Assembly: GCF_900465345.1 (NCBI RefSeq) | Contig: NZ_UEGO01000033.1 | Location: 62,001-126,000, forward strand | Direction of reading: 5' to 3' | Length of the DNA: 64,000 bases | Source of the DNA: Asaia bogorensis | GTDB taxonomy: Bacteria; Pseudomonadota; Alphaproteobacteria; Acetobacterales; Acetobacteraceae | Shown here: in pieces, positions 1 to 64,000 of the stretch | Position numbering within the stretch: position 1 is the stretch's first letter | How the letters are laid out: every line of letters begins with the position of its first letter | Position numbers and translations under genes: made by a program | The notes under the pieces: model-generated | Told to the model about the DNA's origin: nothing | What the model saw: only the letters and a program-made list of their open reading frames with translations | The model's database searches: none

Positions 1-1351
1 CTGTCGCGAAGGTCGAGTGCTCCTCATGCGTTGCATAGGAATACCAGTAACCGCCAGACAGCGTGTTGTGCCCGGAGGTCCAGTCCAGAGACGTATTGAT
101 GGCACCGACTTTCTGGTTCCACGGATCGACCGCAACCGTCGTGATCTTGCCGTTGGTAACGTAAGGCTGGTTCAGATTGCCATAGACCTGCGTCCCGAAA
201 GTACCACCGGATGCCGGAATATTCTCACCACCCACAGCGGGGCCGAACTGATGAACATAATAAGGCGTGACACTCAGCTTGAGCCCGCGTGCCAGCGTGA
301 AATGCATAGGCACCACGACATCCTGCGAGTTCAGATTGCTCAACTGAAGCTTGTAGTAGCTGGCATCCCCTGGCGTGTAGTGATCACTGTAGGTCAGCCC
401 CTCGCCCCATTGCTTCCACTGGGCCGCCGTTGGCGACCGAAAAGGCGTCTGCTCCTGTTTGTTGAAGCCGAAAATGGCGCTGATCGAGTTGCCATCACCC
501 CATTCCTTCACGAATTTCGCATCGACATGGTAGCGCTTCAGCCCGCCGGGACCACGCCAGTTAGTGTTCGATTGGTGCGAAAACGATACGAAACCACGAA
601 TGCCCGTCTGCCCGATATCACCCGTATCCAGACGGAGGAATTCCTTGTTGGCGCTCTTGTTGCCCCCCATCAGATTGATGAAGCCACCATATTTGTGCGA
701 CGGGTTGAGCGCTGTTGCCGAGATCTGCCCACCAACCGCGTTGAATGTCGGCGCATTGAGATCGGGCGAGCCTTGTGAGACCGTCACAGAACCCAGATTT
801 TCCGTATCGACAAGCATCGCCGTGTAAGGCTCGTAATTGATCGGATCAGCCAGCGGTGCGCCTTCAAACAGATAACCGATCTGGCTCTGGTTCATGCCAC
901 GCATGGTGATATTGTCACCTGCCGTCGCAAGCGGGCTTTGATTGGCATAGACCACGCCCGGGAGATTGGCGATCATCGACGAGATATTGCCCGTGGGCGC
1001 CTGCTTGGCGATAAAATCGCGCGTCACCCCGCTCTGTGAGCGCGGCGCAGTCTGCTTTGGCATCAACCCGCCGCCCGGGGTGGTATTAGTCGTCCCATCT
1101 GCATGACGGCTGGATGATCTGACCGAGATTTCCTCTGCCTGCGGGTTGGGCCCCAGGACTGAACCCTCTGTCGCGCTTCCTGCGCGGCGATGCGAGATAC
1201 CGGATTTCTGGTCAGACATCTTCGCCTGGGAATTTTCAGCCTGCCCGCCTTCTCCGGGCTTCGCCGCCGCCTGGGCAAGAGCAGCACCGGCGGCACAGTT
1301 CATTGCGATAGCGGAACAGAAAACAAGGAGATCACGTCTCATATGGCGCAT
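1..1351 (-). CDS. TonB-dependent outer-membrane receptor (N-terminal part, cut by window edge)
   Basis: The reverse strand is open from an ATG at 1351 to the window edge, giving about 450 residues. The start follows GGGAG at a good distance. A signal peptide is visible (MRHMRRDLLVFCSAIAMNCA, ending near ALAQA). It is followed by a low-complexity linker and a plug domain with typical phrases (NLPGVVYANQSP, GDNITMRGMNQSQIGYLFEG, VSQGSPDLNAPTFNAVGGQI), then aromatic, alternating beta-barrel strands. Such receptors import bulky ligands across the outer membrane using TonB energy. It is divergent from nagB and lies beside a secreted hexosaminidase, so a chitooligosaccharide or GlcNAc ligand is a reasonable inference. 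A siderophore or other sugar ligand cannot be excluded because the C-terminal barrel is missing. Confidence 0.9.
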   Translation of the reverse strand, partial: MRHMRRDLLVFCSAIAMNCAAGAALAQAAAKPGEGGQAENSQAKMSDQKSGISHRRAGSATEGSVLGPNPQAEEISVRSSSRHADGTTNTTPGGGLMPKQTAPRSQSGVTRDFIAKQAPTGNISSMIANLPGVVYANQSPLATAGDNITMRGMNQSQIGYLFEGAPLADPINYEPYTAMLVDTENLGSVTVSQGSPDLNAPTFNAVGGQISATALNPSHKYGGFINLMGGNKSANKEFLRLDTGDIGQTGIRGFVSFSHQSNTNWRGPGGLKRYHVDAKFVKEWGDGNSISAIFGFNKQEQTPFRSPTAAQWKQWGEGLTYSDHYTPGDASYYKLQLSNLNSQDVVVPMHFTLARGLKLSVTPYYVHQFGPAVGGENIPASGGTFGTQVYGNLNQPYVTNGKITTVAVDPWNQKVGAINTSLDWTSGHNTLSGGYWYSYATHEEHSTFAT

Positions 1352-1677
1352 GGTCCACTCCCGTTTGCGTGGAGGATTCAGAATATACTGGCCACGATGG
1401 AAAGAAATCGTTGTTATCTTTCCGTATCGTTCCACCTTGAACCGAAACGTTAGACGGCAGAATTTTGAGCCGCAATAGTTTATTCTGAAAACTAAGTGAT
1501 TATTGAAATTTATCAGAAAATAACCCTGTTTTTTCCGTTGATCGTCACATCTGGGTGTCTTGAATGCGAATTCTGCTTAATTTATGTCGATAAACAAAGG
1601 GGGAGGTTTTACTAGGGAGGGAATCGGTATCTCCTCTTACCCGCCCACAGCCTCACAAAACAGGATCATGACCGTCC
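1352..1677. promoter_or_regulatory. Divergent promoter region between the TonB receptor and nagB
   Basis: This is 326 bases with no gene. The middle (about 1475-1610) is clearly AT-rich, as expected for promoters serving both flanking genes. A short inverted repeat, GGAAAGA (1399-1405) and TCTTTCC (1417-1423), lies in the leader of the receptor gene. It can be extended by CGAT/ATCG with a two-base bulge. I could not match any stretch to a known operator. Confidence 0.45.
1399..1423. repeat. Small inverted repeat in the receptor leader
   Basis: GGAAAGA at 1399-1405 pairs perfectly with TCTTTCC at 1417-1423 across an 11-base loop, and outer CGAT/ATCG arms extend the pairing with a bulge. It could be an operator or an mRNA hairpin about 50 bases upstream of the receptor start. 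No family match is claimed. Confidence 0.35.
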
Positions 1678-2445
1678 ATGCGCCTTATCATTATGCCTGA
1701 ATCCAGCTCCGCCATGCGACTCGCCGCTGCCGAAATCGCTTCTGTGATGACCTCCTGCGCGTCACCTGTGCTTGGCCTGGCGACCGGGCGGACCATGGAG
1801 GGCGTCTACGGAGACCTTGTCAGGCTGCATCAGAAGCAGGGACTCGATTTTTCTCAGACTACCACCTTCAATCTTGATGAATATGTAGGGCTCCCTGCCG
1901 ATGACCGTAGGTCATATCATTATTACATGAATGATCTGCTCTTCCGGCACGTCAATATTTCCCCTGAAAACGTCCACCTTCCTGATGGCATGGCCACCGA
2001 TCTGAGCCAGGAATGTGCTGCCTACGAACAGGCAATTCACCAGGCAGGCGGCATTGACCTGCAATTGCTCGGTATTGGCGATACAGGACATATTGGTTTC
2101 AACGAGCCTCCCTCTCCTTTCGATACGCGCACACGCTGCGTGACGCTCAATGAGCGCACACGGCAACAGAATGCCGCCATGTTTGGCGGTGATCCGCACA
2201 AAGTGCCTAGTCAGGCCCTGACGATGGGCGTTGGCACCATACTCGAGTCAAAGCAGCTTCTTCTCCTCGCACTCGGCAGGGCAAAGGCTGATATCGTGGC
2301 ACGTGCCATCGAGGGTGATGTCACGCCTCAGGTGAGCGCTTCGGCCATTCGTCTGCATGGGCGCTGCACGGTTATCCTGGACGAGGCCAGCGCGTCAGCC
2401 CTGACGGAACAGACGCGGCGCATGGCGGATTTCCAGACACGCTAG
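1678..2445 (+). CDS. nagB: Glucosamine-6-phosphate deaminase
   Basis: 255 residues. The enzyme converts glucosamine-6-phosphate to fructose-6-phosphate and ammonia, the last step of GlcNAc catabolism. Family landmarks are LGLATGRTMEGVYGDL, FNLDEYVGLP (catalytic Asp), LGIGDTGHIGFNEPPSP (catalytic His and Glu) and VGVGTILESKQLLLLALG-type phosphate-site residues. Length equals the short NagB class without the C-terminal allosteric tail of the E. coli enzyme. The residue two before the catalytic His is Thr where E. coli has the ring-opening Asp141; Thr or Asn occurs here in some other NagB proteins as far as I recall. The gene stands alone on the plus strand, divergent from the TonB receptor and convergent with the hexosaminidase gene, with a strong terminator between them. 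Confidence 0.95.
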   Translation: MRLIIMPESSSAMRLAAAEIASVMTSCASPVLGLATGRTMEGVYGDLVRLHQKQGLDFSQTTTFNLDEYVGLPADDRRSYHYYMNDLLFRHVNISPENVHLPDGMATDLSQECAAYEQAIHQAGGIDLQLLGIGDTGHIGFNEPPSPFDTRTRCVTLNERTRQQNAAMFGGDPHKVPSQALTMGVGTILESKQLLLLALGRAKADIVARAIEGDVTPQVSASAIRLHGRCTVILDEASASALTEQTRRMADFQTR

Positions 2446-2537
2446 ATCTTCCGATTTCTGGGAGGGGGTTTTCCAGACCGGATCGAGGGTGCAATACGCC
2501 TCGCGATGCCCTCTTTTCCGCGCTGCTCTGAAAGACG

Positions 2538-2570
2538 AAAGGGCTTCGGGATCATCACCCGAAGCCCTTT
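2538..2570. terminator. Bidirectional intrinsic terminator between nagB and the hexosaminidase gene
   Basis: A perfect 13-bp stem, AAAGGGCTTCGGG (2538-2550) with CCCGAAGCCCTTT (2558-2570), has a 7-base loop. On the plus strand it runs into TTCTTATT; on the minus strand it runs into TTTCGTCTTTC. It sits exactly between two convergent stop codons, so it can end both transcripts. Confidence 0.9.
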
Positions 2571-2573
2571 TTC

Positions 2574-4766
2574 TTATTCTGCGCTGTCAACCAGTGCCTT
2601 TATGCCTGGTACGATCGCAATCAATAATCCGCCAGGAGGCTGCTCCACATGATTGGATGCCTCATGATCAGCACTGGCGGCATAGGCCGCATCCTGAGCG
2701 GCTAGGAGCGTCCTCGCGCGCTCGTGCCATGCCTTGTTCTTCCTGCCAGGTTGCATGGCCTCAAGACCCAGCTGTGACAATGCGGCAATCTGCGCAGAAA
2801 CCGGCTTGACCTCGTCGATAGCGGACTGTCCCGACAGAGCCTGGAACGCACTGTCATTGCCGATATAGCGCGCGAGACAGCTCTGTAGCGAAGCGCCAAG
2901 GCTGTGATCGCCTGCCTTGTACCGCACCGCCAGGATATTGAATTTGTTCCCCTCGAAACTGTCTGGCCCCGCAATTGCCGCTGGAGAATTCAGAATTTCA
3001 TCACCCTTGTGGCTCGCAAGCCGGTTGATCGCATAATTGCGCACCGGCACGGTAATCGCGACCAGCTGCGTCAATGGCGTAATGTTCTGTGGGGTCAGAC
3101 GGGCAATCATCCGGGCCTGATGATTACTCGCCTGCAAGCCGAATGTCTCAAGCATATTCATGACCAGCGGGAGACGATCTGTGAGGGCCTGCGGGTCTCT
3201 TACCGACTGATCGGACCAATAGCGCTCGGCAAGGGCCGCGGAGCGCGGCCAAAGACGCGCATCGACCATTTCATCAGACACGACTTCCGTCCAGAGCGGT
3301 GCCTCACCACCCAGCACCAGCTTCTTCTGAGCCTCGTCCAGCGGTGGCGCATTGGGGTCGAGCGTAAAGGCATCCTCAAGCGGCCGAGGTTTCTGCCCGG
3401 GCGGATTGGGTGCCAGACCATCGGCACGCGTATCAAACGGGTCAACGGCGTAATGTGTGGTCGAGGGATTGAGCAGATCGAGATAATACCCCGATGACAC
3501 GACCACCGGATGACCGACACGCGTGGCGGACCCAATCCATTTGGAGCCGCGCCAGGCTTCGACAACGACGTTTTTGGGTATGGGGGCCTCGCTCACCTCA
3601 TCCCAGCCCATCATGATCTTGCCATCCGCAGCGAGGAGCTTCTCGATCTCTGCAGTAAAGGCCGCCTGCATGGCAGGCGCATCCTTGTAGCCGTGCGCCT
3701 GCATATAGGCCGTGATCTGCGGGTTGGTGGTCCACTGGCTGGATACGACCTCATCACCCCCGGTATGAAAATAGCGGTCCGGGAAAAGCCGTGCCATTTC
3801 GGCAAACAGGATACGGGCGAATTCGAGCACTTTGGGGCTCGTCGGGTCCATTGCCGGCGTGTTGAGGTTGGGGTGCTTCGCGCAATGAGTTGTTGTTTCG
3901 CCATTACCCGAAGCGACGTCGCAATCCTTCACCCAGTCCTTCATCGTCACGACGGGCTGCTGCGCGGCAAGCTCAGGATAGGCCGCCAGAATGGAAAGCG
4001 TGTGCCCCGGCACGTCGAATTCCGGCACGATCCGTATGCCCCGGTCGGCAGCATAGGCGATGATCTCGCGTATCTGATCCTGCGTGTAGTAACGGCTATG
4101 GCCGCCAAGTTCCTGAAGGCGTGGCAGGCGCTTGCTCTCAACGCGGAAGCCTGTTCCGTCGCTCAGATGCCAGTGCATGACATTGAGTTTGGTCAGTTCC
4201 ATCGCATCCAGCTGTCGCTTGATGGTGTCGGTGGACTGGAAATGACGCGAAACGTCGAACATGAGACCGCGCCATTTGAAGCGTGGTGCATCGACAATAC
4301 GCCCCTGTGCAATCACTGGTGCAGCGCCTCTCGTGTCCAGCATCTGCAGCAGCGTGGCAAAACCATGGATTACACCGGCAGGGCCATCGGCAGTCAGCCT
4401 GATACCCGTGGCAGAGATATCCAGCTTGTAGGCCTCATGCGCGTCGAGCGTCAGGTAGGAAGGGTCTCGCCCTACGTCGATCGTGAGCGTGGGTCCATGA
4501 CCCGTCGCAGGGCGAACGCCAGCCGCTGCAAGACGTGCGCTGAAGCGCGCAGCAGCCCGTTTCAGCAACGGGGTGGGCGCGTGTGACCAGTGAATATCCG
4601 GCAGCGCCGTGAGCGCAAGGCTCTGTGCATCCAGTGCAACCCTGGCAGGCTGGGGCATGAAGACCGGGGTCAGCGGCGCTGCCAAGGCAGGACGGATCGC
4701 GGCATATCCAGCCAGCAATACGCCAAGCGCAACCCCGGAGTGGATTACCCTTTTCGGGAGAAACAT
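2574..4766 (-). CDS. Secreted GH20 beta-N-acetylhexosaminidase
   Basis: 730 residues. It removes terminal GlcNAc/GalNAc from chitooligosaccharides by substrate-assisted catalysis. An N-terminal signal peptide (hydrophobic VALGVLLAGYAAIRPALAA) is followed by a GH20b-type domain (about 40-160) and the catalytic TIM barrel (about 165-540). The barrel carries FKWRGLMFDVSRHF, MHWHLSDGTGFRVE, VPEFDVPGH and the catalytic Asp-Glu pair in FHTGGDEV near residues 338-339. The ATG at 4766 was chosen because AAGGA lies nine bases upstream; a TTG nine bases earlier would overlap that ribosome site. It follows cutC with a 27-base gap, so cutC and this gene are probably co-transcribed. The predicted periplasmic product would feed the sugar permease and nagA/nagB. 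Confidence 0.95.
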   Translation of the reverse strand: MFLPKRVIHSGVALGVLLAGYAAIRPALAAPLTPVFMPQPARVALDAQSLALTALPDIHWSHAPTPLLKRAAARFSARLAAAGVRPATGHGPTLTIDVGRDPSYLTLDAHEAYKLDISATGIRLTADGPAGVIHGFATLLQMLDTRGAAPVIAQGRIVDAPRFKWRGLMFDVSRHFQSTDTIKRQLDAMELTKLNVMHWHLSDGTGFRVESKRLPRLQELGGHSRYYTQDQIREIIAYAADRGIRIVPEFDVPGHTLSILAAYPELAAQQPVVTMKDWVKDCDVASGNGETTTHCAKHPNLNTPAMDPTSPKVLEFARILFAEMARLFPDRYFHTGGDEVVSSQWTTNPQITAYMQAHGYKDAPAMQAAFTAEIEKLLAADGKIMMGWDEVSEAPIPKNVVVEAWRGSKWIGSATRVGHPVVVSSGYYLDLLNPSTTHYAVDPFDTRADGLAPNPPGQKPRPLEDAFTLDPNAPPLDEAQKKLVLGGEAPLWTEVVSDEMVDARLWPRSAALAERYWSDQSVRDPQALTDRLPLVMNMLETFGLQASNHQARMIARLTPQNITPLTQLVAITVPVRNYAINRLASHKGDEILNSPAAIAGPDSFEGNKFNILAVRYKAGDHSLGASLQSCLARYIGNDSAFQALSGQSAIDEVKPVSAQIAALSQLGLEAMQPGRKNKAWHERARTLLAAQDAAYAASADHEASNHVEQPPGGLLIAIVPGIKALVDSAE

Positions 4767-4793
4767 CAGGCCCAATCCTTTTTCAGAAGCAGG

Positions 4794-5558
4794 TCACTCC
4801 GGGCATGCAGTGCGTATCGCCTCGTGCAGCCGAAGGATCTCCGCAGAAGATGTCACAGCGTGAGACGCTGCGAATCCGAAATGATCCAGTCGCCCATCCT
4901 GCACTGCTGATTTTATCCGGCAAGAGGCATGGAACGATTTCACGCCGCTCACCTCAATCAGCCTGCCTACATTTTCAGGGCGCACATGTCCGCCAGCCAT
5001 AATATCAATACGGCCACGCGCATGATCATGCAGCCTGCGCAGGCATTCTGCACCCTCTGGTGCGCGTATGGCCTGCCCTGAGGTCAGCACGCGCTCAAAA
5101 CCCAGATCCATCGCCATATCGAGCGCCGCCACAGGATCCGGCGTAAGGTCGAACACACGATGCAATTGCCGGTGCATGGTACCGCAGGCAAGGGATAGCC
5201 GTTCAAGCAGAACGCAATCGAGCGTCCCATCCGTGAGAGAGGCTCCCAGCACAACTCCATCCATACCGGCCTCTCGCGCCAGCGTGATATCGTCTTCCAT
5301 CTGAGCGACTTCTGCCGAAGAAAATACGAAATTCCCCGCACGCGGGCGGATCATCACGAATACCGGCACGCAGGACCTGCGCGCCTGCGCAACGAACCCG
5401 GCAGAAGGCGAAATTCCACCGAGATCAAGCGCCGCGCAGAGTTCGATACGCGACACCTCATCTTGCTGGGCCGCAGCAAGCCCCGCCATATCGTCAACAC
5501 AGATTTCGAGACTCGTCTGCCTTACCCGCCCCTTCGGTCTAACAGCGTCAGAAGCCAT
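4794..5558 (-). CDS. cutC: CutC-family TIM-barrel protein
   Basis: 254 residues from the chosen ATG. CutC signatures are present: LEICVDDMAGLAAAQ, RIELCAALDLGGISPS, VFVMIRPRAGNFVFSS, GMDGVVLGASLTDGTLD, LHRVFDLTPDP, FERVLTSGQA and IMAGGHVRPENV. CutC was named for copper tolerance in E. coli, but that role is disputed and the true activity is unknown. Here it is sandwiched between a ROK repressor and a GH20 hexosaminidase on one strand, which argues for a sugar-related job (inference). AGGA lies four bases before the ATG at 5558; a GTG at 5597 with GGGGAG upstream is a competing start adding 13 residues. Confidence 0.85.
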   Translation of the reverse strand: MASDAVRPKGRVRQTSLEICVDDMAGLAAAQQDEVSRIELCAALDLGGISPSAGFVAQARRSCVPVFVMIRPRAGNFVFSSAEVAQMEDDITLAREAGMDGVVLGASLTDGTLDCVLLERLSLACGTMHRQLHRVFDLTPDPVAALDMAMDLGFERVLTSGQAIRAPEGAECLRRLHDHARGRIDIMAGGHVRPENVGRLIEVSGVKSFHASCRIKSAVQDGRLDHFGFAASHAVTSSAEILRLHEAIRTACPE

Positions 5559-5659
5559 ATCGTCCTGCCTTGATGAGGCTTCCTCTTTCTGGTGCACTGC
5601 CCGTTGCTCCCCACTTGGCTCAGCACGCGGTGCTTACCTCAGCCTGACAGGCGGAACGA

Positions 5660-6796
5660 TTAGAGACTGGCATTGCCAAACAAGAAATGCTGCGCCGCCA
5701 GACTAGCTGCGCCAGTAGCAAAATCCAGCGGATGAAGCGGCGATAGTAATAATTCCGTATGATAACTGTCACGCCGCAAAACATGTGCCTCGACTGCCTG
5801 ACGTAGAGCGCGGGCAAACACACTATCTACAAGATTTGGTTCAAGGCGAACCACGATACGGGCAGGATCCACAAATTGGATGACCTGGGAAAGTGCCACA
5901 CCCAAAGCCGTGCCTGCCCTGTGCAATATGGTCAGAGCTTCCGGATGGCCATCCGTGGCCAACTGGACAATACCGGCTATGTCATCGGGCAGCCCGGCAC
6001 GACGCGCGGCTCCCAGAATGGCGGGGAGAGCAGCGAGGGTTTCGAGACACCCCGTATTGCCGCAACGGCATGGCAGGGCCACGCCATCAATCGCAATGGG
6101 CGAATGAGACATCTCGCCAGCCCCGCCATGTCTCCCACGATGAAGCCGACCGTTGACGATATGAGCACCCCCAATTCCCTCGCTGACGAACACCAGGCTG
6201 AAATCGGGGAGTTCGCCGGAGTTACCGAAGAGTTGCTCCGCCACGATCAGCGCGTTGGCGTCATTCTCCACGAATACCGGTAAACCGGTCATGGCCGAAA
6301 GGCGGGAACCGATTTCGACACCCTGCCAGCCCAGCGTTGCGGAAGCGAGGCATGTCTGACTGTCGGAAGAAACAATACCAGCTATGACGATGCCAATACC
6401 TGCGATCATGCCGATATCAGGCAGCGACATGTCTCCGATTCGGCGCACAACATCTGACATGGCGTTCAGACTTGCCTCGACATCGCTCACGAGGGGGAAA
6501 GCCAGCTGCGCATGGATACGACCATGAGGATCCGTTAGGACAGCGCACGCAGGATCTCCCTGCAAGGAGATTCCGATAAAACTGGCTGCATCTTGCCGAA
6601 GACCAAGCATGACCGAGGGTCGGCCAGATCCGTAAACACGCTCCCTTTCATCAAGTATCCGGCGCTCTATCAGCTCACGCACAAGGGCGGTTACACTCGC
6701 CTTGCTGAGACCGAGTATACGCGCAAGATCCGTGCGACTTTGTGGCCCGGAACGACTGAGCACGCTCAGGATCCGGTGGTGGCCTATCGAGAACAT
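5660..6796 (-). CDS. ROK-family transcriptional repressor (NagC/XylR-like)
   Basis: 378 residues. An N-terminal winged helix-turn-helix (about 5-50; SRTDLARILGLSKASVTALV) precedes a ROK sugar-sensing domain with VENDANALIVAEQLFG (about 177-191), the GAGEMSH loop and the zinc motif CRCGNTGCLE (Cys243, 245, 250). ROK repressors of this layout bind sugar or sugar phosphates and release DNA. With the HTH present it is a regulator rather than the missing GlcNAc kinase. An in-frame TAG lies six bases upstream of the ATG, so the start cannot move upstream; AGGAG directly abuts the ATG, which is unusually close. It is divergent from the permease/nagA genes and most likely controls this locus. Confidence 0.9.
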   Translation of the reverse strand: MFSIGHHRILSVLSRSGPQSRTDLARILGLSKASVTALVRELIERRILDERERVYGSGRPSVMLGLRQDAASFIGISLQGDPACAVLTDPHGRIHAQLAFPLVSDVEASLNAMSDVVRRIGDMSLPDIGMIAGIGIVIAGIVSSDSQTCLASATLGWQGVEIGSRLSAMTGLPVFVENDANALIVAEQLFGNSGELPDFSLVFVSEGIGGAHIVNGRLHRGRHGGAGEMSHSPIAIDGVALPCRCGNTGCLETLAALPAILGAARRAGLPDDIAGIVQLATDGHPEALTILHRAGTALGVALSQVIQFVDPARIVVRLEPNLVDSVFARALRQAVEAHVLRRDSYHTELLLSPLHPLDFATGAASLAAQHFLFGNASL

Positions 6797-6863
6797 CTCC
6801 TATTTCTTTAACAGAATCAGGCGGCGATCGTCTATCGTCCAGTTTGTGGGCCGTCGTAATGTT

Positions 6864-6879
6864 GGCCTGACATCAGGCC
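6864..6879. promoter_or_regulatory. Candidate operator palindrome
   Basis: GGCCTGA-CA-TCAGGCC is a perfect 7-bp inverted repeat with a two-base centre. It lies about 70 bases upstream of the ROK start codon, a fitting place for an autoregulatory operator. Assignment to the ROK protein is inference from position only. Confidence 0.3.
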
Positions 6880-7053
6880 TTGTCCAATGAAGCACGGAAG
6901 TCAATTCGTCGCCTGGCAACACTGTCTCCCGACTACCTGAGTGATAACGATGACTGCTGATGTTACTCCATCCGGAATAATCAGGATAATGTCTGACTAT
7001 CTCCGCTTCAACATGTGGCACTACCCGCCGCAATCAGGAGTAAATCGTTTAGA

Positions 7054-7072
7054 GCAGGCATAGCTAGCCTGC
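7054..7072. promoter_or_regulatory. Candidate operator or hairpin in the ROK-permease intergenic region
   Basis: GCAGGC-A-TAGCTA-GCCTGC forms a 19-base near-palindrome: six-base outer arms and a self-complementary TAGCTA core, with one unpaired A. It is placed about 265 bases before the permease start. It may be a regulator site or a small hairpin; no T-run follows. Confidence 0.3.
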
Positions 7073-7336
7073 GTCCTTGGCTTTCCTGACTTCTGACAGC
7101 CCCCTCCGTAATCATGCCATTCATCTGGATTTTGACTGGATCGTCACTTCATGCCCGCTCGGCAAGGCAACGGAGAGCGCCTGACGCGATGGGGGCGGTA
7201 CCTGACGTCATTTCCGATTATTGTGAAAACAAAACGTCGAAATGGTGCTGGCCTGGAGGCTGCATCTTACCTATAATCCGCATAGTTCAATTTTTAAAAT
7301 AAATATCCCGCTTTCAAGTGAGGAATTTCAGACAAG

Positions 7337-8617
7337 ATGTCCAACCTCTCTCCACATGATAACAGGCTGGTCGGTCCCTACGGCTATAGTGCCCTGGCCA
7401 TTGCAGCACTTATCTTCTTTGCGATGGGATTTGTGACCTGGTTGAATGGCCCGCTCATATCCTTCGTGCGCGTTGCCTTCTCGCTCAGCGAATTCTCCAG
7501 CTTTTTCATTCCGCTTGCGTTTTATTTCTCTTTTTTCCTGTTTTCCATCCCAACATCGCTGATCGCACAGCGATTGGGTCTCAAGACAGGGCTCACCCTT
7601 TCGGTGCTTGTCTCAGCTCTTGGCGTCGCCGTTTTCGGACAGTTTGTCGCGTGGCGAATCTATCCTGGCGCGCTGACTGGCCTTCTGATCCTTGGAGCTG
7701 GCATTTCTCTCATGCAGGTTGTGATCAATCCGCTGGTCAGCCTGCTTGGGCCAGCCGATCGAGCAGCGCAGCGTATCTCCATAATGGGTATCTGCAACAA
7801 GACCGCCGGTATTCTGGCTCCCATTGTGCTGGGCCTGCTCGTCATGCGCAATATCGGTTCTGTCGCAGAAAAAGCCCAGTCGGCCACTGACCCTGCTATC
7901 CGTGAAGCCCTGCTTAACAATTTCGTGCAGGCGCTTTATCTGCCCTATCTGGGTATGGCCGGCGTGCTGGTTCTGATCGCCGCAATCGTGGCTTTTGCCC
8001 CGCTCCCCAATCTTGAAGCTCCTCCGATCCGGACGGGCGACGGCGCAAGCCCCAGCTTCTTCAAGGCGCATCTGGTATTCGGGTTCATTGCAATGTTCCT
8101 GTATGTCGGCATCGAAGTGATGGCGGGCGATGCAATTGGCACCTATGGGCAGAGCTTCGGCCTGCCTCTGGATGAGACCAAGTTCTTCACGGCCCTGACG
8201 CTGACGGGGATGCTGGTTGGCTATATCATGGGCTTCATCATCGTACCGCGGTTCATACGGCAGGAAGTCTATGTGCAGCTGTCCTGCCTTGTCGGCTGTG
8301 TGCTGACCGTTCTGGCGGTACTGACCCAAGGCTATACCTCCGTTTTCTGCGTCGCACTGCTGGGTGTGACCAATGCCATGATCATGCCTACCCTTTTCCC
8401 GATTGCCATACGCGGCGCCGGTCATCTCACGGCCATGGCCTCGGCCATCATGGTGATGTCGTATAGCGGCGGTGCGGTCGTGCCCCAGTTCTATGTCTGG
8501 CTTAAACCGGTTTTTGGCTTTCAGGGCATGTTCGCCATGATCGTCATTCCGGCCTATCTCATCATTCTAGGATACGCCCGCCGCTATGGCCGCGTCGGGC
8601 TCTCACAGGGAGAATAG
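7337..8617 (+). CDS. Sugar MFS permease, FucP/NagP-like
   Basis: 426 residues with about 12 hydrophobic segments across the whole length. The N-terminal pattern FFAMGFVTWLNGPLISFVR and the segment GAGISLMQVVINPLVSLLGP are typical of the fucose/glucose-galactose/GlcNAc proton symporter group. It probably brings N-acetylglucosamine across the inner membrane. The start ATG follows GAGGAA at about 11 bases. nagA begins four bases after its stop, so the two form an operon, and the divergent ROK gene is the likely regulator. The exact sugar cannot be read from the sequence; GlcNAc is inferred from context. Confidence 0.9.
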   Translation: MSNLSPHDNRLVGPYGYSALAIAALIFFAMGFVTWLNGPLISFVRVAFSLSEFSSFFIPLAFYFSFFLFSIPTSLIAQRLGLKTGLTLSVLVSALGVAVFGQFVAWRIYPGALTGLLILGAGISLMQVVINPLVSLLGPADRAAQRISIMGICNKTAGILAPIVLGLLVMRNIGSVAEKAQSATDPAIREALLNNFVQALYLPYLGMAGVLVLIAAIVAFAPLPNLEAPPIRTGDGASPSFFKAHLVFGFIAMFLYVGIEVMAGDAIGTYGQSFGLPLDETKFFTALTLTGMLVGYIMGFIIVPRFIRQEVYVQLSCLVGCVLTVLAVLTQGYTSVFCVALLGVTNAMIMPTLFPIAIRGAGHLTAMASAIMVMSYSGGAVVPQFYVWLKPVFGFQGMFAMIVIPAYLIILGYARRYGRVGLSQGE

Positions 8618-8621
8618 GATC

Positions 8622-9737
8622 GTGCTTACCCAGCTTACCGGACAGATCGTCCTGCCAGATCGTATCATGCCCGGTACCATTTCCTTCGATGATGTGATCC
8701 GATCCATCGAGCCGGCTACCGGGGCGACCGATCGTTACATCCTGCCCGGCTTCATTGATGGGCACGTACATGGCGGGGGCGGCGCTGACACGATGGATGG
8801 CCCCGAGGCGATTAGAACGCTCGCACGATTTCATATGCAGCATGGCACGACCACAATCCTGCCAACCACAATCACCCGTCCCTGGGACGATGTGATGCGC
8901 GCACTGCATGATGTGGCCGGCATCATGGAAAATCCCGGTTCCGATGAGCCACGCATCCATGGTGTCCATCTGGAGGGCCCTTTTGTCAGCCCTCACAAGC
9001 TCGGGGCTCAGCCGCCTTTCACCATCGCCCCCACCCCAGACAAGCTCGATGAAGTGCTGGCAGCCCGATGCGTGCGCGTGGTAACTCTTGCACCCGAGAT
9101 AGAGCATGCTGATGAGGCCATAGATCGCCTCGCTGCTGCCGGTATCCGTGTCAGTCTCGGCCATACCACGGCAGATTACGAAACGAGCGTGACCGCCCTT
9201 TGCCGTATCTGTACGGCAGGCGGGGTCGGCGGCGGGACGCATCTGTTCAATGCCATGTCGCCTGTGGAGGGCCGCAATCCGGGCCCGGTCACCGCCTTGA
9301 TGTGTCATGACGCCAGCTATGCGGAAATGATTTTCGACACGCATCACGTGCATCCGGCCAATTTCCGGCTTGCCTCACGCGTCATGCGCGATCGTCTGGT
9401 TTTCGTGACCGATGCCATGCGTGGCGCGGGTCAGCCTGATGGTCCGAGTTCACTGGGTGGTCAGGATGTGGTCATCAAGGATGGCGTGGTCCGCCTGCCA
9501 AACGGTTCGCTGGCCGGCAGCGTGCTGACGCTCGATCAGGCCTTGCGCAACGCCGTGGCTCATGGGGCCTCCCTGCCCGAGGCGAGCGCACTGGTGAGCA
9601 GCAACCCGGCGCGTTATCTCGGCCTTCACGACCGTGGCACGCTCGACTGCGGAAAGCTGTCCGATATGGTGGTGATGGATGCCGCGCTTACCGTGCGGGA
9701 GATCTGGGTTGGCGGACGCAAAACCTACGAGGCATGA
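8622..9737 (+). CDS. nagA: N-acetylglucosamine-6-phosphate deacetylase
   Basis: 371 residues from the GTG at 8622. It deacetylates GlcNAc-6-phosphate to glucosamine-6-phosphate, feeding NagB. Amidohydrolase landmarks are LPGFIDGHVHGGGGADTMDG (metal-site HxH), HLEGPFVSPHKLGAQ, SLGHTTADY, GGGTHLFNAMSPVEGRNPG, and VTDAM with the catalytic Asp. The GTG was preferred because AGGGAGA and AGGAT lie just upstream and no ribosome site precedes the ATG at 8586 inside the permease gene. That longer form would overlap the permease by 32 bases and add 12 residues of no family likeness. It is translated directly behind the permease. Confidence 0.93.
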   Translation: MLTQLTGQIVLPDRIMPGTISFDDVIRSIEPATGATDRYILPGFIDGHVHGGGGADTMDGPEAIRTLARFHMQHGTTTILPTTITRPWDDVMRALHDVAGIMENPGSDEPRIHGVHLEGPFVSPHKLGAQPPFTIAPTPDKLDEVLAARCVRVVTLAPEIEHADEAIDRLAAAGIRVSLGHTTADYETSVTALCRICTAGGVGGGTHLFNAMSPVEGRNPGPVTALMCHDASYAEMIFDTHHVHPANFRLASRVMRDRLVFVTDAMRGAGQPDGPSSLGGQDVVIKDGVVRLPNGSLAGSVLTLDQALRNAVAHGASLPEASALVSSNPARYLGLHDRGTLDCGKLSDMVVMDAALTVREIWVGGRKTYEA

Positions 9738-9909
9738 GTGGAGATGGGGACGGGCGTGAGAAATCCCTCAATCCTCTCACGGGTTTGTAACAATATCACA
9801 CGAAATCTTGTATTTTTTCTTGGTGTTGCGCGAACATGTCTTTCTGTTAATGCCTTGTGCAATCACGCTGCCGCTTGAAGGCAGCGGCCAACTCAGACCA
9901 GTCAGAGTG

Positions 9910-11427
9910 ATGAGCAGAACAGAACTAATCCCGCACACCCCTTCCAGCCCATCCGGCGCGTGCCCCTCTGCGGGCCATAAAAGACGTCCCGCAAAGCGAT
10001 GCCGAGCCTCTCTCGCTCTGTCACTGACGCTTGCCTGCGGTGCGGTCTCGGCCACACAGGTTCACGCTCAGGCGCAGACGGCCAAGACCCTCGAAAGTGA
10101 CGATTACGTTGCGATGGGTTTTCCCATTGCCGGTCAGGGCGCTGTGCCCATCGGGCCCCTTGTTCCTTCCCTCTATGGTAATCCGCATCTGCTGGGTGAC
10201 TGGGGCGGGGCGCAAAGCTGGATGCAAAAGCGCGGTATCTTCCTCAACATAGCGCTCAACGAAGAATATATGGGCAATCTCACGGGTGGGCGCACGCGTG
10301 ATAATGTCTTTGCCGGTCAGGTTGCTGCCGAACTCGACATCGACTGGCAGAAGCTGGCAGGGTTCAAGGGATTCTGGACGCATATGCTGGTCGTGAACGG
10401 CCATGGTCGCAATTTCAGCTACTCGCTGGGTGACTATGTCTCCAACCCCGAGCAGATCTACGGCGCGCGCGGCAATGTCGTCGCCCATCTTGTCTCGATG
10501 TACGCTGACAAGACCTTTTTGCATGACCGGGTCATTCTTTCCGCCGGTGTGATCCCCACCGGGACGTTCTTCGACTTTGATGCCCTTGCCTGTAACTTCA
10601 TGAATGTCAGCGTGTGCGGCAATTTCGCACCGGGCAAATATGCACCCGGTGGACGCGACTGGCCCTCTGCCAATATCGGTGCCGTGCTGCGCGTACGCCC
10701 GACGGAGCGCACCTATCTTATGGGTGGGTTGTTTGCCGTCAGCCCGCACGCCTTCAATGGCGGTGTATCAGGATGGGCCCTTGCCCAGGATGGTCTGGGC
10801 AAGCTCAGCTCTCAGTTCGAGGCTGGCTGGGATCCCGCCTTCGGTAAGGACAAGCTGCTGGGTCACTACAAGGTCGGGTTTTATTACGACAATTCACGCT
10901 ACCCGCATCTTTATGAGGATCGTTATGGCGGGTCCTATCAGGCCAGCGGCCTGGGCGCACGCCAGCAATCGGGTATGTGGTCCAGCTGGTTCATGTTCGA
11001 CCAGATGCTTATGCGTAGTGGTAAAGGCCTGGCCGATGGTCTGATCGTTATCGGCGGTGTCGGTTATGCCCAGGGCAATGTGGTGGCCATGCGTGACCAT
11101 GAATGGATTGGCCTCCTGCAAAGCGGCACGCCGTGGCATCGCCCGCTCGACCAGATCGGTGTCATGTTCCAGCATATGAACATGAGCCGCTCGGTGCGCT
11201 TGCAGCAGGAATCCTCAGTCGCTCTGGGTCTGCCTTTCGTGTCCAACCAGTGGGGCAACGTCTATGGCGTGCAGAACTGGGAACAGGTCTGGGAAGCTTT
11301 CTACAGCGTGCATCTGGCACGGGCCACGGCGCTGCAGTTTGACTTCCAGTACCTGCAGCATCCCGGTGCCACAACCACCTTCAACGACGCCGCTGTGATT
11401 GGCGGCCAGTTCACCACCAATTTCTGA
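9910..11427 (+). CDS. OprB-type carbohydrate-selective porin
   Basis: About 505 residues. The family pattern is clear: LLGDWGGAQSWMQKRGI near the mature N-terminus, then YMGNLTGGRTRDNVFAGQ, amphipathic strands throughout, RVRPTERTYLMGGLFAVSP and a terminal aromatic residue (FTTNF) as expected for barrel assembly. A signal peptide (SLALSLTLACGAVSATQVHAQA) lies behind a long basic N-region. The start is uncertain: ATG 9910 is closest to the signal peptide, but its ribosome site is weak. Upstream ATGs at 9850 and 9808 have none either. It follows nagA by 172 bases and probably admits sugars for this locus. OprB porins are abundant in acetic acid bacteria. Confidence 0.9.
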   Translation: MSRTELIPHTPSSPSGACPSAGHKRRPAKRCRASLALSLTLACGAVSATQVHAQAQTAKTLESDDYVAMGFPIAGQGAVPIGPLVPSLYGNPHLLGDWGGAQSWMQKRGIFLNIALNEEYMGNLTGGRTRDNVFAGQVAAELDIDWQKLAGFKGFWTHMLVVNGHGRNFSYSLGDYVSNPEQIYGARGNVVAHLVSMYADKTFLHDRVILSAGVIPTGTFFDFDALACNFMNVSVCGNFAPGKYAPGGRDWPSANIGAVLRVRPTERTYLMGGLFAVSPHAFNGGVSGWALAQDGLGKLSSQFEAGWDPAFGKDKLLGHYKVGFYYDNSRYPHLYEDRYGGSYQASGLGARQQSGMWSSWFMFDQMLMRSGKGLADGLIVIGGVGYAQGNVVAMRDHEWIGLLQSGTPWHRPLDQIGVMFQHMNMSRSVRLQQESSVALGLPFVSNQWGNVYGVQNWEQVWEAFYSVHLARATALQFDFQYLQHPGATTTFNDAAVIGGQFTTNF

Positions 11428-11434
11428 GCAAGGC

Positions 11435-11460
11435 GCTGCGCCGGTACACACCGGCGCAGC
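11435..11460. terminator. Hairpin between convergent oprB-type and adenine deaminase genes
   Basis: A perfect 10-bp stem, GCTGCGCCGG (11435-11444) with CCGGCGCAGC (11451-11460), has a six-base loop. It sits just after the porin stop and before the convergent ade stop. The T-run is weak (CTTGTTTATC), so it may act as a terminator or as a 3-prime stability hairpin. Confidence 0.65.
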
Positions 11461-11486
11461 CCTGATCAACCTTGTTTATCCAACGT

Positions 11487-13187
11487 TCAGGATACCAGTG
11501 ACATGGTATCCACATCGATCATCCCGAGATCTGTGATCTTGAGATGCGGAATGACCGGCAGCGGCAGGAACGCCAGTTGCAGGAAGGGCTCCTCCAGCGT
11601 GCCCCCCATGGCGCCGACTGCCGCACGCAGTTTTTCCAGATCGGCCCGTACGACCTCGAAGGGTCTGTCGCTCATCAGCCCAGCCAATGGCAGGGACAAT
11701 TCTGCCACAACGTGACCCTCCCTGACCGCCACGAAGCCACCACCGAGTTCGGCCAGTCGCGCGACAGCCAGCGCCATATCGCTGTCATTCATCCCGACGA
11801 CACAGAGATTATGGCTGTCATGCCCCACCGATGAGGCGAGCGCTCCGGTGCTCAGGCCAAAGCCTTTGACGAAACCGCGGCCGATATTGTCATTCTTGCC
11901 ATGCCGCGCGATGACACAGATCTTCGCGATATCACGTGCTGGGTCTGGCTGAACCGCCCCACCCTGCACGGGCAGATCGAAACGCAGGAAGTCCGTTATG
12001 ATCTGCCCCGGCACGATACCGATGACAGGCCTGTTTTCCCCCGGTGCCGCGATAACCAGATCTTCGGCAGTGATCGGCGCGGCGAGGCGCATCGTGCCAT
12101 ATCCCTGCGGGTCGATCGTCTCACGCGCTGCAAACAACGCCTCGTCAACCAGACGCCCTGCGGAAAAGACCTGTGCGACCTGACAGGTTTCGAGGTCATC
12201 AAGCAGAACGATATCGGCACGCTGTCCCGGGGCAATCTGTCCGCGGTCGCGCAAGCCAAAAGCACGCGCCGCCGAAAGGGACGCCGCACGGTAGGCCGCA
12301 AGCGGGGCGACGCCAAGCGCAATGGCCTTGCGTATCAGGAAGTCGATATGGCCTTCATGCGCGATTTCGAGCGGATTGCGGTCATCGGTGCAGAAAGCGA
12401 AAAACTGCGATGTCTCGGGGGTTAGCAAAGGCGCCAGCGCTGCCAGATCCTTGCAAACCGACCCCTCGCGGATGAGGATGGTAATACCCTTGCGGATCTT
12501 CTCCAGCGCCTCATCGGCCAGCGTGGCCTCGTGGTCCGTCAGAATACCCGCAGACAGATAGCCGTTAAGCTTGCGCCCACGCAAAAGAGGCGCATGACCA
12601 TCGATATGCTCACCCGCAAAAGCCACGAGCTTGTCGATGCAATCGGGCTGGCATGAAAGCACGCCCGGGAAATTCATGAATTCAGCGAGCCCGATCACCT
12701 TGGGATGGGACCGGTAGTGTGTGAGGGCGTCAGCATCGAGAGCTGCCCCCGAGGTTTCGAACGGTGTGGCCGGGACGCAGCTCGACAGATTGACGCGCAG
12801 ATCCATCACGGTGCGGGTAGCGCATTCGAGAAAATACGCGAAGGCTTCGCCGCCCAGCACATTCGCCATTTCATGCGGATCGCAGATCGCCGTTGTCACG
12901 CCATAGGGCAGCACACAGCGATCAAACTCGAATGGCGTAATCAGCGACGATTCAACGTGCAGATGCGTATCAATGAAACCTGGAACGGCAATGCGTCCCT
13001 GCCCATTGATCTCACGTACCCCTTCATAGGTATCGAGAATACCCACGACACGATCACCGCAGATCGCGATATCGGTCGGCAGCAGGTCACCCGTGACCAG
13101 ATCGAACAGCCTGACATTGCGTATGACAAGATCGGCTGGCTCTGCCCCCACCCCTTGCTTCACACGCCGCTCGATTTCCTCACGCAT
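11487..13187 (-). CDS. ade: Adenine deaminase
   Basis: 566 residues. The enzyme deaminates adenine to hypoxanthine, which xanthine dehydrogenase (encoded at 19.6-23.5 kb) can oxidise. It has the amidohydrolase entry [20 protein letters not shown] (metal His75 and His77), [17 protein letters not shown] and HIDGHAPLL. The C-terminal adenine-deaminase domain carries [19 protein letters not shown] and [22 protein letters not shown] lies nine bases before the ATG. Length matches the family. It is transcribed alone, convergent with the porin gene. No operator was recognised upstream. Confidence 0.95.
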
Positions 13188-13434
13188 TATCTGCCGCTCC
13201 TCAGGAATGCGGGATCAGACCCCGCACTCACAACCCATCATGTAGGCTATCTATAGAGGACATCACGATAGAGGAGACAAGGGGCCCGACCTGGCCTTTC
13301 ATGGGCACAAAGCATCCGCGGGTGACACATGGACTTGCGACATGCCCTTGATCTCACGTCGCTCCATACAGATTGGCGTGATCACACTCGTCCTTCTGAG
13401 CGAGACAGGCGCTATCGCAACATCCTTGGCAGTA

Positions 13435-14997
13435 TCAGGCTGCATCCAGCCTTTTACCCATGTTTTGGAAGCTCTCATCGAAAGTCTGCGTCTTGATAAT
13501 CGAGTCTGCCAGTTCACGCAGTGTGTTCAGGTTCTGCTCAAGACGAGCCGTGACAGCCTCATCCGATTTATCATCAAGGAAAATCGAACGATTGGCATAA
13601 TCCTGCACGGAGCCAACCAGACTGATGAAATCGGCCAGTTCGTAGTTACCCTGCACGGCACCGGGTGTCCGCAGGAAGGTCATGACCTCATGGTGCACCT
13701 TGTAGAACTCTGCAACGGTGCCGTGAATACTCTCCACAAACTCGATGTCGTCGAATTTGTCATTCATGAACAGCACGCACATGAACATGAAATAAAAGCA
13801 GGCATCCCAGTTCGATTTGACGAATATATAGTTCCAATCATCAAATTTCGGACTGGAATCATGGTGTGTATCAACGAAGCCAGCATAAACTTCCGCGAGC
13901 AGGTCATTTATCCGGTTGATGAGTTCCTTGCCGTCAGGCCGGGTGATCGCATTGGTGATCATGGTATTGGAAAGCCCGATCAAGTCGGTCCCATTCGAAT
14001 ACATGGGGTCGACAAATCCAGCAGCCTCACCTGTAAGCGCCCAGCCATCCTCAGAGATATATTGCTTGGAAAGATAAGAGTAATTGCGCAGCATTACGAA
14101 ATCGATGACCTCGAACGATTTTTTCTCGAGATAATCCTGCATTCGTGGTTCATGACGCCTGAGCCAGTCAGATGCCAACGGGTGAGAACTCATCTCAGAC
14201 AGCTTGTGGACACTGTTGTCAAAGACGATCCCGATGCTGGTCGTCTGCTTGTTGATGGGGATGATCCACACCCAGTAACCCTTGCCCACCAGATGGGTGG
14301 TACTGCGCCCACGCTCCGGCGCGTCGCCAAACGGATTGGCTGCGTCGGTGGATTTGAGAAATTCGTTGATGTCGACATTCCCACCAACACGAAACCAGAC
14401 GGCCGAGTGATTGACGGCAGCCTCTTTCTGCAGGCCGAACTGCTTCATCAGCACACGCCCGCGCCCCGAGGCATCGACCACCCAACGCGCCCGCCGTGTC
14501 GCTACGACACCATCGTGATCTCGCACGGAAACGGTGTTGTGGTCGATGCCCTTCTCCATCCCGAGAACGCGACTATTCTCGACCAGCGAAATCCTGTTGC
14601 CCAACTCGTCGCGCAGATAGTTTTCGAGCCGTCCACGATCAATCTGATAGGTCGTATGATGAGGATAATACTGAAGCCCGAGTTCGCGATAAGGCGCATT
14701 GCCCTCCAGGCCCAGAGTTTGGATGAATCGCAGCCCCATCTTGTGCAGATGCTGCATTTCCAAGTGAATTTTGCATCCGATGATCTGCGCAAGATAATAA
14801 GCGCCGATCTCTACGGTGGACTCACCAACCTTGTGAATTCGCTCGGGATAGGGAAACCGGCGATTATGAACGATGCAGATATCGAGCGTCGGCTGCTTGT
14901 CCAGCAACTGTCTGGCCAGAGTAAGACTGGCAAGGCCAGCCCCAATGATCAGGACATCATGAACGGATTTCAGGTTTTCTGCAGACACAGGGCGCAC
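13435..14997 (-). CDS. Flavin-dependent halogenase-like FAD oxidoreductase
   Basis: 520 residues. An N-terminal FAD-binding fold (VLIIGAGLASLTLARQL, 15-31) is followed by VGESTVEIG and RWVVDASGRG. The halogenase-type motif W-x-W-x-I-P is visible as YWVWIIP (Trp242, Trp244, Pro247). A lysine in HKMGLRF (Lys86) aligns by eye with the catalytic lysine of tryptophan halogenases. GWALTGEAAGFVDPMYSNGT is the usual second FAD contact. Members halogenate aromatic or phenolic substrates using reduced FAD, but some relatives only oxidise or reduce. No flavin reductase or biosynthetic partner is adjacent. About 600 bases of partly AT-rich DNA lie upstream. Confidence 0.75.
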   Translation of the reverse strand: MRPVSAENLKSVHDVLIIGAGLASLTLARQLLDKQPTLDICIVHNRRFPYPERIHKVGESTVEIGAYYLAQIIGCKIHLEMQHLHKMGLRFIQTLGLEGNAPYRELGLQYYPHHTTYQIDRGRLENYLRDELGNRISLVENSRVLGMEKGIDHNTVSVRDHDGVVATRRARWVVDASGRGRVLMKQFGLQKEAAVNHSAVWFRVGGNVDINEFLKSTDAANPFGDAPERGRSTTHLVGKGYWVWIIPINKQTTSIGIVFDNSVHKLSEMSSHPLASDWLRRHEPRMQDYLEKKSFEVIDFVMLRNYSYLSKQYISEDGWALTGEAAGFVDPMYSNGTDLIGLSNTMITNAITRPDGKELINRINDLLAEVYAGFVDTHHDSSPKFDDWNYIFVKSNWDACFYFMFMCVLFMNDKFDDIEFVESIHGTVAEFYKVHHEVMTFLRTPGAVQGNYELADFISLVGSVQDYANRSIFLDDKSDEAVTARLEQNLNTLRELADSIIKTQTFDESFQNMGKRLDAA

Positions 14998-15604
14998 TCG
15001 ATGAAAGATGATTTGTGACTTTATATTTCGCCCTTTCCAGGCGATACCGGCTAATTATGAATTAAGTCCTCGTTTTGACGAAATCAACTCGAAACCTCGA
15101 TCAACATAGCGAGATAATCGTGAATCAATACCTATGAACCCTCTCTTGCGCCGTTTCTAATTCGAGATGAAAGTCAGTTGGTATTCTTTATCCGTAATAT
15201 ATATAATTAAGTAATTTTTTCTTGCAAAAACTATTATTGAAAAACCTGAAGTTTTCAGGACCGCCTATCGAAATATAGAAAATTTCTCCTACGATTTACG
15301 ATAATTGCACATGGATTATTGTCCTTGTCTATTCTGCCTGCCCGATTTCCCCGGATGGTCACTCTCACATCGTGATCAGTGATTGAAAGAAAGCGTCGGG
15401 AGGGACATAGCGCACTGACCTGCCGGGGTATTGCACTTTTTGTGTAAACAATCCGGTCAATAATCCCCCTTGCGCATAGCGACGTCGCGCACGTGTCGAA
15501 CGATTTAACCTCCTCCCCCTTCCCTAAGAAAACATGAAAGACTATCTAGGCAATTGAGAAGCGTTCTCAGGGCGTCTCGCCCCAGATTACAGGTGTATTG
15601 ACCC
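14998..15604. promoter_or_regulatory. Long AT-rich divergent intergenic region before feoA
   Basis: 607 bases between the halogenase-like gene and feoA. From about 15045 to 15310 it is markedly AT-rich with many stop codons in all frames, unlike its neighbours. I see no protein or RNA gene. The right end carries a Fur-box-like palindrome (annotated separately), and promoters for both flanking genes should lie here. Confidence 0.5.
15555..15569. promoter_or_regulatory. Fur-box-like palindrome upstream of feoA
   Basis: TGAGAA-GCG-TTCTCA is a perfect six-base inverted repeat with a three-base centre, 35 bases before the feoA start. Its arms match the TGAGAA/TTCTCA flanks seen in Fur-type iron boxes (compare TGAGAATCATTCTCA). 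Iron-dependent repression of the feo operon through this site is a good inference. Confidence 0.6.
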
Positions 15605-15844
15605 ATGACTCTCGACTCCCTTCCCAAAGGCGCCCACGCGGTGATCAGTCAGGTCGTTTCCCGCACGGAAAACGATCCGATCGCCCTGCGCCTTGGGGAG
15701 CTTGGCTTCATTCCGGGCGCACCTGTCGAGATCGTCGCGACCGGCCCGGTCGGCCATGACCCCATTGCCGTTCGTCTTGGTTCCACCTGCTTCGCCCTGC
15801 GTCGTGGCGAAGCTGCACGCGTCTCGCTCAAGCGCGACCACTGA
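15605..15844 (+). CDS. feoA: Ferrous iron transport protein A
   Basis: 79 residues, the usual size of this SH3-like cytoplasmic protein. Typical features are the opening SLPKGAHAVISQV, the RLGELGFIPGAPVEIV turn and the closing IAVRLGSTCFALRRGEAARV strands. FeoA is thought to interact with FeoB and support Fe(II) uptake. It is first in the operon, six bases upstream of feoB and just downstream of a Fur-like box. Confidence 0.93.
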   Translation: MTLDSLPKGAHAVISQVVSRTENDPIALRLGELGFIPGAPVEIVATGPVGHDPIAVRLGSTCFALRRGEAARVSLKRDH

Positions 15845-15850
15845 TCCCTG

Positions 15851-17713
15851 ATGGATGCCGTGACCACGACCGTAACGGAGACCCTTCCGTTGCGTGCCGC
15901 CCTCGTCGGCAATCCCAATTGCGGCAAGACCTCGCTGTTCAACCAGTTGACCGGCAGCAAACAGAAGGTCGCGAATTACGCAGGCGTCACGGTCGAGCGC
16001 AAGGAAGGGTATTTCACGACGCCCAATGGCCGGTCAGTACGCCTGCTCGATCTGCCGGGCGCCTACAGCCTGAGCGCCACCAGCCCGGATGAGGATGTCA
16101 CGCGCGATGTCTGCATGGGTCGTCATCCTTCAGAAAAACAGCCTGACCTGATCATCTGCGTCGTCTCAGCCAGCAATCTGCGGCTGCATCTACGCTTTCT
16201 GCTCGAACTCATGCAGCTGGGCCGCCCCATGCTGGTCGTGCTCAACATGATGGATGAGGCCGAGCGGCTCGGGCTGAAAATCGACGTGCCGGGCCTCGCC
16301 GCAGCGCTCGATCTGCCCATCATCCCGACCATCAGCCTGCGCAAGAGCGGTGTGAGCCATCTTCTTGCGGCACTGGATCAGACCGAGACCCTGACCCCGC
16401 CCACACTCGGCAAAGAGATCGACCTGCATGCCCGGGCAGGCGAGCTTATCGCCCGCTATACCAATGAAGGGAGTTTGCGTGGCGACCGGCTGGCTGACAG
16501 GCTCGACCGCTGGTTCCTGCATCCCGTCTGGGGGCCGATCATTCTGCTGGTCGTGCTGTTTTTCATGTTCCAGACGGTCTTTGCCTGGGCACAACCGCTC
16601 ATGGATGCGCTGGAAGCCGGCATCGCCTCTCTGGGACAGATGGTGGTCTCACCCCTGCCGCCCGGGCTTTTGCGCAGCCTTTTGGCGGATGGCATTTTTG
16701 CCGGGGCAGGAACCGTCATCGTTTTCCTCCCCCAGATCCTGATCCTGTTCCTCTGGATCCTGACCCTGGAAGAAACGGGCTATCTGCCAAGAGCCGCTTT
16801 CCTGCTCGACCGTGTGATGGCTCTGGCCGGGTTGAGTGGACGCTCCTTCATTCCGCTGCTTTCCAGCTTCGCCTGTGCCATTCCGGGCATCATGGCGGCG
16901 CGTACGATACAGAACCCGCGCGACCGTCTGGTGACGATCCTGATCGCGCCTCTCATGACCTGTTCAGCACGCCTGCCGGTCTATACACTTCTGATCGGCG
17001 CTTTCGTGCCGCATCGAACGGTGCTTGGCTTTCTCGGGCTTCAGGGCCTTGTGCTGTTTGCGCTTTACCTCGTGGCCATTCTCAGCGGCATTGTTGCCGC
17101 GCGCCTCATGACACGCGGTGTGGCATCCGATGAGCATCCGTTGATGCTCGAGCTGCCCCCCTATCGCTCGCCCAATCTGAAAAGCGTGGCCCTGGGCCTG
17201 TGGCAGCGCGCGGTCATGTTCCTCTCCCGCGTGGGCACGATCATTGTCTCCCTGAACGTGCTTCTCTGGGCGCTCTCAAGCTTCCCAGCCCCGCCCGCCA
17301 ATGCCACAGGGGCGGCCATCGATTACAGCCTCGCTGGCCATATCGGGCACTGGATGCTGCCGATTTTCGCCCCGCTCGGTTTCAACTGGCAGATCTGCGT
17401 CTCGCTCATACCCGGCCTTGCTGCGCGCGAGGTCGCAGTGAGTGCGCTGGCAACCGTCTATGCGCTGGGTGCCAATGAAGACAGTGCAGCAAGTGCCCTG
17501 TTGCCATTGCTCAGCGCTCATTGGAGCATGGCCACGGCATTTTCGCTGCTGGCATGGTATGTCTATGCCCCGCAATGCATCTCCACCCTCGCAGTCATGC
17601 GGCGTGAGACGCGTTCATGGAAAGTCGTCGCCGGTGCTGCGGCCTATCTTTTCGGCCTTGCTTATCTCGCGTCGTTTCTTACCTATCATGTGACTGTCGC
17701 CCTTAGCGGATAA
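15851..17713 (+). CDS. feoB: Ferrous iron transporter B
   Basis: 620 residues. The N-terminal G domain shows G1 GNPNCGKTS (about 20-28), G2 NYAGVTVERKEG, G3 DLPGAYSL and G4 NMMDEAE. It is followed by a short helical spacer and a membrane region with two Gate-type repeats (SSFACAIPGIMAARTI, LMTCSARLPVYTLLIGAF). Length is at the short end for FeoB (E. coli has 773), through a short spacer and tail. It is the GTP-regulated inner-membrane Fe(II) permease. The start follows the feoA stop by six bases and a Cys-rich mini-protein follows five bases downstream, so the three are one transcription unit. Confidence 0.95.
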   Translation: MDAVTTTVTETLPLRAALVGNPNCGKTSLFNQLTGSKQKVANYAGVTVERKEGYFTTPNGRSVRLLDLPGAYSLSATSPDEDVTRDVCMGRHPSEKQPDLIICVVSASNLRLHLRFLLELMQLGRPMLVVLNMMDEAERLGLKIDVPGLAAALDLPIIPTISLRKSGVSHLLAALDQTETLTPPTLGKEIDLHARAGELIARYTNEGSLRGDRLADRLDRWFLHPVWGPIILLVVLFFMFQTVFAWAQPLMDALEAGIASLGQMVVSPLPPGLLRSLLADGIFAGAGTVIVFLPQILILFLWILTLEETGYLPRAAFLLDRVMALAGLSGRSFIPLLSSFACAIPGIMAARTIQNPRDRLVTILIAPLMTCSARLPVYTLLIGAFVPHRTVLGFLGLQGLVLFALYLVAILSGIVAARLMTRGVASDEHPLMLELPPYRSPNLKSVALGLWQRAVMFLSRVGTIIVSLNVLLWALSSFPAPPANATGAAIDYSLAGHIGHWMLPIFAPLGFNWQICVSLIPGLAAREVAVSALATVYALGANEDSAASALLPLLSAHWSMATAFSLLAWYVYAPQCISTLAVMRRETRSWKVVAGAAAYLFGLAYLASFLTYHVTVALSG

Positions 17714-17718
17714 GGCCC

Positions 17719-17916
17719 ATGATCCAGACTCTCATCGTCATCGCCGTTATCGTGGTCGCCGTGGTTTTCTGGCTGAACCGGCTGTTTCCTGCTCATGCGC
17801 GCCGCGTCAAAACCGCGCTTGGCCTGCATGTCCCTCACGCGGCTGGTGCCCCGACGCCTAAGGAAGGCAAGTCCTGCGGGGGATGCTCCGGCTGCAAGGG
17901 CGGTGGCTGTCACTAG
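17719..17916 (+). CDS. FeoB-associated small Cys-rich membrane protein
   Basis: 65 residues. One N-terminal membrane helix (TLIVIAVIVVAVVFWLNRLF) is followed by a basic linker and a C-terminal cluster CGGCSGCKGGGCH. It begins five bases after the feoB stop. Small membrane proteins with such Cys-rich tails recur behind feoB in many bacteria; a metal-binding helper role, replacing FeoC, is inferred. It has no resemblance to the winged-helix FeoC of enterobacteria. Confidence 0.8.
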   Translation: MIQTLIVIAVIVVAVVFWLNRLFPAHARRVKTALGLHVPHAAGAPTPKEGKSCGGCSGCKGGGCH

Positions 17917-18019
17917 AAGCGGCTGAGGGCGCAACGCGCTCCGCCTGACAAGCTTCAATCGAATACGGCAGAGAAGGGACAGATAAGTATCCCTCACCCG
18001 CCCCCTCAACTGCGACGAA

Positions 18020-18688
18020 TCAGCCTGCGCGATCGATAAAGTCGCACACCTCATGAAGATCATTCATGATCGCATGGGCCTTCTCCGTGATCTCCGCATT
18101 CGGGGCCATCAGGTCAGGCACCACAATGACCCTTATCCCGGCGGCATGGGCCGCGCGGGCGCCATTGTGGGAATCCTCGAGCGCCAGACAATAGGCGGGC
18201 TCGACCCCGATCGCCTCAGCGGCGCGCAGATAGGGCTCCGGGTCAGGCTTGCCGCGCGTCACATCGTCACGCGTGATGATGGCATCGAACCGGTCATAGA
18301 TCCCCACATGGCGCAGATGCGCCTCGGTACGCTCACGCCCCGAGGATGTGGCAATGGCGCGTGGCAGCTGGCGGGCATCGAGCATTTCCAGCAACGGAAG
18401 CACGCCCTTTTTCAGCACGAGTTTACCCGCCTGAACCAGTTCATGCAGACGGATATTCTGCCTCCTGAACAATGCAGCCAGATCAATGTCGGGGCCAAAG
18501 CTGTCAATCACCAGCTGGGCACAAGCATCACCGGGCAGGCCGATCATCTGGCGCGCAAATTCATGATCCATGTCATAGCCCAGATCACGCGCGCCGAGGG
18601 TAAAGGCATCGAGAGACAGGGTTTCGCTATCGAGCAAAAGCCCGTCCATATCGAATAACACGCCGCGTATGGGGCCAGGGCCGGTCAT
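18020..18688 (-). CDS. HAD-superfamily phosphatase (subfamily IA)
   Basis: 222 residues. Motif I is FDMDGLLLDSE with the nucleophile and acid Asp, motif II is IATSSG, motif III Lys lies in RGKPDPEPY, and motif IV is CLALEDSHNGARAA. The helical cap sits between motifs I and II. It resembles phosphoglycolate, sugar-phosphate and beta-phosphoglucomutase-type HAD enzymes; the substrate cannot be read. AGGAGA lies five bases before the ATG. It lies downstream of xdhABC on the same strand with a 130-base gap and is convergent with the feo operon. Confidence 0.85.
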   Translation of the reverse strand: MTGPGPIRGVLFDMDGLLLDSETLSLDAFTLGARDLGYDMDHEFARQMIGLPGDACAQLVIDSFGPDIDLAALFRRQNIRLHELVQAGKLVLKKGVLPLLEMLDARQLPRAIATSSGRERTEAHLRHVGIYDRFDAIITRDDVTRGKPDPEPYLRAAEAIGVEPAYCLALEDSHNGARAAHAAGIRVIVVPDLMAPNAEITEKAHAIMNDLHEVCDFIDRAG

Positions 18689-18818
18689 GAATGTCTCCTT
18701 TGGTATAAGTTACTGATGTGCGTTCAACGGGCCAGGCCGCGCAGATGTTGCCAGATGGCCGATCACAGCTTGTCGGGCCAGTGGGCTGGCAATGGTCGGC
18801 CTCCCGCCGTTCCGTTGC

Positions 18819-19610
18819 TTATGACGAACCGCACTCATCGCTCGTATGGCCGCCATGAACGAGTTTGACGACCAGCTCCGCCGCAACGAGGGCAGCGATG
18901 ACCGAAGGACGCTTGTCACGGATCCTGTACGGACCGTCACGATGCCCGATAGGGCAGACCAGCGCATCAATCCTGTGCTGTGCCATCCCCAGCGCACGAA
19001 ATCCGGCCTCGAACCGGCGTCGCTTGGTGCGCGAGCCAATCAGGCCGACATAGGCCAGATCGCCACGATCGAGGGCGGCAGCCGTGATGAGCGCATCCAG
19101 CGTATGGCTGGGTGTCATGATGACCACACCATCACCGGGGCGCAGCAGGGCGAGTTCGGCCTCCCAATCCTGCGTCACGCTCATTGTCACACCCTCGGGC
19201 ACGAGCCCGAATTCATCCACTCGTGAATCAATCCAGCGCAAGGCCATAGGCAGGGGGGAAAGCGCACGGACAAGGGCGCGGCCAACATGCCCTGCGCCAA
19301 ACAGGCTTACCACAGGCCATGACGCCTGTTCAGCCTCGAGGCAGGACAATTCATGATCGAGATCGAAAACCGGTTCGTAGCGTATCGTCACGGCCCCGCC
19401 ACAGCATTGATCGGCCTCGGGTCCGAGACGATAGCGATGCTCCTGCGCAAGGGTGGCACCGCTCAGAATCCGGCGTGCCTCGGCCAGACATTCCCATTCC
19501 AGCGTTCCACCACCGATCGTGCCAGTCTGGGCGTTGTGAGACACCAGCATAAACGCCCCGGCCTCACGCGGGGTCGAGCCCGCAGCGTCGGCCACAAGGA
19601 TCCGGAGCAC
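18819..19610 (-). CDS. xdhC: Xanthine dehydrogenase accessory protein XdhC
   Basis: 263 residues from the GTG at 19610. XdhC binds molybdenum cofactor, helps its sulfuration and inserts it into XdhB. Signatures are ADAAGSTPREAGAFMLV, TGTIGGGTLEWECL, DQCCGGAV and the Rossmann motif VSLFGAGHVGRALVRA, with GLIGSRTKRRRFE near the end. GAGG sits eight bases before the GTG. The in-frame sequence upstream (IDLDLIRRWQREAVAV) looks like the missing family N-terminal helix but has no ATG, GTG or TTG. A CTG there overlaps the xdhB TGA, so the true start may be further upstream. It is the last gene of xdhABC. Confidence 0.9.
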   Translation of the reverse strand: MLRILVADAAGSTPREAGAFMLVSHNAQTGTIGGGTLEWECLAEARRILSGATLAQEHRYRLGPEADQCCGGAVTIRYEPVFDLDHELSCLEAEQASWPVVSLFGAGHVGRALVRALSPLPMALRWIDSRVDEFGLVPEGVTMSVTQDWEAELALLRPGDGVVIMTPSHTLDALITAAALDRGDLAYVGLIGSRTKRRRFEAGFRALGMAQHRIDALVCPIGHRDGPYRIRDKRPSVIAALVAAELVVKLVHGGHTSDECGSS

Positions 19611-19654
19611 AGCAACCGCCTCGCGTTGCCAGCGCCGGATCAGGTCGAGGTCGA

Positions 19655-22078
19655 TCAGGCGCTCTCTCCCGTCGGGGCGCCCACGGCAACAGATGACGGC
19701 CGGGTAGCGGATGATTGGGCGACAGATGACTTCATGGCCATGATGGTGCGCAACAGCCGCTCGGGTGTCGCGGGTGCATCCAGCCCCGGACAGTGCCGGT
19801 AGTCGCCCAGACTGGCAATCGCATCGGACAGCGCATGCAAGACTGCGACACCATGGACCAGAGGAGGCTCGCCCACAGCCTTCGAGCGGTAGATCGTTTC
19901 CTCACGGTTGGGGGCATTTTCCAGCAGCATCACGTTGAAGATATGCGGTCGGTCAGAGCAGGCTGGAATCTTATAGGTGCTTGGCGCATGGGTACGCAGG
20001 CGGCCCTTCTCGTCCCAGACCAGTTCTTCCGTGGTGAGCCATCCCGCTCCCTGAACGAACGCCCCCTCGATCTGGCCGATATCAATGGCCGGATTGAGGG
20101 ATTGCCCCGCGTCATGAAGAATATCCACACGGTCTATCGTGTTCTCACCTGTCAGCAGGTCGAGCGTGACTTCAGCGCAGGCCGCACCATAGGCGAAATA
20201 GTAGAATGGGCGCCCACGCCCCGTTGCGGCATCCCAGGAGATTTTGGGCGTCTTGTAAAATCCGCTGGCTGACAGCGAGATACGGGCAAAATAGACCTGC
20301 CACACCAGATCGCGAAAGCTGACACACTCGTCCCCGATGCTGACACCCTCGGGCGTAAAAGAAATTGCCTCGGGCGCAACCTGCCATTTTTCAGCAGCAA
20401 AAGCGATCATGCGCCCCTTGATCTGGCTTACGGCATCGAGCACCGCCATACCGTTCAGATCTGCGCCAGATGATGCCGCCGTGGCTGACGTGTTGGGCAC
20501 CTTGCCGGTCGTCGTGGCGGTGATGCGCACTGAGTCAGCAGGCAGGGCAAATTCCTGCATGACGATCTGCACCATCTTGGTGTGCAGACCCTGCCCCATT
20601 TCTGTCCCACCGTGATTCACCTGTACCGACCCGTCGGTATAGACATGAACCAGAGCACCAGCCTGATTGTAATGCGTCGCGGTGAATGAAATGCCGAACT
20701 TCACCGGAACGAGTGCGATCCCCTTGCGCAAAGTGCGGCTGGTTGCATTGAACGCTCTGAGGGCCGCCTTGCGATGACGATAATCGCAGCGCTCTGCCAG
20801 CTGCGTCATGACGAGATCGCTGATCGAGTCCTCAACGACCATATGGTAGGGCGTCAGATTGCGCTCACCAGTGCCATAGACATTACGCAGACGGATATCG
20901 AGCGGGTCCTGGCTGGTGGCAAACGCGATTTCCTCAATCACACGCTCGGCAGCAACAATCCCCTGCGGGCCGCCAAACCCGCGAAAAGCCGTATTGGACT
21001 GTGTGTTGGTCTTGAGCGCCTGTGAGCGAAAACGCACATCGGGGTAATAATAGGCGTTATCAGCGTGAAAGAGGGCGCGGTCTGTCACTGGCCCCGAGAG
21101 ATCCGCTGACCAGCCACAGCGGGCCGCCAGTTCCATATCCACGGCAAGAATATCGCCCTGGCTGGTAAAGCCGACATCGTAACGCACCTGAAAATCGTGA
21201 CGCTTGCCCGTGATCATCATGTCATCATCACGATCGAGGCGCATCTTGGCCGCCTGGCCGGTCAGCTCTGCCGCAAGGGCAGCCAGGCAGGCGCATCCAT
21301 TGGCTTGGGACTCCTTGCCACCAAACCCGCCCCCCATGCGGCGGATTTCAGTTGTGACCAGATGATGAGGGCGGCCCAGAACACTTGCCACGAGATGCTG
21401 CGTTTCAGAGGGGTGCTGGGTGGAGGACCAGACCCGCATCTCGCCAGCCTCACCCGGCTGGGCCAGAGCCACCTGCCCCTCGAGATAGAAATGCTCTTGC
21501 CCGCCAATCGTCACGCAGCCACTCAGCCTGCGCGGTGCGCTTTCCAGAGCGGGACCAACGGCACCACGCTCCATCGTCAGCGGGCGCCAGACCAGCGGGC
21601 TTCCATTGGCCCGCGCAGCGTCGATATCGAGCAGTGCTGGCAGTTCATCATAGTCGATATGCGCCAGACGCACGGCACGGCGCGCGATGGCACGATCGGT
21701 CGCCACCACGGCAAAGACAGGCTGACCAACATGCTGGACCAGATCCACCGCCAGCAAGGGCTCGTCATTGGCGTGAACCGGGCTAGTCTGATTGTCTCCC
21801 GGTATGTCTGCCGCCGTTATGACGCGCACCACGCCCGGATAATCGCGCACCGCTGACAGATCGACCGACACAAGACGGGCATGGGCCTTTTCGCTCAGCC
21901 CCGCCACAACATGCAGCAGCCCCTTGGGCTCGGGGAGGTCGTCGATATACTGCGCCTGCCCGGTTACATGCAGAATGGCGCTTTCGTGCTTCATCGAACC
22001 CGGGCCTGCGCCTTCGGCGGCAGAGTGTTTGCTTGCCCCGGCGATTGGCGTGTCCATGAAACCCTGAACATCAGACAT
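19655..22078 (-). CDS. xdhB: Xanthine dehydrogenase, molybdopterin-binding subunit
   Basis: 807 residues. This large subunit binds molybdenum cofactor and oxidises hypoxanthine and xanthine to urate. Landmarks are GQAQYIDDLPEPKGLLH, GGQEHFYLEGQVALA (substrate-site Glu), RMGGGFGGKESQ, TAFRGFGGPQG (substrate Arg), VNHGGTEMGQGLHTKMVQ and SKAVGEPPLVHG (the base Glu in GEPPL). The ATG at 22078 overlaps the xdhA stop by eight bases and has GGGAG eight bases upstream. A longer form from 22117 lies inside xdhA and lacks family likeness. The overlap suggests translational coupling with xdhA. Confidence 0.95.
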   Translation of the reverse strand: MSDVQGFMDTPIAGASKHSAAEGAGPGSMKHESAILHVTGQAQYIDDLPEPKGLLHVVAGLSEKAHARLVSVDLSAVRDYPGVVRVITAADIPGDNQTSPVHANDEPLLAVDLVQHVGQPVFAVVATDRAIARRAVRLAHIDYDELPALLDIDAARANGSPLVWRPLTMERGAVGPALESAPRRLSGCVTIGGQEHFYLEGQVALAQPGEAGEMRVWSSTQHPSETQHLVASVLGRPHHLVTTEIRRMGGGFGGKESQANGCACLAALAAELTGQAAKMRLDRDDDMMITGKRHDFQVRYDVGFTSQGDILAVDMELAARCGWSADLSGPVTDRALFHADNAYYYPDVRFRSQALKTNTQSNTAFRGFGGPQGIVAAERVIEEIAFATSQDPLDIRLRNVYGTGERNLTPYHMVVEDSISDLVMTQLAERCDYRHRKAALRAFNATSRTLRKGIALVPVKFGISFTATHYNQAGALVHVYTDGSVQVNHGGTEMGQGLHTKMVQIVMQEFALPADSVRITATTTGKVPNTSATAASSGADLNGMAVLDAVSQIKGRMIAFAAEKWQVAPEAISFTPEGVSIGDECVSFRDLVWQVYFARISLSASGFYKTPKISWDAATGRGRPFYYFAYGAACAEVTLDLLTGENTIDRVDILHDAGQSLNPAIDIGQIEGAFVQGAGWLTTEELVWDEKGRLRTHAPSTYKIPACSDRPHIFNVMLLENAPNREETIYRSKAVGEPPLVHGVAVLHALSDAIASLGDYRHCPGLDAPATPERLLRTIMAMKSSVAQSSATRPSSVAVGAPTGESA

Positions 22079-23528
22079 GGGCCAAGCTCCCGGCCTTGGC
22101 GAGACGCATGGTCTCACCCCGGCTCTCTTCGAAAAACCGCGTCAGAAGATTGGCAGCGACCGTCTGGCGATACCAGGCACTGGCCCGCATATCGCTCAGC
22201 GGTTTGAAATCCAGCGACAGGGCCTCGCGGGCAGCCTCCAGAGCGTCCTCGTTCCACAGAGCGCCCATCATAGCCTTTTCGGCGTGATGGGCGCGGCATG
22301 GCGTGGCGGCCATGCCACCAAAAGCCAATCGCACATCGAGCACACGCCCCTGCGCGTCGCAGCGCAAGGCAAACGCACCCAGAACCGCAGAAATATCCTG
22401 ATCGAAACGTTTGGATATCTTGTAGCTGCGATAGAATATTCCCGGCCGCGGTGCTGGTACGCTCACACCCTCGACAAACTCGCCCGGTCGGCGGTCCTGC
22501 TTGCCATAGGCCAGAAAGAACGCCTCAAGCGGCATATCCCGTCTCTCAAGGCCGCAACGCAGATGCAGGATTGCCCCGGCGGCAATCAACGCAGGTGGGC
22601 CATCGCCAATCGGTGAACCATTGGCAATATTGCCGCAAAGCGTCGCACTGTTCCGGATCGGTGTGGAACCGATTCGACCGATCAGCACGCCAAAATCGGG
22701 CAGAATCCGCGAGAGCGCCTCGCGCGCCTCCTCGTAGGTGACGGCAGCCCCGATATAAAGGCCTTGGGCGCCCGTCTCCAGACGCAACAGATCCGCGCAT
22801 TGCCCGATAAACGCGACGCGCGGCAGAGGGCGCATGGCTTTGGTGACCCAGAGCCCCACATCCGTCGCCCCGGCCACGATCACGGTATCCGGAAACGAGG
22901 TCAGCCGTTGCGCCAGGGATTCCGCCGTGGCAGGCACAAAAAGACTGCTGCCCTCATGCTCGATCAGCACATCCTGACCGTCTGCCAAGGCGTGCAGGCG
23001 CTCGGTCATCTCTGCCACCCTCTGCTCGAAAGCTGCAGGAGGAGCCAAGAGCGCCTGCTTCATTGCCTTGACGATGGGCGCGTAACCCGTGCAGCGACAC
23101 AGATTGCCCGAAAGCGCGGCATCGATCGCGGCGTCGTCATCCGATGCGCCTTCGGCCTGACGATAGGCCACCATCGACATCACAAAACCCGGCGTGCAGA
23201 AGCCGCACTGGGCGCCGTTGAGGGCTACCATAGCCTCCTGCACGGGGTGGAGCGCTCCCGGTGTCCCGATATCCTCGATTGTAAAAACAGCGGCACCGTC
23301 CAGCATGGGCAGCAACTGGATGCAGGCATTGACGGCCTTCACCGCAAGCCTGCCCTGACGCAGCCGCGCCACGATCACCATGCAGGCCCCGCAATCGCCC
23401 TCGTTGCATCCCTCCTTCGTGCCGGTACGCCCCTCATGGCGCAGCCAGTCCAGCAAGGTTGTGTCGGGGGCGATATCACTCAGGCTGAAGAGGCGTTCCC
23501 CCAGATAGAAGCGTATCGTCTGACGCAT
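22071..23528 (-). CDS. xdhA: Xanthine dehydrogenase, iron-sulfur/FAD subunit
   Basis: 485 residues. The N-terminal plant-ferredoxin-type cluster uses Cys41, 46, 49 and 69 (GCNEGDCGACMV and CIQLLP). The second cluster uses CGFCTPGF and CRCTGY (Cys108, 111, 144, 146). The FAD domain carries VAGATDVGLWVTK and IGSTPIRNSATLCGNIANGSPIGD; a C-terminal flavoprotein domain completes it. This subunit passes electrons from the Mo centre in XdhB to NAD+. It is the first gene of xdhABC, divergent from the HU gene. The ATG is preceded by a G-run acting as ribosome site. Confidence 0.95.
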   Translation of the reverse strand: MRQTIRFYLGERLFSLSDIAPDTTLLDWLRHEGRTGTKEGCNEGDCGACMVIVARLRQGRLAVKAVNACIQLLPMLDGAAVFTIEDIGTPGALHPVQEAMVALNGAQCGFCTPGFVMSMVAYRQAEGASDDDAAIDAALSGNLCRCTGYAPIVKAMKQALLAPPAAFEQRVAEMTERLHALADGQDVLIEHEGSSLFVPATAESLAQRLTSFPDTVIVAGATDVGLWVTKAMRPLPRVAFIGQCADLLRLETGAQGLYIGAAVTYEEAREALSRILPDFGVLIGRIGSTPIRNSATLCGNIANGSPIGDGPPALIAAGAILHLRCGLERRDMPLEAFFLAYGKQDRRPGEFVEGVSVPAPRPGIFYRSYKISKRFDQDISAVLGAFALRCDAQGRVLDVRLAFGGMAATPCRAHHAEKAMMGALWNEDALEAAREALSLDFKPLSDMRASAWYRQTVAANLLTRFFEESRGETMRLAKAGSLAHV

Positions 23529-23624
23529 GGATTACCCCCCCAAAGGTGGAAACTGGTTGATTGAACGAGGGCGGCCCCTTCGCCATTTCCGGAAACTCTT
23601 GTATGATTGGAAGATTCGACGGCA

Positions 23625-23663
23625 GAGAACAATCAGGAATATTGCATTTCCTGCCTTGTTCTC
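23625..23663 (+). repeat. Long imperfect hairpin in the HU gene leader
   Basis: GAGAACAA (23625-23632) pairs with TTGTTCTC (23656-23663), and CAGGAA (23634-23639) pairs with TTCCTG (23648-23653). Together they give a 14-bp stem interrupted only by a small 1x2 internal loop, with an 8-base terminal loop. It lies 54 bases before the HU start and 97 bases from the divergent xdhA start. No T-run follows, so it is probably not a plain terminator. It could be a leader structure or a regulator site. Confidence 0.6.
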
Positions 23664-23716
23664 TCATCGAACTGCGCCTAAGGCTCCACGGCCATTTCAA
23701 ACGCAAGAGGATCACT

Positions 23717-23995
23717 ATGAAGTCCACTGATCTGATCGACCGCATCGCCGCTGCCACCGGTGGCACCAAGGCCGACGCCAAGACCGCCCTCGACACCGTC
23801 TGGGCCAGCATCATCGAAGCCGCCACCAAGGGCGACGAAGTGTCCATCCCGGGCTTCGGCAAGTTCCAGGTCCGTTCGACCGCAGCACGTCAGGGCCGCA
23901 ACCCCAAGACCGGCGAGACGATTGAGATCGCAGCGTCCAAGAAGCTCAGCTACTCCCCCGCCAAGAACGTCAAGGACGCTCTGGCCGGCAAGTAA
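23717..23995 (+). CDS. HU-family DNA-binding protein
   Basis: 92 residues, the normal HU size. It begins MKSTDLIDRIAAATGG and shows the family signature GDEVSIPGFGKFQVRSTAARQGRNPKTG, with the DNA-contacting arm and Pro at NPKTGE. HU dimers bend and compact DNA. AGAGG lies six bases before the ATG. The frame stays open upstream to 23561 but that part has no HU likeness. Codon use is strongly biased (repeated GCC, AAG, ACC), as expected of a highly expressed gene. Confidence 0.95.
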   Translation: MKSTDLIDRIAAATGGTKADAKTALDTVWASIIEAATKGDEVSIPGFGKFQVRSTAARQGRNPKTGETIEIAASKKLSYSPAKNVKDALAGK

Positions 23996-24312
23996 GCCGC
24001 TCTACCGTGCCGGATGTCATGGGTAGCGTCTCGACGCCGCCCGATCCGGCACCCAGGCATCTCCTGCCTCTCCTGCCCCGTGCAGCAGGCAGGGTGCCTC
24101 CCGGCTACTGTCCGGGCCCTGTTCCGTTTCAGTTCCAGTGCAGCCTGCTGCAAATCCACTGATCCCGCACAGACATTCCTGATTTCAGACGATTTCTTCG
24201 AAACCTTAGCGGGTGGCTCCCTCAGCCTCGCGCTGCTGTCATGCCGATAAAAGCGACATCCTGCGTGTTCGCGTGCTTGCAAAACCCAAAAGGTTTCGTC
24301 ACGTTTCGCGGC
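23996..24312. other. Intergenic region after the HU gene
   Basis: 317 bases without a supported gene. GTGCCGGAT (24007-24015) and ATCCGGCAC (24044-24052) are perfect nine-base arms separated by 28 bases, directly after the HU stop. They could form a 3-prime hairpin but no T-run follows. Upstream in-frame ATG 24241 of the next gene lies here but lacks a ribosome site. Confidence 0.4.
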
Positions 24313-25836
24313 ATGTTGCCCCGCATCCTGCCCGCTTTCGCCCTTGCCGTTCCGCTCGTCTTTTCGTCTGCCTCTGCCCGCGCCGAGACAGCCGACACGC
24401 AGGCAACCTCGCGCATTTTCGATCATCTGCGTAATGACCCCGCGCGCCTGACCGTGTTTCTGCGCGGCTTTCCCAAGGGGGGCGATCTCCACAACCATCT
24501 GGCTGGCGCCATTCCGGCCGAAAGCTTCCTTGACTGGGCCGGTCAGGACGGCCTGTGCGTCTCTCTGGCGCAGGGACGAATCCTGCCCACCAAGTGCCGT
24601 CTGGCCACGCCGGGCGATATGCCCGCTTCCCAGCTTCGCACCCGACAGGACGCACGCGAGCTCATGATCGATTCTCTTTCGATGCATGATTTCGTTCCCA
24701 CGCCGGCAGACCGCTCCGGGCACGATCACTTTTTCTCGACTTTCGGGCGCTTTGCGCCGGTGCTTTCGGCTCATCAGGGCGCCATGCTTGCACAGGCGCG
24801 CGATCAGGCGGCGGCCGATCACGTGGTCTATCTGGAACTGATGATCTCACCCGCACTGGGCAGCATGGTGAAAGCCGGCGACCAGCACCCCCTGCACGAC
24901 CTCGACCTCGATGCCGCCCATGAGGCGCTTCATGATGAGCGCCCCCGCCTCGTGGCCGAAGCGCGCCATGAGACGGATGAGATGGAGCATCAGGCGCGCG
25001 ACATCCTGCAATGCGATACGCCTGCGGCCCATCCGGGTTGTGCTGTAACGGTACGCTATCTGTTTCAGGCCATCAGGACCATGACCCCTCCCGAGGTGTT
25101 TGCGCAGCTCGATACGGGTTATGCCCTTGCCCATGAAGACCCTCGCTTTGTCGGCATGAATTTCGTCGCCCCTGAAGACGATGCCGTGGCAATGGCCGAT
25201 TACGCCCTGCACATGCAGATGTTCGCAAAACTTGGCGCGCTCTATCCCGATGTGCGCCTGAGTCTTCATGCTGGCGAACTCACCCCTGCGCTGGTGCCTA
25301 TCACCGGGCTGCAGAGCCATATTCGTGATGCTGTCGAGATTGCTGGCGCAGACCGTATCGGCCATGGCGTGGACATCACATGGGAAAAAGATGCTGTGCG
25401 CCTGCTGGGTGAAATGGCCCAGCGCCGTGTCGCGGTGGAAATCAACCTGACCAGCAATGACCAGATCCTTGGGGTGAGCGGTGCCGCCCATCCGATGGGG
25501 CTGTATCGACGCGCCCATGTGCCGGTCGTGCTCTCGACCGATGATGAGGGCGTGTCCCGCAGCAATCTCACAGAGGCCTATGTCAGGGCCCTTTCAACCG
25601 CCCCCCTGACCTATGCCGACCTCAAGACCATCTCGCGCAACAGCCTGACCTATGCCTTCATACCCGGCACCAGCCTGTGGGACGGAGATCACGTCATCAC
25701 CCTGTGCAAGGCTCCGCAGAGCTTTGCCTGCGCCGATTTCCTGAAGAAAAGCCCCAAGGCGCGCCTTCAGCTTCAGCTCGAACAGAACTTCGCAGCCTTC
25801 GAAAACACCGTCAGCCACGAGCCCCTTTTCCTATGA
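24313..25836 (+). CDS. Exported adenosine deaminase-like protein (ADGF/CECR1-like)
   Basis: 507 residues from the ATG at 24313, which opens a classic signal peptide (MLPRILPAFALAVPLVFSSA, cleavage after SARA). Metal-site and catalytic motifs of adenosine/AMP deaminases follow: GGDLHNHLAGAIP, LSLHAGELTP, DRIGHGVDI and VVLSTDDEGVSRSNLTEAY. Predicted reaction: adenosine to inosine in the periplasm or outside. Size and the insertion after the first motif fit the secreted ADGF-like group better than cytosolic Add. The start is inferred from the signal peptide; the longer frame from 24241 has no ribosome site. Its stop overlaps the next gene in ATGA, so the two are translationally coupled. Confidence 0.88.
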   Translation: MLPRILPAFALAVPLVFSSASARAETADTQATSRIFDHLRNDPARLTVFLRGFPKGGDLHNHLAGAIPAESFLDWAGQDGLCVSLAQGRILPTKCRLATPGDMPASQLRTRQDARELMIDSLSMHDFVPTPADRSGHDHFFSTFGRFAPVLSAHQGAMLAQARDQAAADHVVYLELMISPALGSMVKAGDQHPLHDLDLDAAHEALHDERPRLVAEARHETDEMEHQARDILQCDTPAAHPGCAVTVRYLFQAIRTMTPPEVFAQLDTGYALAHEDPRFVGMNFVAPEDDAVAMADYALHMQMFAKLGALYPDVRLSLHAGELTPALVPITGLQSHIRDAVEIAGADRIGHGVDITWEKDAVRLLGEMAQRRVAVEINLTSNDQILGVSGAAHPMGLYRRAHVPVVLSTDDEGVSRSNLTEAYVRALSTAPLTYADLKTISRNSLTYAFIPGTSLWDGDHVITLCKAPQSFACADFLKKSPKARLQLQLEQNFAAFENTVSHEPLFL

Positions 25837-26975
25837 TGACACGCCCCAAAGGCCTTCGCCACCGCCTCGCCCTCTCCCTCTTCCTGTGCAGTGTTCCCGC
25901 GGGCCTGACCGCAGCTCCCGCCCATGCTGCCGGGCCGACAGCACCGGTCGCGGGTCATGCCTCTGCTGCCACCATCCCTGTGCGCGTTGTGGTTGTGACG
26001 ACCTTTGAAATCGGCAAGGACACGGGAGACACACCGGGCGAATATCAGAACTGGATCGAGAAATTCCCGCTCAGCCAGACGCTTCCCGCCCCGGGCACAG
26101 ATCATGAAGTCATGCATTACAACCCCGAGTTGCAGGTGCTTGCCATCGCTTCTGGCGAAGGCCCGGAGCATATGGCCTCTGCCATGACGGCGCTGCTGCT
26201 CGACCCACGCTTCGACCTGCGCCACAGCTATTTCGTGCTGGCAGGCATTGCGGGGATCGATCCCAATTTTGGTACGATCGGCTCCGCCGTCTGGGCACCC
26301 CGCGTCATCAATGGCGGGCTCTCCCATCTGATCGACCCGCGTGAAATTCCCAAGGACTGGCCTGACGGTTTCACGCCCGTACAGGGCAGTCGCCCCGACG
26401 AAACACCACGCCCACCCCTGCATTCCCTCTCAGGCGATATGCTCTACACCCTCAATCCGGGCCTCACCCGCTGGGCCTATGAACTGACCCGTTCCGTTTC
26501 CCTGCCCGACAGCGAGGGCATGAAGCAGAGCCGCGCCCGCTATCATGGCTACGCCGCAGCGCAAAAGCCGCCTTCTGTCATGCTGGGTGATACCATCTCG
26601 GGCGAGACCTTCTGGGTGGGCAAGCTCATGAATCGCTGGGCCGAGCGCTGGGTGCGCTACTGGACCGATAATCAGGGTGTGATGGCGACTACCGCCGAGG
26701 AAGACGTGGCCTTCTGTCAGGCACTCGCCCTTCAGGCGAAGGCTGGGCGCGTCGATCCCGAACGCGCGCTCATCCTGCGCACTGCCAGCAATTTCGACAT
26801 GCCCCCACCGGGCCAGACGGCCGCGCAGCTTCTCTCGGACGAAGCCAATGAGAAAGGCTACTCGGCCTTCATCCCGTCAGTGAACGCAGCCTATCAGATT
26901 GGCAGCATTGTCGTGCGCGACCTCGCCACGCACTGGGACCGCTACGAGAGCACGCCACCGGGCGCGGCACATTAG
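25833..26975 (+). CDS. NUP-family purine nucleoside permease/nucleosidase-like protein
   Basis: 380 residues. A signal peptide (hydrophobic LALSLFLCSVPAGLTAAPAHA) is followed by the NUP domain: RVVVVTTFEIGKDTGDTPGEYQNW, LAIASGEGPEHMASAMTALLLD, FVLAGIAGIDPNFGTIGSAVWA, MLGDTISGETFWVG and RTASNFDMPP. The family was linked to purine nucleoside uptake in fungi, and its fold resembles nucleoside phosphorylases. The bacterial role may be periplasmic binding or cleavage of nucleosides (inference). ATG 25833 overlaps the deaminase TGA; a second ATG is adjacent. Pairing with an exported adenosine deaminase points to inosine handling outside the cytoplasm. Confidence 0.88.
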   Translation: MMTRPKGLRHRLALSLFLCSVPAGLTAAPAHAAGPTAPVAGHASAATIPVRVVVVTTFEIGKDTGDTPGEYQNWIEKFPLSQTLPAPGTDHEVMHYNPELQVLAIASGEGPEHMASAMTALLLDPRFDLRHSYFVLAGIAGIDPNFGTIGSAVWAPRVINGGLSHLIDPREIPKDWPDGFTPVQGSRPDETPRPPLHSLSGDMLYTLNPGLTRWAYELTRSVSLPDSEGMKQSRARYHGYAAAQKPPSVMLGDTISGETFWVGKLMNRWAERWVRYWTDNQGVMATTAEEDVAFCQALALQAKAGRVDPERALILRTASNFDMPPPGQTAAQLLSDEANEKGYSAFIPSVNAAYQIGSIVVRDLATHWDRYESTPPGAAH

Positions 26976-27033
26976 AGTCCGGTCCGGTCAGGGTTCAGGC
27001 GGGGCCGTGACCATGGGTTTCCCCCACGCACCA

Positions 27034-27055
27034 CCGGAGGAGAGTCGTCCTCCGG
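27034..27055. terminator. Hairpin between the NUP gene and the AraC gene
   Basis: CCGGAGGA (27034-27041) and TCCTCCGG (27048-27055) form a perfect eight-base stem with a six-base loop between two convergent genes. There is no T-run, so it is at best a weak or Rho-assisted terminator. Confidence 0.45.
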
Positions 27056-27124
27056 AAACGCCTGCGGGAAACCTGTTTCAGCAGGACCGGGTGGGATTAC
27101 CTGCGCACCGATGAGCAACCCTGC

Positions 27125-27958
27125 CTAGCGTTCTTGCATCGCATGTGCCCTGAACCGTGCAGGAGTCAGACCGAAACGTTGATTGAAGGCCTTGGCGAAG
27201 GCGCTCAATGAAGCATAGCCGCACCCTGCTGCGACATCGGTCACACGCTGCCCCTGCCCCAGTTGCAGGGCCGCATGAAACAGGCGCGTTTGGGTCATCC
27301 AGCTTTGCCAGCCCATTCCGGTTTCAGCCTGAAAATGGCGGCGAAAACTGCGCTCCGACATGGCAGCACAGGCGCAGATCCGGGTCATCGTGGCCGATGC
27401 CGGGTCAAGCAATGCCGCATCGACAGCCCGTATCAATCGTGGGTGTCTTGGCATGGGCAAGGCGAGCCCGGCGGCAGGCGCTGCCTTGATCCGCTCATGA
27501 CAGAGCAGGGCAAGGGTATCGAAGAAGCTCTGCGCGAGCACATCAGTGGATTGTGGTCCATCCGGCCAACGCAGCGCGTAGAACATCATCTCGGTCAAGA
27601 TCGGTGTCAGAGGAAATGTCGTCATCGCCTCGACCGCAGTCTGCGTATCGTCAGGCGCAAGAAAGAAGGACATGCCGTCATGATCACGGATCATGGTGCG
27701 ATGGCGCGTCCCGGCTGGAATCCACAAGGCGTGGCCAGCAGGCAGAAGATAGCGCCTGTCTGGCCCCTCTATCTGCGTGGTACCGGCACGGGCGCAGATG
27801 ATCTGGTGATAAGAATGCGCATGCCAGTCATAGAAAATCGCCTCGGTCGATTGCCTCAGGGCAAAGGATTTCTGCTGCGGCCTGTCGAGGCCTGCTTCGA
27901 CCAGAACGGCCGTGGTCTCCTTACTGCTCAGGATTTTCATCTGGCCGGTTCCCGTCAT
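27125..27958 (-). CDS. AraC-family transcriptional regulator
   Basis: About 277 residues. An N-terminal cupin-like sensor (FYDWHAHSYHQIICARAGTTQ, YLLPAGHALWIPAGTRHR) precedes a C-terminal double HTH (TRICACAAMSERSFRRHFQ and VTDVAAGCGYASLSAFAKAF, ending FGLTPARFR). This is the standard AraC/XylS DNA-binding pair. It is divergent from a methyltransferase gene. The frame opens at 28048, inside the methyltransferase, so a start at 27958 or 27940 is more plausible; neither has a strong ribosome site. The effector is unknown. Confidence 0.85.
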   Translation of the reverse strand: MTGTGQMKILSSKETTAVLVEAGLDRPQQKSFALRQSTEAIFYDWHAHSYHQIICARAGTTQIEGPDRRYLLPAGHALWIPAGTRHRTMIRDHDGMSFFLAPDDTQTAVEAMTTFPLTPILTEMMFYALRWPDGPQSTDVLAQSFFDTLALLCHERIKAAPAAGLALPMPRHPRLIRAVDAALLDPASATMTRICACAAMSERSFRRHFQAETGMGWQSWMTQTRLFHAALQLGQGQRVTDVAAGCGYASLSAFAKAFNQRFGLTPARFRAHAMQER

Positions 27959-28029
27959 TTTCTGGCCGAAGCGCGTTAGTCGGCCATTAGCGATCTTCCT
28001 ATCCTGTCCGGCAAGGAGAGGAAACCACC

Positions 28030-28827
28030 ATGTCTGTATTGCCCGCAACCGCGACCCCGAGCGGCACCCCTGACCCGCACAATGCCACCGTCATACGGCA
28101 ATTCACCCGATGGGCGGCCCCTTTCGCTGACCTCCCCATTCATGCCGAGGCGGAAAGCATGGCCCAGACCATGAAGGCCTGTGCGCCCGGCCCAGCCGTG
28201 AAGGCGCTGGATGTGGCCTGTGGGCCCGGCATCGTCAGCTGCGCGCTGGCAGAGGCAGGGGCCGAGGTAACCGGGTTGGATCTGACCCCCGCGATGATCG
28301 CACAGGCGAGCGCGCGTGCCGATCGGCTGGGCGTCGAAGCCTCTTTCCAGACCGGGAACGCGATGGCGCTGCCTTTTGAGGACGAACAATTCGATCTGGT
28401 GGTGACGCGTTACAGCTTCCATCACATGGAAACGCCGCAGACCTGCCTCGCAGAAATGATCCGTGTCTGTCGTCCCGGCGGTCGGATTGTCGTCATCGAT
28501 GCGACACCCGCTCCAGCCTGCCAGAGCCAATACGATCATGCCGAAAAGCTGCGTGACCCCTCGCACACAACGGCTCTTACGCTCAGTCAGATCATGAGAT
28601 TGGGTGAGGAGGCCGGGCTGCACCACGTGGAAACCAGCCGCTACCGTCTGGAATCCCGCCTGAACGATCAGGTTGCCGAAGTAGATCGCGAGGCTCTCGC
28701 GTCCTTTTTCATGCAGGAGATTGCGAGCGGTGAGAACAGTTCGGACATGGCACCACGTCAGACAGAAGGCGGCATTGTTTTCAGCTTTCCGATTTCCATC
28801 ATCGTCTGGAACCGCCCGAACGCCTGA
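28030..28827 (+). CDS. Class I SAM-dependent methyltransferase
   Basis: 265 residues. SAM-binding motif I is LDVACGPGIVSCALAE, followed by VTGLDLTPAMIAQA, the acidic loop GNAMALPFEDEQFDLVVTRYSFHHM, and CRPGGRIVVID. This resembles the UbiE/YcgJ methyltransferase group; the acceptor is unknown. AAGGAGAGGAAACCACC gives a strong ribosome site. The divergent AraC gene may regulate it, which would be the usual layout (inference). Confidence 0.85.
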   Translation: MSVLPATATPSGTPDPHNATVIRQFTRWAAPFADLPIHAEAESMAQTMKACAPGPAVKALDVACGPGIVSCALAEAGAEVTGLDLTPAMIAQASARADRLGVEASFQTGNAMALPFEDEQFDLVVTRYSFHHMETPQTCLAEMIRVCRPGGRIVVIDATPAPACQSQYDHAEKLRDPSHTTALTLSQIMRLGEEAGLHHVETSRYRLESRLNDQVAEVDREALASFFMQEIASGENSSDMAPRQTEGGIVFSFPISIIVWNRPNA

Positions 28828-29133
28828 GCCGGATGGCGATTGTCTTGTAACACGCGATCCGAATGGAAGCGCAGGAGACGTTCAATCAACAGGAGGATGC
28901 GATGCCGCCGCAGCCACGCTCATATGGCCTCAGCTGAGCGGCGCGGCGACGACGGGGCTGCACCCCCCAATAGATTTGAGAGGCATACCATCGGCGTTGA
29001 CTCTCTTGGCAGGGTAGGGTCGAGGGTTACACCCACAGAAAAGCTCTCATCCCTTCTTTTTGCCCTCAGCAATGCCCCTGCCGGACTGCGCACATGACCT
29101 TTCTCTCACGATCAGGCCGCGCGCGATCTCGCC
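28828..29133. other. Intergenic region with no supported gene
   Basis: 306 bases between the convergent methyltransferase and GAF-protein genes. An AGGAGG followed by ATG near 28900 opens a roughly 65-codon frame, but the spacing is zero and the composition is not protein-like. I see no terminator or RNA gene. Confidence 0.4.
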
Positions 29134-29595
29134 TTAGGCTTCGAGCAGGAGGGTAACAACGCGCTCCAACACAGCCTGCTCCGCATCGCCAAAACGCGCC
29201 TGCTCGGGGCTGTCGATGTCGAGTACGCCCAGCAATTCACCGTTTCTGACCAGAGGCAGAACAATCTCCGACGCTGATGCCGCATCGCATGCAATATGGC
29301 CGGGGAAGCTGTGGACATCATCGATACGCTGGATACTACGTTCGCTGGCAGCCTTGCCACATACCCCGCGCCCCAGCGCAATGCGGGTGCAGGCTACACG
29401 CCCTTGAAACGGCCCCAGAACCAGTTCACCCTTGCGCAGCAGATAGAACCCTGCCCAGTTGATGCGCGGGAGTGCCTCAAAGAGAACTGCTGCGATATTG
29501 GCCATATTCGCGATCATGTCGCTTTCGGCCGCTACCAGCCCCTCCACTGCCGAAAGGATATCATCTTGCGTCAGTCTGCTGTCAGGCGCGCTCAT
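29134..29595 (-). CDS. GAF-domain free methionine-(R)-sulfoxide reductase
   Basis: 153 residues, one GAF domain. The fRMsr signature is very clear: INWAGFYLLRKGELVLGPFQ, VACTRIALGRGVCGKAA, DVHSFPGHIACDAAS, SEIVLPLVRNGELLGVLDID. The three cysteines in ACTRI, GVCGK and HIACD are those used for catalysis and recycling in E. coli MsrC (YebR). It reduces free oxidised methionine in the cytoplasm. It lies on the same strand and 101 bases downstream of the TSUP gene, consistent with a link to oxidative or sulfur stress. Confidence 0.93.
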   Translation of the reverse strand: MSAPDSRLTQDDILSAVEGLVAAESDMIANMANIAAVLFEALPRINWAGFYLLRKGELVLGPFQGRVACTRIALGRGVCGKAASERSIQRIDDVHSFPGHIACDAASASEIVLPLVRNGELLGVLDIDSPEQARFGDAEQAVLERVVTLLLEA

Positions 29596-29696
29596 GGCGG
29601 TTCATCTTTCCGGACGTATCCTGAAGGCGCCACATAGCGCCTTCAGGTAGGGGCGAGGGTTTCTGAAGGCACGCATAGAACAAAATGCCTGCGCTT

Positions 29697-30497
29697 TCAG
29701 AGTGTGCGATAGGCGATATAGGCCGCCACGACAAAGATGAGGCCAGCGAAGAGAAGTTTCAACGTGGCACCGGACCCTTTGCCAAGGCGGCTGGCCAGTT
29801 TCGTCCCCAGCAGGCACCCGACAACACCCCCCATGATGAACCACAGGGCCAAAGGCCAGTCCACAAGGCCCGAAAGCGCATAGCTGACAGAGGTCGTCAC
29901 ACCAAAAGCCGCAACGGCCACAAGTGAGGTTCCCACGGCATTGAGGACAGGCATATGCGTAGCCGCCATCAGCGCCGGTACAATCAGGAACCCACCGCCG
30001 ATACCGAAAAATCCGGACAGCCCGCCTGTGCACAGGCCAAACAGGCCAACCTTCCAGACATTGTCGCGATTGCATGCCGCACCCGGTATGCCCTCGTCAT
30101 GACGGCCACGGATCATCGCGATCCCGACAAGCACCATGAGCCCTGCAAACAGCAACAGAAGTCGCTGTCCATCCATAGCCTTGCCAATCTGCGCCCCAAG
30201 CGCCGCGCCAAGCATCCCGGCAGGCGCGAAGAAACCGGCGCAGCGCCATTTGACCGTGTGCTCACGCGCATGGCTGAGCAGACCTGCCAGCGCGTTGATC
30301 GCGACAGCAAAAGCGCTCGTGCCAATCGCGATATGGGGGTTACGCACCCCCACAACATAGATCAGCAGCGGGACAGCCAGAATGGACCCGCCGCCACCGA
30401 TGAGTCCCAGAACCAGACCAACCAGACTCCCGCATGCCAGAGCAGGGACAGACGAGGCAGACATGAACGCGTCAGGCATGAACGGGGTCGACATCAT
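29697..30497 (-). CDS. TSUP (TauE/SafE) family sulfur-compound permease
   Basis: 266 residues with about eight membrane segments. Both internal repeats of the family are visible: GLVLGLIGGGGSILAVPLLIYVVG near the N-terminus and GGLSGFFGIGGGFLIVPALMA in the second half. TSUP proteins move sulfite, thiosulfate or sulfonates. It starts nine bases after the SQR-fusion stop and so belongs to the same operon as SQR and the MBL hydrolase; a sulfite or thiosulfate export role fits. Two adjacent ATGs (30497, 30494) are possible starts. Confidence 0.9.
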   Translation of the reverse strand: MMSTPFMPDAFMSASSVPALACGSLVGLVLGLIGGGGSILAVPLLIYVVGVRNPHIAIGTSAFAVAINALAGLLSHAREHTVKWRCAGFFAPAGMLGAALGAQIGKAMDGQRLLLLFAGLMVLVGIAMIRGRHDEGIPGAACNRDNVWKVGLFGLCTGGLSGFFGIGGGFLIVPALMAATHMPVLNAVGTSLVAVAAFGVTTSVSYALSGLVDWPLALWFIMGGVVGCLLGTKLASRLGKGSGATLKLLFAGLIFVVAAYIAYRTL

Positions 30498-30506
30498 TGG
30501 CTGAGA

Positions 30507-32108
30507 TCAGCCCTCGGTCTTGCGGGCTGGTCGCACCAGAAACTCGCGTCCCTTCAACATGAAATCCCAATACAGACGCGGCATGATCTTTTCCTTGAGA
30601 AACCAGGCCAGGCGTGTGGGCTTCTTGCCGTCAAGCAGCCAGGCCGGCAGGGTCGGGAGCAGCTTGCCGCCATACCCGAACTCGGCCAGCACAATCTTGC
30701 CGCGCTCAACCGTCAGCGGGCAGCCGCCATAACCGTCATACACAGCATCCGGCTTGCGCCCGGAAAGCTGGGCAATCAGGTTCTCAACCACCACAGGTGC
30801 CTGCTTGCGTGCAGCGGCAGCCGTCTTGGCATTGCTTGTGCCGGCCACGTCACCCACGGCGAAGACATTCGCATACTGCGTGTGCTGCATCGTATCCGGA
30901 TGAACCGACACAAAGCCATCAGCGCCAGCAAGCGGCGAGGAACGAATGACATCGGGCGCGGTCTGGGGGGGCACAACATGCAGCATGTCGAATGCGCGTT
31001 CGACACGCTCCGTGCCGGCTTCCGTGACGCGCTCGAAGGTTGCAACCTTACGCTCGCCATCGACCGCTACCAGTCGTGACTTGAGGTTGAGGTCAATGCT
31101 GTAGCCCTTGATGTAATCCATCAGGGCCGGTACGAAATCGGCCACACCAAACAGGCTGGGCGTCGCTGTATCGAACTCGACCTGCACACGACCCAGCACC
31201 CCACGACGACGCCAGGCATCGCAGGCGAGATACATGGCCTTTTGGGGCGCCCCTGCACATTTGATCGGCATGGGTGGCTGGGTGAACAGCGCCTTGCCCT
31301 CTTCGAGCTTGCTCACCAGCTCCCAGGTATAGGGGGCGAGATCGTAGCGATAATTCGACGTGACGCCATTCTTGCCCAGCGTCTCGGCCAGTCCTGGAAT
31401 AGCAGCCCAGTCGAGTTTGAGCCCGGTCGCCACAACAAGCGCCTCATAGGCAATCTGGGTCCCGTCGCCCAGCTCGATACGGTTCTGCTCCGGCAGGAAG
31501 GCCGTGACGGCCTGACGAATCCAGTTGGCGCGCGCCGGGATAAGCCCGACCTCGGAACGACGCGTCTGCTGCGCCGTGAAGACACCCCCGCCCACGAGGG
31601 TCCAGCCCGGCTGATAGTAATGCTCGGTCGAGGGTTCCACGACAGCGACCAGCAACCCGGGCCGACGACGCAACAGGCTTGCCGCGCAGGCGAGACCACC
31701 CGCGCCACCGCCGACCACAACAACATCGAAACGCTGAGCGCCAGCGGGCTTTTCTTCCTTCTGGGTCGACGCCAGCTCATAAAGATCAGCCGCACGTCGG
31801 CCAGAGCGGCAATAGGCAAGAACCTTGCCCGTGTTCTCAGGCCCGGTCATCTCGGCAAGGGTCTGGCGCATGACCGAGACACTATGCGCATCGGGCGTGG
31901 CCCCCATACGCACCGGGATATAGGCAAAAGCCAGCCCGCATTTTTCCGCCGCCACACCCAGATCGGCCACGCCGGGCTGATCCTTCTCCTCACCATCGGG
32001 GCGGGTGCAGATAATGCCGCTGAAACCCTGCTCCTTGAGCGCGGGCAGATCTTCCACCCTGATCTGGGGCGATACGGCGAAATGGGCCGTCAGGAAACGA
32101 AGGGACAT
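30507..32108 (-). CDS. DUF442 phosphatase-like domain fused to sulfide:quinone reductase-like flavoprotein
   Basis: 533 residues. Residues 1 to about 120 form a DUF442/TIGR01244 domain with the Cys-Arg loop AYCRSGRRA. The rest is an FAD oxidoreductase: VVVVGGGAGGLACAASLLRR, VVATGLKLDW and VFAVGDVAGTSNAKTAA. SQR-type redox cysteines are visible in IKCAGAPQK and GYGGCPLT. Predicted reaction: sulfide oxidation to persulfide with quinone reduction at the inner membrane. The ATG at 32108 has GAGAGG seven bases upstream; the frame opens earlier at 32159 without support. It sits between an MBL hydrolase and a TSUP permease, forming a sulfide-detoxification operon. Confidence 0.92.
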   Translation of the reverse strand: MSLRFLTAHFAVSPQIRVEDLPALKEQGFSGIICTRPDGEEKDQPGVADLGVAAEKCGLAFAYIPVRMGATPDAHSVSVMRQTLAEMTGPENTGKVLAYCRSGRRAADLYELASTQKEEKPAGAQRFDVVVVGGGAGGLACAASLLRRRPGLLVAVVEPSTEHYYQPGWTLVGGGVFTAQQTRRSEVGLIPARANWIRQAVTAFLPEQNRIELGDGTQIAYEALVVATGLKLDWAAIPGLAETLGKNGVTSNYRYDLAPYTWELVSKLEEGKALFTQPPMPIKCAGAPQKAMYLACDAWRRRGVLGRVQVEFDTATPSLFGVADFVPALMDYIKGYSIDLNLKSRLVAVDGERKVATFERVTEAGTERVERAFDMLHVVPPQTAPDVIRSSPLAGADGFVSVHPDTMQHTQYANVFAVGDVAGTSNAKTAAAARKQAPVVVENLIAQLSGRKPDAVYDGYGGCPLTVERGKIVLAEFGYGGKLLPTLPAWLLDGKKPTRLAWFLKEKIMPRLYWDFMLKGREFLVRPARKTEG

Positions 32109-32243
32109 GAGCTTGCCTCTCTCTTCTCGGACTGTATTGCGGGCCGGGTCAATGCGCACCGGCTGGATGCTGCGTTCTGTAACGGGCGGGGTTCAACAAG
32201 GTGCTGTGCAGGCCATTCAGGCTGGATACCGCACAGCGTGCTC

Positions 32244-33170
32244 TCAAAGCGTGTCGAGCGGTATCTTGATATAACGCGTACCGTTCTCTTCCGGCTCCGG
32301 CAGACGCCCCCCGCGTATATTGATCTGGACCGAGGGCATAATGAGATTGGGCAGGCTCAAAGTCGCATCACGTTTCGTGCGCATCTCGACGAATTCGTCC
32401 TCGCTCACACCGTCATGAACGTGAAGGTTGCTGTCGCGCTGTGCTCCAATGGTGGTTTCCCAGGCAAACCAGTCACGTCCGGGTGCCTTGTAATCATGAC
32501 ACAGGAAAAGACGCGTCTCACGCGGCAGGGAAAGCAGGCGGCGAATGGAGCGATAGAGCTGCCTCGCATCGCCACCGGGGAAATCAGCACGGGCTGTCCC
32601 GAAATCGGGCATGAAGAGCGTATCACCGATAAAGGCGCAGTCACCGATCACGAACGCCATATCGGCAGGGGTATGCCCCGGCACATGCAACGCAATCGCC
32701 TCGATTTCACCAATTCTGAAACGCTCACCATCGCGGAACAGATGATCGAACTGCGAGCCATCCCGTGCAAAGCGTGTTCCGGCATTGAAGATCTTGCCGA
32801 ACACCTCCTGAACATGGGTGATTTCGGATCCTATGGCGAGCTTGCCTCCCAGCTGCTCCTGCAGCCACGGCGCTGCCGACAGGTGATCGGCATGGGCGTG
32901 GGTCTCAAGCTGCCATGTCACGGTCAGGGACTCAGCGCGGACATACTCAAGAATGGCCTGCGCGCTCAAAGACCCCGTTCGACCAGAAGCGGGGTCATAA
33001 TCAAGCACGCTGTCGATAATCGCCGCCTCGCGGGTGCGGGGATCGTGCACGACGTGCGAAGCAGTGAACGTTGTCTCGTCGAAGAAACTGCGTACCACCG
33101 GGCACGAAGATTGGCCCGCCCTGCTGGCCTCGATCTGGCTGGCTGCCTGGGCAATCGTTGCGTCATCCAT
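32244..33170 (-). CDS. MBL-fold hydrolase, persulfide dioxygenase/Blh-like
   Basis: 308 residues. The metal motif is ETHAHADHLS, with HVPGHTPADMAF, FIGDTLFMPDFGTARADFPGG and LFLCHDY as further ligands. GTARADFPGGDA matches the ETHE1/Blh branch, which oxidises glutathione persulfide to sulfite. It is the first gene of the operon with the SQR fusion and TSUP permease, which supports the pathway sulfide to persulfide to sulfite to export. GGAG lies before both a GTG (33173) and an ATG (33170); the ATG was preferred. An AT-rich inverted repeat lies just upstream. Confidence 0.92.
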   Translation of the reverse strand: MDDATIAQAASQIEASRAGQSSCPVVRSFFDETTFTASHVVHDPRTREAAIIDSVLDYDPASGRTGSLSAQAILEYVRAESLTVTWQLETHAHADHLSAAPWLQEQLGGKLAIGSEITHVQEVFGKIFNAGTRFARDGSQFDHLFRDGERFRIGEIEAIALHVPGHTPADMAFVIGDCAFIGDTLFMPDFGTARADFPGGDARQLYRSIRRLLSLPRETRLFLCHDYKAPGRDWFAWETTIGAQRDSNLHVHDGVSEDEFVEMRTKRDATLSLPNLIMPSVQINIRGGRLPEPEENGTRYIKIPLDTL

Positions 33171-33197
33171 CACGCGCGCTCCGCTGAACTGATCATG

Positions 33198-33241
33198 AAT
33201 TACATATTTCTTGAATATGATATTTCGCCGTTTATGTAATT
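33198..33241. promoter_or_regulatory. AT-rich inverted repeat between the MBL operon and the peroxiredoxin-ArsR genes
   Basis: AATTACATA (33198-33206) and TATGTAATT (33233-33241) are perfect nine-base arms, with an inner near-palindrome GAATATGATATTTC at about 33213-33226. It lies 28 bases before the MBL start and 92 bases before the peroxiredoxin gene. AT-rich dyads are typical targets of ArsR-family repressors, and an ArsR gene follows on the other strand. Binding is inferred only. Confidence 0.5.
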
Positions 33242-33332
33242 GTGATACTTGCTCTCGTCAAGGACCGCACGGCTACCCAACGTTAGATCGTGAATCGTCG
33301 ATGCCGATGCGTATTAACGGTGCAGGAGATGG

Positions 33333-33974
33333 ATGAAGATGGAAGAGCAGGCACAGATACCTGTACGTCTGGGCACACTCGCCCCCAATTTTCGTGCCCG
33401 CACGACCTTGGGTCTCCTGACACTAAGCGATTTCAGGGGACGATGGGTTGTGCTCTTCTCACACCCTGCCGATTTCACACCGGTCTGCACCAGTGAGTTC
33501 ATCGCCTTCGCGAAGGCCCAGCCGAAATTCGATCAGCTCGGTTGTCAGCTGATCGGTCTTTCTGTCGACTCATTGTCGTCCCATCTGGCCTGGATCAATG
33601 CCATCGGGCGCGATCTCGGCACCGAAATCAGATTCCCGGTGGTGGAGGATCCCTCCATGGCCATTGCGCGCGCGTACGGCATGCTCGATGCAACAGCTCA
33701 GGACAGCAGTACGGTGCGTTCGACCTACATCATCGACCCCGATGGGCGGATACAGGCCATCCTGGTTTATCCACTCTGTGTGGGTCGCTCGGTAAGCGAA
33801 ATTCTTCGCGCAGTAACAGCACTGCAGCGCGCCGCGCATGGCGATGCCCTGACGCCGGAGAACTGGCAGCCAGGGGGTGCCATCTTCCGCCCCCCCTCGC
33901 TCACCGTGGCGGAAATGAACGCGCCATGCGAGCAGCCCTGGTTTCACTGCCTGCAGAAAGATGACGGGCGATGA
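33333..33974 (+). CDS. Peroxiredoxin (Prx6-like)
   Basis: 213 residues. It has the peroxidatic motif VLFSHPADFTPVCTSEF with Thr and the reactive Cys, the conserved RATYIID-like strand here read as RSTYIIDPDGRIQAI, and the long C-terminal extension of the Prx6 group (PENWQPGGAIFRPP). It reduces peroxides, possibly persulfides or polysulfides, in the cytoplasm. GGAG lies four to five bases before the ATG. Its stop overlaps the ArsR start in ATGA, so the two are coupled. It is divergent from the sulfide operon. Confidence 0.92.
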   Translation: MKMEEQAQIPVRLGTLAPNFRARTTLGLLTLSDFRGRWVVLFSHPADFTPVCTSEFIAFAKAQPKFDQLGCQLIGLSVDSLSSHLAWINAIGRDLGTEIRFPVVEDPSMAIARAYGMLDATAQDSSTVRSTYIIDPDGRIQAILVYPLCVGRSVSEILRAVTALQRAAHGDALTPENWQPGGAIFRPPSLTVAEMNAPCEQPWFHCLQKDDGR

Positions 33975-34336
33975 AGGCCATGAACAGCCAGCATATGGCA
34001 CAACTTGTCGAGCGCCTTCGCCTTTATGGGCAGGCTCAGCGCCTGTCGATCCTGTCCGTCCTGAGCGAGGCTCCCTATACCGTGGCTGAAATCGAGGCCC
34101 GTACCGGGATTGGTCAGCCCGCCCTGTCGCAACAGCTGGGCGAATTGCGTCGCGCCGGTATCATCGCCTCCAGCCGCGCTGCCCGCGAGGTGATCTACGA
34201 TTTTGCCTCACCAGCAGAGCGCATTCGGACTGCAACCGTCCTCGGATTGCTTGAGGACAGGGAAACACCCTTGCTCGCTCCAGCTACCGCTGAACCGCCG
34301 CGCTATGGAGCTCATTTCGCGTCGATTTTGCCTTGA
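33971..34336 (+). CDS. ArsR/SmtB-family repressor without cysteines
   Basis: 121 residues. A winged HTH covers about 15-85: LRLYGQAQRLSILSVLSE, YTVAEIEARTGIGQPALSQQLGELRRAGII, then the wing SSRAAREVIYDFA. It has no Cys at all, so it cannot use the dithiol switch of BigR/SqrR that usually controls SQR-Blh operons. The C-terminal tail after residue 95 is variable. Translational coupling to the peroxiredoxin and the divergent sulfide operon suggest it controls both. What it senses is open. Confidence 0.88.
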   Translation: MKAMNSQHMAQLVERLRLYGQAQRLSILSVLSEAPYTVAEIEARTGIGQPALSQQLGELRRAGIIASSRAAREVIYDFASPAERIRTATVLGLLEDRETPLLAPATAEPPRYGAHFASILP

Positions 34337-34458
34337 ATGCCTCTCTGGTGACGTTGCAGGAGAGCGTCACAACACATCTTGCTTGCTGAGACAGTTTCGC
34401 GAATCTTCCAATCCTGATAACAGCCATTCGTATCTCATATGAAACGAATAGGCTCGAT

Positions 34459-35259
34459 ATGACCCCTTCCAAATCCGGTCGGAATTCCTTTGTCCGGGGC
34501 GGTTTTCTGCTCTGCCTTCTCGCTTCGTGCACCACGGCACCCACCCAGCCTCTCGATACCGCCCATCTGCCGGATGAGCGTCTGGCCCTTGCAACCCCGC
34601 CATCGGTCGGGCTGGCGTCGCAAGGTGATGACGACCGCATTTTCGCACGCACACGCGCCCTCAAGGACACGCCACGCTGGACACTCGCGCAAAGCGACGC
34701 CGATTTGCGCCCTGCCCCCTTCCTCAAGGGCTTTTCCTGCGCGGCAGGCTTTACGATCGACATCGCCAAGGCCCCGACCCTGGCGCGTATCCTCGACATG
34801 ATGGCCAAGGCCGAAAGCGGCAGAACGTCGGAAGAAAAGCATTACTGGAAGCGCAAGCGTCCCTTTATCGGCAATGATGCGCCCATCTGCGTTGCGCGTG
34901 ATGAGAGACTGGCGAAAAGCCCGTCTTACCCGTCGGGTCATACCATCGCCGGCTATTCCACAGCGCTTGTCCTCTCGGCACTTCTGCCGGAACGCAGCGC
35001 AGAACTGCTGCAACGTGGTCGTGTGATTGGAGAAAGCCGTATCATATGCGGCGTGCACTGGGCGTCGGATGTTGCTGCAGGCTATCAGGCAGCCGGGGCC
35101 TTTGCCGTTGCCACACTCGAAAATCCGGTCATACGCGCCCTTATGCCCAAAGCCCGAGAGGAGCTCGTTGCAATGAAAGCAAACGGCATTCTGCCGGATA
35201 AGCAACGCTGCGCAGTTGAGGCAGATGCCGCAGCCCATTCGCCCTTTACGGATGACTGA
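34459..35259 (+). CDS. Class A acid phosphatase (PAP2 superfamily), predicted lipoprotein
   Basis: 266 residues. A short basic N-region and the lipobox LLASC (Cys24) predict a lipid-anchored protein. The three phosphatase motifs are intact: K-x6-RP (Lys127 to Pro135, KHYWKRKRP), PSGH (158-161) and SR-x5-H-x3-D (Ser193 to Asp204, SRIICGVHWASD). This is the PhoN-type vanadate-sensitive acid phosphatase fold acting on phosphate monoesters outside the inner membrane. It stands alone. AGG lies about seven bases before the ATG, a modest ribosome site. Confidence 0.93.
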   Translation: MTPSKSGRNSFVRGGFLLCLLASCTTAPTQPLDTAHLPDERLALATPPSVGLASQGDDDRIFARTRALKDTPRWTLAQSDADLRPAPFLKGFSCAAGFTIDIAKAPTLARILDMMAKAESGRTSEEKHYWKRKRPFIGNDAPICVARDERLAKSPSYPSGHTIAGYSTALVLSALLPERSAELLQRGRVIGESRIICGVHWASDVAAGYQAAGAFAVATLENPVIRALMPKAREELVAMKANGILPDKQRCAVEADAAAHSPFTDD

Positions 35260-35358
35260 GCGCCGCACTCAGCGTGACGTATCCGTGCCCCTCATGCCAC
35301 GACACATACCCGGCCGCAAACCTGGGCGGCGCCATGCTGGCGCTGCCCTTCCTGCAAA

Positions 35359-37551
35359 TCATGCGACCTTCATCTGCGGCTCGGGCAGGTCTATCCTGTA
35401 AGGGCCAGCACTAAGGATCTCCAATCTGAGGATCGTCTCGTCCTGACCCTCTGGACATACCAGATCGATGGCAGCACAGCCATTTGTCCATCGACAACGG
35501 GCATTCTCCAGATTATGCCAGCCGGGCTGACCTGACGATGTCAGATGTGCGTCAAGCCTTTGGTTATGATCTTGCCGGGCCTGTGTGATTTCGCCAATCA
35601 GTACACCCAGCACACGACGGTCATCGATATAAGGCCCAATGGCATCAAATGGACGCCCCGCACGCGAATGGAGCCATACTCTTCGTGTTCCAGGCGGCAC
35701 CCTATACGCCCTATGCGACCATGACTGTTCAGCCAGAGGCAGAATACGGCCAGCCTGATCCTTCAGAACAAGAACCGGGTCGTAAGTCATTTCGTGCCTG
35801 GCTGCTTGGGGTAGTATACCCATCCCGGCCGCGCGTTCAGACAGGGCCACATGAAGCGGCTGTACGAAACCGGCGGATGTTTCAAGTGGGGCCGCTGCAT
35901 CACATGCCCAGCTTCTGAGCGTTCTCGATGCATGGGGTTCTTCCGGAAGATCCAGTTGGCGCAAAACCGTGCCATATCCCGCACCGGAATCAAAATAGCT
36001 CTCAGTCGCCACGCCCTGAGCAAAGATGACAGAATGACGCTCCATTTCGAGATGGAAATACGCGTAGGTCCGGAAAGAGCGATCGTAGAGAATGGTCTGG
36101 TTGTTGACGAGCATGCGTACCGGCACGAATTTACCATCGAACAAAAAGCAATGTTCGGCAGTGACTAGCAAATCGCTATGGGGTTGTCCCGGCGCAAAGG
36201 CGTCTCGCAAGATGCGCACAGGCAAGCCCGACATATCGTCAGGCAGGTCGTGACGAACCTGGCATTCCTTCCTGATCACCCGCTTGATGATGCGCGTGAT
36301 CTTGATGCCGTTTTCCATACAGATCAGACGATCACCCGCGTTGAGTGTCTCGATTTTCCGCTCTCCACTGTCGGTAAGCAGCATGACCCCCGACAGGAAG
36401 CAGGCATCTATATTATCGATAAAGAGACTCGAGGCGAGACTCTCTACTTCCAAATTGGCATTGGCCTGCATGGCCAGCCCGACCATCCAGCCGCCAGACC
36501 TGACCATGAGCTTGATGGAACTTCCTATATCAGGATCGATAATCCTGCCCCCGGCCAGTACCTCGACCTTGTGCCTGACCGAACCATGGGCGCCATCAGT
36601 GGCACTGCTATAGAATTCCTCGACTTTCGAGATTGCTCCGGCGTCAATCTGCACATCGCTGTCGATATAGATATTTCCGATGGTCATGCCGCCGGCAGAT
36701 ACGGAAACACCGTCAGGCGAACTCGCCTGATCAATGTAGGAACTTATCAACCTGCCACCGCTCTGAACCACGACACTGATATTTCTAGCGACGATACCCG
36801 AAACGACAGCGCCGCTCATTATGGTCAGGCTCCCTCCGGGATCCCCGTAAAATGCCGCGCAGTTCATCGTAAAGAGTGATCCGGACTGGTACCACGTTGC
36901 GCCATCTGCCCCCGGCACTGCCACCCAGTTTCCTGTCACACCATTAGCCAGATCCTGTGTCAGATCCCTGATTTCGGGTGGCGTGGGTGTGCCGATTTGT
37001 GACAGCGCCGAGATATGAACACCAGCGGCAATGCTGACCGCATGCAACTGAGCCCCTGCGTCGATACCGAGATACGATCCGGACAAGCAATCAATTCCCG
37101 TCACCGTCGCGCCGCTGGTCATATAGATCGTACCGCCCGGCTGAAGCGTGATGTTGCTGGCCACCGAACCACTGGACAATACGATAGCGCCCCTGTCCAC
37201 GGCCGTGATACCGCGGCAAACAGCCCCATCCGCATAAGTGATCTGGGAGATACCGCTGATCAAACTGTCATTCATCTCCCCACCAGAAACGGTGAGATAG
37301 GTCAGGTCGAAGGTAAGGGCACTGGTATAGGCGCCTGTCAGATCGCCACGAAACCCGGCCAGAACACTGTCAACAATGCGCGCGCCACTATCAGCATGGA
37401 TAATTATAGCGTGTTCATTATCGTAAGGCCCCCCGGTATAGACAGGGGTTTGCAGGGCAGAAATCGAGGCTCCGCTATGGACGTACATCTCTGCGGGCCT
37501 GTCGACCTCGACTGCACCTGATGTGTTGTCTTTATCGAAATGATAAATCAC
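35359..37551 (-). CDS. Large beta-repeat protein with a Hint domain
   Basis: 730 residues. Residues 1 to about 375 are short Gly/Ser/Thr/Val-rich repeats (VSGGEMNDSLISGI, LSSGSVASNITLQPGGTI, MSGAVVSGI) resembling the beta-helix repeats of AIDA-like autotransporters. A Hint_2-type domain follows from Cys384 (DACFLSGVMLLTDSGERKI) with the block-B histidine in VTAEHCFLFDG. The last 150 residues form a separate beta-rich module. Such proteins are numerous in acetic acid bacteria and their function is unknown; a secreted surface role is inferred. The start is a GTG behind a strong AGGAGG (five-base spacing). No signal peptide is visible. Confidence 0.85.
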   Translation of the reverse strand: MIYHFDKDNTSGAVEVDRPAEMYVHSGASISALQTPVYTGGPYDNEHAIIIHADSGARIVDSVLAGFRGDLTGAYTSALTFDLTYLTVSGGEMNDSLISGISQITYADGAVCRGITAVDRGAIVLSSGSVASNITLQPGGTIYMTSGATVTGIDCLSGSYLGIDAGAQLHAVSIAAGVHISALSQIGTPTPPEIRDLTQDLANGVTGNWVAVPGADGATWYQSGSLFTMNCAAFYGDPGGSLTIMSGAVVSGIVARNISVVVQSGGRLISSYIDQASSPDGVSVSAGGMTIGNIYIDSDVQIDAGAISKVEEFYSSATDGAHGSVRHKVEVLAGGRIIDPDIGSSIKLMVRSGGWMVGLAMQANANLEVESLASSLFIDNIDACFLSGVMLLTDSGERKIETLNAGDRLICMENGIKITRIIKRVIRKECQVRHDLPDDMSGLPVRILRDAFAPGQPHSDLLVTAEHCFLFDGKFVPVRMLVNNQTILYDRSFRTYAYFHLEMERHSVIFAQGVATESYFDSGAGYGTVLRQLDLPEEPHASRTLRSWACDAAAPLETSAGFVQPLHVALSERAAGMGILPQAARHEMTYDPVLVLKDQAGRILPLAEQSWSHRAYRVPPGTRRVWLHSRAGRPFDAIGPYIDDRRVLGVLIGEITQARQDHNQRLDAHLTSSGQPGWHNLENARCRWTNGCAAIDLVCPEGQDETILRLEILSAGPYRIDLPEPQMKVA

Positions 37552-37940
37552 GCTTTCCTCCTCGAACTGAATATCGCCTGATCGGAAGGAGCGCTGACCT
37601 CGTCATGACAAGAGGTACGCGCTCTTCAGGGGGCTGCAACAAATCACAGAAACAGATTGGCGTGACCTGACAATACAGATGACCGAAATTCGAATCCTGA
37701 CGACATGAAATCTGCGTATATTTACAACAATATGATTCATGAACCCATCTATTCGGTTGTTTATTAATTATTAACTTATGGATTTACGAATCTATGGAAT
37801 CTATATTCATATATATAATAATTTTCGTAGGAAAGATCTGGATCTGTTATAACTATAAATATTTCGTATGCAGAAATGAAACGAATTATTCTCTTCGTTG
37901 AGTAGCCTCTCTCTTGCGAGGATGCAGTTTCTGGATAAAA
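37552..37940. promoter_or_regulatory. AT-rich region upstream of the Hint gene
   Basis: About 390 bases between the Hint gene and the cysNC terminator. From about 37690 to 37890 it is very AT-rich (runs such as TTATTAATTATTAACTTA and TATATTCATATATATAATAA), far from the local average. It probably holds the Hint promoter. No gene or RNA was recognised. Confidence 0.5.
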
Positions 37941-37967
37941 AAAGGGGCGATCAATGATCGCCCCTTT
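37941..37967 (-). terminator. Intrinsic terminator of the cys operon
   Basis: A perfect 12-bp stem, AAAGGGGCGATC (37941-37952) with GATCGCCCCTTT (37956-37967), has a three-base loop. Read on the minus strand, the stem is followed by seven T residues. It lies 28 bases past the cysNC stop. Confidence 0.92.
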
Positions 37968-37994
37968 ATCGAAACCGCGTTGATGTCCTGCTTT

Positions 37995-39875
37995 TCAGCC
38001 CTCAATCATCTTCCGGACAAACTCACTCAGTCCAGTTGCCGAAGCGTCTATATCCCTGGTGGTGTCGAGACGAAAAGCAGGGCCTGTAGGCGTCTCGTAA
38101 GGCGCACTCACCCCAGTGAACTGGGGTAGCTTGCCAGCACGGGCCGCAGCATAAAGCCCTTTGGGATCGCGCGTTTCACAGAGTTCGAGCGACGCATCCA
38201 CGTGGATCTCGTGGAACCCCTCGCCGACAATCTGGGCTGCAAGCCTGCGATCCTCGATCAAAGGGGAAACCAGAGCAACGATCACTACCTGCCCACTCTC
38301 TGCCAGAATACGCGCCACATGGGCAGCACGACGGATATTCTCGCGTCGATCTTCTGGCGAGAAGCCGAGATCGCTGCACAGACCAGCGCGCAGCGTGTCA
38401 CCATCCAGCACTGTTGTACGAATTCCAGCCGCGACCAGATCAGTCTCGACCGCCCGGGCAATTGTGCTCTTGCCCGAACCCGGCAGGCCGGTCAGCCAGA
38501 ACACAGCGCCCTTGTGACCATGCAGAGACTCGCGCTGAGCGGCAGTCACCTTGCTGGCTGTCGGGTGGATGGCATGAGCACCATCCGGCAGTTCAGCAGC
38601 CCCAAGAAGTGGGGCACCGCCCACAATGCGCTGGAAGCGATCCACCAGCACACCACGCCCATCGCTGTAACCTGGTGAGAACGGGTCGAACAGGATGGCG
38701 TGAGAGGCCACCAGGGTGATCTCGGCAAAACCATCCGGCGGCACCTCATCGCCGGGCGAAAGCGTGAGATCATCAAGGTTCACGACGGCATCGATCGAGG
38801 CGACCGTCACATCATGTTCGGCTGTGGCCAGACGCAGGGTAAAGCTCTCACCCACACGCAGGGGCTCACCACGAAGCCAGAAGAGGCGCGTGCGCAGGCG
38901 TGCTGTGCGGATCGGTGCCGCCCCATTTTCCTGCACCGGATAAAGCAGATCCCCACGATCCGGCACCAGATCGGGCTCCAGACGCAACGCGATGGACTCC
39001 CCTGCTCCCGCGACAGGATTTTCCGGCGCATGCCAGCGACAGATTTCTGCAACTGTGGCCTGCTGACCCTGTGAGCCGATCATGATGCGATCGCCTGCGC
39101 GAATGACACCGCGTTCAATCCGCCCGGCGACATAGCGCACATCGTCGAAGCGATAGACATCCTGCACAGGCATACGGAAATCGAGAGCCAGGCGTGAGGC
39201 CGGTGCCGGTACGGCGGCCAGAGCCTCAACCAGCGTCGGCCCCGTATACCAGGGCGCGCGCTCCGAGCGGCTGGCAATGTTGTCGCCATCACGAGCGGAG
39301 GCCGGTACGAAGGCCTCGACTGTGATTTCGAGACGACCCAGCAAGTCGCGCACATCGGCTTCGGCCTGGGCGATCTTCGCCTGATTGAAATCCAGCAGAT
39401 CGGATTTGTTGAGCAGCACGATCACATGACGGATGCCAATCAGGCGCAGGAGCATCGCATGACGACGCGTCTGCTCCTGGGCGCCTTCAAGCGCATCCAC
39501 CACCAGAACGGCAGCCTCGGCGTCAGCGGCACCAGTGATCATGTTACGCAGAAACTGGCGATGGCCCGGCGCATCGACAATAACGAACTCGCGGCCGCCC
39601 AGATGAAAAGGGATACGGGTGGAATCGACGGTCACACCCTGATCGCGCTCGATCTGAAGCGAGTCGAGAAGGAAGCTCCATTCGACAGCGAGGCCGCGCT
39701 TGCGACTGCTCTCGACAATCTGAGCCAGCTTGCCGTCCTGCAGGCTATCCGTGTCGTAAAGCAGACGGCCAATAAGCGTCGACTTGCCGTGATCGACATG
39801 GCCAACAATAACGATCGGCGTGGCAGCTGCGCGCAGCGAGGCTGGGAGGTCGTTGTTTTTCATGATTTCGCCCAT
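37995..39875 (-). CDS. cysNC: Bifunctional sulfate adenylyltransferase subunit 1 / adenylylsulfate kinase
   Basis: 626 residues. The N-terminal GTPase (CysN) has [17 protein letters not shown], the [12 protein letters not shown] switch and NKSD, followed by EF-Tu-like beta domains to about 430. The C-terminal APS kinase (CysC, from about 440) has [35 protein letters not shown] and [12 protein letters not shown]. CysN with CysD makes APS from sulfate and ATP at the cost of GTP; CysC phosphorylates APS to PAPS. It starts just after the cysD stop (4-base gap), with another in-frame ATG at 39863. It ends the cysG-H-D-NC run. Confidence 0.95.
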
Positions 39876-39878
39876 GGC

Positions 39879-40712
39879 TCAGAGATAACCCGCAACACGC
39901 AGACGCTCGAACGCGTCTTCCGATTCATGATCCATCGCGCGACCGGCACGCTCGGATGTCTTGCTGTTTTCAAGCTCGGCAATCACCTCGGCGAGAGTCG
40001 AGGCGTTGCTGTCGATGGGGCTCGTGATATCCTGGTCACCCAGCGAGCGGTAACGCTTGCCGTTCTTCGCGAAATACAGATCGACCAGCGGGATGTTCTC
40101 GCGCTCGATATAGCGCCAGATATCGATTTCGCGCCATGACAACAGCGGATGCACACGGATATGCATCCCATCCTCATAAGGGGTGGCGTACTGGTCCCAG
40201 AATTCCGGCGGCTGATTGCGTACATCCCAGCGATGACCCGCCCCACGCGGGCTGAACACGCGCTCCTTGGCGCGCGTCGCCTGCTCGTCACGGCGGATAC
40301 CGGCAATGACCCCGCGCAGCTTGTGCTTTTCAATCAGGCTGGCCAGACCGGCGGTCTTGCGCGCTGCAGAGCGCGCCGCAGGCGGCAGGGACGGATCGAT
40401 TTCCTCAACCGGCGGACAATCGCCGAGCATCAGGTCGAGGTTCCATTTCTTGGTGTATTCCTCGCGAAAGGCATACATCTCAGGGAATTTCTTGCCCGTA
40501 TCGACATGCATGACCGGAAACGGCACACGGCCCATGAACGCCTTGCGTGCCAGCCAGACCATGACATTGCTGTCCTTGCCCAGAGACCAGAGCAGGGAGA
40601 GCGGACGCAGCTTGCGATAGGCCTCGCGCAGAATGAAGATGCTCTGCGCCTCAAGCTGATCGAGGTCATCCATGGCACGCGGCGTGGCGAGGGTGGGGGA
40701 CGCCAAACTCAT
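39879..40712 (-). CDS. cysD: Sulfate adenylyltransferase subunit 2
   Basis: 277 residues. It is an ATP-pyrophosphatase-fold enzyme with the PP-loop LLWSLGKDSNVMVWLARKAF, then VMHVDTGKKFPEMYAFR, VIAGIRRDEQATRAKERVFSPR and HPLLSWREIDIWRYIE. It forms APS together with CysN. The ATG at 40712 has GGAG six bases upstream, overlapping the end of cysH. The frame opens at 40751 inside cysH, but that extension has no family match. Coupling to cysH and cysNC is tight. Confidence 0.95.
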   Translation of the reverse strand: MSLASPTLATPRAMDDLDQLEAQSIFILREAYRKLRPLSLLWSLGKDSNVMVWLARKAFMGRVPFPVMHVDTGKKFPEMYAFREEYTKKWNLDLMLGDCPPVEEIDPSLPPAARSAARKTAGLASLIEKHKLRGVIAGIRRDEQATRAKERVFSPRGAGHRWDVRNQPPEFWDQYATPYEDGMHIRVHPLLSWREIDIWRYIERENIPLVDLYFAKNGKRYRSLGDQDITSPIDSNASTLAEVIAELENSKTSERAGRAMDHESEDAFERLRVAGYL

Positions 40713-40723
40713 TTTATGCTCCG

Positions 40724-41407
40724 TTATCGCGCTGGCAGGTGAATGCCGCATTCGGTTTTGGTCTGGCCGGCCCAGCGTCCGGCTCTGGGGTCCTCACCTT
40801 CGGCCACGGCCCGTGTGCAGGGCGCACAGCCGATGGATTTGAAACCGAGGGCCGTCAGGGGGTGACGCGGCAAGTCACGCCGGGTCATTTCGCTCGCGAT
40901 GCGCTCTCGCGTCCAGGAGGCAAGCGGATTGATCTTGGCTCGCCCGTCCGCGAGCGGCTCGAAGACGGCCATCGAGGCGCGTGTCGCTGCCTGACCGCGT
41001 TTGCGCCCGGTTATCCACGCATCAAAATCGTTTAATGCGTCATCCATGGGCTCGACCTTGCGCAGGGCGCAGCAGGCATCCGGGTCGAAATCGGCCAGCA
41101 TGTCCTGAGGATCACGATCATGCAGCGCCTTGGCCGATGGGGCGATATTCACAACCCCGGTCAGTCCAAGGTGCTCGATCAGAACATCACGATAGCTCAG
41201 CGTCTCGGGAAAATGGCGCCTGGTATCGAGAAAGAATATCGGAAAATCACGGTCGATTTCGGCAACCAGAGCAAGAAGCAGCGCGGATTCGGCACCAAAG
41301 GACGAGACAAGCGCCATACGCCCTGAAAGCACTTCCATGGAGCGCTCCAGGATTGCTTCCTCGCCGGTCGTTTCAAGGATCTGCCGTTCGGTCTGGGTCA
41401 GGGCCAT
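40724..41407 (-). CDS. cysH: Adenylylsulfate (APS/PAPS) reductase
   Basis: 227 residues. Thioredoxin-dependent reduction of activated sulfate to sulfite. Landmarks are LVSSFGAESALLLALV, FFLDTRRHFPETL, and the C-terminal ECGIHL with the catalytic Cys. The pairs CC (DACCALRK) and CxxC (GCAPCT) are the [4Fe-4S] ligands of plant-type/bacterial APS reductases, absent from E. coli PAPS reductase. So APS is the likely substrate even though CysC is present. It lies between cysG (93 bases upstream) and cysD. Confidence 0.93.
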   Translation of the reverse strand: MALTQTERQILETTGEEAILERSMEVLSGRMALVSSFGAESALLLALVAEIDRDFPIFFLDTRRHFPETLSYRDVLIEHLGLTGVVNIAPSAKALHDRDPQDMLADFDPDACCALRKVEPMDDALNDFDAWITGRKRGQAATRASMAVFEPLADGRAKINPLASWTRERIASEMTRRDLPRHPLTALGFKSIGCAPCTRAVAEGEDPRAGRWAGQTKTECGIHLPAR

Positions 41408-41500
41408 GACTGGTTAAATCCACACTGAAAAATCGCTTATTGCGCCATCACGCTCGACATAATACCTCAGACAACACCGTGCAATGGGTAAACTACGAAC

Positions 41501-42916
41501 TCACGCTTCTTTATGGTGAATTGCTTTCCCATGCCCCGAGCGGCGGTGGTTCACCACCTCCCCCACGAGGGTGAGCGCCGGGCTTGCCACATTGCGCTCG
41601 ATAACCAACGCAGGCAGCGTCGCAAGCGTTGCCACATGCACGCGCTGATCATGACGCGTGCCATGCTCGATCACAGCGGCGGGCCAGTCGGCGGGCAGGC
41701 CATGGGCCTGAAGCTGGGCGCAGAGATCCGCCATCGGCGCGAGCCCCATATAGATGGCGAGTGTCTGCCCTTTCTTGGCCAGACTCGGCCAATCCAGATT
41801 GAGCGTGCCATCGGCGCGGGCGTGACCGGTGACAAACACACAGCTCTGTGCGCAGTCCCGATGCGTCAGCGGGATGCCTGCCGCCGCGCCACAACCACTG
41901 GCAGCCGTAATGCCGGGGATGACGCGTACAGTGACGCCGGCATCCACCAGCGCCTCCATTTCCTCACCACCACGCCCGAAAATGAACGGATCGCCTCCCT
42001 TCAGGCGCAGAACGCGTTCACCCGCTTTGGCGCGGCGTATCAACTCGTCATTGATCCCTTCCTGCGGCAAGGTGTGGTGGCTGCGCTTCTTGCCAACAAA
42101 CACACGCTCTGCATCACGCCGTACGCGGTCCATGATTGCGGGTGGAATCAACTGGTCATACAGGACGGTGTCGGCATTCTGCATCAGGCGCAGGGCCGCC
42201 AGCGTGAGAAGGTCCGGATCACCCGGCCCGGCACCGACCAGCCAGACCTCGCCTTCTCTCGGCACGCCACCCAGGCTGCGTTCGAGACTGGCTCTTGCAG
42301 CCTCATCCTCTCCCCGCAGGGCCTGCTCGGCACCTGCGCCATCCACAAAATCCTCCCATGCCCGTCGCCGGATCATGGTGTCCGGCTGGGCATGGCGTAT
42401 CCAGGTACGCTGCGCCTGCATGAAGCGCGCGAGACGCGAGAGCCCGTCGGGAAGCAGCGCCTCGATTTGGGTGCGCAGGCGCCGGGCCAGTACGGGCGCC
42501 GCGCCATTGGTGGAGATCGCAATCTGAACCGGGGTCCGGTCAATGATGGCAGGGGTGATGAAAGTGGATGGCTCAGGATCGTCAACGACGCAGATATTCA
42601 CCCCCTGTTCGCGCGCCTGTGCCGCAATGATGCGGTTGAACGCAGCATCCTCGGTGGCCGCGAAAACAATGCGCATCTCCCCCAGCAACGCGCTGATACG
42701 ATGTGCGTCGAGTGCCTCGCCGAGATGGGTGACGTGGCCGCTGTCGATCGCCTGGCGGATTTCGATGTCATGAACCGGACCGATCTGGGCGATATCATCA
42801 CAGCGCCCCAGAAGCAGGCGCAGCTTGTTGGCGGCCACCTGCCCGCCCCCGATTACGAGAGCGCGGCCATCATCGAGGCGCAGGGCGATAGGGAGATAGG
42901 TCGCTTCCTTGGTCAT
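41501..42916 (-). CDS. cysG: Siroheme synthase (uroporphyrinogen methyltransferase/dehydrogenase/ferrochelatase)
   Basis: 471 residues. The N-terminal CysG-B domain has LPIALRLDDGRALVIGGGQVAANK (split here: NAD site VIGGGQVAA). The C-terminal SUMT domain from about 235 has VWLVGAGPGDPDLLTLAALR, VLRLKGGDPFIFGRGGEE and VIPGITAASGCGAAAGIPLTHR. It makes siroheme, the cofactor of sulfite reductase. ATG 42916 follows AGGAG closely and gives an N-terminus like E. coli CysG. A longer form from 43015 would add 33 residues without family likeness. It leads the cys cluster. Confidence 0.94.
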   Translation of the reverse strand: MTKEATYLPIALRLDDGRALVIGGGQVAANKLRLLLGRCDDIAQIGPVHDIEIRQAIDSGHVTHLGEALDAHRISALLGEMRIVFAATEDAAFNRIIAAQAREQGVNICVVDDPEPSTFITPAIIDRTPVQIAISTNGAAPVLARRLRTQIEALLPDGLSRLARFMQAQRTWIRHAQPDTMIRRRAWEDFVDGAGAEQALRGEDEAARASLERSLGGVPREGEVWLVGAGPGDPDLLTLAALRLMQNADTVLYDQLIPPAIMDRVRRDAERVFVGKKRSHHTLPQEGINDELIRRAKAGERVLRLKGGDPFIFGRGGEEMEALVDAGVTVRVIPGITAASGCGAAAGIPLTHRDCAQSCVFVTGHARADGTLNLDWPSLAKKGQTLAIYMGLAPMADLCAQLQAHGLPADWPAAVIEHGTRHDQRVHVATLATLPALVIERNVASPALTLVGEVVNHRRSGHGKAIHHKEA

Positions 42917-43226
42917 TTCTCCTGTATGGCGTGCCCTATGCGCCGCGCCAAGATCGGCGGCGACACAGGCCCGCTCACTTGCCTGGGCAAGGGCACTTGA
43001 AAACTCTCCGGACATACGCCCCTGTCATCCCTTCCCGTGATGTGACAAGGGTGCAGGTGAAGGATCGCTGAAAGAAACCACACGAAAATGTCGGCTGGGC
43101 AGTCTGAGCATCCCTGATACCATGCCCAGCATATGAGCGGCTCGAAACGATAATGTGTTCAGCGAGCCGCCAGATCATGTCCGCCCCGACAGTCACGGGC
43201 CGGACCGTCCAGAAAAGGATCCAGCC

Positions 43227-43994
43227 ATGTCCGAGCCCGCCCTTTTTTCCCTCAAGGGGAAGCGCGCCCTCATCACCGGTGCCTCGCGCGGCATCGGCTT
43301 TACTCTGGCACAGGGTCTGGGGCGCTACGGGGCCGAAATCATTCTGAACGGGCGTGACCCTGCGCATCTCGATTCCGCACGCGCCCGTCTTGAGGGCGAG
43401 GGCATCGTGACACGCGGCAGCGTCTTTGATGTCACCAATCAGGATCAGGTCATTGCAGGCGTTGAAGCGATCGAGGCCGAAGGGCCGATCGATATCCTGA
43501 TCAACAACGCAGGCATCCAGTTCCGCTCGCCTCTCGACCAGTTTCCGCGTGCCGAATGGGACCGGCTGATTTCCACTAATCTCAGCTCGGTGTTTTTCGT
43601 CGCCCAGGCCGTGTCAAAGGGCATGATCACGCGCGCACGTGGCAAGATCATCAATATCTGCTCTGTCCAGAGCGAACTGGCGCGTCCCGGCATCGCCCCC
43701 TACACCGCAACCAAAGGGGCCGTGAAAATGCTCACCAAAGGCATGGCGACCGACTGGGCGCGGCACGGATTACAGATCAACGGCCTCGCGCCGGGCTATT
43801 TCGAGACGGAGATGAATGCTGCTCTTGTGGCTGATCCCGATTTTTCATCCTGGCTTTGCCAACGCACCCCTGCCGCACGCTGGGGCAAAAGCGAAGAGCT
43901 TGTCGGGGCCGCTGTGTTCCTCGCCTCCGAGGCTTCCAGCTTCGTCAATGGTCACATTTTAACTGTTGACGGTGGTTTGACGGCTTCCGTCTGA
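43227..43994 (+). CDS. gno: Gluconate 5-dehydrogenase (5-ketogluconate reductase), SDR family
   Basis: 255 residues. It is a classical SDR with the cofactor motif ALITGASRGIGFTLAQGL, NNAG in INNAGIQFRSPL, the catalytic Ser in ICSVQSELARPGIAP and the YTATK active site. The stretch SVQSELARPGIAPYTATKGA and the end SSFVNGHILTVDGG are nearly the Gluconobacter Gno sequence as I remember it. The enzyme interconverts gluconate and 5-keto-gluconate with NADP(H) in the cytoplasm. AAGGA lies seven bases before the ATG at 43227; the frame opens earlier at 43155 without support. It stands alone. Confidence 0.92.
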   Translation: MSEPALFSLKGKRALITGASRGIGFTLAQGLGRYGAEIILNGRDPAHLDSARARLEGEGIVTRGSVFDVTNQDQVIAGVEAIEAEGPIDILINNAGIQFRSPLDQFPRAEWDRLISTNLSSVFFVAQAVSKGMITRARGKIINICSVQSELARPGIAPYTATKGAVKMLTKGMATDWARHGLQINGLAPGYFETEMNAALVADPDFSSWLCQRTPAARWGKSEELVGAAVFLASEASSFVNGHILTVDGGLTASV

Positions 43995-44121
43995 CCTGTT
44001 TGGAATTCTGTGTTTACGCTTTCACGCTTGGAGCGCTATGACTGATAGTGATCAAGCGGGCTCATCGTATGGTGCCTGAGACGACTGTCCTGCCCCTGCT
44101 TCATCAGGGGCAGCCTGAATC

Positions 44122-47100
44122 ATGGGGGCGTATCACATGTTGTTTTGGGAGCGTCCCGATCCTGACACCTCGGCAATCCAGCCGATCGCATCGCCCCCCA
44201 CGTTCCTGCTCCCCTTGCAGGAGACTTTCCCCGATCTCGCTTTCTCACTGATCGCCGTGCGAGATGGGGAGCCGCACCTCATTCAGGCAACACAGGCGGA
44301 AACGCCGGGCAGGATGACGGTTCTTCCTGATCTTTCACGCTCCAGCAAACAAGACTGGATGAAAGATGTTCCCTTCCCCGGGAAAGGACAGCTTGCAGGT
44401 TGGGATTTCTTCCCTTTCGGTACGCCGGTCGCAGGGCTTGTCGCGGTCGCTGCCCATGAGGCTCCCATATCCCTGCAACAAAAGCGCATTGTGCAGGCTC
44501 ATGCCAATCTGCTTGGTGCAATATGCCGAAATGACCCGTTCATCCTGGCACCCTCGGCGCAGGATGATGCCGCCCGCACCGAACGTCAGATCGTCTCTCC
44601 CCTCCCTGACGTCCTACGGCCCACGACGCCGGATGACCTGGAAGGCAGAGTGCGGCAAGCCTCACTGGGCTTCCTGTTGTGGAGCGCCGAAACATGCCTG
44701 CTGACAGGGGATCCCTATCTGGCTGCCCTGTGTGGCATCGACGCCGAAGCCCTGCGCCTTGGAGTCGAATGGCCGGTCTTTCTGGATTGTATTCATGAAT
44801 CCTCGCCGACAGCGCTCGAGACCGATCCGGTCAGATGGCTAACCGGGGCCGGAGGCTCCGGACTGGTATTTCGGCAGGCCAGTGGTGCACCAAGAGCCGT
44901 TAATGTCAGTGTTCAACCCCACCCCAAGGGGTGTACAGGAACCGTCATTGACGCCGGGATTGATTGTGATGCGCGAGCTGCCCTGCACGCAAGTCAGGCT
45001 GTCATCAATTCCCTGCTCGTCAGCGCCAGTGACTGCATAAAAATTCTCGACCTCGACGGGAAGATAACCTTCGTCAATCATGGGGCCGTACTCGTTCTCG
45101 GCCTCTGCTCACCTGCAGATATGCTCGGCGTATACTGGCCTGATGTATGGCAGGAGCGCGGCCGAAAACTCTCGCTTGATGCGATCGGTGCCGCCAGAGA
45201 CGGCCTCACCAGCCATTTTCAGGAATATGTCGAGACAAGCGACGGGCGCAAACGTCTGTGGGATGTGGTCGTCACCCCCATTCTGGGCCCTGATGGCAGA
45301 CCCGAGCGTATTCTCGGCGTCTCACGCGACATGACGGTTGCCAATCAGGAACATGAGAGACTCGAACTTGCACTCGCAGCAGGCACCATCATCGGCATGT
45401 GGCTGTGGGATGCCAGACGCCAGCTTGTGACGGGCGATCTGCGTATGGCGCAGACCCTGCATCTGCCCCCGGCCCAGCTCGCCGATGGCCTGGAACTCAT
45501 ACAATTGCTTGATAGTGTGGCTCCCGAGGACCGCCCTGTTCTACAGGCGGCTCTCGATACGGCACTTGAGGAGCGCAAGCCGTTTCGCTGCGAGTTCCGC
45601 CTCTGCGATGATGGCTCACGCACCAGCCGCTGGATCGAAGCCAATGGCTCCTGCACCTATGACCATAATGGCCATATCAGTCATTTTCCGGGTATCCTGC
45701 TCGATATCGACGCGCCAAAGCGCCAGACACTCAAGCGCGAGGCCCTTGTCACTTTCGGTGATGAACTCCGCGCACTGACGAGCGAGGCCGATATCCTGGC
45801 GCTCACCGCGCGCACCCTTGGTATGACCATCGAGGCAGATCGCTCCGGCTTTGCCGATGTGGACCATGAGCGGGAACTGGCGCAGGTCACCGATTGCTGG
45901 CGCAGGAATGATGATATTCCCGATGTTTCCGGCCTTTACGCATTCCGGTCCTTTGGCACCTATATCGATCTGCTCAAGGCAGGCGAGGTCGTGGCCATTG
46001 ACGATGTCAGGACCAGTCCCCTGACGGCAGCGCAGGCTACCCAGTTTGCACCGCTCAAGATCTGCGCCCTGCTCAATGTGCCGATCATGGATAATGGTAT
46101 CCTGCAGGCTGTCGCCATCGTCCACTTTGCCCATGCCCATTGCTGGGATGAGATCACCCTCTCCTTCGTTCGCACCATTGCCGACAGAAGCTGGGCCGCC
46201 ATACGCCAGATGCGCGCGCAGGAAGCCCTGCGCCGCATGAACGAGACCCTCGAAGAGCAGGTTCTGCGCCGCACACGCGAGCGTGACAGACTTTGGGCGA
46301 TCAGCGCCGACCTTTTGGCCCTGACCGATCGCGACGGCAGGCTGCGTTACCTCAACCCCAGCTGGCAGACCTGTTTTGGTGACAAGGCGCGTGACTGGAT
46401 TGGCAGCAAGGCCGAACAGCTTGTGCATCCCGCAGACGTGGCGCGGGCGACAGAAGCCCTTGCCCTACTGCGCGAGGGCAGGCTCGACCACGGGGTGGAC
46501 CTGCGCTTTCTGCACCAGGATGGCGAGTGGCATACTTTCAACTGGTCCGGTTCGACCGAAGGGGAGGATATCTACCTGATTGGCCGCGATGTAACTGATC
46601 GCATCGCCCTGGAGGATCAGCTTCGCCAGTCACAGAAAATGGAAGCCGTGGGCCAGCTTACCGGTGGCCTTGCCCATGATTTCAACAATATCCTTGCCGG
46701 CATCGGGGGCGCGCTCTCGCTGTTGACGCGTCGTATCGAACAGGGACGCACCGAAGGGCTGGACCGCTACATAACAGCGGCTCAGGGCGCTACCGATCGC
46801 GCCGCCGCCCTGACACACCGCCTGCTGGCTTTTTCGCGCCGCCAGACGCTCGATCCGCAACCTGCTGACATCAACACGCTCATTCGCGGGCTCCAGGACC
46901 TGATTGCCGGTACAGTCGGTCCATCTGTCGTGCTCGAACTCTGTCTGGACGAGACCATCGGGCCGGCTCTGGTTGATACGAACCAGCTTGAAAACGCGCT
47001 GCTCAATCTCTCGATCAATGCACGCGATGCCATGCCGGAAGGCGGACATCTGACGATTGCGACATCACGCGCCACGCTGGGGGCGCTTCAGGCAGAGGAA

Positions 47101-47772
47101 TGGGGGGTCCGTGCCGGCGTCTATCAGGTGATGTCAGTGACGGATACAGGCGTGGGCATGAGCGCTGATGTCATGGCACGTGCTTTCGATCCTTTCTTCA
47201 CAACCAAGCCGATTGGCAAAGGTACCGGACTTGGCCTCAGCATGATCTATGGCTTTGCCAGACAGTCCGGGGGACGGGTCAGCATTGCCTCGATACCCGG
47301 TGCGGGCACCTCGGTCCATATCTGGCTGCCCAGCCATGCCGCTCCCTTGCCCTCCCCTGTTTTCACGCTGAATCTTGCGCAGGATGGCGATGCGCTGCGT
47401 CATCTGCGCGTGTTGCTGGTCGATGATGAGGAGACGCTGCGTTTCACGGTTCGTGAAACGCTGGAAGACTGGGGTGCCATTGTTCAGGAGGCGAGCGACG
47501 GTACGGCAGCGCTGGCCCTGCTGAACGACCGCGAACGTCTCTATGATTTGCTGATTACCGATGTCGGCTTGCCAGGCGGATTGAATGGCCGACAACTGGC
47601 CGATGCAGCCCTCGTACTGCGCCCTTCGCTCTCGGTGCTGTTCATTACGGGATATGCCGAGCAGGCGATATTCAACCGGAGCGGACAGGATGAGAAAATC
47701 CATATCCTGCCCAAACCCTTCACCACCGCCATGCTCGATGAGAAGTTGAGGAACGCTCTCAGGCGTGGCTGA
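44122..47772 (+). CDS. Soluble hybrid sensor histidine kinase (PAS-PAS-GAF-PAS-HisKA-HATPase-REC)
   Basis: 1216 residues with no membrane helix. PAS-like segments lie at about 285-415, 416-550 and 715-830, with a GAF domain at about 555-700. The kinase core has the phospho-acceptor in [11 protein letters not shown] (His852), N-box [17 protein letters not shown]1 DTGVGM, F-box FDPFFTTK and G2 [12 protein letters not shown]-terminal receiver has LLVDDEE (Asp1101-1102), phospho-Asp1147 in ITDVGLPGG and Lys1198 in LPKP. HisKA of the AHDFNN type is common in alphaproteobacterial cytosolic sensors. No response regulator is adjacent. An ATG at 44137 behind GGGGG is a competing start. Confidence 0.92.
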
Positions 47773-47968
47773 CCCCTCCCGGGGAGAATCTGTGCATCTA
47801 CCTGTCCGTTGTGGACCTCCAGCCAGGGACACAAAGCCCCCGCGCCGGGGCAACTCCCGCACTATGACTACCGTGGCCTGTATCGGCGGGAGCGGTACTG
47901 TCCCTCTCCCATGTCGCGCGGATCGCCCGTCATCAAGGCCGTCCCCGGCGGCCCTGAGCAGGAAACCA

Positions 47969-50656
47969 TCATTCTTGCCGGGGCGATGGTACCGGCGCGT
48001 TTTTCCTGGTGGTGCCCGCATCTCCGGACGGCAGATCACGTTCCGGCAATTCGCCGCTTCCCATACCCGCCAGACCGGTCACCTCCACATAACGGGTCGG
48101 ATAGGGCAGATGGATGTTACGGGCCTCGAATGTCTTTTTCAGGCGACGATAAAACTCACGCTGCACTGGCCAGCGCCCTGAGGTGATCGTCGGCAGTGTG
48201 CCTCTCACGGTAACAGAGGTCTGATTCAGCGCGTCCACACCCCACATCTGGAAGTCGTCGATGATCAGAGCCTTGAAGTTGTCATCTGCCCGCATTTCAG
48301 CCGTGATGTCATTGATCACCTTCACCACCTCATCCGTATCTGTCTCATAACCGACCTCGGCCACAATGATCGCACGGGCAAAATCGCGATTATAATTGAT
48401 GATCTGGCCGAGCGAACTGAACGGGAAGATGTTCATCGAGCCATCATTGGCGCGAACATGCACCGTGCGCAGCGAGAGATGCTCGACCACGCCATAAGTC
48501 CCGTTAAGCGTCACGGCATCGCCCACCGTCAGGGCATTTTCCATGAGCAGGAAGATCCCGTTGATGAAATCCTGCACAAGCTTTTGCGAACCAAAGCCGA
48601 GTGCCACGCCAAAAATCGAAGCACCTGCCAGAAGCGGTGCGACATTCACGCCGATTTCGCTCAGCACGGTGAACCCGATGACCGCCACCAGAATGACCAG
48701 AAGAACGATGCGGATCATGGGCTGCAATGTTCGCACGCGCGCCACTCTTGCCGCACCGTCATCGAGGCCACCGACCTTGCGCGCATAGCGTTCCAGCCTG
48801 ATGTTGCTCGCCTCCCACACCACAACACCAAGCAGGCAGGCGATCAGTACCGTCATGGATGATGAGACGAGGCGATAGCCAAGCCCCCCAGCGCCAAACA
48901 GGGCCTTGATGGGCGCACCCCAGGCACTCGCAAGCGCAAGGACCGTCAGCGCGATTATGATGACAGACGTGACCCGTTGCGCAGGGGCGTAATACCGGCT
49001 GAAGCGGGTCTGTGCGTCTTCACTGAGCGTGACCCAACCCGGTGCGGAGCGGAATACACGCTCCAGCAAGCCGTAAAGTACAATGCTGACGCAGCGCATG
49101 ATTACAAGCGCGACGGCGCTGCGCAGGAACAGCTTCCAGATGGCAGCATAGCCATGATGGATTTCGGCTGCCCAGACAAGCCATAGTCCCATGTCGAAGA
49201 ACAAGGCAATCACCCACCATGTGCGACCAAAAAGATGCAACATGCTGGCACCAAAGCCACGCTTCTCCCTGCGCTCGCAAAAACGCATGACCTTGGGGCG
49301 GCTGCGAATGATCATGGCTGCCACCATGAGATGCAGAACGAGCGTCAGGATCTTGAGCAGCGCCTCGATCACCCTGTCGGGCAAACCACAATCATCAAGC
49401 GTTTCGAGAGCAGCGGCTGAAATACCGGTGGTCAGGATCAGCAGGCGCAGCCAGTCAAACAGGAAGCTCGCCGCAGAATCGGAGAGCAGCGCAAGACGCA
49501 GCCAGGGGCGCTGGGGCGCAAGAATAGTGCGTATGGCAATGATCAGCCCTCCTGCCACCAGCGCTGTCAGGCTGAGGGCTCGCAGCAATGCCGTCGTAAA
49601 TTCATCAGCCGCAGGATCTAGGATGATGATGAGTAGCGCAATGAACGGCACGACGAGAACTGGCAGGCAATCCAGCAGCAGGCACAGGAAACTGTATGGC
49701 AGCCGCTTGAGAACCAGCGTCAGTCTGGCAAGGGCGCCCTGATGACGTAAACGCGACAGACGCTCGCGATCCTGGTTGTCCGGTGGAGGCGTAGTGCCAC
49801 CCGGGACATCCTTCACCTGCGGCGAGGGACTTGCGGACTGGAGATGCGGTGTTTCGTCCGCAGGCTTCTGATAGGCGTCACCATGGTCCTGCGCTAGCAA
49901 GGAGGCAGGGTCAGAGGATGATATTCCGTCATAGGCAACGACCTCATCTTTAGACTTCGCCTTGTTATCCTCCCGCACGGCTTCGTCAGCCGCCTCTTCT
50001 GCTGCCTGACGGTCATCAATCTCGCGAGCAAGCGCCGTACGTCCCTTGATACGGGCGAGGGCCTCGACACGATTACGCACGCCACGCAGCAGAAAACGCA
50101 GGGCGTAGAAGAGACAGGTACTCACTGCGGCCAGAATAAGCGCACGCAGCAGCAACTTCAGGGATTCCTGACGATCGGCCGGATCGTTGCGCATATGACG
50201 CCACCACGGCCCTATGGCACGGACGTCAACCACTGTACGCAAGAGGCTATGCGCCTGCACGCTTGCAGCATGGGTCCAGTCTGAGGCACTGCCGAGCAGT
50301 TCTGCCCCAAGCCCATCGGGCTTGAGCTTCGGGCCCGGCTTGTCAGCCGAATCTGCCGGATTGGCCGCCTGCTGGGCCTGGCTGAGATTTTGCAGCGTTG
50401 TCAGAAATTCGCGGCGCTTGACTTCATTATTGAGCACTGAAGCCAGTTGCCGTGCCTGATCAGCCGTTATGCGCGGTGTATCCTGTGCTGTTGCGGCGGG
50501 CTGCGTCTGGGCAAGCGTCGCGGCTGGACGCAGGCACAGGCTGCCAGCAAACAGGACGACAAACAGCAGCAGCAGGGAGGGTCTTCGCGCAGGATACCTG
50601 TTCTGGAGTGTCAGGACCGTGGCGCCCGAACCGGGTGCTCGCGAAAGGGACAACAT
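47969..50656 (-). CDS. Large MscS-type mechanosensitive channel
   Basis: 895 residues. A signal peptide or first helix (RPSLLLLFVVLFAGSLCL) precedes a periplasmic region to about 165. About ten membrane helices follow, and then the MscS pore and cytoplasmic domain. The pore-helix stretch FGVALGFGSQKLVQDFINGI and LMENALTVGDAVTLNGTYGVVEHLSLRT-type beta domain residues are diagnostic. A charged cytoplasmic insert (about 215-290) separates early helices. It releases solutes during osmotic downshock and resembles YbiO/MscM-sized homologues. AAGGA lies eight bases before the ATG. Confidence 0.9.
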   Translation of the reverse strand: MLSLSRAPGSGATVLTLQNRYPARRPSLLLLFVVLFAGSLCLRPAATLAQTQPAATAQDTPRITADQARQLASVLNNEVKRREFLTTLQNLSQAQQAANPADSADKPGPKLKPDGLGAELLGSASDWTHAASVQAHSLLRTVVDVRAIGPWWRHMRNDPADRQESLKLLLRALILAAVSTCLFYALRFLLRGVRNRVEALARIKGRTALAREIDDRQAAEEAADEAVREDNKAKSKDEVVAYDGISSSDPASLLAQDHGDAYQKPADETPHLQSASPSPQVKDVPGGTTPPPDNQDRERLSRLRHQGALARLTLVLKRLPYSFLCLLLDCLPVLVVPFIALLIIILDPAADEFTTALLRALSLTALVAGGLIIAIRTILAPQRPWLRLALLSDSAASFLFDWLRLLILTTGISAAALETLDDCGLPDRVIEALLKILTLVLHLMVAAMIIRSRPKVMRFCERREKRGFGASMLHLFGRTWWVIALFFDMGLWLVWAAEIHHGYAAIWKLFLRSAVALVIMRCVSIVLYGLLERVFRSAPGWVTLSEDAQTRFSRYYAPAQRVTSVIIIALTVLALASAWGAPIKALFGAGGLGYRLVSSSMTVLIACLLGVVVWEASNIRLERYARKVGGLDDGAARVARVRTLQPMIRIVLLVILVAVIGFTVLSEIGVNVAPLLAGASIFGVALGFGSQKLVQDFINGIFLLMENALTVGDAVTLNGTYGVVEHLSLRTVHVRANDGSMNIFPFSSLGQIINYNRDFARAIIVAEVGYETDTDEVVKVINDITAEMRADDNFKALIIDDFQMWGVDALNQTSVTVRGTLPTITSGRWPVQREFYRRLKKTFEARNIHLPYPTRYVEVTGLAGMGSGELPERDLPSGDAGTTRKNAPVPSPRQE

Positions 50657-50930
50657 CAGGCATATCCTTGCGGGAACAGAAATTTGGTAGTGTACGACCT
50701 GCCTGTACCGGCATGGCAGGCCTCTTCAATGCCGGATAGCGACCAAAGCCACCCGGTCAAAACAACATGACAATCAGGGATCTACATCCGCGGTGGATCC
50801 AGTATCCCACGATCTTTCACTGATGAAAGCGCAACCCGGTTCCGGCTTCCAGACACGGCAATATGGTCGCCGGGGCGCCGCAAGGCGGTCCGCAGCATGA
50901 CCGGCTCCGCCCCATGAGTGATTCTGGCTT

Positions 50931-52151
50931 TCAGGCTGCGTTGGCCAGACGATGCTCTCGCCACAATTCGGCCAGCGCTGCTACAAGAGAGTCGATATCG
51001 TCCTTGCTGTGCAGGGGCCCTGGTGTGATGCGCAGACGCTCCGTGCCCCGGGGAACCGTTGGGTAGTTGATCGGCTGGATATAATGGCCAAAGCGCTGGA
51101 GCAACGCATCAGACAACGCGCGGCATTGCGTCGCATCGCCCACCATCACCGGCACGATATGCGATGGGTTGTCCAGATGGGGGATACCTGCACGGTCGAG
51201 GCTTTCACGCAGCCACGCCACTGCCTGACGATGCGCCGCCCGTTCACTCTGGCTGTTGCGCAGATGGCGGATGCTCGCCAACGCCCCTGCGGCGATCATC
51301 GGTGGGAGCGCAGTCGAGAAAATGAATCCCGAGGCGAAGGAACGCACAAAATCGCACAGGGCTGCGCTGCCGGTAATATAGCCGCCCACCACGCCAAAAC
51401 CCTTGCCCAGAGTTCCCTCAATGACTGACAGGCGATGCGCAAGACCGCGCTCCTCGGCGACACCTCCTCCCTGATGTCCATACAGGCCCACCGCATGGAC
51501 CTCATCCAGATAGGTCAGGGCGTTATAACGATCGGCAAGGTCACAGATCGCTTCGATCGGCGCGATATCGCCATCCATCGAGTAGACCGATTCAAAGGCG
51601 ACAATCTTGGGCGTGTCGAGCGGGATTGCCTTGAGCTTCTGCTCGAGATCCTCGACGTCGTTATGGCGGAAGATCATCTTCTCGGCGCGCGAATGGCGTA
51701 TGCCTTCGATCATCGATGCATGATTGGCAGCGTCAGAGAGTACGACGCAGCCCTTGAGCCTGGCAGCAATCGTACCAAGCGTCGCCCAGTTGGAGAGATA
51801 ACCTGAATTGAACAGAAGGGCTGCTTCCTTGCCATGCAACGCGGCAAGTTCCTTTTCCAGCGCAACATGCTCATGGTTTGTACCCGAGATATTACGCGTG
51901 CCACCGGCCCCGGCGCCACTACGAGACAGGCTTTCATGCATCGCCTTGAGCACATCGGGGTGCTGGCCCATGCCAAGGTAGTCATTCGAGCACCAGACAG
52001 TGATATCGCGCTTCAGACCGTGGTGATAGGCGTGAGGGAATTGACCGGCATGGCGCTCAAGCTCGGCAAAATGCCGGTAGCTGCCATCAGCCTTGAGGCC
52101 GTCCAGAGCCTTCTGGAAATACGTGTCATAGCCTGTATCGACGTGCGCCAT
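50931..52151 (-). CDS. hemA: 5-aminolevulinate synthase
   Basis: 406 residues. PLP enzyme of the alpha-oxoamine synthase family that condenses glycine and succinyl-CoA, the first haem step in alphaproteobacteria. Features are WCSNDYLGMGQHPDVLKAM, GAGGTRNISGTNHEH, FNSGYLSNWATLG, YLDEVHAVGLYG and the PLP lysine in EGTLGKGFG (Lys250). GAGGGA lies eight bases before the ATG at 52151. The frame stays open upstream to 52328, but that part overlaps the neighbouring gene and has no family match. The haem and siroheme genes of this window are about 8 kb apart. Confidence 0.96.
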   Translation of the reverse strand: MAHVDTGYDTYFQKALDGLKADGSYRHFAELERHAGQFPHAYHHGLKRDITVWCSNDYLGMGQHPDVLKAMHESLSRSGAGAGGTRNISGTNHEHVALEKELAALHGKEAALLFNSGYLSNWATLGTIAARLKGCVVLSDAANHASMIEGIRHSRAEKMIFRHNDVEDLEQKLKAIPLDTPKIVAFESVYSMDGDIAPIEAICDLADRYNALTYLDEVHAVGLYGHQGGGVAEERGLAHRLSVIEGTLGKGFGVVGGYITGSAALCDFVRSFASGFIFSTALPPMIAAGALASIRHLRNSQSERAAHRQAVAWLRESLDRAGIPHLDNPSHIVPVMVGDATQCRALSDALLQRFGHYIQPINYPTVPRGTERLRITPGPLHSKDDIDSLVAALAELWREHRLANAA

Positions 52152-52296
52152 CTCGTTCTTCCCTCTTTTATGTCCATAGCGCAAAACAGCTAACCGCGTT
52201 GCAGGGCAAGTTAAACTCACGTTATGGGCGCTCGCCCGCGCAACGGGAGAGACTGGCGGAACCTGTCGCAAGAGAGAGGCTACGTCCAGCCCTGCT

Positions 52297-53385
52297 TTAT
52301 GCGCAAGGCGGCGTTGCTTCCATCGCAATGTCCTCTAATTCAGGGCAAAAGCCGCTCATTTCATCGAACGCAGCCCCAAGGGCGAAGCCATACTGGGCCG
52401 AAGAGGCGATTCTGGCGAAATGCGTCCTGATCCCAATGGCTTGCAGGGCCCCGCATGTGGCAGAGAAGAATTTCGCTGCAACCGGGTCGAGCCGCTCCTG
52501 TTTCTGCGGGGCCATACGCCAAAGTCCTGATGGTGCAGAGACAAGGCCGGCTTCCAGACTTACCCCGGCAATCAACCCTGAGCCCGCACGCTCTCGCAAC
52601 AGGCTGAGACTGGATACTCCCTGCCCAAAACGCCCAACCCACAATTCCACCCCCCACTCGACCAGAGCGGAGAGACATCTCGCCTCTTCGCGCCCGACGA
52701 GAGAAAACCTGCGTTCATCCAGAACAAGGCGCAGGGCCTGTGGAGAGAAGCGTGTCTCCGCAAACACTTCTTTGAGGGCCAGCACGAAGCTCTTGTCAGG
52801 CAAGGTATGATCAGACAGAGCCAGACTGACCCTGTAATGCCCACCGACCGGGGACATACGATGACAGATTTCACGCAATGTCGCGATGTCAGACCTTGTC
52901 ACATCGTCCCTGTCACGCGCCTTCTGCCTGGTTCGCGGCTGAACCAATGGTACGACATCCCATCCGATAAGCCTGACATGATCACCTGTGCGACCATAAC
53001 GGCCAATCCAGCGCAGGACAGGCGCGCCCATCCCGGTTCCGGAACAGTGAGCCGTGTGAGAAACATGAGAGCATGAGCGCGATCGCCTCCGAACGGCGCC
53101 TTCCATTGGCGTGCCAATCCGGCCTGCACTCGCACCAGCGCAGTTCACCGGGTCAGAACATGTTGTCTGAAGGTTCGGTCGGGTGAGATCGGGAAGGATG
53201 ATACTGGACAACGTGACGCGAGAGACCCGTACGCCCATCCGGTCTGCCTGTGCCTCCCCCCTTTCAGGCGACAGGATCGGTGCAGGGCTTTTCTCCTCAA
53301 TAGATAATCCCGGACCCGCGTTGTCTGTCCGGCCTCGCCCCCGGAGCACAACATCTGAGAGCACCGCGCCGTTGCGCCCGGCCAT
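52297..53385 (-). CDS. Protein with a degenerate EAL-like (c-di-GMP phosphodiesterase-type) domain
   Basis: 362 residues. The C-terminal half follows the EAL pattern: APVLRW where EALLRW is expected, YRVSLALSDHTLPD (for the conserved Asn-Leu-Ser strand), LRLVLDERRFSLVG (for LExTE), WGVELWVGRFGQGVSSLSLL (for the DDFGTGxSSL loop) and AIGIRTHFARIASSAQ (for the AEGVET-Q region). The metal-binding Glu of EAL and both Asp of DDFG are missing, so it should not cleave c-di-GMP. It might bind nucleotide or a partner. AAGGA sits seven bases before the ATG. It lies 145 bases upstream of hemA on the same strand. The assignment rests on eye alignment. Confidence 0.55.
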   Translation of the reverse strand: MAGRNGAVLSDVVLRGRGRTDNAGPGLSIEEKSPAPILSPERGEAQADRMGVRVSRVTLSSIILPDLTRPNLQTTCSDPVNCAGASAGRIGTPMEGAVRRRSRSCSHVSHTAHCSGTGMGAPVLRWIGRYGRTGDHVRLIGWDVVPLVQPRTRQKARDRDDVTRSDIATLREICHRMSPVGGHYRVSLALSDHTLPDKSFVLALKEVFAETRFSPQALRLVLDERRFSLVGREEARCLSALVEWGVELWVGRFGQGVSSLSLLRERAGSGLIAGVSLEAGLVSAPSGLWRMAPQKQERLDPVAAKFFSATCGALQAIGIRTHFARIASSAQYGFALGAAFDEMSGFCPELEDIAMEATPPCA

Positions 53386-53768
53386 TATGGTATCCTTGAT
53401 CGGGCCCCTATCTCGTGGCAACTCGGCAAGGCTCCTCACGGCAAGGGTGGCAGACGGCAATTGTAGAGCGGGAACTATAATATGCCCTTAACGCGCTGAA
53501 TCCCCTCACTGCGCCTTGCCTCCCCTCACCAGGCCAGGCGATTTTCCTTCTGCGACAAACGGGACTCGATTTCGTGCTCTTGCCGGGGCAGAATGAGGAG
53601 TGAAGGAGTCCTCTATCCGAACCTCATGACCTGATCAGTCAGCCCCCCATCTGGCGTAATGCTCTCTCAATCCGATGGAACCGTTTCGCCCTCAGCCGAT
53701 TTTACTCCCTCTCCCAGACCGTTCATTTCATCCGTTTTTTCTGCGCCCCCTATCTCAAGGACGAGACC
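53386..53768. other. Divergent intergenic region
   Basis: 383 bases between the EAL-like gene and the MFS gene. Both promoters should lie here, but I see no convincing -35/-10 pair, palindrome or small gene. Confidence 0.4.
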
Positions 53769-55031
53769 ATGTCGGCCTCCGCCCGCCAATCCTACCTGTC
53801 CCAGATCCTCACCTATCCTCCATTGGTCGCGCTCAAACCCTTCTGGCGCGTCACCTTCGCCGCGTTCCTCGGCTGGTTTCTCGACGCCTTCGACCAGACA
53901 GCGCTGCTGCTCACCCTGCCCGATATCTCTCACGATTTCGGGGTCACCATCAGCGCCATGGGCACGGTACTTCTGGCGCAAAGCATCGGGCGTGCCGTTG
54001 GCAATACCGGGTGGGGATGGCTGGCAGACCGCTATGGCCGCCGACTGGCGTTTCTGCTGGGTGTGTTGTGGTTTGGCGTCTTTTCAGCAGCCACAGGCTT
54101 TTCTCACAGCCTGATCAGCCTGATTGTCATCCAGTTCCTTTTCGGCATCGGTTTTGGCGGTGAGTGGACGGCTTCCGCAGCCCTTCTGATGGAAAGCGTA
54201 CCCGGCAAAAGCCGCGCCATGGCCTCGGCCATCATGATGTCGGGTTATGAGCTGGGGTTTCTGGCTGCGACCGCAGCCCAGGCCGTTATCCTCCCGCACT
54301 ACTCATGGCGCCTGCTGTTCTTCATAGGGCTGGCCCCCGCCGTGCTCGCGCTTTTCATACGCTGGGGCGTTCAGGAAAGCCCGGTATGGACACTCAAGCA
54401 GGAACGCCAGAAGGGGCTCAACGGCGCGGCACCCCAGCCAAAAGCCAAATTCATCCTGACGCTGGCGGCCGTGCAGGCCATTGCGCTGATGTCGTTTCTG
54501 GAGTTCCAGAAGGCTGCCATCTACAGCCTTTATCCAACGATCCTGCGCAATGTTCATCACCTGACGCCGGCCCTCGTGTTCTGGCCAATCGGCTGTTTCT
54601 GTATCGGTTCGCTGGTGGGCAAGCTATCCTGCGGGGCGCTGGCCAGCCGCTTTGGCGATCTGCGCGTGATCATCGGCACACTGCTTGTGGTGATCCTCAC
54701 GATCTATCCGTTCCTGAGTGCGGAGACCTACCCCGTTCTGCTGGTATCGGCCGTGATCATGGGGCTTGCTGCCTCGGGCGTCTTTGCCCTCGTGCCGCAT
54801 TATCTCGCCAAGCGCTTCCCTTCGGACACGCGCAGCTTCGGCATGGGGCTGAGCTATGCCATTGGCTCGCTTGGTCAGGGGCTTGCGGGCAAGCTTGTCC
54901 CGGTTTTCGGGCGTAATCTTGGTCTCCCGCTCTCGGCACAGCTTTTTGTCATTGGATCCAGCGTGATCGTGGGCGCCATTGCGTGGGCAGAGCCGGACGA
55001 GCTTCCGGGCGAGACAATGGAAAACGAATAG
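53769..55031 (+). CDS. MFS transporter, sialate/carboxylate (SHS)-like
   Basis: 420 residues with about 12 membrane segments. The loop 2-3 signature is GWLADRYGRRLAFL; FLGWFLDAFDQTALLLTLPDI and FGIGFGGEWTASAALLMESVP resemble the sialic-acid/lactate/aromatic-acid proton symporters. The substrate, probably an organic acid, cannot be read. AAGGA lies seven bases before the ATG. It ends at a strong terminator shared with the convergent PKS gene. Confidence 0.88.
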   Translation: MSASARQSYLSQILTYPPLVALKPFWRVTFAAFLGWFLDAFDQTALLLTLPDISHDFGVTISAMGTVLLAQSIGRAVGNTGWGWLADRYGRRLAFLLGVLWFGVFSAATGFSHSLISLIVIQFLFGIGFGGEWTASAALLMESVPGKSRAMASAIMMSGYELGFLAATAAQAVILPHYSWRLLFFIGLAPAVLALFIRWGVQESPVWTLKQERQKGLNGAAPQPKAKFILTLAAVQAIALMSFLEFQKAAIYSLYPTILRNVHHLTPALVFWPIGCFCIGSLVGKLSCGALASRFGDLRVIIGTLLVVILTIYPFLSAETYPVLLVSAVIMGLAASGVFALVPHYLAKRFPSDTRSFGMGLSYAIGSLGQGLAGKLVPVFGRNLGLPLSAQLFVIGSSVIVGAIAWAEPDELPGETMENE

Positions 55032-55063
55032 CGTAGCCCCCTGCCCTCATGCTGTCAGACATG

Positions 55064-55099
55064 AAAAAGGCTGGTGGGCTTTCGTCCACCAGCCTTTTT
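55064..55099. terminator. Bidirectional intrinsic terminator between the MFS and PKS genes
   Basis: A perfect 14-bp stem, AAAAAGGCTGGTGG (55064-55077) with CCACCAGCCTTTTT (55086-55099), has an eight-base loop. T-runs form on both strands. It lies between two convergent stops. Confidence 0.93.
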
Positions 55100-55126
55100 A
55101 TCGAACCTTCCCGATGCCGTCCCGCC

Positions 55127-58100
55127 TCAGGCAGATGCCATGTTAAGACTGATCTGGCGCAGCACGTTACGCGCAATTTCGCGTATCGGCTCGTTTCGCG
55201 ACAGGACAAGCAGGGAGATCTCGACATTGAATTCTGTCTTGATCGCCGTCTGGATTTCCACACCCGCCAGTGAATCGACACCCAGCTCGTTTGGCCGTGC
55301 ACCCGGATCAATGCTGTCGGGCTCGAGCTTGAGCACGTTGCCCAGGATCGACTTCACGTTATCCAGCACGAACTCGTAACGCTCCTCGGGTGACAGAGCC
55401 TGGAGATGCGCCAGCTTCTGCGCCGAGGTATTCTTGATGCTCTTCTCGCGCCTGATAAGCGCGAATTTGGGATTGCGCTCGATTGCCCCGTGCTGAGTGA
55501 AGCAGGTCTCCCAGTCGATCGCCATAGCTGCCACCGTATCGCGGTCCCGGTTGATCAGACCAGGCAGGAGGGAAACTGCTTCATCGCCTTCAAGCAGCCG
55601 GAATCCGGCATTCTCGAAGAACTGTACGACGCTACCTTCCTGAGCCAGCATACCCACCTCGGCGATCGGACCCCATTGCACGGAAACCGCCGGGAAGCCT
55701 GCCTTGCGGCGGGCGCTGGCGAGCGCGTCGAGATAGGCGTTGGCCGCCAGATAGCTGCTTTGCCCGATATTGCCTGTAACGGTCACGATCGAGGAGTAGA
55801 GCACGAAATAATCCAGCGGACAGTCGCGTGTCAGCATATCCAGATGATGCCCGCCCAGGACCTTTGGCTTGAGCACATTGCGCAGGCTTTCTTCAGAGTA
55901 TTTCGAAATCAGGCGGTCATCGAGGATGCCCGCTGCATGGAACACACCTTTGAGCGGAATATTCGTCTCCAGAATGGCCGATTTGATACGGGCTACATCC
56001 TCGAAGACGCTGACATCGCCATAATGCAACGTGACCCGGGCACCCGCCTTTTTCAGGGCCTTGATCTTGGCAAGCGTCTCCTTGTCACGGCGTATGCTGC
56101 GTCCCATGAGATGCAGATGACGTGCGCCACTGGCTGCCAGCCACGTCGCCGTGGCCAAGCCAAGGCCGCCCTGACCACCTGTCACCAGATAGGCTGCCGC
56201 TGGGTCGATCGGTCTTACAGGCTGACGCTGGGCGCGCACATTTGCCAGATCTTCATAGGATACGAGAATCTTGCCGATATGCTTGGCAGACGACATGAAT
56301 TTGAAGGCGTCGCGTACTTCACAGGCGGGATAGACCTTGTGCGGCAGAACCACCGTATCAAACTTGCGGGAAAGATAGGGAATACGGTCGAAAATCGAGA
56401 CAGCCTTGCGATGATCACGCGCCATCATCAGATCGAGATCGAAGGCGTGGAAGGACACGTTGCCATTGAAGCTGAACTGCGACAGATCGCGCTTTTCCCA
56501 GATGTCCTTCTTGCCGATTTCGACAAAGCGACCGGTATTGCACAGCAGCGCAAGACTGTGCGCCTGGATCTCTCCGGGTGAGCTGTTCAGGACAACATCA
56601 ACACCCTTCCCCCCGGTTGCCGCAAGAATACCATCATAAAACGCCAGGCTGCGTGAATCCCAGACGGCCTCACAGCCACGATCAAGGAGGATCTGGCGTT
56701 TTTCGTCATTACTGGCTGTTGCGAAAATACGCGCGCCGATGATCTTGGCAATTTCGATGGCAGCCAGTCCGACACCCCCTGCGGCGGAGTGCACGAGAAG
56801 GATCTCCCCCTTCTTCAGACGCGCCAGGTCGTACAGGCTGTAAAGTGCTGTTGCGATGGCAATTGGCAGTCCGGTCGCTTCATGGACCGTGACAGGCCGC
56901 CCCTGTGTCTCGAAGAGTTCGAGTGGCGTCGCGCGAAAGCCTTTGACCGGTATTGTCATATGGGAGGCAAAGCATCCGGGATGACATGTCAGGTATCTCT
57001 TCCCGACCTGGAAATTCTTGACCCCCTTGCCTACAGCCTCCACCTCGAAACAGCATTCCATACCCATCTCAGTGGTATGGTAGGTATCAAGCAGGAACTT
57101 GTCAGGCAGGACGGAAATGCCCTTGAGCATGTCCTTGAAGTTCAGCGATGTGGCCAGCACACGAACAGTGATCTCACCCCGCCCCGGTGGACGCACATCG
57201 AAAGCCTGATAGTACAGACCGTCAAGCGTACCGGAGCGGCTTTTCTGCAGTTTGATACCCGGCGAGCCAGGAAGCTGCGACAGGGGACGGTCCGGTTGCC
57301 CCTCGACCGGCATGAAACGCGGGGTGAAACGACGCCCCTCACGAAGGGCAATCTCGACTTCGTTATCTTCATGCAGAATCTCGGCCGCGAGTGCCGTGAG
57401 CGCATCCTGCCCATTCAGGGTATCAACGTCGACAATCTTTCCCTGGAAATCAGGACGCTCATCAATCAGCCCCTTGAAGAACCCGACCAGGGCAGCCCCT
57501 TCAGGATGTACCTTTGCCTGATTGGCAAGAATATCCTCGGGATCAAAGAAAGTCGCGTTTTCTGAGACATAGATCAGCCTGGATCTCTTCTCCTGTCCCT
57601 CGATGAGAACGCGGGAGCCAAACTTCACCAGGTCGTTGATCTGCCCGACCAGCTTTTCAAAATCCACCTCTGGTGTCGGGCCCGCCATATAGATGATCGC
57701 ATCCAGCGCAAGCCCAGGCTCCAGCCCGATTGTCTCAGCGGTGATCTCCCCGCTACGCGGTGTGGTAAGGACCGTAACGCCGTTTTCCTCGAACAGGGCG
57801 CAAAGTTTTTTCTGCGTGGCGCTTCTGTGTCCGGCAACAAGCACGGTCTTGGGTTCGGCGAAAAGGATCGAGGCTTCTGACTCTATCCATCTTGTATAGT
57901 ATTCCTGCGTCTCGACGCGGGTAGTGACCTCCTTGTGGATGCGTGGCACTTCCGCAAGGCGCATGCCCTTTACCTCTGCCACCGGAATGCCCGTCATGGA
58001 ATAGAGACGTAGGGAAGCCTCGATCTGACTCTGGCTGATCGCCGTGATCTCGACCCGCGCCAGAACCTCGGTGCTGCCCATGCCAAAGCAGCTCAGCCGC

Positions 58101-61100
58101 TCAAAGCCGACGGGTACGTACATATGATCCGAGAAGCTCTCAGGCACGAGACCGATCAATGCGTGCATCGCACCATCGAGTAGGGCCGGATGCAGATAAT
58201 AGGCCTCGGCCGAACCCAGCTCTGCCTCGGTCAGTCCGATACGAGCATACGCCACATGATCCTGCACAGCGAGGCGCTGCAGGGTCTGGAAACGCGGGCC
58301 GTAATGGAAGCCATGGCCGCGGATCTTCTCGTATAGTCCTGCTCCGTCCACACCCTGTTCAAGCGCCTGCTCGACCATCGCACGATCGATCACCGGCATA
58401 GGCCATGGCGCAGCGGAGAGAATATCGACCTTGCCATGGTCGATCCACATTTCCGAATATTCTTCCTTGGCGCTGTGGAAATGAAGCGCACGCCGACTTT
58501 CGTCATAATCGAGATAGAGGATTGGATTATCGCCGGGCTGCACGACCAGCGGCGAGTGAACCTCGAAATTTTCGAGCACGACGCCCGTCTGACCCTCGAC
58601 ATCATGTCCTACCGCCAAAGCCGCCTCGATAAAGCCAGCCGCAGGTAGGAGCACGACGTTGTCGATGCAGTGATCCTTGAGCCAGGGCACGCCCATCTCA
58701 GTGAGATCCACCACCCAGGATTTCCCGGGGGACATGGCGCCGAAGCCGATCAGCGGATGACCTGTCCCGCCATGGCGGAAGCGCCTTTCGCGTTCATTCT
58801 CAATGCGGAATATTTCACGCGACCAGCGATAGGTCGGGAGATCGATCAGAGTACCACCTGTGATGGCCTCCCAGTCGAGCCGTGCTGTATGCAGGATGAT
58901 GTTGGCAACCGCATTTTCGAGACATTTTGCCTCGCTTTCCTGACGGTTGAGAGTGCTGATGACGCTCAGCTTGGCCTGCTGCTTGTCCGCTACCGATTTC
59001 AGTGCGCGTCCGATCACCGGATGCGGTCCGATCTCCACAAACTGCGTAAAGCCATCCTCCAGACAGGCTTCGATAGCGGCAGCAAAAAGTACTGGCTGTC
59101 GGGCATTGCTGAACCAGTAACCGCAATCTGCCCGATGGTCCTCCTCGGCACGTTTGCCATAGACCGTGGAATAAAAAGGCGTGGTGGCGGCATTGGGTGT
59201 GAGGGATGCAAGAGCCTTCTTAAGATCACCTTCAATGCGATCCATCACCTCACTATGGAACGGAACCTCGACATTCAGGATACGGTTGAACAGGCCTTTC
59301 TGTGTCAGATGCGCAGCCAGATGACGTATCGCCTCTTCCGGCCCTGCCAGGGTGCAGGTAGTCGGCGCGTTCACGGCGGCCACGCAGAGTTCCGGTGCCT
59401 CAGCTGCAATCAGTTCGTTTGCGGCTTCTGCCGACAGACCCACAGCAAGCATACGGCCAGTACCGTCGAGTGTGCCCTGAAGATGGCTGCGATGATAGAT
59501 GACCGTGACAGCGTCTTCGAGGCTCAGACCGCCTGAAACGTAAGCAGCTGCAACTTCACCCATGCTGTGACCGACCACAGCTTCAGGCAGGATCCCCTGC
59601 AGGGCGAGATATTCGGTGACAAGCACCTGTATCAGGAAAATGGCAGGCTGGAGAATGGCCGTGCTGTCAATGCGGCTATCGGCCTCTTCTCGCAATATCT
59701 CTTCGCAGATCGAATAGCCCGACAAGGTCTTGAACAGCGCGTCGCATTCATTCGCCTTGTCCAGCACGGCCTGCGGTGCCTCGCGCAGCAGATAGCGACC
59801 CATTCCCCACCATTGCGGGCCTACACCGGAATAGACAAACACCATGCCACGGCCGGACTCTGCCTCGACCGTTGCCTGGAACATACCTTCCTCGCGCTGG
59901 TCCCTCAGATAGGCATCAAGCCTGTCTGCCAGTTCCTGCTCGTCATGCGCCATGACAAGCAGGCGATGGCGGAACAATGTGCGTGATGTGGCAAGGCTAT
60001 AGGCGAGATCGGCAAGCGCAGGCCGTGCCCCTCCTTCGAGACGCTCGCGATAGGCAGCCGCCATGAGCGGCAGCGATGTCTTGGAAAATGCGGTGAGCAG
60101 GAACGGAATCTTGCCGTTGATGCGTCGCCCCATTTTGTACCTGCTGCTTACAGGCGCTCTGTCATCAGGGCGACGCAGGACAGCGATAGCGTTCGTGCCA
60201 CCATATCCGAAAGAGTTGACGCCAGCAAAACGAGCGACTTTTTCACCCCCAAGCGAACGGGGTGCGCCTCGCGGAATATCGAGATTCCATTCATCCAGAT
60301 GGATCGAGGGATTGATCGTCTGCAGACTGGGCTGAGGCGGCACCTCTTGGTGACGGAGGCAGAGCGCCGCCTTGAGTGTGCCAAGCGCACCGGCGGCAGC
60401 CTCGGTATGGCCGAGATTGGCCTTGATCGCCCCTATGACAAGTTTCTCGTCCTTGAAGCGTGCAATGGATTGCGACAGTGCGTAGGTCTCGATCGGATCA
60501 CCCGCAGGTGTGCCGGTACCATGCGTCTCGACATAAGCCACATCGCGCGGGTCGACATCGGCGCGCTCAAGAACCTCGGTCATGAGGCGCGACTGTGCGC
60601 CAGCATCAGGGGATGTGAGAAATTGCGTACGCCCGTCCGAATTGACGCCGGTTGCGCTTACAATGGCATGGATCGTATCACCGTCCCGCTCTGCGTCTTC
60701 CAGACGCTTGAGCACGAACACCACGCTGCCTTCACCGCGACCGTAGCCATCTGCAGCCGCATCAAAGCTCTTGGAACGTCCATCACGCGCGATGAAATGC
60801 CCTTTGGACATGAAGATCGAGGTTTGCGGGCAATCCATAAGGCTGACACCGCCGGTGACCGCCACATCAATATCACCCTCATTCAGGCTACGGCAGGCCT
60901 GATGGAGAGCCACGAGCGATGATGAGCATGCGGTGTCAATCGACATGCATGGTCCCTGGAAATCGAACACATGCGCCAAACGGGCGGAAAGCATGGTGGA
61001 AGGCGTTGCCGTCGCCGCAAAATGGTCACGCACTGTCGGCAAATTATAGGGGCTGGACGTATGGGCATGAGCATCAATGGCGAAAATGCCGATGAACACG

Positions 61101-61471
61101 CCCGTCTTGTGACCTGACAATTGCGAGGGGAGGACACGCGCAGCCTCCATTGCTTCCCATGTTACTTCGAGGAGCAGTTTTTGCTGCGGATCGAGAATCT
61201 GCGCCTCTCGCGGTGAAATACCAAAAAACAGCGGCTCGAATTCGTGTATGTTACGCTTAAGAAAACTACCCCGCCGCATATAGGTTTTCGACGGGGACTC
61301 GATTTCCTCCGCGTAGAAACGTTTTACGCTCCAACGCTCTTCCGGAATATCGGTAACTGCCTCTCCTTGAGCGCAAAGAAATGACCAGAGCTCGTCAACA
61401 TTGGTTATATTAGGCGCCAACCGGCATCCAATTCCTATGATGGCGATATCAGATTTTTTATTGCGCGACAT
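55127..61471 (-). CDS. Monomodular fully reducing type I polyketide synthase (KS-AT-DH-ER-KR-ACP)
   Basis: 2114 residues. KS (about 5-435): DTACSSS with Cys182, HGTGT (His317) and NLGHTEAA (His355). AT (about 540-850): GHSMGE with Ser636 and a PFHSEVMD loop. DH (about 904-1175): His934 and Asp1099, with HCIDNVVLLP having Asn where Gly is usual. A cofactor-less structural KR-like segment spans about 1200-1390. ER (about 1415-1750): LVHSAAGGVGLAA. KR (about 1775-1975): TGGQGGLGLA and YSSIVTVTGNIGQSSYLAAN. ACP: LGVDSLAGVE, phosphopantetheine Ser about 2067. The order matches iterative highly reducing PKS such as mycobacterial Mas or fungal HR-PKS without a methyltransferase. There is no thioesterase or reductase release domain. 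An adenylation-like gene lies 101 bases upstream. Confidence 0.93.
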   Translation of the reverse strand: MSRNKKSDIAIIGIGCRLAPNITNVDELWSFLCAQGEAVTDIPEERWSVKRFYAEEIESPSKTYMRRGSFLKRNIHEFEPLFFGISPREAQILDPQQKLLLEVTWEAMEAARVLPSQLSGHKTGVFIGIFAIDAHAHTSSPYNLPTVRDHFAATATPSTMLSARLAHVFDFQGPCMSIDTACSSSLVALHQACRSLNEGDIDVAVTGGVSLMDCPQTSIFMSKGHFIARDGRSKSFDAAADGYGRGEGSVVFVLKRLEDAERDGDTIHAIVSATGVNSDGRTQFLTSPDAGAQSRLMTEVLERADVDPRDVAYVETHGTGTPAGDPIETYALSQSIARFKDEKLVIGAIKANLGHTEAAAGALGTLKAALCLRHQEVPPQPSLQTINPSIHLDEWNLDIPRGAPRSLGGEKVARFAGVNSFGYGGTNAIAVLRRPDDRAPVSSRYKMGRRINGKIPFLLTAFSKTSLPLMAAAYRERLEGGARPALADLAYSLATSRTLFRHRLLVMAHDEQELADRLDAYLRDQREEGMFQATVEAESGRGMVFVYSGVGPQWWGMGRYLLREAPQAVLDKANECDALFKTLSGYSICEEILREEADSRIDSTAILQPAIFLIQVLVTEYLALQGILPEAVVGHSMGEVAAAYVSGGLSLEDAVTVIYHRSHLQGTLDGTGRMLAVGLSAEAANELIAAEAPELCVAAVNAPTTCTLAGPEEAIRHLAAHLTQKGLFNRILNVEVPFHSEVMDRIEGDLKKALASLTPNAATTPFYSTVYGKRAEEDHRADCGYWFSNARQPVLFAAAIEACLEDGFTQFVEIGPHPVIGRALKSVADKQQAKLSVISTLNRQESEAKCLENAVANIILHTARLDWEAITGGTLIDLPTYRWSREIFRIENERERRFRHGGTGHPLIGFGAMSPGKSWVVDLTEMGVPWLKDHCIDNVVLLPAAGFIEAALAVGHDVEGQTGVVLENFEVHSPLVVQPGDNPILYLDYDESRRALHFHSAKEEYSEMWIDHGKVDILSAAPWPMPVIDRAMVEQALEQGVDGAGLYEKIRGHGFHYGPRFQTLQRLAVQDHVAYARIGLTEAELGSAEAYYLHPALLDGAMHALIGLVPESFSDHMYVPVGFERLSCFGMGSTEVLARVEITAISQSQIEASLRLYSMTGIPVAEVKGMRLAEVPRIHKEVTTRVETQEYYTRWIESEASILFAEPKTVLVAGHRSATQKKLCALFEENGVTVLTTPRSGEITAETIGLEPGLALDAIIYMAGPTPEVDFEKLVGQINDLVKFGSRVLIEGQEKRSRLIYVSENATFFDPEDILANQAKVHPEGAALVGFFKGLIDERPDFQGKIVDVDTLNGQDALTALAAEILHEDNEVEIALREGRRFTPRFMPVEGQPDRPLSQLPGSPGIKLQKSRSGTLDGLYYQAFDVRPPGRGEITVRVLATSLNFKDMLKGISVLPDKFLLDTYHTTEMGMECCFEVEAVGKGVKNFQVGKRYLTCHPGCFASHMTIPVKGFRATPLELFETQGRPVTVHEATGLPIAIATALYSLYDLARLKKGEILLVHSAAGGVGLAAIEIAKIIGARIFATASNDEKRQILLDRGCEAVWDSRSLAFYDGILAATGGKGVDVVLNSSPGEIQAHSLALLCNTGRFVEIGKKDIWEKRDLSQFSFNGNVSFHAFDLDLMMARDHRKAVSIFDRIPYLSRKFDTVVLPHKVYPACEVRDAFKFMSSAKHIGKILVSYEDLANVRAQRQPVRPIDPAAAYLVTGGQGGLGLATATWLAASGARHLHLMGRSIRRDKETLAKIKALKKAGARVTLHYGDVSVFEDVARIKSAILETNIPLKGVFHAAGILDDRLISKYSEESLRNVLKPKVLGGHHLDMLTRDCPLDYFVLYSSIVTVTGNIGQSSYLAANAYLDALASARRKAGFPAVSVQWGPIAEVGMLAQEGSVVQFFENAGFRLLEGDEAVSLLPGLINRDRDTVAAMAIDWETCFTQHGAIERNPKFALIRREKSIKNTSAQKLAHLQALSPEERYEFVLDNVKSILGNVLKLEPDSIDPGARPNELGVDSLAGVEIQTAIKTEFNVEISLLVLSRNEPIREIARNVLRQISLNMASA

Positions 61472-61572
61472 ATCGTAACTCGAACCTTACTTGTTTTTTT
61501 TCGCCGACAGGATTTTGCATCCTGTTCTTCCTGTTAAGAGCCGACCTGCATTAACGACGTCTTTTTATGCCC

Positions 61573-63030
61573 TCAGACACCTTCGGAACGATGAAAGGCA
61601 TCCGAGAGCCGCTCGCGATCAACGCGCCCATCGAGCGACCATGGAATATGATCGACAGACATGACACGAACAGGCGGCAAGGTGGGATAAAAAGCCCTGA
61701 GCGCCTGTGCGAGACGCTCGGCATCGAATTCTGATGACGAGGCAATCGCAAGATTGATCCTCGTGCGTCCTGCCTCGTCAAGAGAGAGAAAGCTGCCCAG
61801 CGCCCGTATATCGAGAATGTTCCGTGAAATGTCATCGACCACCCCAAGGTCAAATTTTTCACCACCGATTGATACCAGATCATCTACGCGTCCGGTGATA
61901 CAAACCATGCCATCTTCACCGACACGCCCACGATCTCCCGGATAAAACCATCCGGCAAAAAACCGGCGTGACTGACCTGCATTCTCGCTTACATACGCAT
62001 CCAGAAGTCCTGAGCTTCTGATGCGAACAATACCCTCCTCACCCGGCGGAACAGGCGCATTATCAGCATCGACAATCTGGAGTGTGACCCATGGCAGCAC
62101 CGCCCCGACCATATCCTCACTGGTCAGATCCTGCGCATGGCCGATGGCGAGCGCACCGCACTCGTCAGTACCATAAGCACTGATGACATGAGGTGTGAGC
62201 TGCTCAAGCGCCCTGTCACGCAGCACACGATTGAGGCGCCCTCCCGTTACGATAAGTCTGAGTGTGTCGAGCGCCTTCATTCCCGGGGGGAGTACTTCGA
62301 GGATATGAGCCAGATGACTGGGCGTCACAACAGCAACGGTGGGAATTTTGCGGGCAATGAGTATGCCAATATCAGTGTGGCTTACAAAATTGAGCGGCGC
62401 CCCGCTGCATAACCCGCTACACCCGACAATGAACCCGGTCAGGGAGATGACACCGATTGTGGAGAGGATGTGCGGCTGCATGGACGCCACAGCGCTCAGC
62501 GTCTGATCCTGCATGACCATATGCATGATCGCCATTTCTGCCTGACGGAAAGACATGGAGAGTACCTGTCTCTCTGCATCGGTTCCTGCGGCAATGGCAT
62601 AACGGCAGATGGCGTCATAGTTGATAGCATGATTGCACGGCTCTGCTTCAGTCTGACGGACACGACTGAGCCAAGACTCGTTGATTTCGAGGACCTGGAC
62701 GTCCTGAAGAGACAATCCTCCCATCGAGATCATGATGTCCGGTTCGAGTAGCTGTACATCGCGCAGAAACGAAGGATCCGAACTTTCAGGAAAAGACGCG
62801 CTGGCAAGACCGAGTGATGCAAGTGCGAGAATGAAAACCCAATGCCAGTAGAGATTCCCGCAATGGATACCGACAAGCCTTGGATCAGCGTCTCTCAACT
62901 TGTCGAGCGCCCGGGTAACGGAACGCACATCCCGCTCCAGCTGACCAAAGGTCCAGTCTTGCGCAAGGCTGTCGAAGGCCAGGGATTGCGGGTTCTGCCG
63001 GGCATAACGCAGGGCCATAACGTGAAACAT
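61573..63030 (-). CDS. Degenerate AMP-binding (acyl-adenylate) protein
   Basis: 485 residues with the ANL fold: TFGQLERDVRSV near the start, ISAYGTDECGALAIGH (A5), GWFYPGDRGRVGEDG (A7) and ITGRVDDLVSIGGEKFDL (A8). The A3 P-loop region reads AIAAGTDAERQVLS instead of a Ser/Thr-Gly-Thr-Thr-Gly-x-Pro-Lys motif. The catalytic A10 lysine site reads DGRVDRERL, Arg for Lys. Both changes predict weak or no adenylation. ATG 63030 has AGGGA nine bases upstream; a TTG at 63039 abuts it. It probably forms an operon with the PKS. It may be a scaffold, or an enzyme using altered chemistry (inference). Confidence 0.8.
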   Translation of the reverse strand: MFHVMALRYARQNPQSLAFDSLAQDWTFGQLERDVRSVTRALDKLRDADPRLVGIHCGNLYWHWVFILALASLGLASASFPESSDPSFLRDVQLLEPDIMISMGGLSLQDVQVLEINESWLSRVRQTEAEPCNHAINYDAICRYAIAAGTDAERQVLSMSFRQAEMAIMHMVMQDQTLSAVASMQPHILSTIGVISLTGFIVGCSGLCSGAPLNFVSHTDIGILIARKIPTVAVVTPSHLAHILEVLPPGMKALDTLRLIVTGGRLNRVLRDRALEQLTPHVISAYGTDECGALAIGHAQDLTSEDMVGAVLPWVTLQIVDADNAPVPPGEEGIVRIRSSGLLDAYVSENAGQSRRFFAGWFYPGDRGRVGEDGMVCITGRVDDLVSIGGEKFDLGVVDDISRNILDIRALGSFLSLDEAGRTRINLAIASSSEFDAERLAQALRAFYPTLPPVRVMSVDHIPWSLDGRVDRERLSDAFHRSEGV

Positions 63031-63055
63031 GAACGACAATCCCTAAACGCAAACG

Positions 63056-63076
63056 GGGCGGCCATTATGGCCGCCC
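63056..63076 (-). terminator. Hairpin after the second Hint gene
   Basis: GGGCGGCCA (63056-63064) and TGGCCGCCC (63068-63076) form a perfect nine-base stem with a three-base loop. On the minus strand it is followed by CGTTTGCGTTTAGG, a broken T-run. It lies between the Hint stop and the AMP-binding start, so it may separate or attenuate the two. Confidence 0.6.
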
Positions 63077-63118
63077 TGGATCCCCCTCTGGAGAGGAGTT
63101 CCGATTAATGAGTGAAAC

Positions 63119-64000
63119 TCAGCCCACCTGAGCTTCGCGATGCCCGGCAGAGGCGTGAGCAAGATATGGCCCACCTGCCAAAACTTCAATTGCAACAATA
63201 CATACGGCGTCAGACTGACGGTCACTGAGATCGATCATCGCAGAACCCGTGGTCCAGCGTTGACGACCATCCTCGATATTTGCCCAGCCATCGAGATGTT
63301 CGTCAGTCAGGTGATCCGCAAGGTGACGGGTTCTGTCCGATTCCCAGATCTGGATATCCCCGACAAGGACGCCGAGAAGGCGACGATCATCATGGAATGC
63401 TCCGATGACATCCACAGGCCTGGAAACACGCGATACCAGCCGGACCCGCTTGGCATCCGGGGGCAACATGAAGACACTCGAACGGTTCACGACGCGCATT
63501 TTGCGCATGATCCGCCCTTTTTCATCAACAAGATGAAGATCGGGATCCTCCGTCACTTCAGGTTCCTGCGTGACGGAACCCAGATTCAACGACGCCGCAC
63601 GACGGACGAGAGACGCATGTAGCGGCTCGACAAAACCACGGTCCACACGAAGCGGTGCCGCACCATCACCTTCCCAGGTTGACTCCGGAGCATTCAGAAT
63701 ATGAACAACGGAACCAGGCTGCGCAAAGCGCTTGCGATCACCTGTATCCAGATAACTCTCGCTCAGCGCGTTATCAGCCCAGATGATGGAATGCGCATCC
63801 GTCTCGACATGATAATAGTCGAAATGCGTGATTGAATGATCATAGTAGATGCTCCGATCATTCACGAGCATACGCGCGGGAACGAAAGCACCGTCAAGAT
63901 ACATGGCGTGTTCGGGCGTGACCAGCAGGTCCTTGCTCGGCACGTTTTCTCCAAGCGCATTACGCAGGATACGTACCGGATACCCGGCTTCATCATCCTC
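63119..64000 (-). CDS. Hint-domain protein, C-terminal part (runs off the window)
   Basis: The reverse frame is open from the stop at 63119 to the window edge, about 293 residues. It begins inside the Hint domain ([20 protein letters not shown], block-[12 protein letters not shown]) and continues through [17 protein letters not shown]. The C-terminal module matches the protein at 35359-37551 in order and wording: [11 protein letters not shown] against RRVLGVLIGEI, and the pattern W-x-N-[IL]-E followed by RW-T in both. The N-terminal part is outside the window. It lies just upstream of the AMP-binding and PKS genes on the same strand. Confidence 0.85.

Follow-up and report, generated by a model that had tools for sequence, protein, structure and literature searches.

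A 64,000-nucleotide stretch of the Asaia bogorensis genome (the window; contig NZ_UEGO01000033.1) encodes a monomodular reducing polyketide synthase (PKS) that an earlier note, made from the letters of the DNA, had called an orphan. The locus raises the question of what such a PKS builds, and where its product goes. Across many acetic acid bacteria the PKS gene forms part of a conserved block whose other members are an acyl-activating enzyme, a seemingly disabled ANL-fold protein, sugar transferases, and often adhesin-like proteins; on these grounds we conclude that its product is most likely a long fatty chain destined for the cell surface and not a free antibiotic. Specifically, we propose, with a probability of about 0.4, that the PKS builds the chain within a conserved acyl cassette belonging to a surface-adhesin locus. 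The cluster itself is already known, as the "beta-group" PKS and as an antifungal candidate in Bombella; what is new is the lysine-less ANL protein, the apparent transfer of the cassette, and the case for a surface role. Among the open-licence PMC papers listed for this PKS, none with gene-level experiments was seen.

Table 1. The PKS, its domains, and neighbouring genes (positions in the window, or residues of the PKS)
Feature	Position	Strand	Remarks
5-Aminolevulinate synthase	50931-52328		
MFS gene	53769-55031		
Monomodular reducing PKS	55127-61471	(-)	ATG; single open frame; 2114 aa
PKS KS domain	residues 7-382		Pfam
PKS AT domain	residues 544-848		Pfam
PKS DH domain	residues 905-1178		Pfam
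PKS ER domain	residues about 1430-1737		Pfam
PKS KR domain	residues 1759-1937		Pfam
PKS ACP domain	residues 2039-2101		Pfam
ANL-fold (adenylate-forming) protein	61573-63039	(-)	488 aa from TTG; stop 101 bp before PKS start
771-aa adhesin-like repeat protein with Hint_2, C-terminal part (late Hint and C-terminal domain)	63119-64000	(-)	Gene extends past the window; contig C6:125119-127434

Architecture and relatives of the PKS

The single chain has the order KS-AT-DH-(psiKR)-ER-KR-ACP, in which the psiKR is the DH-ER interval that lacks a Pfam match, assigned solely by end-to-end collinearity with mycocerosic acid synthase, MAS (residues 6-2104 align to 5-2097 of the 2124-aa MAS chain, 899 bits). 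This order, the intact frame, and the catalytic residues that the earlier note had named are confirmed by Pfam and alignment (Cys182; AT Ser636; KR SS 1893-1894, Y1907, and N1911; ACP Ser2067). The window PKS keeps the KS, AT, ER, KR, and ACP residues, as do 28 of the 30 PKSs aligned; the other two, from genomes G061 and G147, lack the AT motifs. Genomes G006 and G007, where the PKS is in pieces, were left out of this alignment. The DH HxxxGxxxxP motif of the window PKS reads H934-CIDN, with Asn replacing the usual Gly, as in all eight aligned Asaia-group copies, including that of G016. The AT motif is VPFH, of the form [VIL][PA][FY]H found in 28/30 aligned PKSs, which we take to be malonyl-type and not methylmalonyl-type.

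Judged by its sequence, the PKS is a single-module, fully reducing enzyme of Mas-like architecture that very probably works iteratively. That architecture, the full reduction, and the malonyl-type AT motif support the earlier proposal of a long saturated chain made by iteration, and point to a fatty-acid-like, probably surface-located product. MAS and Pks2, with their fatty acyl-AMP ligases (FAALs) FadD28 and FadD23, share with this locus the domain order, length, one C-terminal ACP, absence of a thioesterase, and a partner FAAL, but our locus has no visible Pap acyltransferase and its AT motif is presumably malonyl-type. We refer to the PKS as Mas-like in architecture, and not as MAS, because it falls below the Pks2 equivalog cut-off (1099 bits; cut-off 2400), the KS domain alone scores no higher against MAS (315 bits) than against Pks13 (326) or CurL (339), and the AT motif differs. 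In a KS tree of 48 sequences, which contained no HglE, fungal HR-PKS, or named Mas rows, all 32 beta-group KSs group together (local support 0.859), with a Nocardia PKS as the nearest relative. None of the 2968 records of a plasmid collection that match the PKS reaches 60% identity, the best being about 36%.

Intact homologues are present in six of eight congeners (81-92% identity) and in one other genus (73%), so the frame does not arise by chance; outside the Asaia group identity is 38-44% where a value is listed. Frameshifts in related strains, which the earlier note had raised as a point against its reading, find a partial counterpart in G006 and G007, where the PKS is matched in three pieces each, but these are the least complete of the eight congener genomes, and in G007 some of the neighbouring genes are likewise cut or missing. 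PMC8776678, in its available part, describes the PKS as likely split in Asaia, whereas we find one intact frame in seven of nine Asaia genomes.

Gene content and conservation of the locus

The label of orphan does not hold, as the ANL gene closely precedes the PKS and the O-heptosyltransferases, FAAL, and Hint proteins are conserved neighbours. Directly upstream of the PKS are the ANL gene and then a Hint-domain adhesin-like gene that leaves the window. Farther out come another Hint gene, a glycosyltransferase gene, a pair of O-heptosyltransferase genes, and the FAAL gene. The ANL is upstream of the PKS in all 32 PKS loci examined, and among the 31 assessable loci the FAAL is present in 31, an O-heptosyltransferase in 30, and a directly upstream Hint gene in 22; the nine loci without an adjacent Hint gene belong to genus g57 (seven; fits Bombella) and g125 (two), and all nine genomes have Hint genes elsewhere. 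The FAAL was recognised by its matches in PDB and NCBIfam to proteins of that kind, among them FadD32, FadD28, and FadD23. It has an intact A10 Lys in 31/31 and lies next to the PKS in 22 of the 31 loci that have it (spacing -4 to +60 bp); in the other nine it is divergent and about 11 kb off. Acetobacter sacchari and Bombella apis have the order ANL-PKS-FAAL-heptosyltransferase, with gaps of at most 57 bp and 4-bp overlaps.

The two O-heptosyltransferases of the own locus match TIGR04414 with 552 and 551 bits (cut-off 200), within a range of 520-572 bits for the four heptosyltransferases tested. All 27 family genomes with a PKS match at E<=1e-200 also carry TIGR04414, and all 27 carry the ANL; overall, TIGR04414 is found in 86 of 299 family genomes and in none of 14 control genomes. 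The grouping of ANL, PKS, FAAL, and heptosyltransferase persists across nine genera. The locus has the content by which PMC8776678 defines the beta-group cluster (a PKS flanked by acyl ligases plus an O-heptosyltransferase), described there in silico in Acetobacter, Gluconobacter, Asaia, and Bombella; the available part of that source also shares with our locus a single-module PKS between acyl ligases, Hint proteins in Asaia, and the lack of a thioesterase. The possibility that the PKS belongs to a known pathway with the same neighbours is thus borne out for the cluster, but not for an established pathway. In line with the earlier note, which knew of no such product from this family, no product is given in the available parts of PMC8776678 or PMC8262860.

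Its remarks on missing partners also stand. A Pfam scan of 11 proteins from the locus and its flanks, a set that does not include every small ORF, gave neither a thioesterase nor a release reductase, and the sole genome match to the ACPS family of phosphopantetheinyl transferases (PF01648) is on another contig. 5-Aminolevulinate synthase has a housekeeping role in this class, and its gene (Table 1) is conserved beside the locus in the Asaia group and occurs in none of the stretches examined from other genera; its pairing with an acyl ligase, as in a C5N-type pathway, was considered and set aside.

The ANL protein, the Hint proteins, and a second cassette

The ANL gene is likelier to start at an ATG at 63030 than at the listed TTG. 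In the motif alignment, the A10 adenylation lysine is kept in none of the 32 PKS-linked ANLs, and the P-loop lacks its P-[K/R] pair in all 32, whereas the lysine is kept in 9/9 ANL matches without an adjoining PKS. The PKS-linked ANL largely retains the nucleotide-site and A8 (thiolation) motifs, and a full-length ANL fold is predicted (pLDDT 80.5; TM 0.78 to 4-chlorobenzoyl-CoA ligase 3cw9). Its omega of 0.05-0.10, with dS near saturation, argues against a decaying pseudogene. We therefore regard the protein as an apparently disabled relative of acyl-activating enzymes, from which adenylation is not expected. That the adenylation lysine is missing wherever the protein adjoins this PKS poses a clear biochemical question, namely how a chain is released without a thioesterase. 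The available part of PMC8776678 is silent on loss of ligase catalytic residues and on joint transfer of Hint, ANL, PKS, and FAAL.

Among the 80 loci listed for the ANL alignment in named genomes, two are true members (Acetobacter sacchari and Bombella apis), and the remainder resemble generic ligases by score and identity. Of 385 genomes sampled, 11 from outside the family have an ANL match at E<=1e-45; six stretches from five of these have no Hint gene, clear FAAL, or full PKS beside the ANL, and the ANLs retrieved from them retain the catalytic motifs. A Hint gene adjoins an ANL without any PKS in G096 and G170, so a Hint-ANL pair can occur independently of the PKS. Weak ANL matches inside the family occur in G141 and G227.

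All 12 aligned Hint proteins have the invariant Cys and TxxH of the Hint_2 domain. The adhesin-like Hint proteins share with the TibC/Aah autotransporter O-heptosyltransferase systems and their strand-loop-strand adhesins TIGR04414 in the locus and, in part, the TIGR04415 heptosylation repeat (cut-off 30), but they carry Hint_2, and no autotransporter beta-domain is seen in them with Pfam. Of eight Hint proteins tested, two exceed the TIGR04415 cut-off, the adjacent one of A. sacchari (55.5 bits) and that of a second cassette in Asaia genome G001 (38.8 bits); Asaia-group proteins fall below it (17-23 bits in 5/6, none in 1/6). The C-terminal domain has no Pfam family match, and the model of Hint plus this domain is too poor for comparison (pLDDT 49). 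Hint and heptosyltransferase genes also occur widely in the family where the PKS is absent. A PKS-specific Hint clade, considered as proof of Hint-PKS pairing, was not seen in a weakly resolved, long-branched tree (60 rows kept of 63 after dropping three duplicates), where the PKS-linked proteins change label seven times and an AU test of their forming one clade gives p = 0.042; this speaks against a tight pairing.

The second cassette of G001 comprises Hint, ANL, PKS, and FAAL genes, has no adjacent heptosyltransferase, and all four genes are nearest to the same two loci, those of Acetobacter sacchari and G247. By sequence, the four genes appear to have been transferred as one unit.

Proposed role and alternatives

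Gene content, conservation, motif loss, and the shared nearest relative of the second-cassette genes were seen directly, and from here on each chemical step is what we infer. The FAAL would adenylate a fatty acid and load it onto the PKS, which would extend it iteratively with malonyl units, fully reducing each, to give a long saturated acyl chain on the single ACP; these two steps are fairly likely. Because there is no thioesterase, the chain would leave by transfer, for which the non-adenylating ANL is the best candidate to make the hand-over. More tentatively, the acceptor may be part of the O-heptosylated adhesin system, which would leave a surface glycoprotein, or its glycan, acylated or lipid-anchored. 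If so, insect- and flower-associated acetic acid bacteria have a not-yet-characterised lipid-adhesin surface system.

A plausible, if on balance doubtful, alternative is that the product of the cassette is a long-chain (glyco)lipid of the membrane or surface with no attachment to protein, the O-heptosyltransferases or GT1 glycosylating that lipid or merely sharing a surface-gene island. A PKS of Mas-type architecture with a FAAL usually makes a complex lipid, as MAS and Pks2 do, MAS is the best full-length PDB match of our PKS, a GT1 gene occurs in 18/32 PKS loci, and no acyl-protein transferase gene was recognised. However, the heptosyltransferases score far above the cut-off of a family that modifies strand-loop-strand autotransporter proteins, and adhesin-like Hint proteins adjoin most PKS loci. 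That a conserved PKS operon lies by chance inside a surface-protein island, its neighbourhood carrying no functional meaning, would fit the differing Hint lineages beside the PKS and the nine loci without an adjacent Hint gene; it is unlikely given that the four core genes remain linked over so many genera at such low PKS identity, and that Hint-ANL-PKS-FAAL apparently moved together.

A cluster of the same kind is the antifungal candidate of a honey-bee symbiont, and a secreted, diffusible antifungal metabolite has been proposed for Bombella apis, whose spent medium inhibits fungi and whose strains all carry a T1PKS cluster in which two adenylation domains are predicted (PMC8262860, available part). 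We infer from its description that this is the cluster in L110 (B. apis MRM1), which has the orthologous layout ANL-PKS-FAAL-heptosyltransferase, with a DsbD-like gene and GT1 upstream instead of an adjacent Hint gene. We consider this product decidedly unlikely for our locus, as the accessible text of PMC8262860 links no gene to the activity, the catalytic lysine is missing from one of the two adenylation-type proteins, and no exporter is conserved with the cassette, the MFS gene adjoining the PKS in the Asaia group and no MFS match lying beside it in the other loci. The same cluster is also found in acetic acid bacteria not tied to bees, and secreted acids have been offered as an alternative cause (PMC9147383, available part). 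If the cassette instead makes an acyl chain for the surface that is linked to heptosylated adhesins, the antifungal should be sought elsewhere.

A more specific form of the surface proposal draws on Hedgehog/Hog and bacterial intein-like Hint proteins, whose Hint_2 domain with Cys and TxxH recurs here, a likeness known from sequence. The Hint domain would bind the heptosylated repeat passenger through a Cys thioester, which a dedicated PKS product with a hydroxyl or amine, delivered by the non-adenylating ANL, would resolve to give a C-terminally lipid-anchored adhesin. We rate this as highly improbable; under it, the varied Hint lineages beside one conserved PKS cassette would imply a single lipid tail shared by many Hint proteins. 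The A. bogorensis genome itself has nine Hint_2 matches.

The PKS locus in Asaia bogorensis

In the last 9 kb of the window, three consecutive minus-strand genes encode a Hint-domain protein (3' part only), an ANL-fold protein (ANL), and the PKS, with 79 bp between the end of the Hint gene and the ANL gene, and 101 bp between the end of the ANL gene and the PKS. The window is part of contig C6 of a 3.38-Mb genome, and the block extends past its edge (see table). The same block is present in G016, a genome of another genus, and in eight congeners, with the exceptions of G008, whose contig stops inside it, and G006 and G007, in which some genes are in pieces. What the earlier note observed of this PKS was accurate, but its description as an orphan unknown to the family is not borne out: the locus has conserved neighbors and the cluster is already in print. 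In the available portions of these reports, it is named the beta-group, with acyl ligases, an O-heptosyltransferase, and Hint proteins in Asaia and a product given as unknown (PMC8776678); it is put forward as an antifungal candidate in Bombella, with two putative adenylation domains counted (PMC8262860); and its presence in A. bogorensis is recorded and a bee-specific role doubted (PMC9147383). From the layout of the Bombella apis MRM1 locus, the two adenylation domains seen in that portion of PMC8262860 should be the ANL and the fatty-acyl-AMP ligase (FAAL).

Features of the PKS locus and of other loci
Feature	Location	Strand or orientation	Description
PKS	window 55127-61471	minus	one open frame, 2114 aa
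Adhesin-like repeat protein	continues beyond window		771 aa; Hint_2 domain, 129 bits
Adhesin-like repeat protein	beyond window		748 aa; Hint_2 domain, 128 bits
Family-1 glycosyltransferase	beyond window, after two Hint genes	divergent	
Two O-heptosyltransferases	beyond window	divergent	TIGR04414, 551 and 552 bits (cut-off 200)
FAAL	beyond window	divergent	586 aa; PDB matches to FAALs
MFS transporter	window 53769-55031	plus	adjoins PKS 3' end
Extra Hint_2 protein	window 35359-37551	minus	730 aa; PF13403, 105 bits; distant from PKS
NRPS-like protein (by eye)	C6:145779-149774, outside window		1331 aa; about 22 kb past PKS start
ACPS-family protein	C21:243553-243840		PF01648
PKS of G061 and G147	L078, at 10508; L079, at 10429		about 2012 aa
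Distant PKS, Caballeronia insecticola plasmid p2	L201 5001-12413		34%

A Pfam domain scan of the PKS finds KS, AT, DH, ER, KR, and ACP in that order, and alignment confirms the catalytic residues that the earlier note had named. The AT motif is one that we take to be malonyl-type. Mycocerosic acid synthase (MAS) matches the protein collinearly from end to end with 899 bits, the next kind of PKS scoring 630 bits. The KS domain alone scores 315 bits with MAS, 326 with Pks13, and 339 with CurL, and its top match is 7zma, a putative PKS (530 bits in two stretches); because the KS domain is not specially near MAS, 'Mas-like' describes an architecture and not a proven origin. The genome has a single ACPS-family match, and this sole protein would serve both fatty acid synthesis and the PKS, unless another type of phosphopantetheinyl transferase exists.

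The MFS transporter gene is kept in the Asaia group (86-100%), and none was seen beside the PKS in loci outside that group. There are nine Hint_2 matches in the genome in all. Glycosyltransferase-like and ABC transporter-like genes come after the NRPS-like gene of contig C6.

Conservation across the Acetobacteraceae

At a threshold of E<=1e-40, the ANL profile finds a match in 40 of 299 genomes from the family. Among 30 stretches fetched around non-Asaia matches (G141 and G227 were left out), the PKS adjoins the ANL in 21, and these, with nine Asaia genomes, G016, and a second locus in the Asaia genome G001, make up 32 PKS loci. In all 32, the ANL lies on the same strand as the PKS and upstream of it. 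The two are <=102 bp apart in 30 loci, and those of G061 and G147 have a Hint gene of about 3 kb between them. A FAAL is present in all 31 assessable loci (the G008 contig ends too early), immediately after the PKS in 22 and divergent in 9, and an O-heptosyltransferase in 30 of 31, missing only beside the second cassette of G001. A Hint gene immediately precedes the ANL in 22 of 31 assessable loci (G303 is at a contig edge), counting G001 and G008, where the called ANL start overlaps it; the loci without one belong to seven genomes of genus g57 and two of g125. Among the matches listed, the named loci include operons of Acetobacter sacchari (Hint-ANL-PKS-FAAL-heptosyltransferase) and B. apis MRM1 (ANL-PKS-FAAL-heptosyltransferase).

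At E<=1e-200 the PKS is found in 27 of the 299 genomes, spanning eight genera, with genome counts inflated by relatedness; G061 and G147 hold a PKS yet fall outside this cut. TIGR04414 is found in 86 family genomes and in none of 14 control genomes, and all 27 PKS genomes lie within both this set and the ANL set of 40. The PKSs of G061 and G147 are without the AT motifs GHSxGE and VPxH, and perhaps represent an AT-less variant with an AT supplied in trans.

An ANL protein without the adenylation lysine

The meaning of the ANL motifs is well established for this superfamily. Not one of the 32 PKS-linked ANLs has the adenylation (A10) lysine; R, Q, H, F, E, M, or S stands in its place, with the G001 residue left uncertain by an aberrant C-terminus. 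The P-loop likewise lacks its P-[K/R] pair in every copy, and the A5, A7, and A8 regions are largely retained. The A. sacchari and B. apis ANLs also lack the lysine. It is kept in all 31 FAALs, and in all nine ANL matches with no PKS in their stretch. Those nine are G096, G170, and seven others of weaker score, which may be ordinary ligases and some of which lie on very short contigs. The predicted ANL model has the full ANL fold (pLDDT, 80.5) and in structure comparison matches a CoA ligase captured in its thioester-forming state with a TM of 0.78. Omega for the gene is 0.05-0.10 in five comparisons, with synonymous sites near saturation. Low omega together with loss of the lysine and the P-loop pair makes it probable that the PKS-linked ANL is functional but non-adenylating. 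We found no mention of these catalytic losses in the available portions of PMC8776678, PMC8262860, and PMC9147383.

In G096 and G170 (stretches L076 and L077), a Hint gene adjoins an ANL with intact catalytic motifs and no PKS, which is possibly the ancestral state of the Hint-ANL pair.

Hint proteins, apparent cassette transfer, and probable function

The second cassette of G001 carries Hint, ANL, PKS, and FAAL genes on a single strand with short gaps, its PKS being in two overlapping frames. Each of the four genes is nearest to the A. sacchari locus and G247 and not to Asaia genes, and in a KS tree its KS groups with the same two (local support, 0.986). That the Hint gene appears to have traveled with the other three is the best evidence here for joint function. 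The Hint tree, however, counts against it. In this quick tree of 60 domains (36 from PKS loci and 24 from elsewhere), the PKS-linked label changes 7 times (shuffled mean, 18.9; 0/500 as low), and a single clade of PKS-linked domains is marginally rejected (AU p, 0.042), the branches being long; these results imply that the Hint partner was exchanged or was gained on several occasions.

The repeat-family results cut both ways. TIGR04415 describes strand-loop-strand repeats, the kind modified by TIGR04414-type heptosyltransferases. Against a cut-off of 30 bits, it scores 55.5 in the A. sacchari Hint protein and 38.8 in that of the second cassette, but 17-23 in five of six Asaia-group Hint proteins, with no match in one; these repeats are thus clear in the first two proteins and only suggested for the Asaia group. 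The AIDA match in the 748-aa protein is also under its cut-off.

A FAAL together with an iterative PKS that is fully reducing and has a malonyl-type AT motif points to a long, saturated, fatty-acid-derived chain as the likely product. The co-occurring and adjacent autotransporter-type O-heptosyltransferases, and the adhesin-like Hint proteins at most loci, place it at the cell surface, and the lack of a thioesterase together with the non-adenylating ANL suggests that the chain is released by transfer; an adhesin, an adhesin glycan, and a separate lipid are candidate destinations. What is left standing is a described yet uncharacterized cluster whose lysine-less partner protein is odd and whose connection to adhesins is plausible.

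The genes neighboring the distant PKS of C. insecticola are annotated as LTA synthase family, deacetylase, aminotransferase, and polysaccharide export, a neighborhood that suggests another surface-lipid PKS.
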